DNA of 64,000 bases. Origin: Wolfiporia cocos. Taxonomy: Eukaryota; Basidiomycota; Agaricomycetes; Polyporales; Phaeolaceae. This document shows positions 1-64,000 of the stretch, piece by piece; position 1 is the stretch's first letter; every line of letters begins with the position of its first letter. The translations under genes and the position numbers were made by a program. Location of the stretch: NCBI GenBank assembly GCA_029448655.1, contig JACCLO010000005.1, positions 1,240,001 through 1,304,000 on the forward strand. The letters run 5' to 3'. Below the pieces are notes generated by a model. The model searched no databases and was not told the DNA's origin. It saw only the letters and a list, made by a program, of their open reading frames with translations.

Positions 1-859
1 ACGATGCCGGTTTCATTGGCCTCCACATAGACGCACGAGTTCCCTGGAGAGGCGCGGCTCCCCAGGTGTTCACGGGCGCGTTCTGTGTTGGCAGGGGGTT
101 ACCGAACATGTCGTGAGCGGGTGCGGGACGGGCTGCCTGTGCGAAGTTCTCTGGACGAGTGGGGGCCGGGGCCGTGAGTACTGGGGGAGTGTATCCGGGC
201 AGGAATGGGTTCGTCTGCCGGGAGTTTCCGCGGGTTGGGGGAGTCAGGAGAGGCCGAGAACCGCGTGGGGTCCGCTGGGGACAGTGCATATGCACCAATC
301 GAACCCAGTTTTCCACTGGACGGAATCTGCTTTCGGCCTGCGAGACGGGGGTCCTGACGGGAGGTGGTGCCGGGCTGTGGAGTGAGGCTGCATCTCCGGC
401 TTGGAGAGCGTCTGCCTGCAACCGTTGTGCCTCTCGTAGGAACCGTGCGCCCATTTCTTGTGACCAGGTACCCGTTGCTACCATTGCCTGGGCGACCTGC
501 TGGCATCGCGTCCCGAAATCTGCTGCCGTGGGGTTAGGCAGGAATGCCCATTGGAGAGCCAGTGGGGAGTCGATGTGACCCAGCTGACTTCCGCCCCAAA
601 TCGTAGCCGACTGGTTCTGTGCGAGGGCGAATGCCTGATCGTAGAATGCCGATGGTGGCGCAAGGTTGGGTGCGAAGGTTCGGACCGAGGGGAGGTAGCT
701 GTGTCCGGCTACGGTGCCTTCCTCTACCGGTGCCACTTCTATGGGATGCGGGGCGTGCATGCTGTCCTGTACTGACATGCGCCCGAAATCATCGAAGAAG
801 GCGTCGGCCAGGGGGTCGGGGGTATGTTGCGAGAACATCGGGCTGTGTTGGCCAGACAT
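1..859 (-). CDS. Partial gag-like ORF running off the left edge
   Basis: A minus-strand frame opens with ATG at 859 (MSGQHSPMFSQHTPDP) and stays open to base 2 without a stop, at least 286 codons, so its end is outside the window. The protein is rich in Pro, Ala and Gln with a Pro/Thr/Asn-rich second half and no membrane segment or recognised catalytic motif. A short central stretch rich in Gln, Ala and Glu (near GARFLREAQRLQADAL) could be helical. This composition fits the N-terminal part of a Gag protein of an LTR retrotransposon, and the long gene-free stretch upstream (860-1990) would then be its leader and 5' LTR. The Gag assignment is inference; no zinc knuckle is seen because the C-terminus is missing. 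The frame itself was checked codon by codon. Confidence 0.6.
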   Translation of the reverse strand, partial: MSGQHSPMFSQHTPDPLADAFFDDFGRMSVQDSMHAPHPIEVAPVEEGTVAGHSYLPSVRTFAPNLAPPSAFYDQAFALAQNQSATIWGGSQLGHIDSPLALQWAFLPNPTAADFGTRCQQVAQAMVATGTWSQEMGARFLREAQRLQADALQAGDAASLHSPAPPPVRTPVSQAESRFRPVENWVRLVHMHCPQRTPRGSRPLLTPPTRGNSRQTNPFLPGYTPPVLTAPAPTRPENFAQAARPAPAHDMFGNPLPTQNAPVNTWGAAPLQGTRASMWRPMKPAS

Positions 860-2870
860 TGTATGTGTGATGAAAGTTTTTTAAAAAGGTGTAGTTGCGA
901 CTAAGACCGCTACCTGCCCACTGTGGCGCCTCCAAAGAGCTATCGGGGTGGTAACTAGAAAGTCTTTGTCCACTACAAACTGCGTCCACCTCTTTTCGGA
1001 GATGTGCCAAGAAACGCTAAGGGGTTTTCTTCTCAAAGCCGGCGGGAAAATGCAGCCTCCGAAACCTCGTCCAGCCCCGAAGCTAATTCGGGATACCGGG
1101 GGCACGGGAACTATCCGCCTATGTGATGGGGCGTGTAAAAGTCTACCGTAGGGCGGCAAGTGCCGGTACAGTATTAGGCGATTTCCTGCCTCTTCAGCCG
1201 CGGGTTACGCGCTGGGTTGTATAGTAACGGGGGCGCGGTAATGCGCATATCGTCGGGGCAGTAAGGCCCGTAAATAGACGACCAGTGCCTCTGTACACTG
1301 CCACAGGGCCCCTTAACGCCTTTGATTATTACGCGTCGGGTGCACAGTTACTGTGGTGGGGTTGTAACCCAAGACCTTTACAACCGCGTTGCGCGGTGTT
1401 GGTCCAGTAGCTTAGAAGCAACGGTAGGAGAGGTCCCCTACACGCTGTTCGCAAGTGATTCCCCCAGAACTCTAATCCCTTGACCCTGGGATGTGGCAGG
1501 TATGAAAACCGATCACGTGCTCGGAGAACCGAAGTTCAACAAGAGCAAAAGAAAGGTGCACTTTGCCCCTAGTGCGCCGGGGTTGCTTAGGGTAAAACCA
1601 CTAAGCGGGGAGGAGACTCGTCTTATGACACAAGCAACACTTCAAGCAACTACTCAGGGGAATATGACTTGCGTGAAAGCGTATTCCTGATCTGAGGCTA
1701 CTCAAGGCGTATAAGGCCAAGACGAGTCTGGGGTGCTACCCTGCTCGTCGGCCAGTATATATGCTGTTCTACTGTTTGTACACTGTTTGGCTACTATACA
1801 GTTATTACGTAAGCTATGAGTCCAATACTATGGTAAACCCTATAATGGGTGTAGGTACACGGCACAGAGTGTCCGGGGGGCTGACAACATGTGATAGGGT
1901 GTTCGGGGTCCTGCTTAGGCGCGCGCTTAGATAAGATAAGGGTTCAGGCTCTAGTCACTAGCTAGGCGAAAGAAATCGGCTTGTGACACCGTGCTTACCC
2001 GGTGTGGAGGGGTAGCGCGTTTCTATACTCAAATCCGTATAAGTCACAAGATCACCATTCGAACGACGATTACAAGATAGCAAGCTCAAGTTCTCTACAC
2101 TCAAACTCGCAGAAGTTTCATGAATCAAGCACATACCAGAAACTTCATCGAGTGTACAGCATTAGTATGTGATTATACTCTTCGATCATGCGTACAGGTT
2201 GTCGTCCTGCGTGTATATTTTATTTCTGGCATTTTTGGTTATTTTTCTTACTGTACTAAAACCTCTCCATCGACTCTAGCAGCGCGCGAGACATATCCCA
2301 AGGGAGCGGTACGCAAACGCGAAGTAGAATCCGCGACGTTCCAGACTGACGTTCCCGTGCTCGAGGGCGGCGAGATGCGCACGTAAATAGGGCGCGGTCT
2401 TGACATCGTTGACGGAGTCCGAGCCATCGCGCGTTTCGTACGCCAATCCTGACGGTATGTCGGACGTGTCTGTGCCGACGACGCGGCCCCCATCCATTTT
2501 TCTCCACTACTTCACATAGATTCATAGCTACAAGACTGTTATGGTAGTTGTTTTTCCTTATCGAGTTACATGATCACTCGCTTCTCTCGATCGCGTATCA
2601 CTACTTTTTCTTCTGTCGTATTTCAGTCGGCTCTCGAAACTGCGTCGTTTGTAACATAAAACAGCGGCCATGCCCAGGGGCAATCTATCTCTCTCTCCTC
2701 GCATTTTTCATGTGACGCTGTCCTCTGAGTCTTAGCGAGGCGACGCCGAGCTCAACCACAGTTGATCGAGTCCTCGCGGCAAAGAGATCACCGGTGAGTC
2801 TTGAAGTTTTTAGTCGTTTCATCTCGTAGTATCCCCTCGTCGTTAGCAAACGCGATCGTGCGTTAGTATT
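860..2870. other. No gene seen; probable leader/LTR followed by unclassified DNA
   Basis: No convincing coding region. 860-1988 lies upstream of the minus-strand gag-like frame and would hold its 5' LTR; on the minus strand TGTCACAAG begins at 1988, similar to the TGTCACA start of other LTRs in this window, and a TATATA lies at 1756-1761. The inner LTR boundary could not be fixed. 1990-2870 shows only short unrelated frames. Confidence 0.35.
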
Positions 2871-3455
2871 CGTCATTGCGCGCACGTTAGTTTGCGGCCA
2901 ATCGTATATTCGTTGCATCTCCGCACTGCCCTTCCACACCGGCTCGGCGTAGCGATTTTCAACAGTTGATGCGCTCAGCACGGATGACATCTTGCACAAT
3001 GCCGGTGCCATGGGGACGCAGATAAGAAAGGCCCCTATATCACCGATGGGTTTCATCTCCAGTGAACCTACACTCTGCTATCTGGGCTTCCCTCATGTTT
3101 GATTCTACCGTTTTTGACTTTTTGAGCCACCGGTATGGACCATGGATATGCGGGTTAGCTTTCGCAATGTTGTGCGTGTTTATTCCACTAGACGGGAAGT
3201 TATGAACGTCCGTCCTAGTCTATATGGTATCACCTGTGCCCAGACAATGTATTATTTCTGGTACTATGCAAGGGATCAGCTGTGGCTGAGAAGTCTGGTG
3301 AGTTTGCACGATCATTATTCCATTGTGTACCGCGGCGACTCATTCGACGACGTAGATAGTCATTCTTTGGTATTAACCATGTGCCAATCATTTACGTCGC
3401 GCTCTTAAGTGATTTAGGGTCTTGGACACCGCAATTGCATTAATCGAAGTCATGG

Positions 3456-4162
3456 TGTTACGGGTCGAATACCCGTTCGTATATTCGAGTCGCGAATATA
3501 GATCGTTCTTCTGCACGTAGGCACGTCGCCGTATGCAAGGCAAATACTCGTTAGATGCCTTCGGGTCCTAAGTGAAGTCCTTAGGAGATCGGTTAATATC
3601 CAATACGCGTTAGAGGATATAATCTGTTCAAGTGCGAGTCAAATAGAATATAAGACTCGCCTAAGTCCGAGAAGTCAGTGTGCACTTCGAGGACCTAGTC
3701 GTTCGATTGCTCGAGTGAGAAATACTGAGCGTAGTTTCCTACGTTTGAGAACGAGTATAAGACTTCTTGTTTATACAACAAGGTCGAGCTGAAGAGCCTC
3801 GACAGTAAGTACATGAGTTTTTATACTACGCTAGGTTTCAGGGGTCAAGTCTGTCCCAGATGCCACCGATACTATCTACGCTATAGTCCCAAACGTCTGA
3901 TAAGTATGGAGTGATATATCTGAGACGATAGATAGGAATGATGGCGGTTGAACGCCATCTATCAGCTAATAAACGATGAACATGAAACGATGACAGGGTT
4001 GGATCTGTCAAAGACGAAACGAGCCCTATAGACTAGTACAACTGGGGATGCGCCCAGTAAGATCACGAGTAGCCAGGGGGTTGGTTGCGCAACAAGTCCC
4101 TATATTGTATTCGCCCAGTGGTGAGTTCTGTCGATATTCGAAAAATCAAAATAACCGTAACA
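3456..4162 (-). repeat. Solo LTR of the alpha Gypsy family
   Basis: 707 bp running from TGTTACGGG to CCGTAACA, the reverse complement of the alpha-1 LTRs at 27057 and 34792. It is flanked by a perfect 5-bp duplication CATGG (3451-3455 and 4163-4167). The paralogous sequence near 50680 has a single CATGG and no LTR, so the empty site is visible in the same window. Confidence 0.95.
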
Positions 4163-4583
4163 CATGGTTAGAGGTTTAAATCGATGCGACGAATGAATAA
4201 AGGCTAAGCCACCAGCAGAGTCTCATTTACCTTGGTGACGCTGGGTATTATTATGAAACTGGATTAAACATGAATGGGTGCGTCAAATAAATTAGTTGTC
4301 ACAAAACCAGGCTAACTGGTTCGACCAATTTTTACTAGTAGCATCATATTCTCGGTATGCACATTCTGTGCTGTGGAATGCGCTTCACCAGGAACTCAGT
4401 GTAATTTGATGACAGCTTGAATTCCTACTTACAGTAAGCACTGTGGTTTTCTGATACTGGTGGACTTATCTACATGTTATGTGATTGCCTAGTCCATCGT
4501 GGAGTTCATAGTGCACATGTCAGCATACAATCTTGAGTTATTGGTACTAACTCATATTGGACAGTTATTATGTCTACGTAATA

Positions 4584-5644
4584 TGTCACACGCCAATTTC
4601 AAGCTTCTAGGCACAGTACCTTTTCCGATCATCGAGAGCACCCCCGAAGCTGGAAATCCAATGCCTCAGCTAGATACACGCCCTACGCACATACCACTAC
4701 GGGCACTAGCCAACAGCATCGCCAGCCATGCCTAAGAACCCTAGTTCCAGACCACACGTCCAGTCCAACACAAAGCCAATAATAGTCACGTGACCCCAAC
4801 CAATTACGATGAGCCCAGTAGCACCTAACCAGACCAACCCATCGCTACCTGGACCACACCTCATCAGGTCACGACCATCCAGACTCATGGCTAGGACCCT
4901 GTCCACCCAACCAACCAAACCCTACGCCTCCCGTCTCCACGAACCACCGCCATTACTGGCCAACCCGGTCATTACCGACCAAGGACTCACGCCATTACTG
5001 GCACGGACTATGTACTATATGGACAAAGGCCCATGGGAGGCCTTAAACCCCAGCTACCCTAGTCTACGAGGAACACCGACCTCAGGGCAGCACCTGTACG
5101 ACTGAGAACCCTAGCAGTCACAGGACTCTATGTACTGATCGCGCCGATCCAGCTACGATCGCATTACATCATGCACGGCCCGTACTGGCCAGTCCCACGT
5201 CACAGCAGACGTCATCCTTTAGTACCATCACGTGGGAACCTGGGCCGCCACGTGCCTTCCCCTCAGTACCAGTCCTCGGGAACCTGGACGGCTAACGCCT
5301 CGATCACGGACTTAGAACCCCGCCATTACCGGCGAACCCCCGATCAATGAGAACCACCGATCGGGTCTGATCCGCTATGTAGCCATGGACACTCCGCACC
5401 TCACTAGCAGTACCTAACGCTCGTGCTCCGATGCCCTTACTGGCCACCACGTAGCACCTTACATTACCTAAGCATGCGACCCCATAACATGTACAAACAT
5501 ATGTAGTCTATATAAACGCCAGACAGTCTTGAGCGAACCTCAGACTTGTCTTGGCCTTTCCAGCCTTGAGATGCCCGGACCAGGAAGGTGCTTTCACATG
5601 ACCCCCCTTCCCCCGGTGTGTGTCTTAAGGTTGTGCTTGTGTCA
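4584..5644 (+). repeat. Solo LTR, family B (TGTCACAC...GTGTCA)
   Basis: 1061 bp starting TGTCACAC and ending TTGTGTCA, flanked by TAATA at 4579-4583 and 5645-5649. In the paralog near 50220-50260 the flanks are joined without the insert. It carries TATATAAA near 5510 followed by an imperfect GACAGTCTTGAG/CTCAGACTTGTC hairpin. The central part (4750-5400) is C-rich and holds only meaningless open frames. Confidence 0.9.
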
Positions 5645-6203
5645 TAATATGGGCAGGTGAACAATTTCCTTGTCAACCTTCCTGCCTATAAATCGTATCC
5701 ATCAAATACCCAACAGCCTCTGCACGTACTTGGTACCATAGGCTGTTGACATTGATGCTGGTAATTCTTGGGCCTTACGCATCTTGGAGTTTTCTCTTTA
5801 GCTGACACTTGCAATGGAGCTGCTTTTTGCTATAAGCTCACTGGGTACGTCTGCCAGCTAGACTTACAGTTTCAATTCACATGATCAAGGCCCATACTAC
5901 CAGTCGCAGGTCTCGGTGAGTTGATCCGGATATTACATTGTTTTGGATTGTCTGATCACTCAAATTTGTCTCTTGTCTAGTCAATGTATCCTTCTCGTGG
6001 GTGGAAGACTCAATCTATGATTAAATATTCGGATTTGACGATGAAACTGCGGATATTCTCCTCAGAATCCGCAATGGAGCGGGAACTATCCCTGGTTATG
6101 CATTCTCCAACACGAGCTCCGGCGGCGACAGTGTCATTCTGAGCGCAGTAAGAACTATACAGACTCGACCCCAAAGACTAACCATCTTCCGCTTCTCAGA
6201 TAC

Positions 6204-7617
6204 TGTCACAGATTATATCTGTTTCCTACAATTTCCTTGCTATTTCTAGCAATTTATCCCATTTGTTAGCTCAATATCAATGCTTTACGCTAGTTGACGC
6301 CCTACGGCCTCATCTAGCACGTGACCTTATCTAATCTAAGATAGTATCTTATCTCTGTAGTTACATCTCATCTTATCTCGTAGTAACACACATATCTTAT
6401 CTAAAGTACGTGCATTCATAAGTCACGTGCTCCCAAACAGTATTTCGGGTATATCTCTTGATAGAGTAGCCCAGACCGCTTAGTAAGCTGGTCATGTACT
6501 CATGACTAAAGGACGGACCCTTTTGTCTACTTAGATCACATGATCTAGTCCAGTACCTTATTGACACAGACTAACCTGTCTGTGGGACCCTGTACGACAG
6601 GGGAATCCTATAACGCAGTACAGGACGGTGCGCGACCGCAATAGCGGTGAACTTGTCGGCTGTACCCTAAGAAGGGACTCCTAGAGTCGACGTGTTGAGG
6701 CAGCGCACAGTCAAGTAAGACGAGATGGGCCCCCGGCCAGAGTCGCACACAGAACGAGAGTAGAAAGGGGCTATGCCCAATTGTCGAGAATCTTAGGAAT
6801 GGGGAGTAAGCCCACATTCCGTCGTAATATATACATGAGCGATGGGACTACTAGTACTGCCCTAAAGAGAAGGCCTGTGCGCCGTATCTACTGGGTCATG
6901 TGCTAAGTGACGCATCATGTAACTACTGTGACCATAGTGTGAGTACCGGAGGCGCGCGCTACCCTACAGCGCTAACCTAACGACCAGGTGACCTGCAATA
7001 ACTGGGAGTGACGCTGGAGGTAACTACAGCGCAGAGGCACGGCGTACGCCTAGCGCCGCGCGTGCGTCCTATAGCGAGGGAGTACAAACCTGCATAGCAA
7101 AAGTTTGTGACACTTATCAAGCACATAGTCATCACACAAGACATACCCCGGTCGGTGTATGAGTCACTCATCACATGTCTAAGACCAACCAATCATGCAG
7201 CGACCATTACTGGTCGTTAATCACATGCATCTCCCCGGCTCTATGCCAAGTGACCCTATTGGTCGCTATTATCTATCACATGTATCTATGCCAGTATCAT
7301 TAGTCCTGCCGTAGTACCAAGGGTCCTAGCCCTTACATGTATATATACCGTACTCTGAGTCGCTTAGGACTCAGACTAGTTAATTTCGACGTCCACTGTC
7401 TATAACCCCTTTTGTAGCACCTGTCAAGGTCTACTTAGGTTTCCACTGCTATACTTAAGCCCTAGCAAGGCCCAACTCAGTACCTCAACTACTTGCTTAG
7501 CTCTTTAGTCTTTGGCCTAACAAACCATTGACCCTATCATTGAGTCGCCTTCTTGCCCATTACCAGCATACCAGCTTCTAGCAAGACCCTTAGGCATATC
7601 GAGTTAGTTCTGTGTCA
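6204..7617 (+). repeat. Solo LTR, family A, with a second LTR nested in it
   Basis: Starts TGTCACAGATTATATC and ends GTTCTGTGTCA, flanked by GATAC at 6199-6203 and 7618-7622. It matches both LTRs of the element at 9016-14053. It is 1414 bp only because a family C solo LTR and its 5-bp duplication lie inside; without them it is 858 bp, against 864 bp for the LTR at 13190-14053. The minus-strand paralog near 49670 again shows the empty site. Confidence 0.95.
6562..7112 (+). repeat. Nested solo LTR, family C (TGACACAG...TTTGTGACA)
   Basis: 551 bp inside the family A LTR, flanked by CTTAT at 6557-6561 and 7113-7117. The uninterrupted family A sequence is seen at 13543-13556. A second copy of family C is at 58979-59539. 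Confidence 0.92.
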
Positions 7618-8458
7618 GATACCTTTAATTACACAGATGGCTCTTGCTTCCATCACGGATATCGGCATTACTGCGACTATTTGCTTGAGTACGGTACGTC
7701 AAAAGCATTCAATTTTCCAAGCGTAAGTGCTCTTGGAACGCAGAATACACGAGTATGATATTAACCGCTCGCCTGCTTAGGGACCCCAATCTCACGAAGC
7801 TCAGACGGTATCTTGTGGAACGAGGAGTTCTTACAACGTATGCAACCATTTTAGTGATGCACTAGGCATGATCTCACATATCACCACCAATAGGGCTATT
7901 CAACTTCTTCAGATGGTCACCGTGAGTAGCGACGTCTTCTCGAAAGTAACCGAGTGTGACGACCCAGCCTCATAGTATATTAACATTCAATTCGGATACA
8001 ATAGCTTGCTAGGATCTTCCCCCCAAATGTGGATTGCATTCCAATTCCTTGGGAGCAAAAGTGAGTTACTCCCCTTTCGTAAGATTATTGATTAATTTTC
8101 ATTCAAGTTTACGTGAACTCGTTCCTTGCACTGTGAGTAACAACCCCTCTTTGTGAAATACCTCACTGAAAGTCTGTGGCTCTCAGGCTGAATGCTCGCA
8201 ACCACTTGAGGGAAGCAGGGGAAGTACGAGAGTTGCGACCCAGAGAAATGAAGATGAATACTTGCTCCCTGGCCGATTCTTCACTGGTAAGTATCGGATT
8301 CTGTCACATTCCGTACTCATTTAATATTCGGACCACATACCAGGGCACGCATGCCAATCACCAAGCTCGCGAGCATTCTGAGTATTGTTTATGCAGTGAT
8401 GATGCTCACTTGTCACGATTTACAGCAGATTTAGTGTCTCTCGAGTGACGCGGACTTG

Positions 8459-9010
8459 TTCAAGTTCACTACAATGATCGAGTAAATGCCATATTTTCTG
8501 CGACTGAGCTCAAGCTGACCCGGAATCGGTGGTCATATGTACGTCTGAATATAGACATAGCATATGGACAGATTGCCCTTGACCAAGCCGTTGCCTTTTG
8601 TATATCATTGCGTTTCCAGCTTAGTCAACGTTTGGAAGCACTCCGTGATAATCACGCTGTATGGCAAAAGTCCCGGTATATGGCTGATCGTAGCAGTTCG
8701 CGCGCAACTCGGCCGGACTCTCGGCTCTGTAGTTGTTTGAGATGTTGACGATAGCATGAAACAACAGTTCATAATGCAGAAGGCCACATCAGTTCTCCGC
8801 TACTGCTCAACGACTATGTAGAAACCCCTCTATCCTCACTGGTTGATTCTCTCGCCCAACCACTTATAGAGTTGCATTTACCTGTGCATCTGCGCTCACA
8901 AAATACCCGACGGAAATCAATATGACGGCAAGCACCACCGGTGCCAGGCACATATCGATACTATCCACCGTACGGCGTACGAGCCCTCGCCGGTAACGTG
9001 TGAGTGCCTC
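8459..9010. other. DNA downstream of DUF6534 copy 1; no independent gene
   Basis: The segment around 8540-8580 (catatggacagattgccc) matches the region near 48665-48690 beyond the second DUF6534 copy in inverted orientation, so it belongs to the same duplicated block. No convincing additional coding sequence. Confidence 0.4.
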
Positions 9011-9015
9011 ACCTC

Positions 9016-9894
9016 TGTCGCAGATTATATCTGTTTCCTACAATTTCCTTGCTATTTCTAGCAATTTATCCCATTTGTTAGCTCAATATCAATGCTTTAC
9101 GCTAGTTGACGCCCTACGGCCTCATCTAGCACGTGACCTTATCTTATCTAGGATAGTATCTTATCTCTGTAGTTACATCTCATCTTATCACGTAGTAACA
9201 CAAACCTTATGGCCGGCATACCCCGTCAGGGGTATGGCTCGATCGTCATCGACGGCCAATACCGAGTAGCTATCTCATCGAGCTCTAGCCCTACGCTTAT
9301 GTAACTCGGATACCATAACCATGACTACTACAGTACACCATTACCGGTTACAGCACGTCACGTGCTTCACTGTAGCGCCTTACAAACCGCATAGTCATAT
9401 ATCAAGACATACCCCGGTCGGTGTATGACTCAGTCATCACATGTCTAAGACCAACCAATCACCTTACCGCCATTACTGGTCGGTAATCACATGCTTATGT
9501 AGTATGCCCTATGCCCTGCGGCCCTATTGGCCGCAATACTTATGACACCACTTTGCTATCTGTAATAGAGGTATCATTAGTCCTACATCATAGTACCAAG
9601 GGTCCTAGCCCTGATGTATATATACCGTACTCTGAGTCGCTTAGGACTCAGACTAGTTAATTTCGACGTCCACTGTCTATAACCCCCTTTGTAGTACCTG
9701 CAAAGGTCTACTTAGGTTTCCACTGCTATACTTAAGCCCTAGCAAGGCCCAACTCAGTACCTCAACTACTTGCTTAGCTCTTTAGTCTTTGGCCTAACAA
9801 ACCATTGACCCTATCATTGAGTCGCCTTCTTGCCTATTACCAGCCTATCAGCTTCTAGCAAGACCCTTAGGCATATCAAGTTAGTTCTGTGTCA
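9016..9894 (+). repeat. 5' LTR of the non-autonomous family A element
   Basis: 879 bp from TGTCGCAG to CTGTGTCA. It is nearly identical to the 3' LTR except roughly 9204-9395, which has no counterpart in the 3' LTR (13379-13553) or in the solo copy at 6204. Confidence 0.88.
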
Positions 9895-9907
9895 TATTAA
9901 CTAGTCT
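9617..9907 (+). promoter_or_regulatory. LTR promoter, predicted start and self-priming site (family A)
   Basis: TATATATA at 9617-9624 is followed by a stem-loop (TCTGAGTC/GACTCAGA) and, 33 bases after the TATA box, by AGACTAGTTAAT at 9650-9661. Its exact reverse complement ATTAACTAGTCT lies at 9896-9907, one base after the LTR end. A transcript starting at 9650 could fold its 5' end onto this site and prime its own reverse transcription, as is known for Tf1 of fission yeast. Confidence 0.7.
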
Positions 9908-10527
9908 TTTTGCGCCCCCCTGTCTGCAAAGGCACTGGGGTGATTTGCTTCTATACTTTGTTATAGGGCCTAGCGTCGCGCTCTCCCCCTCTTTATTGTA
10001 GGGGTTTTTCTATGTACAGGCTTTGAGTTCTGGGGGATAATGCCGACACCTAGGCTTAAGGGCCGGTGCTGCGCTCTGAAAAGGGCCAGTGCTGTTACTG
10101 GGGCGTTGGGGTGTTGTCAACCCATGGCAGATTGCCAGACAGACACATCTTGCGTCCTGGGGCTTATGATCCAGGCCTAAGGATCCGGCTTTACCCTTGC
10201 GGTAGCCCAGGCCCGCGGCTAGTGCCCACGTCTTAACAGACAACCCCGTGCTCTTAGTAGACGGTGGTGGTGCGCCATAACCCACGGTGTCCTCAGCCCA
10301 AGCCGTGGTTAACCACCATGAGTGTAATACTCTAAACGGAACCGTCCAGCGGGAGTAGGTCCTCCCTGCCGTTTGTATCCCACCGACTCACCGGCGCGCA
10401 TGAGAGAAATGCGCGTCCGACGCCGACACACCGACGTACATAGAGCAGCGCTAGGTCCAGGATTGTAGCCAACATTTAGCTACGCGTACCCTCTTTAGGC
10501 TTTTTTCTTACAGATTTTATCGTAGCC

Positions 10528-10899
10528 ATGTCATCCTTCCACTTCAACGGCGCCACATACCGTGAGGTTCCAGGCCCACATTTCACGACCCATCAGGTCG
10601 TCACGCCCTACAACCCGCAAGTAGGACGCTGGCATTGGCCAGGCAGCTGCACCAGCCTGCAGCAATTCCTACAGCACCGATTTGGTATCCGCCTACTCGA
10701 CGGACCAGGTATCACGACTCTCAATTCGATTCCGCCGCACGTCCGCCCCCACTTCGCAGTCAATACGACCGCCTGGATCACATACTGTGGTCCAGACACA
10801 ACGAGGAACCAGATATATTGGTACCAATGGCGAGAGGACGCCTACGAAATCCGTATGGTTGAGCTTCTGCTCGCCTACGGCGATGTACACTGGTACTAG
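10528..10899 (+). CDS. Small hypothetical protein inside the non-autonomous LTR element
   Basis: A 123-residue frame starts MSSFHFNGATYREVPG and ends GDVHWY, preceded by a pyrimidine-rich run ending ttacag that resembles a 3' splice site. It has many aromatic residues, two Cys, no repeats and no membrane segment. It is the only frame of note inside the element at 9016-14053. I do not recognise it; it could be a remnant of a captured host exon or of Gag, or a chance frame. The distinct amino-acid make-up and lack of low complexity favour a real or formerly real protein. Confidence 0.4.
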   Translation: MSSFHFNGATYREVPGPHFTTHQVVTPYNPQVGRWHWPGSCTSLQQFLQHRFGIRLLDGPGITTLNSIPPHVRPHFAVNTTAWITYCGPDTTRNQIYWYQWREDAYEIRMVELLLAYGDVHWY

Positions 10900-13176
10900 A
10901 CAATGTAACTAATTTAGTTACACATTTTCAATTGTCGCTCCAAGTCTCTATCGACTGTACTAGTATCATGGACAAGCCCCATAGTTACTTCAGTAACTAG
11001 TTTCTTACCCTGTAAATACTCCATACGACTCGTTTTTAGATGTAAAAATCAGGAAACAACTCAAACACTGATATTCTCGTCGTATGCACCATCGTGTGAT
11101 GTACGAGAGGTATTAGTCTAGAGTCTATCCATAAAAAACGTAGTCCGAGTATATCCCAACTTTAGAAACATAAGTAGAAAAGACAAAAAATCCTTAAAAG
11201 CGACATACGTCGTTTTTCCTACACCGTTTCAGGGAAACAGAGATACATAAAGAAACATAATGAGAAACTATCCATTACGTAACACGGAAAATACCTAAAC
11301 ACCGAATTTACCCGTTGCAAACCCTGACAAGGGTTCATGGAAATCAAAATGATGACATTCAAGATGGCACGAAAGCGTCAAGACCTTTTTCTTTACAGAA
11401 AGGCGCTATACAAAATCTGGGTTCTTTTTACAGATTCTAATTGAATCTTCCTGACAAGGAACGATCGAACCACACAGAAAATTGTACACATAAAACCCAC
11501 ACCTCAGAAGCATCCACTATAGTCGTACCGGCACAACTTATAGATAAACATTACACAATCGAGGAGGCTTCCAACCACATCGTATAACAATGGCGCAATA
11601 CCAGGAGAAACTAACGACATACGATACCTCACCGACACTTCCAACGTCACCAATGCCCCACCGTGTATAAATACGGGCATCACCATTATTCCAACAACCG
11701 CCTTACGAACGGGAGGAGGAATTTTACAACCTATGCGTAACACATCGGAACGACTAGCAATAGTCCGTAGAAGGGCTGCCAAACCCGACTCACACATTCC
11801 AACTTCAGATCGCCATCTGACATACAAAATCGGCAATCATACGATCGACCTCATTCGTTGCGAAGAGGAGGATATACATTCGATCAAGTACCCTACGGGA
11901 TCATACCTTACGCACGACGCTTACACGTCAGTCCCCACGGTCAATTAAATGCAACAAACCTAAATCGCGCCTACGATTCATCGAACCTGAGAAATTCGAT
12001 TTGAAATCATAAAAGCCAATACGCCCAGTTTTCACCTAAGTCGAAGTTACAACCCTCTTCCAAAGGGATCCGTTAACACGGAAAGTAACCATATAAAACC
12101 GACAGCCCACTACTACATCCTTGGAAAGACAAGTAGTAGACATAGGAAAACACACGCTTTTAGGGGTCTTAGGACCAAAACCAACCCTTAGGCTGACTGA
12201 CAAGTCACGATTTTAATGGCGAAAGACCAGTATACTAATAGGAATCAAAGCCCAACGTACTCGAGGAAATAGAGACGAGTACCTATCTCATACCAACCAC
12301 GTCGACTACGCTTTAGGCAAGCTACACCATAGACCAAAATGTCTATAAACTTCTATCCAGTCGTTGACAACGGGTAAACAAGCCCAGCTCAAAACCTCTG
12401 CAATGCGGGGTGACCAGCGACAACATCCAAGTCCAACTAAGACTATAAACTATCAGTAGCCACCAACAAGCTTATAGCTATATCCCTCAACCCTTTGGCA
12501 AGGAGATACCAGGAACCATAGCTAAATCGACACCACTCAGCTGAAAAGCAACCAATACTCTAGCCCGACACATCCAGTGTATCGCAAGGACGTAAAGTTC
12601 CATGTTCTATCACTTCGAAGAACATCATCGCATCATATACTCGCCGTAGCGACTTATGGAACCCCTTGCAAATCTACAACCGATACAACACAGGACTATC
12701 GACTCTAGTAGAGTAACCAACTCGTATATCCTTTCCTTAACAGGAGGGACCACATACGTACTACGAGTAACCAGAGAAACATTACCGACATTCTCTCTGT
12801 CGACCTAAGACACAAAGGTCTTCACATGTACAAGCACGAGCAGCAGTACAAGGCATATTATCCAGGATCCCAATGGCGAAAATCCAGTATACTAAGGGGT
12901 GATCCAGCCTACACACATAACAAAGTCCTGATAAGGACGGGACATAGGAATGACACAGGAAACCAATGACACAGTAGTAGCCTAACGGCACAATTTTAAA
13001 AACTACTCCACCCAACTCTTCGAAACAAAGTCCATCACATGCACATTCAGGTGACATATTCTACCAGGAAACTGGAGTTGCCAGCATCTTCGATACTTCA
13101 AAAGAGGGCCTAAGCAAAATCTAACTCTTCAATGAGCTCTAGTACAAGGCTTCCCTTCATCGAGGACGATGAATCT
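10900..13176. other. Internal non-coding part of the family A element
   Basis: AT-richer DNA with stops in all frames; the longest frame is about 110 codons and looks random. A short motif (aatggcgaaa..ccagtatactaa) occurs twice, near 12217 and 12872, hinting at an internal duplication. The last 60 bases before the 3' LTR could be read as an acidic tail (FIEDDESEKG), possibly the end of a lost ORF. Confidence 0.4.
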
Positions 13177-13189
13177 GAGAAGGGGGTAA
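13177..13189 (+). promoter_or_regulatory. Polypurine tract of the family A element
   Basis: The purine run gagaagggggtaa lies immediately before the 3' LTR start at 13190, where plus-strand DNA synthesis would be primed. Confidence 0.75.
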
Positions 13190-14053
13190 TGTCACAGATT
13201 ATATCTGTTTCCTACAATTTCCTTGCTATTTCTAGCAATTTATCCCATTTGTTAGCTCAATATCAATGCTTTACGCTAGTTGACGCCCTACGGCCTCATC
13301 TAGCACGTGACCTTATCTTATCTAGGATAGTATCTTATCTCTGTAGTTACATCTCATCTTATCTCGTAGTAACACACACATCTTATCTAAAGTACGCGCA
13401 TTCATAAGTCACGTGCTCCCAAACAGTATTTCGGGTATATCTCTTGATAGAGTAGCCCAGACCGCTTAGTAAGCTGGTCATGTACTCATGACTAAAGGAC
13501 GGACCCTTTTGTCTACTTAGATCACATGATCTAGTCCAGTACCTTATCAAGCACATAGTCATCACACAAGACATACCCCGGTCGGTGTATGAGTCACTCA
13601 TCACATGTCTAAGACCAACCAATCATGCAGCGACCATTACTGGTCGTTAATCACATGCATCTCCCCGGCTCTATGCCAAGCGACCCTATTGGTCGCTATT
13701 ATCTATCACATGTATCTATGCCAGTATCATTAGTCCTGCCGTAGTACCAAGGGTCCTAGCCCTTACATGTATATATACCGTACTCTGAGTCGCTTAGGAC
13801 TCAGACTAGTTAATTTAGACGTTTACTCTTATTACCCCCCTTTGTAGTACCTGCAAAGGTTTACTTAGGTTTTCACTGCTATACTTAAGCCCTAGCAAGG
13901 CCCAATCAGTACCTCAACTATACTTGCTTAGACTCTCTAGTCTTTGGTCCTAATAACAGACCATTGACCCTATCACTGAGCCGCCTTCTTGCCTATTACC
14001 AGCATACCAGCTTCTAGCAAGACCCTTAGGCATATCAAGTTAGTTCTGTGTCA
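13190..14053 (+). repeat. 3' LTR of the non-autonomous family A element
   Basis: 864 bp from TGTCACAG to TTCTGTGTCA, colinear with the solo LTR at 6204-7617 once the nested insertion is removed. It carries the same TATATATA and TCTGAGTC/GACTCAGA stem-loop. Followed by the target duplication ACCTC. Confidence 0.92.
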
Positions 14054-14582
14054 ACCTCGGTTGGCCTTTTGGTGCGGCGCTGACATTCTTATGGCAATTG
14101 CGGCGACGGCGCTATTGCGTACTCTGACTGCATCACCGCGGGCTGCAAGCTCGAGATCATTGGGGTCCGGGTACTGGATTCCCATCATATGCCACCTTAA
14201 CTGACCGTGCGTGAAACTATTGCATTACATAATATCTATCCACAGCACTTTTCTGGCAGTTCCCCTTCTACTTTATTTAGATCACTTACCACATCATGTA
14301 AGGCTCCTTCGCTTCTTGAACATTCAGATATTCTAAGTGGGCTGACGCACGTTTCGCTCATCTCCGTGCATTTTGGAAGAGTTGGCCTAGCTATTGGGTT
14401 AAGCGGCGCAGCACTACTCTTACGTCGGCAAAGTTTGGAGGTCACCCGTAAGCGCGCAAGCACATCAGCAAAAGGCGAAATAGTAGATAAGCATAGATAA
14501 GCATCGTCAGACTGGTAAACGTTGTCAGACTGGTTTAGGCCGATAAAATATGTTTTGTATTTTGACACCTTGGAAAATATCG

Positions 14583-14730
14583 GGGCATCTGGTAAATAGT
14601 TGCAAAGTCACGGGTGGCATCTGGTGAATACTTGAAAACTCGTAGAGGCATCTGGTGAATTGTTGCACAGTTGCAGAGGCATATGGTGAATTGTTGCACA
14701 GTTGCAGAGGCATCTGGTGAAAGAGCCACC
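14583..14730. repeat. 31-bp minisatellite, about 4.5 units
   Basis: Units begin ggcatctggtgaat and continue tgttgcacagttgcaga; units three and four differ at one base, the earlier ones are more diverged, and the last is cut short. No spacers, so not CRISPR. Confidence 0.8.
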
Positions 14731-15738
14731 AGTTGCCAGGCCTGCTGATCTACCATGGGGCAGACAGTGTTCACTCAGACATTATATTGGGACAAATTGC
14801 CCAGACTGATGATATATCCGGGGCACTCAAGGTACGTCAGAATTTATTTATTGCACGTGATTACATAATGAGTACTACGAATGGCACAGAAAGAGCGAAA
14901 ACGCTGGATATTCGGGGAATAGAAGCAGGGTGGCGCCAGCGCACGTTAGGGAGCCAGTATGGAGTGGCTGGTACATGTAGCACAACGCACAGTTCCTACA
15001 CAGGGCGGGTTAGTAATTAAATGATCGAGGATTGGATGCATATACCAAAGATGCAACAGGAAGTCCGTGGCTGGTTAGCTGAAGCAAAGGCAGCATCTGT
15101 GAGTTATCAGACTGCTGCCTAGATAGAAAAGATTGCACAGGACTTACTGATCCAAGAGCAGTGGCGGGACATGCAGACACAAAGCGGCGGCGGCATGCAG
15201 CGACTTCTGGCACATACGGCGAGAGCGGGCGCCTATTCATATGTAATGCGCCACGGGTGACATCAGTGGATGTGGCGGAGACGTCGCATGACATCACGGG
15301 CAGCAGCAGAGGGCACGCAGGGAACCAACGCACATTGTGGCGGTGGCAACGACAAGGACGGCGATGCAGCGTGCAGCGACTGATGGGCGGGGCGAGGGCG
15401 GAAGCGAACGTGGGGGCGGTGACAAGAAGGACGACGGGGTTGACGGGTCCTGACAGCACCATGCGGGTAGTGGAGGAGGTCCTTGTTGATGGGCAGGGAG
15501 CATCCATGATGGTCACAGAGGCGTGACGGGAGTGTCCATGGTCATTACAGTGGCGTGGAGGAGTGTCACCTGTGTGAGCATGAAGGGGTATCAGGAAGAA
15601 GTGAGGCGGCACGGACCTGCAAAAGCAGGACAAGGAAGTCAATGCGCTCTGCGTGATGGTACAATCGGAGTTGCACATTGATCGGAGTCAATAGTGCACC
15701 AAGGCGGAAATGGCGGGTGCAGCGGGAGTCGGGGGGCT

Positions 15739-16031
15739 GATAATCGGGGCGGTACGGGCAGATGAGTCACCGTTAGTATAAAATGGGATGGATTGTACGT
15801 ACCTACGCCGTGCGTTTGTAACCCATCCAGACGAAGTCCCTGGAGTCCGAAAGGGAGCACGTAGCCTCACGAGTGGGTGCCTTCCCATGAATTTCGAAAT
15901 GATAATTGGGGCGGTATGGGCAGATGAGTCACCGTTAGCATAGAAGGGGATTGTACGTACCTATGCCGTGCATTTGAACCTATCCAGACGAAGTCTGAAA
16001 TGGAGCACGTAGCCTCACAAGCAGATGCCTA
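15739..16031. repeat. Tandem duplication of about 150 bp
   Basis: The block starting gataatcggggcggtacgg (15739) is repeated with changes from about 15901 (gataattggggcggtatgg); both contain gcagatgagtcaccgttag and gagcacgtagcctcac. Confidence 0.8.
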
Positions 16032-16653
16032 CCCGTTAGATTACTGAGAGAAAGTGCAGGGGAAAAGATGAACAAGAGCACATCGACGAGAGCCAGTAGA
16101 TAAGAGTGACACATTGAAGAGCCGACCAAAATATGACAGAACCTAAACTAGTGATTGAAGGATGACTACAGTACTATCACTCGATTGGGTAATGAAGTTA
16201 CCATAAAAGCTCAGTGGCTGCTGCAAGTTCACGTCACGGGTCCAATATGACATCATTAATGTGCAACCACTCAAACACCATCTTGCCGCCTCATCTGGAT
16301 GCTTCGTGAGGGCCCTGCTACTAGAATTCCAAATTTCCAAGGCTTATATCGTCTCGTTACAATATCCTTGTGCTATATTGTGCATGCTGTAATATAATAT
16401 AGCATTCCTAACATTATGTATGCCATTTATTTTACACATCGTAATTCTACATGATGGTTCCGAGGCCTCTAGGTGCGCGCCACATTGTGTGGCATATGCC
16501 ACAGGTTACAGTATATCTACATAGGTAAGCTGCGACTGCTCCTTGCAATTCATATGCCAGCCTGACTACCAAACGACAATTCTATACCAGTCTGATGATT
16601 AGTTTACCAGTCTGGTGATTAATTCCCAGTCACACATTGAGTTTGACTGACGC

Positions 16654-16708
16654 TGATAAGATACCTTCAGAGTGGCGATTGAATGCCACTCTGCTGTCAA
16701 TCTTATCA
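16654..16708. repeat. Imperfect hairpin
   Basis: TGATAAGAT (16654) pairs with ATCTTATCA (16700-16708), and CAGAGTGGC with GCCACTCTG, around a short ATTGAAT-type loop. The loop resembles the GTTGAA loop of hairpins inside the alpha and beta LTRs. Confidence 0.6.
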
Positions 16709-16889
16709 GTGCTTATCTACAGAGATCAGATCCTTCCCCGATTGGCAAGTACCTCCAGCACAGATAAATCACCTCCAGCACTGGTAAGTCGTCTCGCGTT
16801 TTGCTGATGTACGATCTCCGAGCCTCCATATATATAATAAGCCGGGGACTGTCTGCGTACCGAGCCCGACCTACTGAGATAGCACGACC

Positions 16890-17759
16890 ATGGCCCTGCA
16901 GCCGTCCCTCCGCCTCCGCCCGCTCATTATCGCCGGCAGCCCACACGCGCCGCACACCCTCGACATCTTCCGTATGTTTCCTCCCTCGTCTCGTCCCAGC
17001 TCGACAGCGTTCATGTCTCCGATTCTGACCCAATGCAGTCGACTATGTCTGCCCATACTCGGCCAAGATCGCGTTCGTGATCGACAGCGTCCTCATCCCG
17101 CTCCTTAGCGCGGGCGGCCCGTACGACGGAAAGGTCAAGGTGATCTTCCGCCCTCAGGTGCAGCCATGGCACGCGAGCTCGACATTAGTGCACGAGGCGG
17201 GGCTCGCGGTGCGTCCGTCCTCTTCTTCGCGTCTCCCATACAGATGGAGCTGACCGAGTGCCGGGACGCGCTAGGTCGCCCGCGTCGCCCCCGAGAGTTT
17301 CTGGAAGTTCTCCCTCGCGGTATATGCGCTTCTCCGCACACTCAGATAGGTGCTGACGCGCGCGCAGCTCTTCAAGCGGCAGGGCGAGTACTTCGACATC
17401 CCGACCTCGACGCAGACGCCGCTCCAGATCCGTGCCAACCTCGCCGCGCTCGCAGCTGAGACGATTGGTGCGGGCCCCGCAGGCGCGTTTGCGGAGCTTC
17501 TGACGCTCAAGTCGAGCCCGAACGGAGGCGTCGACGTCACAGACGATCTCAAGTACACCGGTGTGTCCTCAACAGTACTGGATAGCAGTACTGAATGGCA
17601 GCGATGCTCATGGTGACTATTACAGTCAAATTTGCGCGGCAGAACAGCATCCACGTCTCGCCGACTGTGCTCTTAGACGGGCTCGTACAGAACGAGATCT
17701 CGAGCTCGTGGGGCGAGAAGGAGTGGACTGAGTACTTGAGCAAGAAGGTCGTCGTCTGA
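16890..17759 (+). CDS. Thioredoxin/DsbA-fold protein with a CPYS motif, five exons
   Basis: Joining 16890-16971, 17039-17208, 17275-17319, 17368-17560 and 17626-17759 gives an unbroken frame of 207 residues, with GT-AG introns of 48-67 bases. The order of features is an N-terminal LIIAGSPHAPHTLDIF strand, the active-site-like motif DYVCPYSAKIAF near residue 30, a central helical region with FWKFSLALF, and a C-terminal SPTVLLDGLVQNEISSSWGEKEW. The cis-Pro-like SPT plus CPYS place it among DsbA-fold thioredoxin-like proteins. The second Cys of CxxC is Ser, so a full dithiol cycle is unlikely and a glutathione S-transferase-like or binding role is possible. It is the cleanest intact host gene in the window. 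Substrate and location are unknown. Confidence 0.85.
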
Positions 17760-18129
17760 ACGCACCGTCAATCCCATCGTACAAGATGCGTCGCTGTAAG
17801 ATAGCAGCCTGAGTCGCCATACTATATTGATACATGCCGTGCCGACTTGATCTCCGTGTTGGAACACTAGTGCCTAATGGGCATCACGCCTGGTCAAGAC
17901 AGTGCTCAATGCGACCCGTGGACGATAAAGTGCTCGGGGGACTTTCTTATACGTGATTGGTCTTAATTACTGAAACGGCTTTGTCGTGGAAGTATAGCCG
18001 CAACCCGTCTAAGTGAAGCATACTGCATGTCCATCATCAATTATGCATATAGTCGACGATGTACTGACACATAGACCTGCTTATGCTCAGTCGCGATGCG
18101 TCGTATCTACTCAATCATCATAGTGCACC
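17760..18129. other. Gene-free stretch after the thioredoxin-like gene
   Basis: About 370 bases with no supported coding sequence; presumably the 3' flank of the upstream gene. Confidence 0.4.
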
Positions 18130-18635
18130 CTGGCGGGGATCTGAGCCTGAGGGGCCTGTTGACAACTGTAGCGAGCGACCATCATCACTTCGATGGCACT
18201 CAGGATAGTCCCGCGTTAAAGGCCCAGAATGTGCGCCCTGATATGCGACCCAACATCTGGACGGTGACAAGACGCGAGAAGACTCGACCGAGGAGCGACT
18301 CGTTTCTGTTTTCACGTGTCCAATTCGAAACTCTCGTATTTCGCCTGCTTACCTCAAGTGGTTGCGAGCATCTAGCCTGATCACAGGCTTCCGTGAGTCA
18401 TTTCACGAAGAGGGATTGTCTCACTTACAACGCGAGAAACGAGTTCACGTAGACTTGATTGACAATGAACCAAATAACCTGGCATTAATGAGCTTATGTC
18501 TTGGAATTTAGCATAAACATACTGTGAGGTTGAGCCGTCACATTCGGTCACATTCGAGAAGACATTGCCACTCACAGCGGCCATCTGAAAAAGTTGAATC
18601 GCCCTATTGGTGGCAATATGTGAGATCTCCCAGTG
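18130..18635 (-). pseudogene. DUF6534-type gene fragment, copy 3 (C-terminal part)
   Basis: Read on the minus strand this matches the C-terminal exons of the copies at 48860-49400 and 7870-8290. It shows the ISHI.TNRAIQLFQMAA exon near 18570-18630, a stretch corresponding to the VYVNS exon near 18440, and a decayed LNARNHLR near 18365. The N-terminal half is absent, so this is a truncated copy. Orientation matches the copy at 48860-51049. Confidence 0.65.
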
Positions 18636-18639
18636 AAAG

Positions 18640-20354
18640 TACCTCGTATCAGATCCTATCAGTAGCTACCCGATATGATCTGATACTAAAGTTGGACTCT
18701 TCATAGAATTCGCTATTTTTCTAGGCGCCCGGTAGTATACTAGAAGCCACTGTAACGTACCGCAAGCTAGCAGGATAGCATTCCAATATGCTACTAATTA
18801 CCAGAAAATACTCGACAGCCCTGTCTGAAAATGTAGCGACTATCCCAAGATACTCGAACATATCAATATGCAGAGGCTCACTCAATCAGAGCATACTCGT
18901 CCATATCAGACCTCATTTTTTAATTGCTTTAATCTATCAACAGCTACCAGAAAATACCAAAAATCCACCAAATCCCATCTTCTGAGTCTATCAGAGGATT
19001 TGCGAAACCATCTGCATCCACGTTTTGCACCGTACCAGAAAATATACGAACCTATCCTCAGAGCACTTGAGCACGTCGAAGAGAATTTGCAAATCTATCA
19101 GGGCGATCCTATGTGTATATCAGGATCTACTCGAGTTCATCGCTCTGGAAAGTATGTGACTCACTTAAAAAAAGGTGCACATATGTTGGAAGTCGACGCG
19201 CTCGGCGCGTGATGGTGCGATCAGAGTTGCGCATCGATCGGAGTCAATAGCACGCCAAGGCGGAAATGGCGGGCGCGGCGGGAAGCCTGTTGTGCTATTG
19301 GAAAGAAAGCGCACATTCTCGACGTTCCGTGCATTTTGGAAAGGGAGTGGGTGAGGTGACCGTAAAGTTGAGCATGCCCCCTTGCGGAAGTGCGAGCACA
19401 TGCTTAAACGTGCCTCGCCAAGCAGGCGGCGAAGCGGATAAAGAAGAAGAAGAAGCGTCATCTTGGGGCACATGCAAGAATGGGGGATGTACGCACCTCT
19501 GCAGTCTGTATCTACAGACGGAAATTATCAGAGACAAGTGCTGGGCATGCATATACTCACTAAACCTTGTTTCCTTCGCCACGATCTGCTTGAAGAAACC
19601 AATCTCCTCTATTATCACCTTACCAGAGCTGCATATACCTTGGGGGATGGTGGGAGTGTGAGGTAGAGATAAGAAAAATAGACGGACGACTCGAGACAGG
19701 AATACTTGTACTATGACGCAATTGAGTGACCAACTCACGTGAGTGCTTGGACTTGCTGCTTGCGATGAAGTCGAAGTCCAAATTGCTGCCCACAAGACAC
19801 TTGTTGACTTGATGTCGACTTGCAGTTTTGCGACTGGACGTCTGCTCGAGATGCGCAGACGCGACTTCTATTAGTTGAGTATATTTTTAATATATTAACT
19901 AGTATGTATGAGTATGACAAAAGTCTTGGCATCGGTGATCTGACCCCCCAGACTCTTGGCATTTAGCTTTCGGCAGCTTCTGGTATAAATGGCTATCTCA
20001 ATATTTTTTTGATATTTACTAGTATTTACTGATACACTAAGGATATGACGGCTTTTCACTGGGTGTGAGACCTTGTCCAGTGTAACGCCGGTATGGTTGC
20101 ATACGTTGTCAAAACTCGGGCCCCACCATCGCATGCGACGACAATGGCTATTCATATGTGATTAATATTCGCGGACTCAACTTGAATGGTGCTATCAATG
20201 TTTCAGTTCGCGGGCGGACTCGGTGGATGATTTATCTGATCTCAAATTGTATCACAGCCAAAATTGGACCCACAAACCGGCGTGTGCGCCCGCCGCACTG
20301 CTTATATACATGTACAGGTAACCAGGGGCCATCGCAAAAATGTAACGACGTCTC
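18640..20354. other. Dispersed repeats and unclassified DNA, no gene
   Basis: 19209-19275 matches 15658-15719. 19706-19800 matches 46253-46310 (ctatgacgcaat...gtgcttggac). 19906-20070 matches 48330-48490 (gtcttggcatcggt, ggtataaatgg). The 166-codon minus-strand frame at 19295-19795 crosses these repeats and looks accidental. Confidence 0.45.
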
Positions 20355-20359
20355 CTCGT

Positions 20360-21070
20360 TGTTACGGGTCGAATACCTGTTCGTATATTCAAGTCGTGAA
20401 TATAGATCGTTCTTCTGCACGTATGCACGTCGCCGTATGCAAGGCAAATACTCATTAGATGCCTTCAAGCCCTAGGTGAAGTTCCTATGGGGATCGTTTA
20501 ATATCCAATACGCGTTAGAGGATATAATCTGTTCAGGTGCGAGTCTGATAGAATATAAGACTCGCCTAAGTCCGAGAAGTCAATGTGCACTTCGAGGACT
20601 TAGTTGTTCAGTTGCTCAAGCGAGAAATACTGAGCGTAGTTTCCTACGTTTGAGAACGAGTATAAGACTTCTTGTTTGTACAACAAGGTCGAGCTGAAGA
20701 GCTTCAACGGTAAGTACATGAGTTTATATACTATGCTAGATTTTAGGGGTCAAGTCCATCCCAGATGTCACCACTACTATCTACGCTATAGTACCAAACA
20801 TTTGATAAGTATGTAGTGATATATCCAAAACAATAGATAGGAATGTTGATGGCGGTTGAATGCCATCTGTCAGCTAATAGATGATGAAGATGAAACAGTG
20901 ACAGAGTTGGATCTGTCAATGGTGAAACGCGCCCTATGCACTAGTACAACTGGGGATGCACCCAGTAGAGCCACGAGTAGCCAGGGGGTTGGTTGTGCAA
21001 CAAGTCCCTGTATTGTATTCGCCCGGTGGTGAGTTCTGCCAGTGTTCGAAAAATAGAAATAACCGTAACA
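20360..21070 (-). repeat. Alpha-family LTR at a rearranged junction
   Basis: TGTTACGGG...CCGTAACA, about 711 bp, minus orientation. The flanks are CTCGT on the left and GTCTG on the right, so no target duplication. The right flank is beta-b ORF3, which should continue on the left but does not. The LTR thus marks a deletion or ectopic recombination endpoint. Confidence 0.8.
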
Positions 21071-21164
21071 GTCTGTTCGAGTTGGACGAGTCGTTCCGTG
21101 ATGTCCTGATAGTCGTCGAAGATGGCGGTGAGCTCCTGTATGAGTCAAATTGATCGGTCCAGGG
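21071..21164 (-). pseudogene. Fragment of beta-b ORF3
   Basis: About 94 bases matching beta-a ORF3 at 22565-22650. It ends at CAGGG, which is the target duplication of the inserted beta-a element; the other half of this ORF3 is at 37704-37897. Confidence 0.75.
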
Positions 21165-21706
21165 TGTTACGGATCGAATATCCGTTCAACGCAAAATAAC
21201 CAAGTCGAGTTACTCAGCGTATCGAGTAGCGCACTACTCGTCGGACTCCTCTGAGTCAGAGCGTCGATATACAAGCTGCAGACTTAATTGCTTAAGCCTT
21301 TGAGAACGAGTATAAGATCCTTGAATTCAACAAGGTCGAGCTGAGGGACTCGACCGATATTTACATCAGGTTATATACTGCGATCCGTTAATCGGGGTCA
21401 TAGTGTCTTTGGTACTACTACTATTAAGTCCGTCGGGCTAACGATATAAGTAATAAAGGAGAAGTGTTGCGGTTGAGCAAAACAAGGGATGAAACACGGA
21501 ACTACTGTGGTTGGACACAGAATATCAGCTAGAACGAGATGCGGACACAGAGAGTGGGCATAGGGTTGTTATACATGAAACAGGGCCTACGGTTGAGCGG
21601 AGGCCCCCTAGAAATAGAGCGCTGGGTACAGCGGTTGAACGCTAAGTCCTCATACACGGTGAGGCGTCAAACGGAATATTTGAGTGTACCTGGTAAAATC
21701 GTAACA
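21165..21706 (-). repeat. 3' LTR of beta-a
   Basis: 542 bp, TGTTACGGATCG to AAATCGTAACA on the plus strand, same length as the partner LTR at 37898-38439. The adjoining minus-strand sequence GAGGGGGGGGTGA is the polypurine tract. Confidence 0.92.
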
Positions 21707-21751
21707 TCACCCCCCCCTCAAGCCTTCATCGCCCTCGATGAAATACAAGCT

Positions 21752-22723
21752 TCACGGCCACTCAGAGGGCCTCCGGGTCGGGGTCGTTGTATCCCGCATC
21801 TGTATCGGGGAGCGGAGGCATCGGAGGGGGGATCCATACCTGATATAAGGCGCACTCGCCGACGCAATGTCCTGGCTGCGTGACTCTGCAGGTGGGGCAT
21901 CTGTAATCGGGACAGTCGAGGACCCAATGCCAGGGGCTACCACATCGACGACAGGGCTCTTCGGCGGATGGTCGAGGTGGCGAGCGGGCTGAGGGGACGG
22001 CGCGAAGATATTCTCCTGATTCGTACCGCTGGTGGTGGTGATGGGCCCAGAGACGCTGTCGGAGCCAGGTAGGCAGCTGGTAAAGGGATTCGTCCCATCC
22101 GTCCCTCCCTCGCTCCCACTCCTCCCGGGTAATGATCTCAACTGATGGAGATCTGTTGCTAACTCCGTCGCTAGCAGCTCCAGAGGTCGGCGAGGGGGGA
22201 GCCCCACAATCACCCGCCCTCTCTCGAACTGGGCATCGTTCATCGTCTCGTGGATGCGGAGGAGGGCGCGCTGATTCTCGAGGTCGAGGTCCTGCGGGGG
22301 CGGTCGGTACGGCAGCGTCGCGAGGTACCACATGACTGTATTCCATAAAATCGAATGGTTCTGCAATTCGATCCAGCTCGCCGTCGTCGAGTAACCAGGG
22401 GGGCATGGCTGGGACAGGGCTTCGCATTCGTGGTAAGCGGGGCGGGCCCGCTTCGACTTCTGCGAACGCTCGCCGGATTCGCGATGGTGTCGACGCCCCG
22501 AGGTAGTCGATCCACTGACCGATGCACCGCCCAAGCCTCTGTCGCTGAAGGAGGGCTGTGCGCTCGAGTTGGACGATTCTCTCCGTGACGTCCTGGTACT
22601 GGTCGAATATGTCGGTGAGTTCCTGTACGAGTTCAAATCGATCGGTCCAGGGGGTCGCCTGCCCTCCGGGGGGAATGTCGGACCTGTGCCAGGTGAGTGC
22701 ATGTCTGATGCGGACGTGGGCAT
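21752..22723 (-). CDS. Pol-frame C-terminal extension overlapping ORF3 (beta-a)
   Basis: A 323-codon frame lies on top of ORF3, in phase with the upstream chromodomain frame and separated from it by a stop at 22886. It contains SILWNTVMWYLATLP and GLPPRRPLELLA, DLHQLRSLPGRSGSE. These align without gaps with the Pol C-terminal extension of alpha-1 near 34136-34385, about 30 identities in 83 residues by eye. In the same bases the ORF3 frames of the two families share almost nothing. This is why I list it as probable coding rather than a shadow. It is not known how it would be translated in beta-a; a frameshift, splice or reading through the stop are options. Confidence 0.55.
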   Translation of the reverse strand: MPTSASDMHSPGTGPTFPPEGRRPPGPIDLNSYRNSPTYSTSTRTSRRESSNSSAQPSFSDRGLGGASVSGSTTSGRRHHRESGERSQKSKRARPAYHECEALSQPCPPGYSTTASWIELQNHSILWNTVMWYLATLPYRPPPQDLDLENQRALLRIHETMNDAQFERGRVIVGLPPRRPLELLATELATDLHQLRSLPGRSGSEGGTDGTNPFTSCLPGSDSVSGPITTTSGTNQENIFAPSPQPARHLDHPPKSPVVDVVAPGIGSSTVPITDAPPAESRSQDIASASAPYIRYGSPLRCLRSPIQMRDTTTPTRRPSEWP

Positions 22724-22940
22724 CCTCCGAGCAGCCGTAACACCTGCCTGTCTGGTACCCCATGCGGACTGCGAGAGATCGCCACATCGTTGGGGCGGTA
22801 GGTCGCTCGGACGGGCTGGTTGTAGGGAGTGGCGTCGACATGCTATTTCTTCGACCTGTCGGGCCTTGACCTTCGTCCTCTTGCTTTAAAACTCCCTGAG
22901 GACATCCGGGGAATTCTTTAGACTGGCTTCGCCTTCCCAT
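21762..22940 (-). CDS. Beta-a ORF3, double zinc-knuckle protein downstream of pol
   Basis: The longest frame is 392 codons; by comparison with alpha-1 the likely start is the MSTPLP methionine about 32 residues in. A conserved N-terminal part (IRHALTWHRSD, coiled-coil-like ELTDIFDQYQDVTERIVQLE) is followed by FDFME, a variable Pro-rich middle, RSPSVEIITREEWERG, then two Cys/His clusters. These are CRRCGSPWHWVLDC (CX2CX4HX4C) and CPTCRVTQPGHCVGEC (CX2CX6HX4C). Such clusters bind nucleic acid in retroelement proteins. There is no signal peptide or membrane segment, so although it sits where env would be it is not an envelope protein. Its frame is -1 relative to the overlapping Pol-frame reading. 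No stops interrupt it, unlike pol of the same copy. Confidence 0.75.
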   Translation of the reverse strand: MGRRSQSKEFPGCPQGVLKQEDEGQGPTGRRNSMSTPLPTTSPSERPTAPTMWRSLAVRMGYQTGRCYGCSEDAHVRIRHALTWHRSDIPPGGQATPWTDRFELVQELTDIFDQYQDVTERIVQLERTALLQRQRLGRCIGQWIDYLGASTPSRIRRAFAEVEAGPPRLPRMRSPVPAMPPWLLDDGELDRIAEPFDFMEYSHVVPRDAAVPTAPAGPRPRESARPPPHPRDDERCPVRERAGDCGAPPSPTSGAASDGVSNRSPSVEIITREEWERGRDGWDESLYQLPTWLRQRLWAHHHHQRYESGEYLRAVPSARSPPRPSAEEPCRRCGSPWHWVLDCPDYRCPTCRVTQPGHCVGECALYQVWIPPPMPPLPDTDAGYNDPDPEAL

Positions 22941-25900
22941 GAGTCTTCCGCCGATGGGTAGCCTTTCCAGTGGACGAGGTATTGCTTCTTCCCTCGATAT
23001 TGTCGTTGGTTTAGGATGGCTTCGACTTCATACTCTGTTTCTCCGTTGACTAATTCCGGGGGCGGCTTCATATGATTGGGTCCGTGCACCCTTGTCTCAT
23101 TGAACGGCTTCAGTAGGGCTGCATGGAAGACCGGATGTACCTTCCATCGCGGTGGTAGGGCTAGTCGATAAGTTACATTCCCAAGCTTTTCAGTGATAGT
23201 GAATGGTCCCTCCCTTTTGGGGGCAAGCTTCCGAGATTCATATGGGAGGTGGAGGTTCTTGGCATCGAGCCAGACCTTGTCCCCTTTGTCGAATTTAGGG
23301 AGGTCTCGTAGGGTCCTTCCTGCCATTCGCTTCTGCATTTGCTCATGAGCGGCAATTGCCTTTTCCCTTGCTTTTCATGCGGCTTTTAGTCGGTCAGCTG
23401 CTGCTGGTACCTGGGTGGTTTTAACTTCGTCTGGTAATCCTCTCGGGATGTATCCCATGATTACTTCTGTAGGGGCAGGCCGCCCCTCCATCCTTCGCGT
23501 GTTGTGAGTGAATTCTACGTCTGCTAATCGTGTCGCCCAAAGTCTTGGGTCATTCATACAGTATATGCGCAGGTAGACTTCAATTTGTTGGTTCATTCAT
23601 TCTGTCTGTCCATCTGTCTGTGGGTGATAGGCCGTGCTGAGGGCGGACTCGATTCCAAGGACTTTACAGAGTCCTTGAAAGAGTTTGGACGCGAATTGTG
23701 GTCCTCGATCGGATATGATTTTTCGGGGGAGTCCGTACTTCGAATAGATTTGCCGATGGAATATGTCAGCCGCCCCTTTGCTGGTGATGGTCTTGCTGCA
23801 TGGGGTTAGCGATATCGCCTTGGACAACCCATGATCGACGATGACCATGATCGAGTCATACTTCCCTACCGGGGGAAGGTCCGTGATGAAGTCAACTGAG
23901 CATTGTGAAAAGGGGAGGGCATCCTTTTTTGTCGGAATCGGTTGTAGTGGCGGCTTCGTCGGGTTTCTGTCGGGTTTCATTTGCTGACATATGGCGCACC
24001 CTTTGACGTATTCTGCCACCGTTTTTCGGAGGTCAGGCCACCAGAAGTGTTCCTGTACTTTTAGCGTCGTCCCCCAGATTCCGGGGTGGCCTGCTGCGAT
24101 TGGATCGTGATATCTAGAGACCACATCCCTTCTCAGGGCAGGGTCTTTGGGAACATACATTCGTCCTTTGTACAAGAGGACTCCTTCGCTGGACTGCCAG
24201 TCTTCCATTGCTGTCCTCAAAGGGGCAGTCTCTCCTTGTTCCAGGGCACGGAGAGCCTGTTCCGCGATCGGGTCGAAAGGCTTCGCGATCTTGATCCGAT
24301 CGATGATCGGTATCTCGATGGCGTGGATAAACAGTTCATCGGGTAACATGAGGATGTTTTCGTTGTCATGTTCCGAGTTGTCTAGGTTTAGGAGACGCGA
24401 GAGAGTGTCTGCCATTATTAATTTCTTTCCGGGTACGTGCTGTAGGCGGATGTCGAACTGGGACAGCAGGAGATGCCATCTTGCCTGTCGCCGATTCAAT
24501 CTCTGAGCGCTTCGCCAATATGTAAGGTTCTGGTGATCGCTTCTGATCAGAATCTGGTGGGGTGCTCCTTCTAGAAGGTGGCGCCATTCTTCAAGAGCGC
24601 GGACTATTCCGAGAAGTTCCCGATCGTAGATTTCATAGTTTCGTTCAGCTGCGGTTAGGGATTGAGAGAGGTAGCCTATTGGCCGTTCATTCCCTTCGTC
24701 ATCTTTCTGTTTGAGTACCGCCCCAAGGGCGTACTGGGATGCATCTGTTTCGAGGATAAATGGTTTCGTTTTATCGGGGAGTGACAAGGCCGGGGCTTTT
24801 ACGAATTGGCCCTTTAAGAATTCAAAGGCCTTCTCTTCCCGATCAGTCCACTTGAACCCATTCCCGGTTGCAGTTTTTGTGAGGTCGATGAGTGGTCGGG
24901 CATGTGTGGAGTAATGATCGATGAATTTTCGGTAGAAGTTTGCGAAGCCTAGGAAGGAGCGGACCCCCTTAACATTCCGTGGGGCGGGCCACTTCCGAAT
25001 TCCTTGGAGCTTGGCTGGGTCCATCTGGACGTGTCCTGAGGCGATTATCAGCCCTAGGAATTCCACCTTGTCAACTCCGAAAGCGCATTTCTCTGGTTTC
25101 ACAAACAACTTGTTGTCGGCGAGTTTCCGCAGAATTCGTCGTTCTCACTCTTGATGTGTATTCCGATCTGGGGAAAAGATGAGGATGTCGTCCATGTACA
25201 CCACCACCCATCCCTCTGCTATTTCTTCCTTGAGGATTTCGTTCATCATGGATTGGAATGTAGCGGGTGAATTGCACATTCCGAAGAACATTACCGTGGG
25301 CTCGTAGAGGCCTTTATTCGTCTTGAACGCGCCCTTCCATTGGTCGCCTTCTTTGATCCGCACATTATTGTACCCTGCTCGCAGGTCCATTTTGGTGAAA
25401 ATTTTCGCCCCCTTCAGCTTTTTGATAAGTTCGGATATTAAGGGTAAGGGATATGCGTTCTTGATCGTTCCCTCGTTCAGATACCTGTAGTCTTGGCAGG
25501 GTCTCAGGCCTCCATCCTTTTTCAGGACAAAGAAAGCGGGGGAGGCCATCGGAGACTTCGATGGTCGGATAAAACCTTTTGCAAGATTTTCTTTTAAGAA
25601 TTCGTCCATGGCTTTCTGTTCCCTGGGGGATAGCGCATAAACCTTGCAGTCTCGTGGTACGAAGTCGGGTTTTAGGTCGATAGCATGGTCCCAGGGTCTC
25701 GAAGGTGGGAAGGAGGCAGCTGCCGATTTGCTGAAGACTTTCGCAAAGTCCTCCAGGTGCTTGGGGAGGATTGTTTCATCAGTGCTTTTTCCTGTCATTC
25801 CCGCGAATTCTTGAGATTTGGTCATAGCCTTTCGAATGCAGGAGAGTTGTGCGATCCTTTTCCTGAACCTGTGTTTGGTCTCAGTTCACGGGGCAGTCAG

Positions 25901-26886
25901 CTTCCTTTCCATTTTGATAAACCTTCGTAGGAGCTGGTGTTCTTCTTCAGAGGGTAGCTCCTTCGAGGGGTCTCCTGAACTAGGGCCCTTTGGTGTTTCT
26001 TCTTTGTCGGTGGAGCCAAAGCCTTTCTCTCCTCGGTTAGTCTCGTCGAGCTTTTCAACCTGAATTATATCAGGGGTTATGGCTTGCTCGAATATAATCT
26101 GTGCAATCCTCATCCCAGGAATGATGCGGTGGGTGGTCGTCGATTGGTTGAATAGTATAACTTGGACCTCTCCTCTGTAGTCGGGGTCGATGACGCCTCC
26201 TCCTACTGTCAGGCCGTGCCTGAGAGTGAGGCCCGATCGGGAGGCGATCCTTCCATAGGATCCCTTCGGGATTTTCATATGGACTCCGGTGGGGATTGCC
26301 TTCCATCCTCCGGGGGCTATCTCTTCTGGTCTAGAGGCGTAGAGGTCGTAGCCGATGGCTCCATCGGTTCCACGGGTTGGTAGTTTTCCTTCGGGTGTAA
26401 TGGTCATTTCGACTGTATCGAGGTGAAGAGTGACGTCTGCGCTTCGGGTTTTTTCTGGGGTTTCATTAGGGGTGACGTCGACCTTTCCCTTGGCCCAATC
26501 GATTTTGGGTCCTTCCTTCTTTAACCAATTATATCCGAGGATCATGTCTTCCTTTCCGATGTTTCCGACGAGGAAGTGGATCTTGCGTTTCTTTCCTCCG
26601 TATCTGATAGCGAGGACTACTTCTCGATCTATCTGTCCGTTTTTATTGATGGTTCCATCAACGTTACGAATGGTGATGGGGCTCTTGATTGGTCGGGTCA
26701 GGATCCTGTGTCGAATGACGTGTTTTGGGTGGATGAGGGAGGACATAGCTCCCGAGTCGATGAGGGCATTTACTGTCACGGGTTTCTGCAGCTCCAGGGT
26801 TATAGGGATGAATAGCGACCTGTCGCGTTCATACGATGTAATTACATGGGCTACGCTTTCGGGAGGTAAGACCGTGCGCTTCCTCC
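22886..26886 (-). pseudogene. Beta-a pol: protease, dUTPase, RT, RNase H, integrase, chromodomain
   Basis: Domains in order on the minus strand: protease (NALIDSGAMSSLI near 26770), dUTPase (AIGYDLYA, GRIASRSG, GVIDPDYRG, RIAQIIFE, RGEKGFGSTD, 26380-25990), reverse transcriptase with YMDDI near 25190, RNase H (ILETDASQ near 24760), integrase with the HHCC cluster (CAICQQMK near 23990) and the DDE residues, GPFTI, and a chromodomain (YEVEAILN...YLVHWKGYPSAEDSWE near 23050-22910). Four in-frame stops, all TGA, at 25886, 25145, 23597 and 23375, fall where relatives mostly have Arg. The frame is -1 relative to gag, whose stop lies at 26887. A dead copy otherwise near full length. Confidence 0.88.
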
Positions 26887-27056
26887 CTACTCGAAATCCT
26901 GCTCGTCGAGAATTTGGGCGAGGTACGAGGGGTTCTTAACCTTGAGAACCCTGATTGCATTGACTGCTTCTTCTATGGCGGTTGCTCCATCACTGTCCTC
27001 ATCATCTGTGTTTTCTTCGACTTCCTCGATATGAGTTGTGGAGGTGTCTTCCTCAG
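26887..27056 (-). pseudogene. 3' end of beta-a gag
   Basis: The last 56 codons of gag (acidic DTSTTHIEEVEEN..., ending DEQDFE) up to the alpha LTR. The rest of this gag is at 38484-39980, ending at GCCGAG where the LTR at 39981 begins. The flank CTCAG here and CTCGG (inverted) there is the target duplication of the alpha LTR, with one change. Confidence 0.82.
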
Positions 27057-27751
27057 TGTTACAGTTATTTTGATTTTTCGAATATCGACAGAACTCACCA
27101 CCGGGCGAATAAAATACAGGGACTTGTTGCGCAACCAGCCCCCTGGCTACTCGTGATCTTACTGGGCGCATCCCCAGTTGTACTAGTCTGTAGGGCTCGT
27201 TTCATCTTTGGCAGATCCAACCCTGCCACCGTTTCATGTTCATCGATTACTAGCTGACAGATGGCGTTCAACCGCCATCATTCCTATCTATCATCTCAGA
27301 TATATCACTCCATACTTATCAAACGTTTGGGACTATAGCGTAGATAGTATCGGTGGCATCTGGGACAGACTTGACCCCTGAAACCTAGCGTAGTATAAAA
27401 ACTCATGTACTTACCGTCGAGGCTCTTCAGCTCGACCTTGTTGTATAAACAAGAAGTCTTATACTTGTTCTCAAACGTAGGAAACTACGCTCAGTATTTC
27501 TCACTCGAGCAACCGAACGACTAAGTCCTCGAAGTGCACACTGACTTCTCGGACTTGGGCGAGTCTTATATTCTATTTGACTCGCACTTGAACAGATTAT
27601 ATCCTCTAACGCGTATTGGATATTAACCGATCTCCTAAGGACTTCACTTAGGACCCGAAGGCATCTAACGAGTATTTGCCTTGCATACGGCGACATGCCT
27701 ACGTGCAGAAGAACGATCTATATTCGCGACTCGAATATTCGACCCGTAACA
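27057..27751 (+). repeat. 5' LTR of alpha-1 (recombinant)
   Basis: TGTTACAG to CCGTAACA. Its first 240 or so bases differ from the 3' LTR at several sites, while its last 330 agree with it. This is the pattern expected if the left part came from another alpha LTR. It lacks about 12 bp near its 3' end. Confidence 0.92.
27394..27439 (+). promoter_or_regulatory. Alpha LTR promoter and predicted transcript 5' end
   Basis: TATAAAA at 27394-27400; 35 bases on is AGCTCGACCTT at 27429-27439, the exact reverse complement of the primer site after the LTR. This fixes the likely transcription start at or near 27429. Confidence 0.65.
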
Positions 27752-27763
27752 GAAGGTCGAGCT
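27752..27763 (+). promoter_or_regulatory. Self-priming primer-binding site of alpha-1
   Basis: GAAGGTCGAGCT directly follows the LTR; AAGGTCGAGCT is complementary to 27429-27439. No match to a tRNA 3' end (no TGG start), so a Tf1-type self-primer is the better reading. Confidence 0.7.
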
Positions 27764-27797
27764 TATCACACCCTCACCTACCACGGTGTAAGGGCAC

Positions 27798-29636
27798 ATG
27801 ATATTTGGACCAGAATTCCCAGCACGACTGATTGAACTCTTGCCCAAGGACATTCATGGAGTCTACAGACTCAACCGATACAAGTGGACTGACACCATTG
27901 GAGCCTTCCGTAACCACGGAGGAATTGTTGTCATCCCCAGAGAAGATAGGGCATCGAAGTGGGTACAAGTATACCCCTCCGCAGGAACAACCGCTTGGGA
28001 AATAACGCGTGAAGCGTTCGAACGATTCGGAGAAATCCCTCCGATGTCAACCGCGACGTTGAGCGAAAACAAAACCGAAACCATCAACAGAACCTTTGAT
28101 GCCGATGGAAATACGAATCAGCCTTCGGGCGCCACAGGAATTGAGCGCATCGGAAATGATGGGAGAAATCCTGGAAACTTTACAGGAACAGATAACAGCC
28201 ATACCGGAGGACAGGACCCTCCAGGATTTGTATCTGCTTTTGCGCAGAGTGGGATTGGGCCTATGGCTGGAGGAACAGACCTCTTTGGAAACCCCCCACA
28301 GAACGCACCCGGAATGGGTAGCGGAGGAAATCCGTCTTGGACTAGCCCAAGCGGAGGAATGGGAACGACAAACCCAGGAACATGGCCTTCAGGCCTATTT
28401 GGACGAACCTCCGCAGGTACAAGCGGAGGAGGACTGGGAGGAAACTTCGGACTCGGAGGAGGGAATGCCCCTCCTCCTGGAGGACTCGGAGGAGGAACCC
28501 CCGCAAACCCCGGAGGAGGAAACCCTGGAGGGAACCCAGGGAACCCCGGAGGAAACCCAGGAAATCCGGGTGGAGGATACCCGGGAGGAGGAGGACCCCC
28601 AGGAGGGCCTCCACCACCGAATGCACCGCAGTCTCAACCTCCGGCGCCGAACCCGTACTACCGACCCCCAATGATAAAGATCAACCCCCCAGACGTATTC
28701 GACGGGGAACGATCCGACATGCAGAACTTCATAAACCAGTGCAATTCCTGGTTTACGATGTACGAAACGTCATTCCAGAACGACGTTCAGAGAGTGATCT
28801 TTATCCTCTCTTATATTTCGAACAAGGGGAAAACGGGCCAATGGAAACAGAATTATCACCGGGTTTATACGAACCCCCAGACAAAACGATTCTTCCCGCC
28901 TAGTCTTGCACAGTTTGATGCAGACTTCCAGAAAGCCTTCGGAGCCATCGAAGAGGTACAGAAGGCGCGGAAGAAAATCCTGGACGTAACCCAGGACAGA
29001 AAGGACATCGATGATTATATCACCGAATTCAACAACTTGGCCGGAAAGGCCCAGTACGATCGATACAGCGCGGACGGAAACGCGTTGCTCATAACCCTCT
29101 TCGAGAAAGGGTTACCCGAACATACGACCCGATACATCATCGGCGTTCGGCCGCTACCAGCGACCATCGATGAATGGCAGTCCGCTGCCTCGTACTATGA
29201 AAATACGTACAAGATATTCTTGAAACGGGACAAACCGTTTGTCAAGAAAAAGGCTTGGCAAGCCTCGAACCAGAATAACGGACGCACTAGTGCTCCACAG
29301 ACAACCACACCGAAAGATCCGAATGCGATGGATGTAGATCGAATGACCACCCAGGAAAGGGACGATCACATCAAGAAGGGAAAATGTTTCACCTGTCATC
29401 AGCCAGGGCATATGTCGTGAGACTGCCCGAAGAGGCCAAGGAAGTCAGCCCGCCCTAGGCGGACTACTCGAAAGACCGAAGAAGAAGAAGCCGAGCAAGA
29501 AGCTCGCATTGAAGAAGTCTCTGAGGAAGAGACTGAATACATCACCGCTAACAGAGCGGTCACAGCAATTAGGGCCCTGAAAGCCAAGAACCCCGAGCTC
29601 CTAGCACAGCTCGTAGAAGAACAGGATTTTGCCTAG
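27798..29636 (+). CDS. Alpha-1 Gag, with one in-frame TGA before the zinc knuckle end
   Basis: Starts MIFGPEFPARLIELLPKD, parallel to the beta Gag start MQRFDPNLPTRLIEILP. An N-terminal domain (about 1-95) is followed by a Gly/Asn/Pro-rich linker (about 100-280) with GGNPGNPGG-type repeats. Next comes a capsid-like domain beginning near NPPDVFDGERSDMQ (residue 296) with WFTMYETSF and FILSYI, as in retrotransposon gag families. Last is a zinc knuckle CFTCHQPGHMSxDC. A TGA at 29418-29420 stands where the other copy has Arg (SRDC). Beyond it the frame continues for about 70 acidic residues to the TAG at 29634. This protein would build the virus-like particle. It is probably a recently damaged but otherwise intact gene. 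Confidence 0.85.
28096..28674 (+). CDS. Possible overlapping ORF inside alpha gag
   Basis: A 192-codon frame lies +1 relative to gag over the Gly-rich linker. Its first half is leucine-rich and amphipathic (EILETLQEQITAI, DLYLLLRRVGLGLWLEEQ), its second half very acidic. The second alpha copy at 61432-61716 keeps the first 94 codons nearly unchanged. Out-of-phase readings of GGA-rich repeats are often open by chance, so this is a weak candidate. Confidence 0.25.
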   Translation: MMPMEIRISLRAPQELSASEMMGEILETLQEQITAIPEDRTLQDLYLLLRRVGLGLWLEEQTSLETPHRTHPEWVAEEIRLGLAQAEEWERQTQEHGLQAYLDEPPQVQAEEDWEETSDSEEGMPLLLEDSEEEPPQTPEEETLEGTQGTPEETQEIRVEDTREEEDPQEGLHHRMHRSLNLRRRTRTTDPQ

Positions 29637-29725
29637 GAGGGAAGCCCACGGTCTTACCCTCCGAGAAAGCAGCGCATGTAATTACCTCGTTTGAGAAGAA
29701 TTGATCCCTCTTCATCCCGGTAATC

Positions 29726-32700
29726 ATGACGCTGGCAAAACCCGTGAAGTGCAATGCACTAATCGACTCAGGAGCAATGTCGAACCTGATCCACAGCAGA
29801 GTGGTAGAAAAATACAAGGTGCCTACGCAACCCTTGAAGAACCCGATCATCGTCAAAAATGTTGACGGGACAGAAAACAAAGATGGGCGAATAGACCGAG
29901 AAGCCACCATACTACTACGATATCCGAAGACCCGGAAAACGCGAAAAGTCCGATTCCTAGTAGGATCAATCGAAACAGAAAATATGATTCTAGGGTATGG
30001 ATGGCTAAAAGACGAAAACCCCACAATCGACTGGAAGGACCAAACAGTCGACGTACGATCAATACTAGGGGCAGAAGAAAAGAAACAGGAAACCACGATC
30101 CGAATGGATATGGTGGAAATGGTAGTTGCCCCAGAAGGGAAAATTCCAACAAGGGGGACCCAAGAAGCTGCAGGGTACGACCTTTACGCCGCAGAAGAAA
30201 CTGAGATTCCCGCCGGAGGATGGAAACTCGTCTCCACAGGAGTAAAAATGAAGATCCCGAAGGGATCGTATGGAAGGCTGGCCGGACGATCAGGCAACAC
30301 CCTCAGACACGGATTGGTGGTACAAGCCGGAGTCATAGACTCGGACTACCGAGGAGACGTCGGAGCCATCGTCTTCAACTACTCAGACAAGACACATAGA
30401 ATTATCCCGGGCATGCGAATAGCCCAGATAATCTTCGAACGGCACCTCACCCCCGACATTATAGAGGTCAAAGACCTAGATGAAACAGAACGAGGGGAGA
30501 AAGGGTTTGGATCCACGGACCAGCCAGAGGAAACAGCGCAGCGGCTCTATACTCCCGAGGAGTACGAAGCGATCCGACGCTTTGCAAAAGATAACCCTAG
30601 GATCATAGGAAAGAAAGGGGAGACGCGAAAGAAGTTCCGAACAAAGATACAAATCATCAACGCTGTCAGGAAAGCGCTGACGAAATCCCAGGAATTCGCG
30701 CAGAAAACCCCCGAACCAGAACGAACGATTGAGGAGATGGTCCCGAAACACCTACTGGACTTCGCCAAGGTGTTCAGCAAGGAATCCGCAGCAGCGTTCC
30801 CCCCGTCGAGACCATGGGACCACGCAATCAAATTAAAACCCGATTTTGTGCCGAAAGACTGCAAAGTCTATGCACTCTCGCCTAAAGAGCAACAAGCGCT
30901 GGACGAATTCCTAAAAGAAAACTTGGCCAAGGGATTCATAGTCCCTTCAAAATCCCCGATGGCGTCACCATTCTTTTTCGTCCCAAAGAAAGACAGCGGC
31001 TTACGACCCTGTCAAGATTATCGATATCTGAACGAAGGGACGATAAAGAACGTCTATCCCTTGCCACTGATCTCAGAGCTCCTGGAAAAGCTAAAAGGAG
31101 CAAAGATCTTCACAAAAATGGACCTTAGAGCGGGATACAACAACGTGCGGATCAAGAAGGGAGACGAATGGAAAGCAGCCTTCAAAACAAACCGAGGGTT
31201 GTACGAGCCCACAGTTATGTTTTTTGGATTGTGCAACGCACCCGGAACCTTTCAGGCAATGATGAATGAAATCCTGAAAGAAGAAATCCTCGAAGGGTGG
31301 GTGCTTGTCTATATGGACGACATCCTCGTTTTCTCAGAAGAAGAGAAAACACACAAAGAACGGGAACGGCGGGTCCTTCAGAAATTGGTGGACAACCACC
31401 TCTTTGTGAAACCCGAGAAATGCGCCTTCGGCGTCGACCGAGTTGAGTTCCTAGGGCTGGTCATCACCCCAGGGAACATCCAGATGGACCCAGCGAAACT
31501 CAACGGGATTAAAGAATGGCCGACTCCCCGAAATCTCAAGGAAGTCAGATCCTTCCTAGGGTTTGCAAACTTCTATCGAAAATTCATTGACCACTACTCA
31601 ACGCACGCACAACCCCTGGTAGACCTCACAAAAACGGTCACAGGAACGGGGTTCCAGTGGACGGACAAAGAACAGAGAGCGTTCGACTTCATGAAGCAGG
31701 CATTCACGACGGCGCCCGCGCTAGGAACACCAGATAAGGAGAAATCATTCATCCTCGAAACAGATGCATCTCAGTTCACCACAGGAGCAGTGCTGAAACA
31801 AACAGATGAAACAGGGCGCGAACGGCCAGTGGGATATCTCTCACAATCCCTGACATCAACAGAACGGAACTACGAAATCTACGATCGCGAACTACTCGGA
31901 ATAGTCCGAGCACTAGAAGAATGGCGGCACCTATTGGAAGGAGCACCGCATCGGATCTTGATCCGAAGTGATCATCAGAACCTGACGTACTGGAGAAGCG
32001 CACAGCGCCTAAATCGGCGACAAGCGAGATGGCATCTATTCCTTTCACAATTCGACCTGAAATTGCAGCACGTCCCCGGAAGGAAACTAGTCATGGCCGA
32101 CACACTTTCCAGGTTGTACCACCTTGACGAAAGCAACGAAGACAACGAGGGAATCACCATGATTCCAGACGAACTCGTCGTCCATGCAATCCAGATCCCG
32201 ATCATTGATCGAATCAAGAACACCGATGATCGAGATGAATCTGCGGAACAGGCGATCCGTGCTCTAGGGGGCACAGGCGAATTCCCCGCGAGAACCACCG
32301 CAGATGAATGGCAACAAACGGATGGAATACTGCTCTACAGGGGCAGAATGTACGTGCCAAAAGACGAGGACCTTCGACGAGACGTCATCTCAAAATACCA
32401 CGACACGATCCCGGCCGGACACCCTGGGATCTGGGGTACAACAGTACAGGTTACGACCCACTTTTGGTGGCCTGACATGAGAACAATGATAGCGGAATAC
32501 GTCCGAGGCTGTGCAATCTGTCAACAGATGAAACCTGATAGGAATCCGCTAAAACCCCCTTTGCAACCAATACCGACACGGGAAGACGCCCTCCCCTTCT
32601 CACAGTGCTCGGTCGATTTTGTCACCGACCTGCCAAGAGTCGGAAAGTATGATTCTATGATGGTGATTGTTGACCATGGCCTATCCAAGGCCATCTCTCT

Positions 32701-34780
32701 CACCCCGTGCGACAAAACAATTACAAGCGAAGGGGCCGCAGAAATATTCCATCGAAAGATATATTCACAATACGGCATCCCCCGAAAGATCATTTCAGAC
32801 AGAGGACCGCAGTTTGCATCGAAGCTTTTCAAGGAATTATGCAAGCTGCAGGGGACGGAATCAGCGATGAGCACGGCGTACCATCCACAGACCGACGGAC
32901 AGACAGAAAGAATGAATCAACAGATCGAAGTATACCTTCGCATCTATTGCATGAACGACCCTTTCCAGTGGGTACAACGACTGCCTGACGTCGAATTTGC
33001 TCACAACACCAGACGGACCGAAAACCGACCAGCGCCACTTGAAATAATCCTAGGATACGTCCCGAGAGGATTCCCAGACTATGACAGAGTAGGGAACGTC
33101 CCGGCAGCTGTCGACAGGATCAAGAAGATCAAAGAGGCGCAAAAGATGGCATTCATCGCGCATGAATTAGCCCAGAAAAGAATGGCAGGGCGGTTCCTCA
33201 GAGAACTGCCGAAGCTTGAGAAAGGGGATAAGGTCTGGCTCGACGCCCAGCACCTAACGATCCCCTATGAATCGAACAAACTGGCACCAAAAAGAGAAGG
33301 ACCTTTCACCATCACAGAAAAGATGGGACCCACGACATACCGGCTGCAATTACCAGCGAATTGGAAAATTCATCCGGTCTTCCACGCGGCCTTACTAAAA
33401 CCATTCAAAGAAACAAGGGTACACGGACCCAATTACCTACGACCGCCACCTGATATCATCAAGGGACAAGAAGAATACGAAGTCGAAGCCATCTTGGCTG
33501 ACAGATGGCAAAGAAAGAAGCATCAATACTTCGTCAAGTGGAAAGGCTATGCCACGGCCGACAACTCATGGGAAGACGAGGCGAACTTGGAGCATTCCAA
33601 GGAGTTGATAAAAAGCTACCACCGAACGCGAGTCAGAACAACCCCGACACTCGAAAGCCGAACAGTAATAATATGTCGACGACTCGCCACCAACTCCCTC
33701 GTCGCGCCACGACCCCCCACAGCGACACGGGTCACCGGGAAGGACAACCGAGAGGTACGCCGCCAAGGAGGTACTCCCCCCAACATCTGCAGATCAGACA
33801 CGCCCTCCTCTGGTACAGGGCCGAGGGACCTTTTGCTGGCCGAGCCGATGGCTGGACGGCCCTCTTCGACATCACGCAGGACCTCACCCATATCTACAGC
33901 TCGTACCAGAATATCGCCGAGGACCTCGTCAGAATGGAGGGGCAGATCCGAGCGCAGAGAGAGGGACTCGAGTCACTCACCGACAGACTTATCGACAGAT
34001 TGGCCGCCACCACGACGGCCCGACTACGACACGCGCTCAACGACTTCGAGGATCGCGAGCACGTTACTCCCAGTCGACCCGAATACGCACCGCGACCCGC
34101 CCGCTTTTTCACCGCCGACGAACGATGCCGAGTTGCAAGGCCGTTTGATTTTATGGAGGGCGATAGAGTATTATTTCCGTTGCCTACCGAGACTCAGAGG
34201 GCCCGCCAAACAGGAGTTAGAAACCCGACGCCACGTATTTCTGGTATGGGAGGCAACGGGAGACGTGAACCACCTGCACGCCCGACAAGCCCTAGGGCTA
34301 CCCCAGCGCGACAGCGAAGAGCGAATAGCACGCCGCCTATTCGACGATCTCCTTCAGTGCAGAGTATTACCCGCGAGGAGTTTGAGCGAGGTGCGAGGGA
34401 GCACGAACGAGACACCGCCTCCCTACCAACATGGGCCGCACGAAACCTCCACCAAGCCGCACACCACTGGAGGTACCAACATAACGAATACCTCCGCGAT
34501 ATCCCTTCCCTACGGGTACCAGCGAGGCCCTCACCCGAGCAGCCGTGTCGACAATGTGGTTCCGCTAACCACTGGATCCTCGACTGCCCCGATTATATTT
34601 GCAGAGCTTGTGGGCTCAATCAACCAGGTCATCGACAGAATGAATGCCGCCAACACTTCGTATGGCAAACTCCTACGACCCCGTCCCTCAGCGGGAACGG
34701 CGACATCTACAACGAACAGGACGCCGAGGCACTCTGAAGAGAGAAACTTGGAAAATTCGTCGAGGCCGACGAATGCCTAG
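29726..34780 (+). CDS. Alpha-1 Pol polyprotein with dUTPase, chromodomain and C-terminal extension
   Basis: 1684 codons without a stop. Domains by residue: protease (NALIDSGAMSNLI, Asp near 14); dUTPase about 130-262 with all five motifs (AGYDLYA, GRLAGRSG, GVIDSDYRGD, RIAQIIFE, RGEKGFGSTD); reverse transcriptase (YMDDI near 528); RNase H (ILETDASQ near 675); integrase with HHCC zinc site (CAICQQMK near 930) and catalytic Asp, Asp, Glu near 962, 1023 and 1058; GPFTI; chromodomain about 1248-1300 (YFVKWKGYATADNSWE); then an unusual extension of about 380 residues overlapping ORF3. It makes and integrates the DNA copy; the chromodomain may steer integration to marked chromatin. The frame is -1 to gag and open upstream of the ATG except for one TGA near 29703, so Gag-Pol fusion by frameshift is possible. 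Confidence 0.93.
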   Translation: MTLAKPVKCNALIDSGAMSNLIHSRVVEKYKVPTQPLKNPIIVKNVDGTENKDGRIDREATILLRYPKTRKTRKVRFLVGSIETENMILGYGWLKDENPTIDWKDQTVDVRSILGAEEKKQETTIRMDMVEMVVAPEGKIPTRGTQEAAGYDLYAAEETEIPAGGWKLVSTGVKMKIPKGSYGRLAGRSGNTLRHGLVVQAGVIDSDYRGDVGAIVFNYSDKTHRIIPGMRIAQIIFERHLTPDIIEVKDLDETERGEKGFGSTDQPEETAQRLYTPEEYEAIRRFAKDNPRIIGKKGETRKKFRTKIQIINAVRKALTKSQEFAQKTPEPERTIEEMVPKHLLDFAKVFSKESAAAFPPSRPWDHAIKLKPDFVPKDCKVYALSPKEQQALDEFLKENLAKGFIVPSKSPMASPFFFVPKKDSGLRPCQDYRYLNEGTIKNVYPLPLISELLEKLKGAKIFTKMDLRAGYNNVRIKKGDEWKAAFKTNRGLYEPTVMFFGLCNAPGTFQAMMNEILKEEILEGWVLVYMDDILVFSEEEKTHKERERRVLQKLVDNHLFVKPEKCAFGVDRVEFLGLVITPGNIQMDPAKLNGIKEWPTPRNLKEVRSFLGFANFYRKFIDHYSTHAQPLVDLTKTVTGTGFQWTDKEQRAFDFMKQAFTTAPALGTPDKEKSFILETDASQFTTGAVLKQTDETGRERPVGYLSQSLTSTERNYEIYDRELLGIVRALEEWRHLLEGAPHRILIRSDHQNLTYWRSAQRLNRRQARWHLFLSQFDLKLQHVPGRKLVMADTLSRLYHLDESNEDNEGITMIPDELVVHAIQIPIIDRIKNTDDRDESAEQAIRALGGTGEFPARTTADEWQQTDGILLYRGRMYVPKDEDLRRDVISKYHDTIPAGHPGIWGTTVQVTTHFWWPDMRTMIAEYVRGCAICQQMKPDRNPLKPPLQPIPTREDALPFSQCSVDFVTDLPRVGKYDSMMVIVDHGLSKAISLTPCDKTITSEGAAEIFHRKIYSQYGIPRKIISDRGPQFASKLFKELCKLQGTESAMSTAYHPQTDGQTERMNQQIEVYLRIYCMNDPFQWVQRLPDVEFAHNTRRTENRPAPLEIILGYVPRGFPDYDRVGNVPAAVDRIKKIKEAQKMAFIAHELAQKRMAGRFLRELPKLEKGDKVWLDAQHLTIPYESNKLAPKREGPFTITEKMGPTTYRLQLPANWKIHPVFHAALLKPFKETRVHGPNYLRPPPDIIKGQEEYEVEAILADRWQRKKHQYFVKWKGYATADNSWEDEANLEHSKELIKSYHRTRVRTTPTLESRTVIICRRLATNSLVAPRPPTATRVTGKDNREVRRQGGTPPNICRSDTPSSGTGPRDLLLAEPMAGRPSSTSRRTSPISTARTRISPRTSSEWRGRSERRERDSSHSPTDLSTDWPPPRRPDYDTRSTTSRIASTLLPVDPNTHRDPPAFSPPTNDAELQGRLILWRAIEYYFRCLPRLRGPAKQELETRRHVFLVWEATGDVNHLHARQALGLPQRDSEERIARRLFDDLLQCRVLPARSLSEVRGSTNETPPPYQHGPHETSTKPHTTGGTNITNTSAISLPYGYQRGPHPSSRVDNVVPLTTGSSTAPIIFAELVGSINQVIDRMNAANTSYGKLLRPRPSAGTATSTTNRTPRHSEERNLENSSRPTNA
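33673..34737 (+). CDS. Alpha-1 ORF3, double zinc-knuckle protein overlapping pol
   Basis: The frame is open from 33505, but the methionine at 33673 (MSTTRHQLPRRA) matches the beta-a start MSTPLP. About 354 residues. Conserved with beta-a: IRHALLWYRAE, the DLTHIYSSYQNIAEDLVRME helix, RPFDFME, RSPSVQSITREEFERG, LPTW, EYLRDIPS. The same holds for the two clusters CRQCGSANHWILDC (CX2CX4HX4C) and CRACGLNQPGHRQNEC. Lies +1 out of phase with ORF3 is the Pol frame, open across the whole ORF. No hydrophobic segment. Role unknown; a nucleic-acid-binding accessory protein is the simplest guess. Confidence 0.78.
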   Translation: MSTTRHQLPRRATTPHSDTGHREGQPRGTPPRRYSPQHLQIRHALLWYRAEGPFAGRADGWTALFDITQDLTHIYSSYQNIAEDLVRMEGQIRAQREGLESLTDRLIDRLAATTTARLRHALNDFEDREHVTPSRPEYAPRPARFFTADERCRVARPFDFMEGDRVLFPLPTETQRARQTGVRNPTPRISGMGGNGRREPPARPTSPRATPARQRRANSTPPIRRSPSVQSITREEFERGAREHERDTASLPTWAARNLHQAAHHWRYQHNEYLRDIPSLRVPARPSPEQPCRQCGSANHWILDCPDYICRACGLNQPGHRQNECRQHFVWQTPTTPSLSGNGDIYNEQDAEAL

Positions 34781-34791
34781 GGGGGAGCTGA
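34780..34791 (+). promoter_or_regulatory. Polypurine tract of alpha-1
   Basis: ggggggagctga abuts the 3' LTR start at 34792; the same tract (reverse complement tcagctcccc) is seen at 58771. Confidence 0.75.
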
Positions 34792-35498
34792 TGTTACAGT
34801 TATTTTAATTTTTCGAATATCGACAGAACTCACCACCAGGTGAATACGATACAGGGACTTGTTGCGCAACCAGCCCCCTGGCTACTCGTGATCTTACTGG
34901 GCGCATCCCCAGTTGTACTAGTCTGTAGGGCTCGTTTCATCTTTGGCAGATCCAACCCTGCCATCGTTTCATGTTCATCGTTTATTAGCGGACAGATGGC
35001 GTTCAACCGCCATCATTCCTATCTATCATCTCAGATATATCACTCCATACTTATCAAACGTTTGGGACTATAGCGTAGATAGTATCGGTGGCATCTGGGA
35101 CAGACTTGACCCCTGAAACCTAGCGTAGTATAAAAACTCATGTACTTACCATCGAGGCTCTTCAGCTCGACCTTGTTGTATAAACAAGAAGTCTTATACT
35201 TGTTCTCAAACGTAGGAAACTACGCTCAGTATTTCTCACTCGAGCAACCGAACGACTAAGTCCTCGAAGTGCACACTGACTTCTCGGACTTGGGCGAGTC
35301 TTATATTCTATTTGACTCGCACTTGAACAGATTATATCCTCTAACGCGTATTGGATATTAACCGATCTCCTAAGGACTTCACTTAGGACCCGAAGGCATC
35401 TAACGAGTATTTGCCTTGCATACGGCGACATGCCTACGTGCAGAAGAACGATCTATATTCGCGACTCGAATATACGAACGGGTATTCGACCCGTAACA
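34792..35498 (+). repeat. 3' LTR of alpha-1
   Basis: 707 bp. Its first part shares private bases with the LTR at 39981-40686, its second part with the 5' LTR at 27057, as expected of the one LTR of the three not touched by the inversion. Followed by CAGGG, the target duplication. Confidence 0.93.
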
Positions 35499-36026
35499 CA
35501 GGGCTTGGCCCGGCCTGGCCTGGGGCTTGCCCGGGGCCTGGCACTGTGAGGATGATCATCACTGTAGCCACACAAACTCATAACGTACCCTCTCCAACTA
35601 TCTTCTGACAAAGCCAAGCTCCAGTATCTTCAATAATTAGTGAATTAAAGTGTGAAATCATCATTTCACCGGCACGGTGCTCTGTGGCGCGCCTTCCAAA
35701 TGGGGCATCGTATAGGCGCCCAAAAGTGAGCGACAGGCTTCAGCACCAAGAATTCAATCCATGGGACTATCCTCTTGCTTGAATTTAACAATATAGACAT
35801 ACTTCATTGGAATATGGCATACTGCTACTATTATATCATAGTTACTAGACATTTTATCCGTTAGAGCTTTCAAGCCCGGGGCTCACGGCTTGGCCCGGCC
35901 CGGCTTGAGACACAAGCCGGGCCCTGGGCCGTCTCAAGCCATGGTGTAGGGCCCGGCCTGGCCCGGCCCAAGTAGGGCTTGGCCCGGCCCGGCCTATGGC
36001 CCAAAGCCGGGCCTGGCACATCACTA
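35499..36026. mobile_element. Right part of a non-autonomous hAT transposon
   Basis: GC-rich subterminal DNA with many GGCCCGGCC motifs around an AT-rich core, ending ...GCCTGGCACATCACTA at 36026. The left end with the inverted repeat is at 40687-40794. The 8-bp duplication TTGGCGAA flanks both (36027-36034 and, inverted, 40795-40802). No transposase frame. It was split by alpha-1 insertion (CAGGG) and the inversion. Confidence 0.82.
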
Positions 36027-37703
36027 TTGGCGAAGCACCCAAAGATTGAATCGGAGACAAGCGAGATGGCATCTGCTGCTATCCCAATTCGACGTCCAGC
36101 TGCAGCACATCCCCGGGAAGAAGCTGGTAATGGCAGACACTCTCTCACGCCTCATGAATCTGGACAGTTCCAAACACGACAACAAAGACATTCAAATGCT
36201 GCCCGATACCCTGTTTGTCCACGCGATCGAAATCCCAATCATCGATCGGATCAAGATCGCAAAGCCCTTCGACCCGATCGCAGAACAGGGACTCCATGCC
36301 CTTGAACAGGGGAAGCTGCCCCCTTTAAGGACAGTAATGGAAGACTGGCAGTACAGCAAAGGGATCCTCTTGTATAAGGGACGAATGTACGTGCCAAGGG
36401 ACCCTAGCCTGAGAAGGGACATAGTCTCTAGGTACCATGACCCAATCGCAGCAGGACACCCCGGAATCTGGGAGACAACCATGAAAGTGCAAGAACACTT
36501 CTGGTGGCCGGACTTACGAAAGACCATGATGGAATATGTCAAAGGCTGCGCAGTCTGTCAGCAGATGAAACCCGATCGAAACCCGACAAAGGCACCATTA
36601 CAATCGATCCCGACCCAGAAGGATGCACTCCCCTTCTCACAATGCTCAGTAGACTTTGTCACGGACCTCCCTCGAGTAGGAAAATATGACTCAATCATGG
36701 TCATCATCGATCATGGATTGTCCAAGGCAATATCCTTGACCCCATGCGACAAGACCATCACCAGCGAAGGAGCCGCCGATATATTCCACCGACAAATCTA
36801 TCTGAAGTACGGCCTCCCTCGGAAGATCATATCAGACCAAGGCCCCCAGTTCGCCTCAAAGTTTTTCCAGGCCCTCTGTAAACTTCTAGGAATCGAATCC
36901 ACCCCAAGTATGGCATACCATCCGCAGACCGACGGACAGACCGAATGAATGAACCAGCAAATAGAAGTCTACCTGTGCATCTATTGCATGAGCGACCCAT
37001 GGCTCTGGGTCGCCAGACTCCCAGACGTAGAATTTGCCCATAACACGTGAAGGACCGAAAGGGGTTTGGCCCCCACCGGAGTCATCATGGGGTACATCCC
37101 ATGAGGACTGCCCAAAGAAGACAGCCCGGTGCAGGTGCCCGCCACAAAGGAAAGGATGAAAGATGTCAAAGAGGCAAGGGAGAAGGCCATCGCCGCACAC
37201 GAGTTAGCCCAGAAGCGGATGGCCGGACGAACCCTGCATGACTTGCCCAAACTCAGCAAAGGGGACAAGGTGTGGCTCGATGCCAAGAATCTCCACCTTC
37301 CATACGAATCACAGAAGCTCGCTCCGGAAAGGGAAGGACCATTCACCATCAGTGAGAAGCTTGGGGCTGTCACATACAGGTTAGCCCTACCACCCCGATG
37401 GAAGATACACCCGGTCTTCCATGCCTCGCTACCAAAGCCATTCAATGAGACGAGGGTGCACGGGCCCAATCACACGAAACCACCCCCGGACCTGGTCGAA
37501 GGACACGATGAGTATGAGGTCGAGTCCATCCTGAACCAAAGACAACACCGAGGGAAGAGGCAGTATTTGGTCCATTGGAAAGGCTACCCATCCGCTGACG
37601 ACTCCTGAGAAGACGCAGCGAACTTGAAGAATTCCCCTGACCTCTTGGAGGACTACAAAAGTCGACGAAGAGGAGTCAGGACCCGTCAAGCCGAAGAAGT
37701 AAC
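36027..37703 (+). pseudogene. Beta-b pol, 3' half (RNase H end, integrase, chromodomain)
   Basis: Begins in the RNase H domain at YWRSTQRLNRRQARWH, just where the minus-strand half at 40795-43115 stops (DHQNLTYWR). Contains the integrase HHCC cluster (CAVCQQMK), the DDE residues, GPFTI and a chromodomain (YEVESILN...YLVHWKGYPSADDS). In-frame TGA codons lie near 36946, 37050, 37102 and 37606. The first is at the same codon (TDGQTE*MNQ) as in beta-a. It is displaced and inverted relative to its own 5' half. Confidence 0.85.
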
Positions 37704-37897
37704 ATGCCATCACCTCAGCCTACTCCCAGTCAGCCTGACCGCCCCAGAGCCCTGACACTGCGTCGATCCCTTGCCATTTGGATGGGATACCAGACAGGCA
37801 GGTCTTACGGGTGTTCTGATGAGGCCCACCTCCGCACTTGTCACGCACTCACCTGGCACAGGTCTGACACCCCCCCAGGTGGCCATCCGACCCCCTG
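37704..37897 (+). pseudogene. Beta-b ORF3, 5' part, cut by beta-a insertion
   Basis: MPSPQPTPSQPDRPRA to CHALTWHRSDTPPGGHPTP matches beta-a ORF3 and is cut at CCCTG by the beta-a LTR. The continuation is at 21071-21164. Confidence 0.82.
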
Positions 37898-38439
37898 TGT
37901 TACGATTTTACCAGGTACACTCAAATATTCCGTTTGACGCCTCACCGTGTATGAGGACTTAGCGTTCAACCGCTGTACCCAGCGCTCTATTTCTAGGGGG
38001 CCTCCGCTCAACCGTAGGCCCTGTTTCATGTATAACAACCCTATGCCCACTCTCTGTGTCCGCATCTCGTTCTAGCTGATATTCTGTGTCCAACCACAGT
38101 AGTTCCGTGTTTCATCCCTTGTTGTGCTCAACCGCAACACTTCTCCTTTATTACTTATATCGTTAGCCCGACGGACTTAATAGTAGTAGTACCAAAGACA
38201 CTATGACCCCGATTAACGGATCGCAGTATATAACCTGATGTAAATATCGGTCGAGTCCCTCAGCTCGACCTTGTTGAATTCAAGGATCTTATACTCGTTC
38301 TCAAAGGCTTAAGCAATTAAGTCTGCAGCTTGTATATCGACGCTCTGACTCAGAGGAGTCCGACGAGTAGTGCGCTACTCGATACGCTGAGTAACTTGAC
38401 TTGGTTATTTTGCGTTGAATGGATATTCGATCCGTAACA
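37898..38439 (+). repeat. 5' LTR of beta-a
   Basis: 542 bp, TGTTACGATTTTACC to GATCCGTAACA, the partner of 21165-21706. Contains an AGCG-GTTGAA-CGCT-type hairpin at 37961-37974. Confidence 0.92.
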
Positions 38440-38451
38440 GAAGGTCGAGCT
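38227..38451 (+). promoter_or_regulatory. Beta LTR promoter, predicted start and self-priming site
   Basis: TATATAA at 38227-38233; AGCTCGACCTT at 38262-38272, 35 bases on; its reverse complement AAGGTCGAGCT at 38441-38451, two bases after the LTR. The same layout as in alpha-1. Confidence 0.7.
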
Positions 38452-38483
38452 CTAACAAAGCTCACTCACCGAAGTGCAATCCT

Positions 38484-39980
38484 ATGCAACGATTCGACCC
38501 AAATCTCCCAACCAGGTTGATTGAAATACTCCCCGAAGCATACCGACAAATCTCTTACGAAGAGAAATACGAGTGGAGAGATCCCCCAGCAGGATTCTTC
38601 ACGAAAGGAGGATACCTCACCATCCCGTCCCCAGACAGGCTTCAGCCCACTTGGGTACAGGTTCCCCCATCTTCGAACGATCCCTGGGATCAGACACGCG
38701 CCGCGTTCGAGCGGTTTGGAACGGTCATTAATATTATGACACCGACACTTACCATCCACCGAGCTGATGGACAACAACAGGGAGGACAGATGACGAACAC
38801 CCCCTCCGCCGGAGGAACCATGGGTGTGGCAGGTACAGCCATGGGCAGCAGTACTATTCCAGGAAGCACAGGCGCAAGCCAGGGCGCAGGGGGAATGGCC
38901 CCTAACCCTCCGCCGGCTAATAATCCGCTCCCTAGACATCCTGTCGGAGCAAACCCCCCCGGAACAGGAATTTCTGGAGGAGGAGGCCTTCCTGGAGGGG
39001 GAGGTCCCCCAGGCGGCGCAGGAGGCAGAGGTCCCCCGGGCGGCGGCGGCAATCCAACAGGCGGCGCGGGAGGCAATCCAACAGGACCACCAGGAGGTGG
39101 AGGCGGAGGCCCACCAGGAGGCGGAGGCCCGCCAGGAGGAGGAGCCCCGCTAGGCTGGGGTGCTCAGGCCCCTCAGCCAGCCAGAGGAAATCGCATAAAG
39201 CTCGCCACCCCCGAACCGTTCAAAGGGGAACAAAAGAAGCTACAGAGCTTCAAGAATGACTGCAACACCTGGTTCACCATGTTCGCAGCAGACTATCAGT
39301 CCGACGACCAGAAGATCCTCTTCATCATGTCGTACATCAAAGGAAGCGACCGGGTGAACCAATGGAAAGAAAACTACTACGCCAAATACACCGACCCGAT
39401 CACCCGGGCATTCGCGTTGCCCCCGCTGGCCCAGTTCAGCGCCGAATTCGATGCAGCATTCGAACCGATCGAAGAAAAACAAAAAACCAACGACGATCTC
39501 TTTGATCTCAAACAAGACAAGAAGAGCATCGACGATTTCAATATCGAATTCGACAACCTTGTAGGAAAAACAGGGTTAGACCGTGTACACTGCGACCCTC
39601 TCTTCGTCACAGCATACAAGAGAGCTATTCGACCCGCACTGGTAACCCACATCATAAATATTGTTCCCCCCGTCGTCACCCTTACCGAATGGATGAAACA
39701 AGCATCCATCAACAAAAACAATTATAACACCTTCATCAAGGGACGAGGGAATGATAAGAAGAAGCCGCAATGGCGAGCCAAGGCCCAGAGTACCTCAACC
39801 ACAGCAGCCCCGACTAAAGATCCGAACGCAATGGATATCGATCGGATGTCCACAGAAGAACATCGCAGGCTCCAAACCGAAGGACGCTGCTTCAACTGCA
39901 AGGAGAAGGGCCATCTCTCCAGCAACTGCCCCAAACGAAAGAAGAAACCCACCACCAGGGGAAAAGCCCGGAAAGCCGAG
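38484..39980 (+). pseudogene. Beta-a gag, 5' and main part
   Basis: Starts MQRFDPNLPTRLIEILPEAYRQ. Domains: N-terminal region with WVQVPPSSNDPWDQTRAAFERFG; a Gly/Pro-rich linker near residues 120-245; a capsid-like domain from NRIKLATPEPFKGEQ with NTWFTMFAADYQ and FIMSYIKG; then the zinc knuckle CFNCKEKGHLSSNC. The frame is open to GCCGAG at 39980, where an alpha LTR interrupts it. The last 56 codons are at 26887-27056 on the other strand. The readable end beyond 39980 is LTR sequence. Confidence 0.87.
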
Positions 39981-40686
39981 TGTTACGGGTCGAATACCCA
40001 TTCGTATATCCGAGTCGCGAATATAGATCGTTCTTCTGCACGTAGGCACGTCGCCGTATGCAAGGCAAATACTCGTTAGATGCCTTCGGGTCCTAAGTGA
40101 AGTCCTTAGGAGATCGGTTAATATCCAATACGCGTTAGAGGATATAATCTGTTCAAGTGCGAGTCAAATAGAATATAAGACTCGCCTAAGTCCGAGAAGT
40201 CAGTATGCACTTCGAGGACTTAGTCGTTCGGTTGCTCGAGTGAGAAATACTGAGCGTAGTTTCCTATGTTTGAGAACGAGTATAAGACTTCTTGTTTATA
40301 CAACAAGGTCAAGCTGAAGAGCCTCGACGGTAAGTACATGAGTTTTTATACTACGCTAGGTTTCAGGGGTCAAGTCTGTCCCAGATGCCACCGATACTAT
40401 CTACGCTATAGTCCCAAACATTTGATAAGTATGGAGTGATATATCTGAGATGATAGATAGGAATGATGGCGGTTGAACGCCATCTGTCCGCTAATAAACG
40501 ATGAACATGAACGATGGCAGGGTTGGATCTGCCAAAGATGAAATGAGCCCTACAGACTAGTACAACTGGGGATGCGCCCAGTAAGATCACGAGTAGCCAG
40601 GGGGCTGGTTGCGCAACAAGTCCCTGTATCGTATTCGCCCGGTGGTGAGTTCTGTCGATATTCGAAAAATTAAAATAACTGTAACA
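39981..40686 (-). repeat. Alpha LTR at the right inversion junction (recombinant)
   Basis: 706 bp, minus orientation. In its own orientation the 5' part matches the alpha-1 3' LTR and the 3' part does not. Flanks: CCGAG (beta-a gag) on the left, CCCTG (hAT) on the right, each the inverted partner of a flank of alpha-1. Confidence 0.92.
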
Positions 40687-40794
40687 CCCTGGGCCGTCAA
40701 TGGGGGCCCGGCCTGAGGTTTTGAAAAGCCAAGGCCGTCCAAAGCCGGGCCAAAGCCGGGGCTTTTGAGCCGGGCCGGGCCTGGCACATCACTA
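40687..40794. mobile_element. Left end of the hAT transposon
   Basis: GC-rich end with terminal inverted repeat TAGTGATGTGCCAGG (read on the minus strand from 40794), matching the end at 36026. Followed by TTCGCCAA, the inverse of the duplication TTGGCGAA. Confidence 0.82.
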
Positions 40795-43115
40795 TTCGCC
40801 AATACGTAAGGTTCTGGTGATCACTCCTGATCAGGATCTGATGTGGGCCCCCTTCTAGAAGGTGGCACCACTCTTCCAGCGCGCGAACCACTCCTAGAAG
40901 TTCTCGATCATAGATTTCGTAGTTTCGTTCTGCCGGGGTGAGAGATTGTGACAGATAGCCTACTGGTCACTCATTTCCACTATTGTCCTTTTGTTTGAGT
41001 ACTGCTCCGAGGGCGAACTGCGAGGCGTCAGTTTCCAAGATGAAGGGTTTCTCCTTGTCGGGGAGGAGCAGCACGGGAGCTGTTATGAATTTGTTCTTCA
41101 AGAATTCGAATGCTTCATTTTCCCGGTTCGTCCACTTGAACCCCGTGCCCGTTGCGGTTTTCGTGAGATCGATGAGTGGTCGCGCGTGCATGGAATAGTG
41201 GTCGATGAACTTTCTGTAGAAATTTGTGAACCCTAGGAAAGAGCAGACCCCCTTGACATTCTGTGGAGGCGGCCAGTCGTGGATCCCTTTGAGCTTGGCA
41301 GGGTCCATCTGGACCTGATCTGGGGTAATTACGAGCCCAAGGAAGTCTACCCTTCCTACTCCAAATGCGCATTTCTCTGGTTTTACGAACAACTTTTCTT
41401 CGGCCAGTTTATGCAGGACCCGTCGTTCTCGCTCTCTATGGGTTGCCTGATCTGGAGAAAAGATGAGGATATCGTCCATGTAGACCAACACCCATCCTTC
41501 GGCAATTTCGTTTTTTAGTATTTCATTCATCATAGCTTGGAATGTTGCTGGCAAGTTGCACATTCCAAAGAACATTACTGTTGGTTCATAGAGCCCCGCA
41601 CTGGTCTTAATTGCACCCTTCCATTGGTCGCCTTCTCGGATTCGCACATTGTTATATCCCACTCGTAAGTCCATTTTGGTGAATATCTTCGCCCCTTTGA
41701 GCTTCTCGATGAGTTCTGATATTAGGGGTAGGAGGTAGGCATTCTTGACTGTTCCTTCATTCAGGTATCGATAGTCTTGACAGGGTCTCAGCCCTCTGTC
41801 TTTCTTTGGGACAAAGAAGGCAGGGGAAGCCATGGGGGATTTTGAGGGTCGGATGAATCCCTTGGCGAGGTTCTCTGCCAGGAATTCGTCCATGGCCTTC
41901 TGCTCCCTGGGGGATAGCGAGTATACCTTGCAATCTCGGGGAATGAAATCGGGCTTTAATTCGATAGCATGGTCCCATGGCCTCGACAGGGGGGAACGCG
42001 GTTGCTGCCTTCTTGCTGAAGATGTGTGCAAAGTCTTTCAGGTGTTCAGGAACGGTGTCTTCTGTGGGTCCCCCCTTTGCTGCCTCGGAGAGCTCTTGGG
42101 ATTTCGTCATCACCTTGCGTATGTGAGAAAGGGCGATGGCTCTTTGCCGGAACCGTTTCTGGGTTTCGGTCTTAGGAGCGACTAGCTTCTTGGTTCGAAC
42201 AAATCTCCTTAGTAGTTGATATTCTTCGTCTGAGATGGGGCTTTCAGTTGGTTGGTGAGTGTCAGTAGAACTGAAACCCTTTTCCCCTCTTTTTGTTTTG
42301 TCAAGTTCCTCCACCTGGACCACTTCGGGGGTGAGGGCTAGTTCAAATATTATTTGTGCGATACGCATTCCGGGGACGATGCGGTGGGGCGTTGTCGATT
42401 GGTTGAATAAGATGACTTGGACCTCTCCACGGTAGCCGGGGTCAATTACCCCTGCCCCAACCGTGAGTCCATGCTTGAGTGTGAGACCCGAGCGCGAGGC
42501 TATCCTCCCATAGGACCCTTTTGGAATCTCCATCCGAACTCCGGTGGGGATCGGTTTCCATCCCCCAGGAGTGATCTCCTCACCCTTTGAAGCATATAGG
42601 TCGTATCCGACAGCTCCGTCAGTTCCCTGCGTTGGGAGCTTCCCTTTGGGGGTTACTGTCATTTTGACAGTGTCGAGCCATATTATGGTGTCAGCCGTTC
42701 GGGTCTTTTCTGTTGGTTTGTTAGGACTGATGTCGATTTTCCCTGTTGCCCAATTGATGACAGGGCTTTCTTTCTTTAGCCAATTATATCCGAGGATCAT
42801 CTCCTCCTTCCCGATGTTTCCCACGAGGAAGCGGACTTTGCGTCTCTTTCCCCCGTATTCGATGGGGAGGAAAACTTCTCAATCGACCTGCCCATCTTTG
42901 TTGGTGGTCCCGTCGACATTTCAGACAGTGATTGGGTTTTTCAGGGGTCGAGTTATGATTCGATGTCGAATGATGAGTTTGGAGTGGATCAGGGAGGACA
43001 TGGCTCCTGAGTCGATGAGGGTGTTCACTTTCATGGGTTTTGGCAGCTCTAGGGTTACGGGGATAAACAGCGACCTGTCGTGTTCATACGAGGTAATTAC
43101 ATGGGCTGCACTTTC
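40795..43115 (-). pseudogene. Beta-b pol, 5' half (protease, dUTPase, RT, start of RNase H)
   Basis: Protease (TLIDSGAMSSLI near 43010), dUTPase (AVGYDLYAS, GRIASRSG, GVIDPGYRG, RIAQIIFE, RGEKGFSSTD), reverse transcriptase with YMDDI near 41480 and RNase H to DHQNLTYWR, where the hAT transposon cuts in. One extra base near 41988 shifts the frame, and a TGA at 40967 replaces Arg in NERPVGYL. More TGA codons lie in the protease region near 42880-42925. In dUTPase motif 3 the Asp before Tyr is Gly (DPGYRG). Confidence 0.85.
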
Positions 43116-43637
43116 GGGAGGTAAGACTGTGTGCTTTGGTCGTTGAGAATCTGAGCAAGGAACGAGGAGTTCTTAGCTTTGAGAATTCAGATCGCATTGA
43201 CGGCTTCTTCTACTGCCATGGCCCCATCGTCCTCCTCCTTGGTGTCTTCTTCTTCTATGTGAGCTGTGGAGGTTTCCTCTTCTATCACCTCTGCCTTTCA
43301 AGCCCTACCATTGGGGGTCTTCTTCTTTTGCTTTGGGCAGTTGCTGGAGAGATGGCCCTTCTCTTTGCAATTGAAGCACCGTCCTTCGGTTTGGAGCTTG
43401 CGTCTCTCTTCTGTGGACATTCGATCAACTTCCATTGCATTCGGGTCCTTCACAGGGGCCGGTGTGGCTGGGGCGCTTGGCGCCTTGGCTCACCACTGGG
43501 GTTTCTTCTTGGGGTCTCCTCATCCCTTAATGAACGTGTTATAATTGTTCTCATTGATGGATGCTTGTTTCATCCAGTCGGTGAGGGTTATGACGGGGGG
43601 AACGATGTTTATGATGTGTGTAACGAGTGCGGGTCTG

Positions 43638-44246
43638 TGTCACAAGAAATCCCGGAATAAAGGGGTCTCCTGATGATTTATTAACCTTTATTCTCCAGAT
43701 ATTCGCTACGTTATACCTAGCCGCCCGGGACTGCACGTGCATGGGAAATAGATAAGCTTCTCGTATCTTATCTCTTACATAGGTCACGTGGTATGTCACT
43801 GGAGTCACGATCGTTACTTAGTCATGTGCAGCGTAGTCACAGTGTGCACAGACCATGCCATTAGGGCAGGTCTTGTAGCTACAGTAGATAGCGTCCACAT
43901 GTATATATACTAGGTAGCGTTCTGAGGTACTCCTCAGAACTTATCTTCTCGTCGTTGGGGGCGCGTCCCCTGGCAACCTTTCAATACCGTCTGCCTTCTC
44001 GTCTCTTGCGTGCAGGGTCTTAGTCGACAAAGCCTGCTACGTCCTACTTGGGCGTGGGGGCCTCTATTCATTACATTCGCCTAGTCTCTTCTCCTTTACC
44101 TGCTAGTCTGTGCAATACGGCAGGGCTCCTCAACAGGAGTGCCTTCTTGTTCTCCGCCATTAGGAGGGTGGGGGGCTATTGGAGATAGGATAGGGCGGAT
44201 ATAGAGGTTCCCCGCTAGGGCGGGTGGCACGGTGGTTACCGTGACA
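43638..44246 (+). repeat. Solo LTR, family E, in beta-b gag
   Basis: 609 bp, TGTCACAAG to ACCGTGACA, flanked by GTCTG (43633-43637 and 44247-44251). TATATATA near 43902 is followed by the stem-loop TTCTGAGG/CCTCAGAA (43920-43939). Confidence 0.92.
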
Positions 44247-44790
44247 GTCTGATGGCTCTCTTGTACAGGGTGACAAGGAGCGGGTTGCACTGTTGTCGGT
44301 CCAGCCCCGTTTTCCCTACAAGGTTATCAAACTCAATGTTGAAGTCGTTGATGTTCTTTTTTCTCTTGTCTGAGATCGAAGAGGTCATCATTGGTCTTCT
44401 ATTTTTCTTTGATAGGTTTGAATGCGGCATCGAATTCCACGCTGAACTGGGCCAGCATGGGGAGGACGAACGCTCCTGTCATCAGGTTTGTGTGTTTGGC
44501 ATAGTAATTCTCCTTCCACTGGTCTACTTGGTCACTCCCCTGAATGTAGGAGAGGATTTTCTGGTCGTCGGTTTGGTAGTCTGTGGTGAACATGGTGAAC
44601 CATGTGTTGCAGTCATTCTTGAAGCGCTGTAGCTTCTTTCGTTCTCCCTTGAATGGTTCGGGAGTGGTGAGCTTTATGCAGTTTCCCTGGGTTGGTGGGG
44701 CGAACTGTGCACCCCATCCTGCGGGGTTTCCACCTGGGGGGCCTCCTCTGCCTGGTGGGCCTCCTCCGCCCGGCGGTCCTCCTGGATTGC

Positions 44791-45225
44791 TGTCACAAAT
44801 TCTGTGGCATGTAGGTATGCCCCCAGCGGGGGTCGATCTTAGTTACTTACGTCCGTTAGTCACATGTCCTGCACTGCCAAGTACTCGGTGGACTAGTAGT
44901 TACACGTAGCCCCCCATCTCTGGTCGTTTATCTCCTAGCTTACATAATACGTACATGTGATGGGCACTTACATAACGTACGCACAGACCATGCCTTTAGG
45001 GCTGGTCTCAACTCCAGTAGCGTACGCTCCCCCATGTATATAGGCTAGACGTCTGAGGTCTTACAACCTCAGACTTGATATTGTACTCTTGGGGCGTGTC
45101 CCTCTCTACTCAACTCGTCTGACTTGTCTGAGGTCTGCTGCGCGCCAACATAGTACTGCGACGCGGGAAGTGTCGTTCCTCAAGGCCAACATTAGTCGGA
45201 CCAACACTAGTTAAGTTTTGTGTCA
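44791..45225 (+). repeat. Solo LTR, family D, in beta-b gag
   Basis: 435 bp, TGTCACAAAT to TTTTGTGTCA, flanked by ATTGC (44786-44790 and 45226-45230). TATATA near 45037 and stem-loop TCTGAGG/CCTCAGA (45052-45073). Shares a block around cacagaccatgcc with family E. Confidence 0.92.
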
Positions 45226-45853
45226 ATTGCCTCCTGTGCCACCTGGCAGATTGCCGCTGCCGCCCGGGGGACCTCCACTCCCGGGGGGACCTCCCCCTCC
45301 AGGAACTCCTCCTCCTCCAGGTGCTCCTGCTCCAGCGGGGTTTGTTCCGCTAGTATCTCCAGATAGCGGATTATTAGTCGTCAGAGGGATATTGGCCATT
45401 CTCCCTGCACCCTGGCTTGTGCCACTGCTTCCCGGAACAGCACCTCCACCCAGGGTTGTACTTCCCACACCCATGCTTCCTCCTGTGGGGGTGGGGTTCA
45501 TTGTCTGTCCTCCGAGTTGTCCATCACCTGTTTGGGATATGATGATGCTCGGTGTCATTAAGTCTGCGATGGTTCCGAAGCGTTCGAAAGCGGCATGTGT
45601 CTGCTCCCAAGGGTCGTTCGAGGATGGGGGTAGTTGTACCCATGAGGGGACGAGTTTATCTGGAGTCAGGACGGTGAGATATCCTCCCTTCGTGAAGAAT
45701 CCTGCAGGGGGATCTCTCCACTCGTGTTTCTCTTCGTAGTATATGCGTCTGTATATTTCGGGGAGCAGGTGGATCAACCGGTTCGGGAGATCCGGGTCAA
45801 AGCGTTGCATGGACTTGCACTTGATAAGTGAGTCTGTTAAGAGCTCGACCTTC

Positions 45854-46247
45854 TGTTACGGATCGAATATCCGTTCAGCTGAAATAACTAAGTCGAGTTA
45901 CTCAGCGTATCGAGTAGCGCACTACTCGTCGGACTCAGCAGAGTCAAGCGTCGATATACTAGCTGCAGTGCTCAAGCCTTTGAGAACGAGTATAAGATTC
46001 AACAAGGTCAAGCTGAGGAACTTGACCAGTATTTACAGCAGGGTTTTTATACTACAATTCTGTAATTGGGGTCATAGTGTCCTTGGTACTGCTACCACTA
46101 GGTCCATAAGGTTAGTACGCTACATGAAACGAGGGTCACTGATTGAACAGGGAACCCTGGAAATAAACACACAGTGATGCGGTTGAACGCTAAGTCCTCT
46201 TCTCCAGTGAGGCATCAAAGATATACGAAATCGTACAGACCGTAACA
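45854..46247 (-). repeat. 5' LTR of beta-b, shortened
   Basis: 394 bp, TGTTACGGATCG to ACCGTAACA, with about 150 bp deleted relative to the 542-bp beta LTRs. The bases just inside the element (45842-45853) are the self-priming site in inverse. The 3' LTR of this element is missing from the left end of the nest. Confidence 0.85.
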
Positions 46248-47475
46248 GAACACTATGACGCAATCATGCGACTTGCTCACGTGGGTGCTTGGACATGCAA
46301 CAAAGTCCAATTACACTACACAAAAATCTTTGTCTTGAAATGCGGATTTTCGACTTGACAGGCGCTTGGAGCAAGCTCAAGTTCAATTGTCTTGACGAAG
46401 ATATGTTGAAGATATGAAGTAGTACACTGCCAGACCTTCCGATAGCCTGAGGTTGGTGAACCAGGAATGGAATCGAGCCTACAAAATGAATGGAGTTGGG
46501 GCTGGCCCAGAATAGCCTGAGCTCCAAAGTGTGTTTATGAGTGCTGTTTGGCCCGAGGGCTCGCCTCTGCACAATTTTGATCGATTATAGCCTCAGGCTA
46601 AACATCTGAATGACCCCGGGTTCACTTTTTATTTGCGTGGTCATGTGACGTGACATGACTGTGGACGTGTTTTTCCTTGATCTCCAGAGCCCTCTCTTCA
46701 TTCCCCTTTGCATTGTCTCTGGAAGCTGCCACTTTCTTGCACAACCTATTACTCTGGGACAGTTGCTCAAAGTCCACAGGTATCCCCTAGATGTTCGGTG
46801 CGGAATCTAAGTCTATTGACAAGCCAACTGTAGTTGAGTGACTAATCAGGGATTTCAGGCTTGAGCCGCAACAGCAGCAGGACCTGCATGCAGTTGTTCA
46901 GGTATGTTCCCCAAGCGTTACTGAGCTACTCCCTTAGCTAGGATTAGTTGACAGGGGTCTATGTCAACCTCATCTCACAGCACGTTTGTATCTTTATGGC
47001 CGTTATATCTGGTGATGTCCTTCTAGGATCATGTAGACTCATGGTTCGTAACAAAGATGAGGCAAATCCTGCCGGCAAAGGGTAGCGTCTTTACATGTTG
47101 ATCGCAGCTGTGACAGTATTTTACCCAGATACATAGAAGAATGCATATGTTTGACTGTGAGTGGTTTGGGAAGTCGACTGAGGCCATTAACTCCCGTGAG
47201 CAGTGATGTGCATGTCGACGGTCTCCACTCCTGGAATGCAGGGTGATTTAGCAGATCTACTGTAATACATCTCATGTAAATCGCATCTCCTCCCGTCCCA
47301 CAATGTGCACATTTGTACGGCAGCAGCAAATATATCTAATTGTGCTGATGTAATATGAAAATGATGTGAACTATATTTAAGCTGGCCATGGGACCAGGGC
47401 TGAGTGTCGGGCGGACCCCAGGCCATCCATGAGCGCTTGAGCAGATAGCCTCGGGGCATGTACCATAGGTAGAGT
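46248..47475. other. Intergenic DNA with a short dispersed repeat
   Basis: 46253-46310 matches 19706-19800. The rest holds no supported gene; short frames lack any conserved motif. Confidence 0.4.
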
Positions 47476-47695
47476 TTCAGTCAATTATCTTAATCTGCCA
47501 ACTGCCCTTCGCTTAAGAAATCGCAGTTGCGAGCTAGGTTTGCACGCAGATTAATCTGCTGGCTGCGGCAGATTAATCTACTGTGACAATAAAATGGCAC
47601 ATCCCGGATTTGAACCAAGGACCTTAGCACAGATGAGAATAACAGCATTGCAGCGTAATTAGCCAACTGAGCTACAGTGCAACTGGTGTTGCCCC
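47476..47695 (-). repeat. tRNA-derived repeat, left arm of an inverted pair
   Basis: On the minus strand a tRNA-like head (A box TAGCTCAGTTGGC, B box GGTTCAAATCC, 47680 to 47595) is followed by a tail with two AGATTAATCT palindromes ending at 47476. The acceptor stem does not pair well, so a working tRNA is unlikely. It has the layout of a SINE. Confidence 0.7.
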
Positions 47696-47957
47696 CATTT
47701 TAAGCAATAGGTAGAGTATTTTGTAAACTTCATTTTCGCAGTTTAACATCTTCCATAACACAAATACAAATGTATTTCCCTCTAAAGAATTCCAGTGTAT
47801 TCAGCTTTCCCATGGTGAGTTGCTCCAGGTCAAGCATGGTAAATCAAGCTACCATTATCATTGATTTCTGTATGCTTGTTGGAGCAGTTAGTTGCCTTGA
47901 TGATTTGCGAAAATTGTGTGTAAAATTTGCGTTATATATATTTTAACTGGTCAATGG

Positions 47958-48171
47958 TACCTGTTGCTGCAATGGCTCAGTCGGCTAACTATGCTGCGAT
48001 GCTGTTATTCTCATCTGTGCTAAGGTCCTTGGTTCAAATCCGGGATGTGCCATTTTATTGTCACAGTAGATTAATCTGCCGCAGCCAGCAGATTAATCTG
48101 CGTGCAAACCTAGCTCGCAACTGCGATTTCTTAAGCGAAGGGCAGTTGGCGGATTAAGATAATTGACTGAA
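47958..48171 (+). repeat. tRNA-derived repeat, right arm of an inverted pair
   Basis: Near-exact inverted copy of 47476-47695: diverged A box (GGCTCAGTCGGC), B box GGTTCAAATCC, same tail ending GATAATTGACTGAA at 48171. The two heads face each other across about 260 bp of AT-rich DNA. Confidence 0.7.
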
Positions 48172-48329
48172 GTCCCTCACCATAGCTGTGGTACTACAGG
48201 GGCCATTTCTGGCTCATATGGCCTGGGGCTCGCCCGCCACTTTAACTGTTTGGGCCAGTTTCTACCAGGTGTGGGTGGGCTCACTACAACTCCGCCCATG
48301 GTCCAAAAAGTGACCTGCCCGTGTATGCA

Positions 48330-48490
48330 TGGGTATGACGAAGGTCTTGGCATCGGTAATCGAAGTGCCCGGACTCTTGGCATTTAACTTTTGGTATCTT
48401 TTGGTATAAATGGTTATCTCAGAGGTATATTTTGATTTATTCTGGTATTTATAGGTATACTGAGGATATGTGGTACTTTCACTGGGTGTC
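48330..48490. repeat. Dispersed repeat shared with 19906-20070
   Basis: Both copies carry gtcttggcatcggt, gactcttggcattta, ggtataaatgg and gatatg...tttcactggg in the same order and orientation. Type unknown. Confidence 0.65.
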
Positions 48491-48859
48491 AACAGCCGTG
48501 CCTTATATAACAAGTATAAGAAACAGAGTGCATTCAGATGTTTCCGACAGCGCACTAGCATCGACGCGGAGGATACTGGTTCTGTGTCCCGGGGAAGCGC
48601 AGCTCTCATCCGGTTCAAACGAGATATCACGCACCTATAGAAACGGCAGCGACGTGGTAAAGGGCAATCTGTCCATATGCTATGTCTATGATCAGCTGTG
48701 TATGACTTCACTGAGGCGCTGACGCCAGATCAGCTTGAATTCAGTCGCAGATTTTAGAAGACACCTCTAATCGATCATTGTAACGGACTACGACAAGTAC
48801 CCATTGCTCGAGAGACATGCTATACCTGCTGTCGACAGTGGTCGGTGAGCATCATCGCA

Positions 48860-51049
48860 TCAACGGTAGCCAGAATGCTCTCGGGTGCTGTGATCAGTAT
48901 GTGCGCCCTGGTGTGAGGTCCAGGCATTTAATGAGTTTGGAATGTAACAAAATACGAGACTTACAAGTGAAGACTTGACCGGGGAGCAAGTATCTATCTT
49001 CACTTGTCTGAGTCGCAACTCATGGATTTTGCCTGCTTCCCTTAGGTGGTTGCGAGCATTCAGCCTGATCACAAACTTCCAGTGAGTCCTGTAACGGAGA
49101 CCGGGGATTGTCACTCACAGCGCAAGGAACGAGTTCACGTAAACTTGAGTGACAATGAAGCAAAGGTCTAGCATTACGGAAGGGGAGCAACTTACTTTTG
49201 CTTCCGACGAATTGGAATGCCATCCACAGATAGGGATAAAAATTTGTGCCAAAGTGAGTGCCAAAGTGAGTGCCATATTGAGCATTAACATACTATGAGG
49301 TTGGGTCGTCACATCGGTTACTTCTGAGAAGACATCGCCACTCACAGTAGCCATCTGAAGAAGTTGAATCGTCCTATTGGTGACAATATGTGAGATCCTG
49401 CCCAGTGTGATACCGGTATGGTTGCATACGCTGTAAGAACTCCTCGTTCTATGAGATACCGGCTGAGCTTCATGACAATGGGATCCCTAAGCAAGCGAGC
49501 GATCAATCTTAGGTTCGTTTTCGTGGTTTCCGTATTCGGAGAGCACATACGCTTGGAGCAATGAATGCTTATGCCCTACCGTACTCAGGCAGAGAGTGAC
49601 GGTAATACCGATATCCGTAATAGAGGCAAGAACCATCTGGGTAATTGGGGGTATCTGAGAAGTGGGTGAGACTTAGCATATGGCTATTGGTCTGTAGAAT
49701 CCATACTGTGCTCCATACTGTGCTCCATACTATGCTCCAACAGAAATTGTAGAATTCGGGATTTGGGTTAGGGATTCCATAACCAGGTATAGTTGCCCCT
49801 CCATCGCGGATCCTGAGGAGCATATCCGCAGTTTCATCGTCAAATCCGAGTATCAATGTCATAGATATAGTCTGTCACGCACGCAAAGGCTGTATTGACT
49901 GGACAGGAGATGAGATTGAATGATGAGGATGAGACATGCCAAAGACGATATGATATTTGAACCAACTCACTGAGACCTGCGACTGGTAGTAGGGGCCTCA
50001 GTCATGCGAATGGGTTGTAAGCATAGCTGGCAGACGTACCAAACGAGCCTATGGCGAGAAGCAGCTTCATTTCGAGTGTCAGCCAAGAGCAAACATCAAG
50101 ACACATTAGAAACGAAAGAATTACCAGCATCATTGTCAGTGGCTTATGGTACCAAGTACGCGCAGAGGCTGTTGGATATTTGATCAGTACGATTGACGGG
50201 CAGAAGATTGGAAGAGACATCGCTCACTTGACCATATTGCGTAGACATAATAGCTGTTCAATACGAATTGATATCAGCAGCGCAAGACTACAACAATGAC
50301 TAGCCGACCTATGCACGATGATCACCACAATGGACTAGGTAATGTCATTACATGTAAATCGGACAACCAGCACCATGATACCACAATTCCCACCGTAAGT
50401 ATGAATTCAACCTGTCATCAAAATCACACTGAGTTCCCGGTGAAGCGTATTTGATAATCGAAACCGCATACCGAGAATGAGACGCTGAAAACAAGCCGAA
50501 TCGATTAGTCTGATTATGTGGCAACTCAATATACTTGACACACCCAATCATGATATCATAATAAACATAATCAGGTAAAAAGTAGAAGTAGGGGTTACAG
50601 CCTAACACAAAAAAGAGGATCTATTGGTGGATTAGCCTTTCTCTATTCGTCGAATTGATCTCATATCTCTAACCATGACTTCGATTAACGCAATTGCGGT
50701 GTCAAATGCCCTATGATCAGTTCAGAACGTGGCAACAGTGCACAGTTGGTGGCATATGATATATACCAAAGCATTGCTACCTACGTCGTCGAATAATGAG
50801 CCGCCACGGCACACGATGGAATAACGATTGTCCAGACTCACCAGACTCTTCAACCACAGCCTATCTCTTGCATAGTGCCAGAAATAATACATTGTCTGGG
50901 CACAGGTGATACCGTATAGACTGGGATAGATGTTCAACATCGGCACGACTTTTCACCTGTTGTTTGGTTACGCACAACATTGCAAAGGCTAGCCCGCCTA
51001 TCCACGGTCCATATTCGTTGTTGTATAAGTCAAAAAACAAATCAGCCAT
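48860..51049 (-). CDS. DUF6534-type multi-pass membrane protein, copy 2 (uninterrupted)
   Basis: Likely start MADLFFDLYNNEYGPWIGG at 51049. Exons separated by short GT-AG introns include SLYGITCAQTMYYFWHYARDRLWLKSLV, ALVYIICHQLC, a transmembrane stretch LTMMLVILSFLMCLDVCSW near 50110, RDPIVMKLSRYLIERGVLTAY near 49470, LWMAFQFVGSK, VYVNSFLAL and LNARNHLREAGKI near 49060. These are the landmarks of basidiomycete DUF6534 proteins, which have about seven membrane segments and no known function. Exact exon borders were not all fixed and I cannot exclude a defect, but no insertion breaks it. It is the paralog that shows the empty sites of the three LTRs in copy 1. Confidence 0.65.
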
Positions 51050-52404
51050 GAAGGAAACCAAGATTGCAGACTCGAGAGTGTTCAGTTCACTAGGGGTTGA
51101 GATTGGTGGCGATATTATGGCCTTCGCTATATATTCGCCGTCTACGTCTCTACGGCGCCTGCATTGTGTAAGATGTCGTCCGTGCTGCGCGCATCAATGT
51201 CCGAAGAAGCATCTACGGCGGCGATAGATGCCGTTGAGATATCCAACATGCCTGGTATCTGCCGCAACCGCGCTGGGCATACTCATCATCGATATCATAA
51301 TGTGTCTGAACGAAACGCGAAGCCCTCTGATACAGATCGTCAATGAAGCTGTAGGTATGTGTCCCATGCAGACCATGTTGCTTCCATAGTCGACGATCCG
51401 TTGTCACCATATGCAGGTAATAGGGACAATATAGCAAGAGCATGATTGGTACCGCAGCTGTTCTATTGTCGATCCCACATTCCGCGACCGCTTGAAGGAC
51501 AGAAAGTGAGGATCAGTTGCAACTGCAACATATATCAAAGCAGTGCAAGAATGCGATAGTTTGGCGCGCGAGATGCCAAACCTATACAAATCAGTTCATG
51601 AATCTTCTTTGTTAGTGCTACTCAGAAGCACGTTGAACTGCCAGCAATCTGTCATTGAGCGTCCGTCCAGGGCTGTACGATGAGATAGGTTTGAAGGCGG
51701 AGGTCAAGCACGCGATGGCGGTACTTACGGCACCGTAAATGGAGACCCTGTTTGAGAGGAGAGGTCCATCGTGAGAGAGCGTGCTACCATCACTGCCGGC
51801 TGTACTATTGTGATATCGTGCTGGATCTTGTCTCTTCTTGCTTGACTTGCTCCTGGAGTCGCTACTCCCAGAAGCGAGAATCCTTTGAAAATTCCGCAAG
51901 TCAAGGTCAGCCACCAGCAGTGTTGATCGAAGACATAGCAAGACCAGATAGATGGACAGAATCCCGTGACACGCAAATTGCCAACAGGTTTTGAGCCGTT
52001 TCAGTATAAGAAGTAACCTAGACGGGCCACGACGGCATTCACTGGAGTGCCTTCGCATGTGGCAAGCATACTCTCGATCAATGTTCGTTGGCACGAACCT
52101 TCGTCATCTATCTTCGAGGATGTGTAATGGTCTTGTTTGTTGATCATCAAACTTTATGTAAGCTTGCACCGTTGTTAATTCGTCTACCAAATGTGCAGTA
52201 CAGAATGTTCATACTTGCCTACCAAACCTCCACATTCGCAGAGTACCTCATGCAGTCCATCAGTATCAACCGGGCTTATTGTCGTGCGGGGCGACTTCCG
52301 CTCCAAGGTCGCCACATCCATCGCCGTTCATCAGGATCAGTCAGAACTCTGGTGCAAGCGTAATAAAGGTAAACGGGCAATGTACAGCTGCACCTGTATG
52401 GCAC
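51050..52404. other. Upstream of DUF6534 copy 2; no gene assigned
   Basis: 51100-51270 matches 2900-3060 in inverted orientation (gacatcttgcacaatgc), so the duplicated block extends here. A 158-codon minus-strand frame at 51618-52094 with one hydrophobic stretch (HGILSIYLVLLCLRSTLLVA) is unrecognised and may be part of a spliced membrane-protein gene. Confidence 0.35.
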
Positions 52405-54568
52405 TCATTGAAGCATTTTGAGCAGCGCATCTCTCGCTGCCTGTGCGTCCGCCGTGCCCCGGCTGATCTGCATTACGCGCCCCACAATTTTGTTCACGAC
52501 CTTCACGTTTCCCCTCCGCACCGCATCCGCCTCATCGGGTAGCGCCGCGACCGCCTCCGCACACCACGCACCGAGCGCGTCCCCACCGCTCTGCGCCGAG
52601 AAGAGTGCGAGCTGCTCAGCGATCATGGAGGGCGGATCGGACGTGCGCGTGTCGAGCATGTGGCGGAGAACCGTCTTGCCAGCAGTGCCTGCCGGGCAGG
52701 GGAAACATGTTCATGAAGAGTAAGGGGAAAGAATAAATGAGAAATGGAAGGACGACGCACCGGTGATCCGCCCCGCCTGCACGAGGTCGACCAGCTCACC
52801 CATCTGCGCGACCGAGATCAGGTTGTCCGCGAACGTCTCTCTGCGCTTTGCCAGCTGCCCCAGGAGCTCGTGCGTGATCCTGCGGCCAGCGATTTGGTCA
52901 GCATCACGGTCAGCGCAACGTCATGAGGTAGGTGGAAGAGTAAAACTCGGAATTGGGACGCGCACCAATTCACGACAGCCTTGGGCTCACGCCCCGCGGC
53001 GACGCGGTCGAAGTATGCAACAGCGCCCTCTGCGCCGACATCGCGCTCCGCGTCGATGTCCATGAGCACGTCCGCATCGCGTGTGGAGAGGCCGCGCGCG
53101 ATGAGACGCGCGCGTGTCGCGGGCGGAAGTTCGGGCATCGTGCGGCGGATCGTGTCGATGTATGCCTGTCACCGGAGATATCGTTACCGTTTGAGGTTCC
53201 CGTCAGGTATGAGTATATAAGTGGGTGCGTGAGTGAATGAGTTGAAGACTGGAGGGCAGAGCGCACCTCGTCGAGCAGCAATGGCGGCACGTTCGGGTCG
53301 GGCATGTACCGGTAGTCGGGTGCATCTTCCTTGCTGCGCAGCGTGTACGTCTCTGCGCTCGCTTCATTGAACCCCCGCGTCTCCTGCGGAACAGCCTCGC
53401 CCCGCTCGAGCATTTCGATGTGGCGATATGCCTCCGCGGCTGGGCGGTACGGTGAGCCACAACTGTGAAGGGCTGGAAAATGCTTACTGATCGCGACCAT
53501 CATGAACTTGACGCTGTTCAAGTTCTTGATCTCGCAGCGCGTCCCGAGCCCCGCACCTTTCCTGTTCACCGACACATTCACGTCGCACCGTAGCGAGCGC
53601 TGAGTCCCAAATTAGCCCTGCAGAGCCCCGCCCACAAGAAGAGACTCGCGCACCTGCTCCATGTTACCATCACTCGCGCCGATGGCGCGCAAGAGCGCCT
53701 GAAGCGCGCGGACGTATGTGCCTGCCTCCTCCGGCGATCTGCATATCAATTCAGAAGCCATGCGAGACGATCCGCAAGAAGGGAACTGACCTCATGTCGG
53801 GCTCAGAGACGATCTCCATCAGGCCCGTACCGGCCCTGTTGAGGTCGATCGAGGAGAGGCCTTGAAGAGGGTCGAATGTCGACTTTCCTGTGTCCTGTGT
53901 GCGGTATTGGTATTTGAAGGAGCGGTTGAGGACGGGAAGAGATCTAACCCGCTCGAGCTAAATCTGCTTAATACGCGCGAACGCGTTGTCGTTGTCTAGT
54001 TTCAACCCTCCGCCGGTCGCAAATGGAGCTTAAATTGGATCTCAATATTAGCGCATTCACTCATAGCAGACGGAAAGCCTCACCATAGTGCTGCGTGATC
54101 TGGTACCCCGACGGGAGGTCCGCGTAGAAATAGTGCTTGCGGTCAAACGCGGGCTGTCTGTGGACATTCGCATCGAGTGCGAGCTCGACATATTGAGGGT
54201 TGAGTCGCTATCGTGTGCTCTCGTCAACGCATATATTCGCATTGGAAAGTGAAGTGCGTAGGTACAGGTAGTGTCCCGGGGGACGCAGCGTCATACGGGG
54301 AGACCCGCGTGTTCGGGGGCACGCTGTAATCGGACATCCATGATTCTGCACAGCGGATTGCTAACTCCGGTAGCTGTGACTGACCGCAAGTGTGCGCACC
54401 AGAGAACAACTTCGCCCGCGACTTGATCTGCGCATGCACCTCTATGCCAACAACGACCTCCCATCCTGGCCATCTATCGTCCTTGCGAGCCTCGAGTTCG
54501 GTGTATGCAAGTCGAGCACAGCGGAGGATACGCGTGAATTGCCATGGCTTGCGGGCATGCACCAGCAT
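52405..54568 (-). CDS. GATB: Glutamyl-tRNA(Gln) amidotransferase subunit B, mitochondrial, with an in-frame TAG
   Basis: A spliced gene of about eight exons. Landmarks in order: [162 protein letters not shown], then the C-terminal YqeY-like tail ending DALLKMLQ. GatB, with GatA and GatC/F, converts Glu-tRNA(Gln) to Gln-tRNA(Gln) in mitochondria. At 53958-53960 the minus strand reads TAG after RIKQI, where the family has Gln (CAG). This could be a recent nonsense change, a sequencing error or a missed splice site. The exon before DRKHYFY also seems a few residues short. Confidence 0.85.
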
Positions 54569-55029
54569 CAGACGCGGTACGGCGGAGAGTGTATTAGACG
54601 CCCGCGAGACGCGACGCGTCCGAATCGATCAATCGTGCCACTCTGCCACTTGTTCCTCCATGCACGGCAGCACCTCCACAGCGCGCGCACCTACGCGACC
54701 ACCCTCTGCCCGACGCGCGATCTACCTCGACGGACCCATACTTCAACCTCTCTCCCGTTCCCCGCTCGCCGCGCGCACACAGGGCGCAGCACTCGGCGCC
54801 ACAGGCGCGTCTTGTCGCGTGCATGCGCTGCGGAACGACCACATCCTCCTCCGCTCATGCATCGCTCTATTCCACAGCACTCGCAATCATCTGCCTTTCT
54901 CGTAGTCTCGACCAGACGTTCTGCCAGCGCACGTGCCAGACCCTCCTTTCTCTCTTACCACCACCATCGCCTTAGGCGCTCACGTACCGTCCACCTACAC
55001 AATAACCCCTACGCATCGTCCACCTCACC
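54569..55029. other. Intergenic region between GatB and the Pro-rich ORF
   Basis: Divergent 5' ends face each other across about 460 bp of C-rich DNA; plus-strand frames here mostly overlap the GatB 5' end and show no motif. A shared promoter region is possible. Confidence 0.4.
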
Positions 55030-56160
55030 ATGAACCCCCCACGCACCGTCCCCGGCACACAGAGGGTCCCTAACGACATCACCCCCGCTACCTTTGCCTT
55101 TGATCTACTTTTCAACGCCGCCCAAAGCATTCACCGGGCTCATGAAACCACCCCATCAACTTACGCTCTTCCTCTCTGGAAGATGCACGTATCCTACCTT
55201 CTCACCGCTATCACCCATGGTGCCAATGAATTGGCCCACACTGAACTCCCTTCCCTGCTCACCTTGCAGCAGGACATCAACAACCTTGTGCTCCACCTCA
55301 CCTCACTCCTAGCGCCCACTTTCAACAACCCTTTGCCCACCCCCCCCACACCCTCCACCCCTAAGCCACGCACCACTCCATCCACGCCTCACCTCAAACA
55401 CGTTCCCAAACGATCTCTCCGACCCACCCCGAAGAAGCTCGAACCGCGTCTACACTGGGTTCCGAAACGTCCCGAGACGCCACCTCAAACACCATCCCCA
55501 CAACCTTCACCTCCTCGTACCCCATCACCCACCCCCAGTCATCACTCTGTCGACTCTGTCAACACCATCGAATTCCTACTCGAGCCACCCCTGTATGATC
55601 ACCCTATTGGCCCCCTCAAGAAGCCCCTTTACGACCATCCTGCAGGTCCTATGGAAGGACCAATCTACGACCGACCCGCTGGTCCTATGGAAGGACCACT
55701 TTATTCACAACCCACCGGCCCCGAACCGTGGGGCGCCGTGTTGTACGCACCTCCTCATATCTTCGTACCCACCCATTCTCTTACCCTCCAAATCAACAAC
55801 GTCCTTCGACGTCCCTCCGCGACCACCGAGCCTTACGACTCGCACCTACTCAGCATGGAATGGTACGAGGTACTTCGGAACACCATGTTCTGGTACCGTC
55901 TTCACCGTGCCAACGTCCAGCACAACGACCCTGTTCAATTTTCCAACTTCAACTGGATCAATGACAAATCCACGAAGCTCCGATCCTCCATTTACGTATC
56001 CTTCCCCAACGACGACACACACGTCATCCTCGAACACATTGAAGAATCTCTTGCCGGCGTCCAACGCATCGCCCGCAAACGCGACGTATTCAACCCTCAG
56101 ATCTCTTGGGAGATCGTCACCTCCACACCCTTCTCTGCAGCGAGTACTTCTGCGTCATAG
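55030..56160 (+). CDS. Hypothetical Pro-rich protein with YDHPxGPMEGP repeats
   Basis: 376 residues from MNPPRTVPGTQRVPND. A helical N-terminal part (about 20-95, TFAFDLLFNAAQSIHRAH, LLTLQQDINNLVLHLTSLL) is followed by a Pro/Ser/Thr-rich linker (100-180) and three to four tandem units of the form PLYDHPAGPMEGP (about 187-228). The C-terminal part is well mixed (HIFVPTHSLTLQINNVL, MEWYEVLRNTMFWYRLHRA, SWEIVTSTPFSA). No membrane segment, zinc site or catalytic motif. Single exon, strong C bias in third positions. I do not recognise it; a Gag-like or lineage-specific protein are both possible. The globular C-terminal part argues for real coding. Confidence 0.6.
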   Translation: MNPPRTVPGTQRVPNDITPATFAFDLLFNAAQSIHRAHETTPSTYALPLWKMHVSYLLTAITHGANELAHTELPSLLTLQQDINNLVLHLTSLLAPTFNNPLPTPPTPSTPKPRTTPSTPHLKHVPKRSLRPTPKKLEPRLHWVPKRPETPPQTPSPQPSPPRTPSPTPSHHSVDSVNTIEFLLEPPLYDHPIGPLKKPLYDHPAGPMEGPIYDRPAGPMEGPLYSQPTGPEPWGAVLYAPPHIFVPTHSLTLQINNVLRRPSATTEPYDSHLLSMEWYEVLRNTMFWYRLHRANVQHNDPVQFSNFNWINDKSTKLRSSIYVSFPNDDTHVILEHIEESLAGVQRIARKRDVFNPQISWEIVTSTPFSAASTSAS

Positions 56161-57067
56161 TTATCCTTTTTCTACTCATTTTCCACCCATATTCCCAAGT
56201 ATTTATTGAACAAGCGTCAGCCTAACTCGGGGCCCGTATGATGTTAGTTCCACTCCTTTGGAGTACCTTCGACCCCTTCCCCTTTCACCACGACTAACAG
56301 ACGTCCCATCGCTAACACCACCCTACTCATATTTGCGATACTCTTTACCTTGAACCATGGGCTCTAGCAGCTGCCGCACATGTACATAGTATACTGACTG
56401 TGGGGTATAAATGGTTGTCTCTCTCTCTGCCAGCGCACGTGCCGCTCGGGAACACCTGAGCGGAGATCAAAAAACTGAAGACACAGTGCACTGGCGAAAC
56501 GTCTGGCGGATTTTCATGGGGCGGCCCCACCATGTAAGGCGTGCGTCTATGCACCTACACATTCCTGCAGTCACAACGGCATCAAGGCTGAGAAATATTG
56601 CTTCAGTCACATCGAGCTGCCAGTCGTACAGAGCCTTCTCGGGAGCAAATATTTACTTGAATTTGGTGGTTATCTTTTCGAGTGTCTCCGCAGAAGAGTT
56701 TTTGTGACATTTGCAGGCACAAGAGTGACTGGTGATGGCACAAAGTAGGAGATTCGTCACGTGGAAGTCACAGGTTATAAGGCTGTTATTCCAGTAACGC
56801 TTGTCTAGTACAGGATTTCGGGCCTCCTTATATACTGTAGAGTAGAATAAAACTTCTAGGGCTCTCAAGTGACGAGAGCCTGTAACCGCAAGCTACCTTA
56901 AGGCTGATGAAGAATGGAATGGCGAGTACGAATCAAGGGGACCTAAGTACTCAGCACAATGCGTAAAGGTAGCGGATAACACAGGTAAGGAAAGTAAAGA
57001 GATTATGTAACCGGGGTGGCACACGGTTGCACCACATATGCCCTCCGGGGATCGCGTGTGATTCCCA
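56161..57067. other. Gene-free stretch
   Basis: Only short frames. A ggggtataaatggttgtctc motif near 56402 resembles the dispersed repeats at 19985 and 48405. Confidence 0.4.
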
Positions 57068-57862
57068 CTAGTTACCGGAGGTGTCCATCGAATCTTTCAA
57101 GCCGCTAGGCACAGGGGCATCTGCGGGGGCCTTGCCCTTGGTGGTACGCTTTTTGGTGAACTGAACGTCGAGCAGGCAAGTTGGGTGAACGGTAGACGCC
57201 GGCACCACTGCAGTGGAAGCAGTGGCCATCGCTTCAGATAACTCCTTGGGTGGGTCCAGAAGGCCATCAATATTCACTGGAGTAGCAACCATGGGGGTCG
57301 TCCCGGCTGTGATGAGCAGAGTGGTGGCCACGACCTGGGTATGTCGAGCAACCTTGGGGATGCATAAACTCAAGTTGTCCGAGTCAGAGCGAGCACAAGC
57401 CAGCTTCTTCTTGCAACGGTGTTCCTCACGCAGAGCATAGTTGCATGCCTTGGCAGCCTGTTGTAGCTCCAGTTCCTTTGCTGCATACCAGGTGAGGTTG
57501 GTAGCCATGGTGATTTGCTCACAAGTGAGACCGTCCTGCTCCTCGTCCCGAGGTTTTGCCAGAGGGTCAAAGAACCCCTGAGGAAGAGGCAGCCCATGAA
57601 CGATTGTAGTGTTCACGATCGTGTTGAACTCCAAGAACTGTTGTGGGCATTGCAGATCCTTGGCCCAGAGTGTCTGGAAGGTCTCGTAACCACCAGGTAG
57701 TGTGAATTTGTTGAGGTCAATCGGCCCAGCGCGGAGCATTTGATTGAAGAGTAGGTACCGACGAAGCTGAGATGTCGTGAAGTAGTGTCGAACTTGCACA
57801 AAGTCTTCGAGGATGACGTCGCGATTGATGAGGATAGTGAGCTTCAAATGCTGGATCTCCAT
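57068..57862 (-). CDS. Hypothetical protein, 264 residues
   Basis: Starts MEIQHLKLTILINRDVILED. The first two thirds look globular (DFVQVRHYFTTSQLRRYLLF, LPGGYETFQTLWAKDLQCP, GLPLPQGFFDPL). A helical, Ala/Glu-rich segment follows (TWYAAKELELQQAAKACNYALREEHRCKKKL), then a Thr/Ala/Pro-rich tail ending in basic FTKKRTTKGKAP. No membrane segment or known motif. The composition (helical then basic tail) could fit a Gag-like or DNA-associated protein, but I cannot name a family. It lies beside an alpha-family LTR without evident connection. Confidence 0.5.
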   Translation of the reverse strand: MEIQHLKLTILINRDVILEDFVQVRHYFTTSQLRRYLLFNQMLRAGPIDLNKFTLPGGYETFQTLWAKDLQCPQQFLEFNTIVNTTIVHGLPLPQGFFDPLAKPRDEEQDGLTCEQITMATNLTWYAAKELELQQAAKACNYALREEHRCKKKLACARSDSDNLSLCIPKVARHTQVVATTLLITAGTTPMVATPVNIDGLLDPPKELSEAMATASTAVVPASTVHPTCLLDVQFTKKRTTKGKAPADAPVPSGLKDSMDTSGN

Positions 57863-58060
57863 GATGAGGATCTGTGAGTCTAGTCAATGAGGAGTCAGTG
57901 TAGAAGTCAATCAGAGAAGTCACAAGCCGATGGAGCGCCTGCTCGGGGCTGGGGTCAGAGTCTCAGAGCACTGGCCTGATCTGGGATCATTGTTGCTTCT
58001 CGAAGCACCCTGTCTTGAACCTTTGCCTCCCCTCCCTTATATCCTTTTCTCCTCCCTTTT

Positions 58061-58770
58061 TGTTATGGGTTGAATACCTGTTTGTATATTCGAGTCGCAA
58101 ATATAGATCGTTCTTCTGCACATAGTCCTGGGGATGAGTGCAAGGCAAATATATCTGTTAAATGCCTTCAGGCCCTAGGTTAAAGACTCTAGGGGTCGTT
58201 CGATACCCAATACGCATTAGAGGATATAATCTGTCTGGTTCGCAAGTCTTGAGAGAATATAAGACTTGCCTAAGTCTGAGAAGTCGAGGTGCACTTCGAG
58301 GACTTAGTTGTTCAAGAGCTTGGGAAATACTGGACGTAGTTTCCTATGTTTGAGAACGAGTATAAGACTTCTTGTTTGTACAACAAGGTCGAGCTGAAGA
58401 GCCTCGATGGTAAGTACATGGGTGTATATACTACGTTAGGTTTTAGGGGTCGAGTCCGTCCCAGATGTCACCGATACTATCTACGCTATAGTATGAAACG
58501 TTTGATAAGTATGTAGTGATATATCCGAAATGATAGATAAGAATGATGATGGCGGTTGAACGCCATCTATCAGCTAATAGACAATGAACATGAAACGAGG
58601 GCAGAGTTGGATCTGCCAGAGTCGAAATGTGCCCTATATGCTAGTACAACTGGGGATGCGTCCAGTAGAGTCACAAGTAGCCAGGGGGTTGGTTGTGCAA
58701 CAAGTCCCTGTATTGTATTCACCCCATGGTGAGTTCTGCCAGCGTTCGAAAAATCGAAATAACCATAACA
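58061..58770 (-). repeat. 3' LTR of a broken alpha-family element (gamma)
   Basis: About 710 bp, TGTTATGGG to ACCATAACA, the ends changed from CCGTAACA by C-to-T. The purine tract (inverse tcagctcccc) follows at 58771, and ORF3 beyond it, so this is the 3' end of a minus-strand element. Confidence 0.88.
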
Positions 58771-58779
58771 TCAGCTCCC

Positions 58780-60192
58780 CTCTAAGTGTTCATCGTCCTC
58801 GACAAACTCTCTAGACTCAGCTCCTCAGAGGGCCTCAGCATCCTGTTCATTGTAGATGTCTCCGTTCCCGCTGAGCGACGGGGTTGTAGGAGTTCGCCAT
58901 ACAAAGTGTTGGCGGCACTCATTCTGTCGATGACCTGGTTGATTGAGTCCACAAGCCCTGCAAATATAGTCAGGGCAGTGACACAGACTAACCTGTCTGT
59001 GGGACCTGCGCTGCAGGGGTATCCTATAACGCCTAACAGGACGGTGCACGACCGCACTAGCGGTGACCAGGTCGGCTGTACCAAAGGTGAGTCCCACCTA
59101 AGGACTCCTAGTGGCGACATAGTATGGTGGCACACAGTCAAGATAGACGAGACAGGCCCCCGGGGCAGAGACACACACAGAACACGGAGAGAAAGGGGCT
59201 ATGCCCAATTGTCGAGAATCTTAGGAATGGGGAGTAAGCCCACATTCCGTCGTAATAAATACATGAGCGATGGAGACACTAGTACTACCCTAAAGAGATG
59301 GCCTGTGCGCCGTATCTATGAGGTCATGTGCTAAGTGACGCTACATGTAACTACTGTGACCATATTGTGAGTACCGGAGGCGCGCGCTACCCTACAGCGC
59401 TAACCTAACTGACCAGGTGACCTGCAATATCTGGGAGACGCTGGAGGTGACTACAGCGCAGAGGAGCGGCGTACGCCTAGCGCCGCTCGTGCGTCCTATA
59501 GCGAGGGAGTACAAACTATTAGTAGAATAATTTGTGACAGGCAGTCGAGGATCCAGTGGCTGGCAGAACCGCACTGGTGACAGGGTTGCTCGGGTGAAGG
59601 TTGTGCTGGTACCCATAGGGAAGGGATATCCCGGAGGTATTCGTTGTGCCGGTACCGCCAGTGGTGTGCTGCTCTGTGGAGGTTTTGCGCTGCCCATAAG
59701 GGTAGGGAGGCAGTGTCTCATTCGTGGTCCCTCACACCTCACTCAAACTCCTCATGGGTAATGCTCTGCACTGATGGAGATCGTCGAATAGGCGGCGTGC
59801 TATTCACTCTTTGCTCTCACGCTGGGGTAGCCCTAGGGCTCTGTGTGCGTGGAGGTGGTTCATGTCTCCGGTCACCTCCCATACCAGGAATACGTGGCAT
59901 CGGTTCTCTAGCTCCTGTTCTGTGGGCCCTCTGAGTGTCAGTAGGCAACGGAAATAGTACACGATCGCATTCCATAAAATCAAACGGCCATGCAGTTTGA
60001 TGTCGTTCGTCGGTGGTGAAAAAGCGGGTGGGTCATGGTATGTATTTGGGTCAGTTGGGAGTAGTGTGCTCCTGATTCTCGAAGTTGTTGAGCATGTGTC
60101 ATAGTCGCGCTGTCATGGTGGTGGCCAATCGGTCAATAAGTCTGTCGGTGAGCTCCCCGAGTCTCTCTCTCTGCATGCTGATCTGCCCCTCC
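58780..60192 (-). pseudogene. Gamma ORF3 and overlapping Pol-frame tail, broken
   Basis: Minus-strand ORF3 ending LSGNGDIYNEQDAEAL near 58828, with the zinc cluster DYICRACGLNQPGHRQNEC, closely like alpha-1. It is interrupted at 58979-59539 by a solo LTR; beyond it come the first zinc cluster and upstream parts to about 60192, where an alpha LTR truncates it at the QI.MQRE.LGELTDRLIDRL helix. The overlapping Pol frame also persists (SINQVIDRMSAANTLYGELL) over the last 393 bases. pol itself is absent. Confidence 0.8.
58979..59539 (+). repeat. Solo LTR, family C, in gamma ORF3
   Basis: 561 bp, TGACACAG to TTTGTGACA, flanked by GGCAG (58974-58978 and 59540-59544). Same family as 6562-7112. Confidence 0.93.
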
Positions 60193-60899
60193 TGTTACGG
60201 GTCGAATACCCGTTCGTATATTCAAGTCGCGAATATAGATCGTTCTTCTGCACGTAGGCATGTCGCCGTATGCAAGGCAAATGCTTGTTAGATGCCTTCG
60301 AGTCCTAAGTGAAGTCCTTAGGAGATCGGTTAATATCCAATACGCGTTAGAGGATATAATCTGTTCGGGTGCGAGTCGAATGGAATATAAGACTCGCCTA
60401 AGTCCGAGAAGTCAGTGTGCACTTTGAGGACTTAGTCGTTCGGTTGCTCGAGCGAGAAATACTGAGCGTAGTTTCCTACGTTTGAGAACGAGTATAAGAC
60501 TTCTTGTTTGTACAACAAGGTCGAGCTGAAGAGCCTCGACAGTAAGTACATGAGTTTATATACTACGTTAGGTTTTAGGGGTCAGGTCTGTCCCAGATGT
60601 CACCGATACTATCTACGCTATAGTACCAAACGTTTGATAAGTATGTAGTGATATATCCGAGACGATTGATAGAAATGATGGCGATTGAACGCCATCTATC
60701 AGCTAATATACGATGAACACGAAACGGGGGCAGAGTTGGATCTGCCAAAGATAAAACGTGCCCTATAGTCTAGTACAACTGGGGATGCGCCCAGTAGAGT
60801 CACGAATAACCAGGGGGTTGGTTGTGCAACAAGTCCCTGTATCGTATTCGCCCGGTAGTGAGTTCTGTCGATATTCGAAAAATCAAAATAACCGTAACA
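60193..60899 (-). repeat. Alpha LTR at a rearranged junction
   Basis: 707 bp, TGTTACGGG to CCGTAACA. Left flank CCTCC in gamma ORF3, right flank GTCCT inside another alpha LTR: no duplication, so a recombination joint rather than a simple insertion. Confidence 0.85.
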
Positions 60900-61090
60900 G
60901 TCCTCGAAGTGCACCTCGACTTCTCAGACTTAGGCAAGTCTTATATTCTCTCAAGACTTGCGAACCAGACAGATTATATCCTCTAACGCGTATTGGGTAT
61001 ATTTACCTTGCACTTGTCTGCAGGACTACGTGCAGAAGAACGGTCTATATTTGTGACTCAAATATACGAACGGGTATTCAACCCATAACA
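60900..61090 (+). repeat. Remnant of the 5' LTR of alpha-3
   Basis: The last 190 bp or so of an alpha LTR in plus orientation, with internal deletion, ending CCATAACA. The self-priming site GAAGGTCGAGCT follows at 61091-61102. Confidence 0.85.
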
Positions 61091-61137
61091 GAAGGTCGAG
61101 CTTATCACACCCTCACCTACCACTGTGGAAGGGCACA

Positions 61138-62990
61138 TGATATTTGGACCAGAATTCCCAGCACGACTGATTGAACTCTTGCCCAAGGACATTCAGGGAG
61201 TCTACAGGCTCAACAGATACGAGTGGGTGGACACCATTGGAGCCTTCCGTAACAAGGGAGGAATTGTTGTCATCCCCAGAGAAGATAGGGCATCAAAGTA
61301 GGTCCAAGTGTACCCCTCTGCAGGAACGACCGCTTGGGAAATAACGTGCAAAGCGTTCGAACGATTTGGGAGCATTCCCCCGATGTCAACTGAGACGTTG
61401 ACCAAAACAGAAACCATCAACCGAACCTCCGATGCCAATGGAAATGGAAATACGAATCAGCCTTTGGGCACCACAGGAATGGCAGGAATTGAACACATCG
61501 GAGATGATGGAAGAAATCCTGGAAGCTTTACAGGAACAGATAACAGCCAGACTGGAGGACAGAACCCTCCAGGATTTGTATCTGCTTTTGTGGAGAGTAG
61601 GATTGGGTCTATGGCTGGAGGAACAAACCTCTTTGGAAACCCTGCACAGACCGCACCTGGCATGGGTGGCAGAGGAAATCCATTTGGGATTAGTGGAAGT
61701 GGAGGAATGGGAATGACAAACCCAGGAACATGGCCTTCAGGCCTATTTGGACGAACCTCCGTAAGTACAAGCAGAGGAGGACTGGGAGGAAACCTCAGAC
61801 TTGGAGGAGGGAATACCCCCCCTCCTGGAGGACTCGGAGGAGGAACTCCCATGAACCCTGGAGGAGGAAACCCTGGAGGAGGAAACCCAGGGAACCCTGG
61901 AGGAAACCCAGGAAACCCGGGTGGAGGATACCCAGGAGGAGGCGGACCCCCAGGAGGGCCTCCACCACAGAATGTACTGGAGCCTCAACCTCCAGCGCCG
62001 AACCCGTATTACCGACCCCTGATGATAAAGATCAACCCCCCAGACGTGTTCGACGGGGAACGATCCGACATGCAGGACTTCATCAACCAGTGCAATTCCT
62101 GGTTTACGATGTACGAAACGTCGTTTCAGAATGACATCCAGAGAGTGATCTTCATCCTCTCCTATATTTCGAACAAGGGGAAAACGGGTCAATGGAAACA
62201 GAATTACCACCAAGTCTACACAGACCCTATGACGAAACGATTCTTCCCACCCAGTCTTGTGCAGTTTGATGCAGACTTCCAGAAAGCCTTCAGGGCCATC
62301 GAAGAAATACAGAAAGTGCGGAAGAAGATCCTGGACATCTCCCAGGACAAGAAAGACATCGATGACTACATCACCGAATTTAATAACATGGCCGGGAAGG
62401 CCCAGTATGATTGATACAGTGTGGATGGAAATGCACTGCTCATCACCCTATTCGAAAAAGGGTTACCAGAACACACGACGCGATATATCATCAGGATGCA
62501 GCCGCTACCAGCGACCATTGACAATTGGCAGTCTGCTGCCTCATACTACGGAAACACGTACAAGATATTCCTGAAACACGAAAAGAATTTCGTCAGGAGG
62601 CGGGATTGGCAACCCCCAAACCCAAATAACGGATGCACTAGTGCCCTGCAGACAACGACACCGAAAGATCCAAATGCCATGGATGTGGACCGAATGACCA
62701 CACAGGAAAGAAATGATCACATCAAGAAGGGCAAGTGTTTCACTTGCCATAAGCCAGGGCACCTATCAAGGGACTGCACCAAGAAACCAAAAAGACCAGC
62801 GTGCCCCCAATGAACCACTCGGAAGGCTGAGGAAGAAGAAGCCGAGCAGGAAGCTGGCATCGAAGAAGTCTCCAATGAAGGAGAAACAGAATATATCACT
62901 GCAAATTGAGCGGCCACAGCGATCAGAACACTGAAAGCCAAGAACCCCGAACTCTTGGCACAGCTCATTGAAGAACAGGATTTTGCCTAG
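61138..62990 (+). pseudogene. Alpha-3 gag, broken
   Basis: Closely similar to alpha-1 gag: MIFGPEFPARLIELLPKD, Gly/Pro-rich linker with more GGGNPGNPGG units, capsid-like domain, zinc knuckle CFTCHKPGHLSRDC intact. Stops: TAG at 61299 (for Trp), TGA at 62412 (for Arg), TGA at 62811 and TGA near 62887. It shows the Arg codon that is TGA in alpha-1. Confidence 0.88.
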
Positions 62991-63007
62991 GAGGGAAGCC
63001 CACGATC

Positions 63008-63652
63008 TTGCCCTCCGAAAAAGCAGCACATGTAATTACCTCGTTCGAGAAGAATCAATCTCTCTTCATCCCGGTAATCATGACGCTGGCAAAACACGTG
63101 AAGTGCAATGCACTAATCGACTCAGGAGCAATGTCGAACCTAATCCGCAGTAGAGTGGTAGAAAAATACAAGGTGCCTACGCAACCTTTGAAGAACCCAA
63201 TCATCGTCAGGAACGTCAATGGAACCAAAAACAAGGATGGGCAGATTGATTGCGAAGCCACCATCATGTTGCAATATCTGAAAACTCAGAAAACACGAAA
63301 AGTCCAATTCCTGGTGAGATCAATTGGCACAGAAAACATGATCCTGGGGTACGGGTGGCTAAAAGAAGAAAATCCAATGATCAACCGGAAGGACAAAACA
63401 GTCGATGTACGCTCTGTATTAGGAGCAGAAGAAAGAAAGCCCGAAACCACTATCTGTATGGATATGGTAGAAATGGTAATCGCCCCAGAGGGAAAAGTTC
63501 CGACTTGAGGAACTCAAGAAGCTGCGGGATACGATCTTTATGCAGCAAAGGAAATCAAAATCCCAGCAGGGGGATGGAAACTCGTCCCCACAGGAGTAAA
63601 GATGAAGATCCCAAAAGGATCTTATGGGAGGTTGGCTGGACAATCAGGCAAC
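63008..63652 (+). pseudogene. Alpha-3 pol, 5' end (protease and part of dUTPase)
   Basis: Reads MPSEKAAHVITSFEKNQ, showing the Gln that is TGA in alpha-1, then protease (NALIDSGAMSNLI) and the start of dUTPase (AAGYDLYAAKE). A TGA lies at 63506. Cut at GCAAC by an LTR at 63653. Confidence 0.87.
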
Positions 63653-64000
63653 TGTCACAGATTTATCTGGGGCTTACAGCATTTTTCCTATGATTATAGC
63701 AATTTATCCGGGATTTATACGTCTAACTACAAGTTATCTACGGGTTAACTCCCATAGCCATACGACAAGCTCTTAACTGGGCTTATCAACCACATGACCA
63801 GCCTAGACACCGCTACGTCACACGACTAATGATATCATCGCACTATCATCGGTAACCTTACGGTCCGATATCCGCAATACGTCATATACGTCTAGACAAT
63901 AGCAATCGTCATAGCTACGTCATCCGGTCTCGCCCTTACGAGCTAGACCTGCCACGTCATAAGATCCTAGATCACAATGACAGGCCGAGCGCGGCACGCT
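63653..64000 (+). repeat. LTR related to family A, running off the right edge
   Basis: Starts TGTCACAGATTTATC and shares agcaatttatcc with family A but is otherwise diverged. The target site GCAAC precedes it (63648-63652); the alpha-1 sequence (caggcaacaccc) shows the empty site. Confidence 0.8.

Follow-up and report, generated by a model that had tools for sequence, protein, structure and literature searches.

Wolfiporia cocos carries a fungal chromodomain Gypsy element at whose 3' end two same-strand genes very probably overlap, with Pol reading through a nested gene, ORF3, and selection divided between the two frames. At the level of sequence, intact copies have both frames open, the constrained frame switches along the overlap, and ORF3 has a common start and end. 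The case rests mainly on how substitutions are distributed across the many copies of the element.

Layout of the element and copies compared

The window is the whole 64,000-nucleotide stretch of W. cocos DNA that was analysed. The element under study, alpha-1, is a Ty3/Gypsy chromovirus with the following features.

27057..27356, + strand: 5' LTR, in part (300 nt, repeated directly at 34792-35091 with 97% identity)
27798..29420, + strand: gag (Pfam Retrotrans_gag, 28.7 bits, cutoff 24.1)
29726..34780, + strand: Pol ORF (protease-dUTPase-RT-RNase H-integrase-chromodomain plus extension; stop at 34778-34780)
33476..33625, + strand: Pol chromodomain (PF00385, 58.3 bits; Pol residues 1251-1300)
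33641..34777, + strand: Pol C-terminal extension, 379 codons, open in alpha-1
33673..34737, + strand: ORF3, 354 aa, nested in Pol, frame -1 relative to Pol
33673..34135, + strand: segment I, ORF3 the conserved frame (phase profile and class rates)
34136..34360, + strand: segment II, Pol the conserved frame (predicted helical Pol domain; ORF3 a low-complexity linker)
34361..34737, + strand: segment III, ORF3 the conserved frame (phase profile and class rates)
34792..35091, + strand: part of the 3' LTR (repeat partner of 27057-27356)

The Pfam matches in Pol are ordered protease, RT, RNase H and integrase, with the chromodomain after the integrase. The protease matches lie below the curated Pfam cutoffs, and rve is just under its own (31.2 versus 32.6). 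The gag frame has a premature in-frame stop at 29418, inside a CCHC motif whose Pfam match is weak (12.4 bits) and which the stop interrupts, and the frame continues to a stop at 29634. The Pol stop codon is separated from the 3' LTR repeat by 11 nt.

All compared copies come from the same genome as alpha-1. In the alpha-type set, 77 matched loci were reduced to 60 distinct stretches, and stop counts refer to alpha-1 and 59 others. The 20 diverse copies are alpha-1, beta-a and 18 stretches picked by identity level from 125 matches, which were obtained with Pol-frame queries and of which 23 are contained in an open frame of at least 1600 codons. The pair sets for dN/dS, the sliding phase profile, the bootstrap and the third-position rates omit some of these 20 copies. 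Another collection of 95 loci gave 65 distinct stop-free sequences, which were thinned to 43, and 36 were aligned. The copy number of ORF3 in the genome is described by 637 first-look candidates and 114 scored matches.

As the earlier note had described, Pol stays open for about 380 codons past the chromodomain: 29726-34780 contains no internal stop, and 379 codons run from 33641. Over this stretch alpha-1 also has ORF3 open in a different frame, and the phase given for it was right (the first position of a Pol codon is the second of an ORF3 codon). Its start had been placed at 33505 and is corrected here to a conserved ATG at 33673. Because of this start, and since 9 of the 60 alpha-type copies carry a stop in the ORF3 frame further upstream, at 33652 or 33658, ORF3 is taken to be fully nested in Pol. 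The ATG could be located in 16 of the 20 diverse copies, always at one position and with a purine at -3, and the terminal TGA is identical in 59 of 60 alpha-type copies.

The same arrangement had been proposed for three other places in the window.

21752..22885, - strand: beta-a Pol-frame extension, with one stop and then 377 open codons
21762..22841, - strand: beta-a ORF3, from the conserved ATG
37704..37755, + strand: beta-b, remnant of the overlap (the Pol frame stops at 37753, and the element is truncated after it)
58782..59174, - strand: gamma, an alpha-type copy interrupted by an insertion (its 3' part)

The proposal stands for beta-a, which has both frames; beta-b and gamma are relics and add little. 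The Pol-frame stop of beta-a lies just past the chromodomain, at a codon that is stop-free in ten other beta-type copies compared, three of which have a different single Pol-frame stop in the post-chromodomain stretch.

Both frames are open in intact copies

The Pol frame is open in 53 of the 60 distinct alpha-type copies (33641-34737) and in 17 of the 20 diverse copies (33673-34735). Pol-frame stops are thus sporadic rather than frequent (7 of 60 and 3 of 20, respectively), and the third frame has 12-17 stops per copy in the alpha-type set. No premature stop interrupts ORF3 in 40 of 60 alpha-type and 6 of 20 diverse copies. Both frames are stop-free in 6 of the 20 diverse copies, alpha-type and beta-type copies among them. 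All frame breaks in the diverse copies are TGA, and ORF3 is broken in 14 of them.

Such openness could be had with ORF3 as the sole gene, the Pol extension being chance-open filler after loss of the Pol stop and its similarity between copies a shadow of ORF3. Given the ORF3 sequence, 0.5-1.2 stops are expected in the Pol frame of segment III, where openness is what ORF3 predicts, and 2.2-2.9 in segment I (P 0.03-0.09 per copy, nine copies), where it is just mildly unexpected. At the level of a single element, openness of the Pol frame is a mild surprise at most once the ORF3 sequence is fixed. Stop-avoidance tests by codon redraw and forward drift gave weak support, non-significant pair by pair, and we have therefore not leaned on openness as proof of selection. 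The comparison of CGA-to-TGA changes is stronger, yet nominal: in the 20 diverse copies 3 of 123 were found in the Pol frame, fewer than the 44 of 317 in ORF3 (Fisher P 2e-4, nominal), and in the 60 alpha-type copies the counts were 7 of 660 versus 28 of 1313 (P 0.10).

Switch of constraint along the overlap

In the 20 diverse copies the fastest-changing codon position is the third of ORF3, then the third of Pol (34136-34360), and then the third of ORF3 again; changes synonymous in ORF3 are fast in segments I and III, and changes synonymous in Pol are fast in segment II. The sliding phase profile assigned 22 of 34 windows to ORF3 and 7 to Pol, all of the latter within 34123-34362, with 5 mixed. 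The bootstrap log2 ratio was +1.27 in segment II (0.85 to 1.82), -0.86 in segment I and -1.31 in segment III. Fitch counts for the switch gave a Fisher P of about 2e-28, and 4e-30 at CpG-free sites, both values being nominal.

A selection test of both frames along the overlap, run on these same-genome copies, found that purifying selection acts on Pol in the middle segment and on ORF3 in the two segments flanking it. Between beta subgroups, dN/dS was 0.12-0.25 for Pol in segment II and 0.06-0.13 for ORF3 in segment III. Over 34136-34385 the Pol ratio was likewise 0.12-0.25 between beta subgroups, not near 1, and 0.62 at the deepest comparison, alpha with beta, which is near saturation. That ORF3 is the conserved frame on either side of the middle, as had been claimed, is borne out by the phase profile, the class rates and dN/dS alike.

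For alpha-1 and beta-a, the earlier count of identities by eye was right, with 30 of 82 Pol residues identical in a gapless alignment of the middle segment, and between FDFME and RSPSV only 8 of 62 ORF3 residues are identical. In segment II, alpha and beta copies share on average 34% of residues in Pol, 29% in ORF3 and 26% in the third frame, and protein identity alone is too weak at this depth. When the ORF3 proteins were held fixed, Pol-frame similarity in segment II between alpha and beta copies reached z 6.0-6.4 (4 pairs tested of 64), and the third frame reached z 0.9-2.4 under the same null in these four pairs.

It is in segment II that ORF3 as the only gene fails, as Pol third positions change fastest there, ORF3 amino acids change fast, and Pol similarity exceeds the ORF3-only null. 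Its strength lies in segments I and III, where Pol amino acids look nearly free: the Pol ratio is up to 1.03, and in segment III the rate at ORF3 third positions is 0.435 versus 0.47 at Pol-only third positions. On balance we find it highly improbable. Since Pol amino acids are nearly free outside segment II, constraint appears to be divided, and not to act on two proteins throughout the overlap. The comparisons support an overlapping pair in which each protein is under purifying selection over distinct stretches. The original formulation, two real proteins sharing DNA, holds as regards selection on each, with the refinement that constraint is divided, that ORF3 is often broken by TGA, and that an intron is possible.

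Slow change in the middle segment might also be due to a cis-acting RNA or DNA signal, with no second protein. The sequence ATTTTATGGA is present in 15 of 15 copies shown, and in alpha-type copies variation in segment II is low at all three codon positions. Among 30 distinct alpha-type copies from 38 loci, shared variants in segment II number 10 at ORF3 third, 7 at Pol third and 4 at Pol first positions (2, 5 and 1 at CpG-free sites); the Pol phase is absent among these variants, overall variation being merely low. A cis signal would, however, give no three-base periodicity in the Pol frame, and such periodicity is observed, while the downstream LTR used as control is flat across codon positions (39/39/43). 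A signal of this kind is scarcely credible as the cause.

Splicing and frameshifting

34165..34228, + strand: possible intron, a candidate (GT near 34168/34171, AG near 34213-34222) whose removal would carry reading over from ORF3 to the Pol frame

An intron near 34168-34222 would join ORF3 segment I to the Pol-frame middle, which would then belong to a spliced ORF3 product and not to a Pol read-through. Four W. cocos MD-104 gene models (P0001-P0004) have this form, starting in ORF3 and finishing in the Pol frame, but they remain in the latter over bases at which constraint lies on ORF3, and the models are not joined at the same sites. All 16 beta-type copies have a GT-AG at 34171-34222 (52 nt, of fitting phase), and one at 34168-34222 is present in 13 of 20 copies, three of them alpha-type. 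With a leeway of 12 nt, every one of the 20 copies has a fitting GT-AG at the first switch, a count reached at only two places in the overlap, and in a scan of window pairs only 3 of 1660 reached at least 19 copies. On the other hand, no exact pair at the first switch is ever found in more than 16 of 20 copies, counts of 16 of 20 also occur in two of six other windows, and 33929-34356 has no GT column common to at least 85% of copies.

Inside 34171-34222, moreover, Pol codon periodicity is evident (0.456, 0.181 and 0.155 at Pol third, first and second positions), which an intron would not carry and which therefore disfavours the intron reading. At the second switch, back to ORF3, no pair is common to alpha and beta, the best being 12 of 20 copies at 38 nt. 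Given the Pol periodicity in the candidate intron and the lack of a second intron common to alpha and beta, introns alone do not explain the switch, and we consider it unlikely that the middle segment is a spliced part of ORF3. Pol read-through remains the preferred reading; besides, there may be a spliced isoform in which segment I of ORF3 continues in the Pol frame, in line with the fitting GT-AG that each of the 20 copies has close to the first switch.

Two other candidate products were rejected. A slippery heptamer in Pol phase, as for a programmed -1 frameshift, lies near the ORF3 start in only 1 of 16 copies, and no Pol-frame ATG upstream of 34136 that could serve as a separate start for the middle segment is found in more than 9 of 20 copies.

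Predicted products

Pol segment II is predicted to be helical, with modest confidence. AF2 gave three helices with a mean pLDDT of 70; four of five models were below pLDDT 60, and the model of the whole Pol extension was poor (pLDDT 35). Foldseek returned no fold match for the domain (best E 1.8), and the best hit in a PDB sequence search (E 0.024) was not counted as a match. Large hydrophobic residues make up 32-40% of Pol and 13-16% of ORF3 in segment II (five copies).

ORF3 contains two cysteine/histidine clusters in segment III.

34546..34587, + strand: zinc knuckle 1, C-x2-C-x4-H-x4-C (C292, C295, H300 and C305 invariant in 6 aligned ORF3)
34600..34647, + strand: second Cys/His cluster, C-x2-C-x6-H-x4-C (C310, C313, H320 and C325 invariant in 6 aligned ORF3)

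Pfam gave only sub-threshold zinc-binding matches on ORF3, with zf-CCHC at 17.9 bits for knuckle 1 (cutoff 20.8). A profile search with ORF3 found four proteins, all from W. cocos, among 7993 scored candidates, and W. cocos proteins contain both frames, the Pol extension and ORF3. No full-length Pol carrying the extension was found among 7985 candidates, no homologue was found in viral contigs, and the best PDB sequence hit for ORF3 (E 0.88) was not counted. Among the best 120 of 1064 related Pols listed, the chromodomain was located in 119, and most end near it.

Taken together with the switch, these features suggest that the stop normally found behind the chromodomain is missing from Pol, which continues through ORF3 in the other frame. 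The N-terminal part and the zinc-knuckle C-terminus of ORF3 would be protected where Pol is filler, and a helical Pol domain of about 80 residues would be protected where ORF3 is linker. We infer that Pol and its extension form one polyprotein, which would make the helical domain a C-terminal addition to the integrase. ORF3 would start at its own AUG (33673), via a separate mRNA or internal initiation, and may be an accessory nucleic-acid-binding protein. As related Pols mostly end at the chromodomain, the extension presumably arose by overprinting an existing ORF3.

Relation to known systems

Long overlapping genes with divided constraint are known chiefly from compact viruses. In hepatitis B virus, S is fully nested in P, and Fernandes (2016) reportedly described functional segregation in overlapping genes of HIV-1. 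Here, by contrast with the HIV-1 work, the evidence is sequence evolution and not mutational scanning, and the overlap is longer than 1000 nt. Overlapping genes with divided constraint are reviewed in PMC8227390. The hepatitis B virus polymerase/surface pair (PMC8227390) resembles the present case in having an accessory gene over the polymerase of a reverse-transcribing element and a linker of one protein over the other gene. The present case differs in concerning an LTR retrotransposon of a fungus and a nested gene with zinc knuckles; it is this nested gene that supplies the linker, and Pol that has the new domain. The HIV-1 overlaps, as portrayed in part of PMC9119678, are similar in that any given base is constrained chiefly by one of the two genes and a structured part of one protein lies over a disordered part of the other.

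The earlier note knew of no described Gypsy element with such an overlap, and none was found in the literature searched for this arrangement. PosPlaTy3-5 of Postia placenta, a fungal chromovirus, is also a basidiomycete Gypsy element with a dUTPase between protease and RT; the Figure 3 legend notes that some element has a further ORF, its function unknown, and the excerpted text describes neither an overlap nor a Pol extension (PMC2864245). Plant aORFs (PMC7264820) and bdelloid ORF3s (PMC5408684) are likewise additional ORFs between pol and the 3' LTR, but in contrast to the present case the word 'overlap' is absent from the excerpts of both articles. The bdelloid ORF3 types named in the excerpt are env-like, GDSL, DEDDy, CC and TM (PMC5408684).

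About 1.06 kb would thus be coding twice in a retrotransposon, where genome-size pressure is little obvious. The many copies in one genome represent replicate histories, in which one can test directly how selection is shared between overlapping frames, and whether the linker of one protein can give rise to a folded domain of another. We put forward tentatively, as somewhat short of probable, that a hepadnavirus-like nesting evolved here independently, in that the Pol stop was lost, a zinc-knuckle gene was overprinted, and a de novo domain in its linker was selected into the integrase; if true, the element offers a high-copy natural series for following domain birth by overprinting. The arrangement may also be a trap for annotation, as the four public W. 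cocos models fuse both frames; the fusion is an artefact or else represents a third product.

Architecture of alpha-1

Alpha-1, which lies in a source genome of 64,431,438 bases in 76 contigs, is a chromodomain Gypsy element. Its LTRs are 97% alike across 300 nt, and its Pol comprises protease, dUTPase, RT, RNase H, integrase and chromodomain. The Pol frame has no internal stop up to 34780, and 11 nt separate its end from the 3' LTR repeat; ORF3 occupies a different frame, just as the earlier note had described for the bases past the chromodomain. Since the conserved start of ORF3 is at 33673, ORF3 lies wholly within Pol.

29418: premature stop inside the gag zinc knuckle
29726-34780, plus strand: Pol
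30137-30517, plus strand: dUTPase domain between protease and RT (Pol residues 138-264; 129 bits)
33641-34777, plus strand: Pol extension
33673-34737, plus strand: ORF3, 354 aa, frame -1 relative to Pol
33673-34135: segment I of the overlap
34136-34360: segment II (middle)
34361-34737: segment III

A dUTPase between protease and RT was previously reported for PosPlaTy3-5 of Postia placenta (PMC2864245). The gag frame would terminate at 29634, and a Pol-frame stop at 29702 precedes the opening of Pol; there is therefore no overlap between gag and Pol, and Pol must start by a route of its own. The gamma relic (58785-59897, minus strand) is an alpha-type copy into whose zinc-knuckle region about 570 nt have been inserted.

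Selection in the two frames

Sites were classed by their effect in each of the two frames in 20 diverse copies (4 alpha-type, akin to alpha-1, and 16 beta-type, akin to the Gypsy copy beta-a). The earlier note had held that the conserved frame switches along the sequence, and a version of the codon test proposed there, run on copies of the same genome, bears this out, with Pol constrained in segment II and ORF3 on both sides. Between beta subgroups the ratio in segment II was 0.12-0.25 for Pol, and so not near 1 across 34136-34385, and 0.50-0.92 for ORF3; in segment III it was 0.06-0.13 for ORF3 and 0.35-0.98 for Pol. ORF3-synonymous sites were fast in I (0.34-0.45) and III (0.37-0.62) and slow in II (0.11-0.23), and Pol-synonymous sites were fast in II (0.28-0.57) and slow elsewhere (0.09-0.20). 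The bootstrap intervals of segment II did not overlap those of I and III.

A phase profile over 34 windows gave ORF3 phase in 22, Pol phase in 7 and a mixed phase in 5, all seven Pol-phase windows falling within 34123-34362. Parsimony events, counted on a tree built leaving out 34100-34400, gave a Fisher P of 2e-28, and of 4e-30 once sites touching CpG in any copy were removed, both values being nominal as events were treated as independent. Third positions differ at 0.47 in the Pol-only chromodomain; against this calibration, the values are 0.349 (I) and 0.435 (III) for ORF3 third positions and 0.379 for those of Pol in segment II. Pol amino acids are therefore nearly free in III, and in I and II each frame is slightly costly to the other.

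The alpha-beta comparison is near saturation, and plain identity in segment II offers a small contrast (Pol 34%, ORF3 29%, third frame 26%). Similarity was also judged in four alpha-beta pairs against a null in which both ORF3 proteins were fixed and codons redrawn. The Pol frame in II lay 6.0-6.4 standard deviations over this null, as against 0.9-2.4 for the third frame, the control for shared ancestry, and 1.5-2.5 and 1.2-2.9 for the Pol frame in I and III. In a set of 30 alpha-type copies, the shared variants of segment II showed no preference for Pol third positions (ORF3 third 10, Pol third 7, Pol first 4; at CpG-free sites 2, 5 and 1). Variation in this segment was low in every phase in these copies. 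The Pol-only control showed strong periodicity in them (25/217/32), and the LTR downstream was flat (39/39/43).

Integrity of the frames among copies

The alignment comprised 60 distinct alpha-type copies with 91.7-100% identity to the window. In 53 of them the Pol frame was open over 33641-34737; the other seven had a single stop each, always TGA. ORF3 kept a common TGA end in 59 copies and was interrupted earlier, past 33673, in 20, and the third frame carried 12-17 stops in every copy. Indels in the overlap were rare (a 3-nt deletion common to many copies, and an 8-nt and a 3-nt deletion in one copy each). Of the 20 diverse copies, 17 had an open Pol frame and 6 an open ORF3 over 33673-34735, all stops in both frames being TGA; frequent stops in the Pol extension, which would have spoken against the reading of the earlier note, were thus not found in either set. 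The Pol extension of beta-a was matched at 125 places, at 23 of which the open frame spanned at least 1600 codons.

Openness in itself is weak evidence, because few Pol-frame stops are expected when ORF3 is fixed and synonymous codons are redrawn (2.2-2.9 in segment I, 0.5-1.2 in III), and because a forward-drift variant of the test gave no significant pair. The Pol frame looks better guarded against stops than ORF3, since CGA had become TGA at 3 of 123 Pol-frame versus 44 of 317 ORF3 codons in the diverse copies (P 2e-4) and at 7 of 660 versus 28 of 1313 in the alpha-type set (P 0.10), the copies in both sets being related. ORF3 accumulates more premature stops than Pol, a pattern that would fit a Pol required in cis and an ORF3 that can be lost or provided by other copies. 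Nearly all premature stops in the overlap, in the 60 alpha-type and the 20 diverse copies, are TGA, fitting C-to-T decay of CGA.

Possible splicing between the frames

A profile search with ORF3 found four proteins, all from W. cocos (P0001-P0004, strain MD-104), and each of them starts in ORF3 with segment I and continues in the Pol frame up to its C-terminus, a pattern that an intron between the two would produce. These four are public gene models that fuse the ORF3 and Pol frames of such elements into one protein. In the present genome, no donor column common to 85% of copies exists in 33929-34356, and a GT at 34143, close to where some of the models change frame, occurs in 10 of 20 copies. 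The best exact GT-AG pair of fitting phase (34171-34222) is present in 16/16 beta-type and in 0 alpha-type copies, the pair 34168-34222 in 13/20 (three of them alpha-type), and exact pairs reaching 16/20 were also found in two of six other windows. When donor and acceptor were each allowed a 12-nt shift, a fitting pair at 34165/34211 was present in 20/20 copies; of 1660 window pairs just three, lying at two places, reached at least 19 copies. A spliced isoform may therefore exist. As the whole story, splicing is opposed by the Pol codon periodicity inside 34171-34222 (0.456/0.181/0.155), which indicates that this stretch is read as Pol codons. Moreover, no GT-AG pair returning to ORF3 is common to alpha and beta in the 20 copies, and in segment III the constraint is on ORF3, whose frame is absent there from the modelled spliced product.

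Properties, expression and origin of the two predicted proteins

Two Cys/His clusters of ORF3 are invariant among six aligned copies, its Pfam zinc-knuckle matches being below threshold. In five copies the middle of ORF3 consists to 67-75% of P, S, G, Q, R, K, E and A, and the Pol frame opposite to it contains 32-40% large hydrophobic residues. AlphaFold2 predicted three helices for the Pol middle segment (mean pLDDT 70 in the best model, 51-59 in the other four), and a fold search with this model gave no match with E below 1.8.

Translation of ORF3 probably starts at its own AUG, because a purine is found at -3 in the 16 copies in which the ATG was located, and just one of these 16 has an in-phase slippery site.

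Among the best 120 of 1064 related fungal Pols, the chromodomain was located in 119, and most of these proteins stop no more than a few residues from it. The extension had no match in any of the 120 and therefore looks like a lineage-specific addition. Overprinting of a pre-existing ORF3 would be the likelier order of events.

Those parts of the literature that were searched for such an arrangement yielded no Gypsy element whose Pol extension contains a nested gene. Additional ORFs after pol are described for plants (PMC7264820) and rotifers (PMC5408684), and a figure legend in the survey PMC2864245 gives one for some fungal element; the hepadnavirus polymerase/surface overlap (PMC8227390) and the segregated overlaps of HIV-1 (PMC9119678) are the nearest working analogies. 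The metagenomic chromovirus Pol P0069 (1509 aa) continues for about 259 S/P/T-rich residues beyond its chromodomain. This tail has no similarity to the Pol extension studied here and resembles another gene read out of frame, so that P0069 is possibly a second instance of a nested ORF3.
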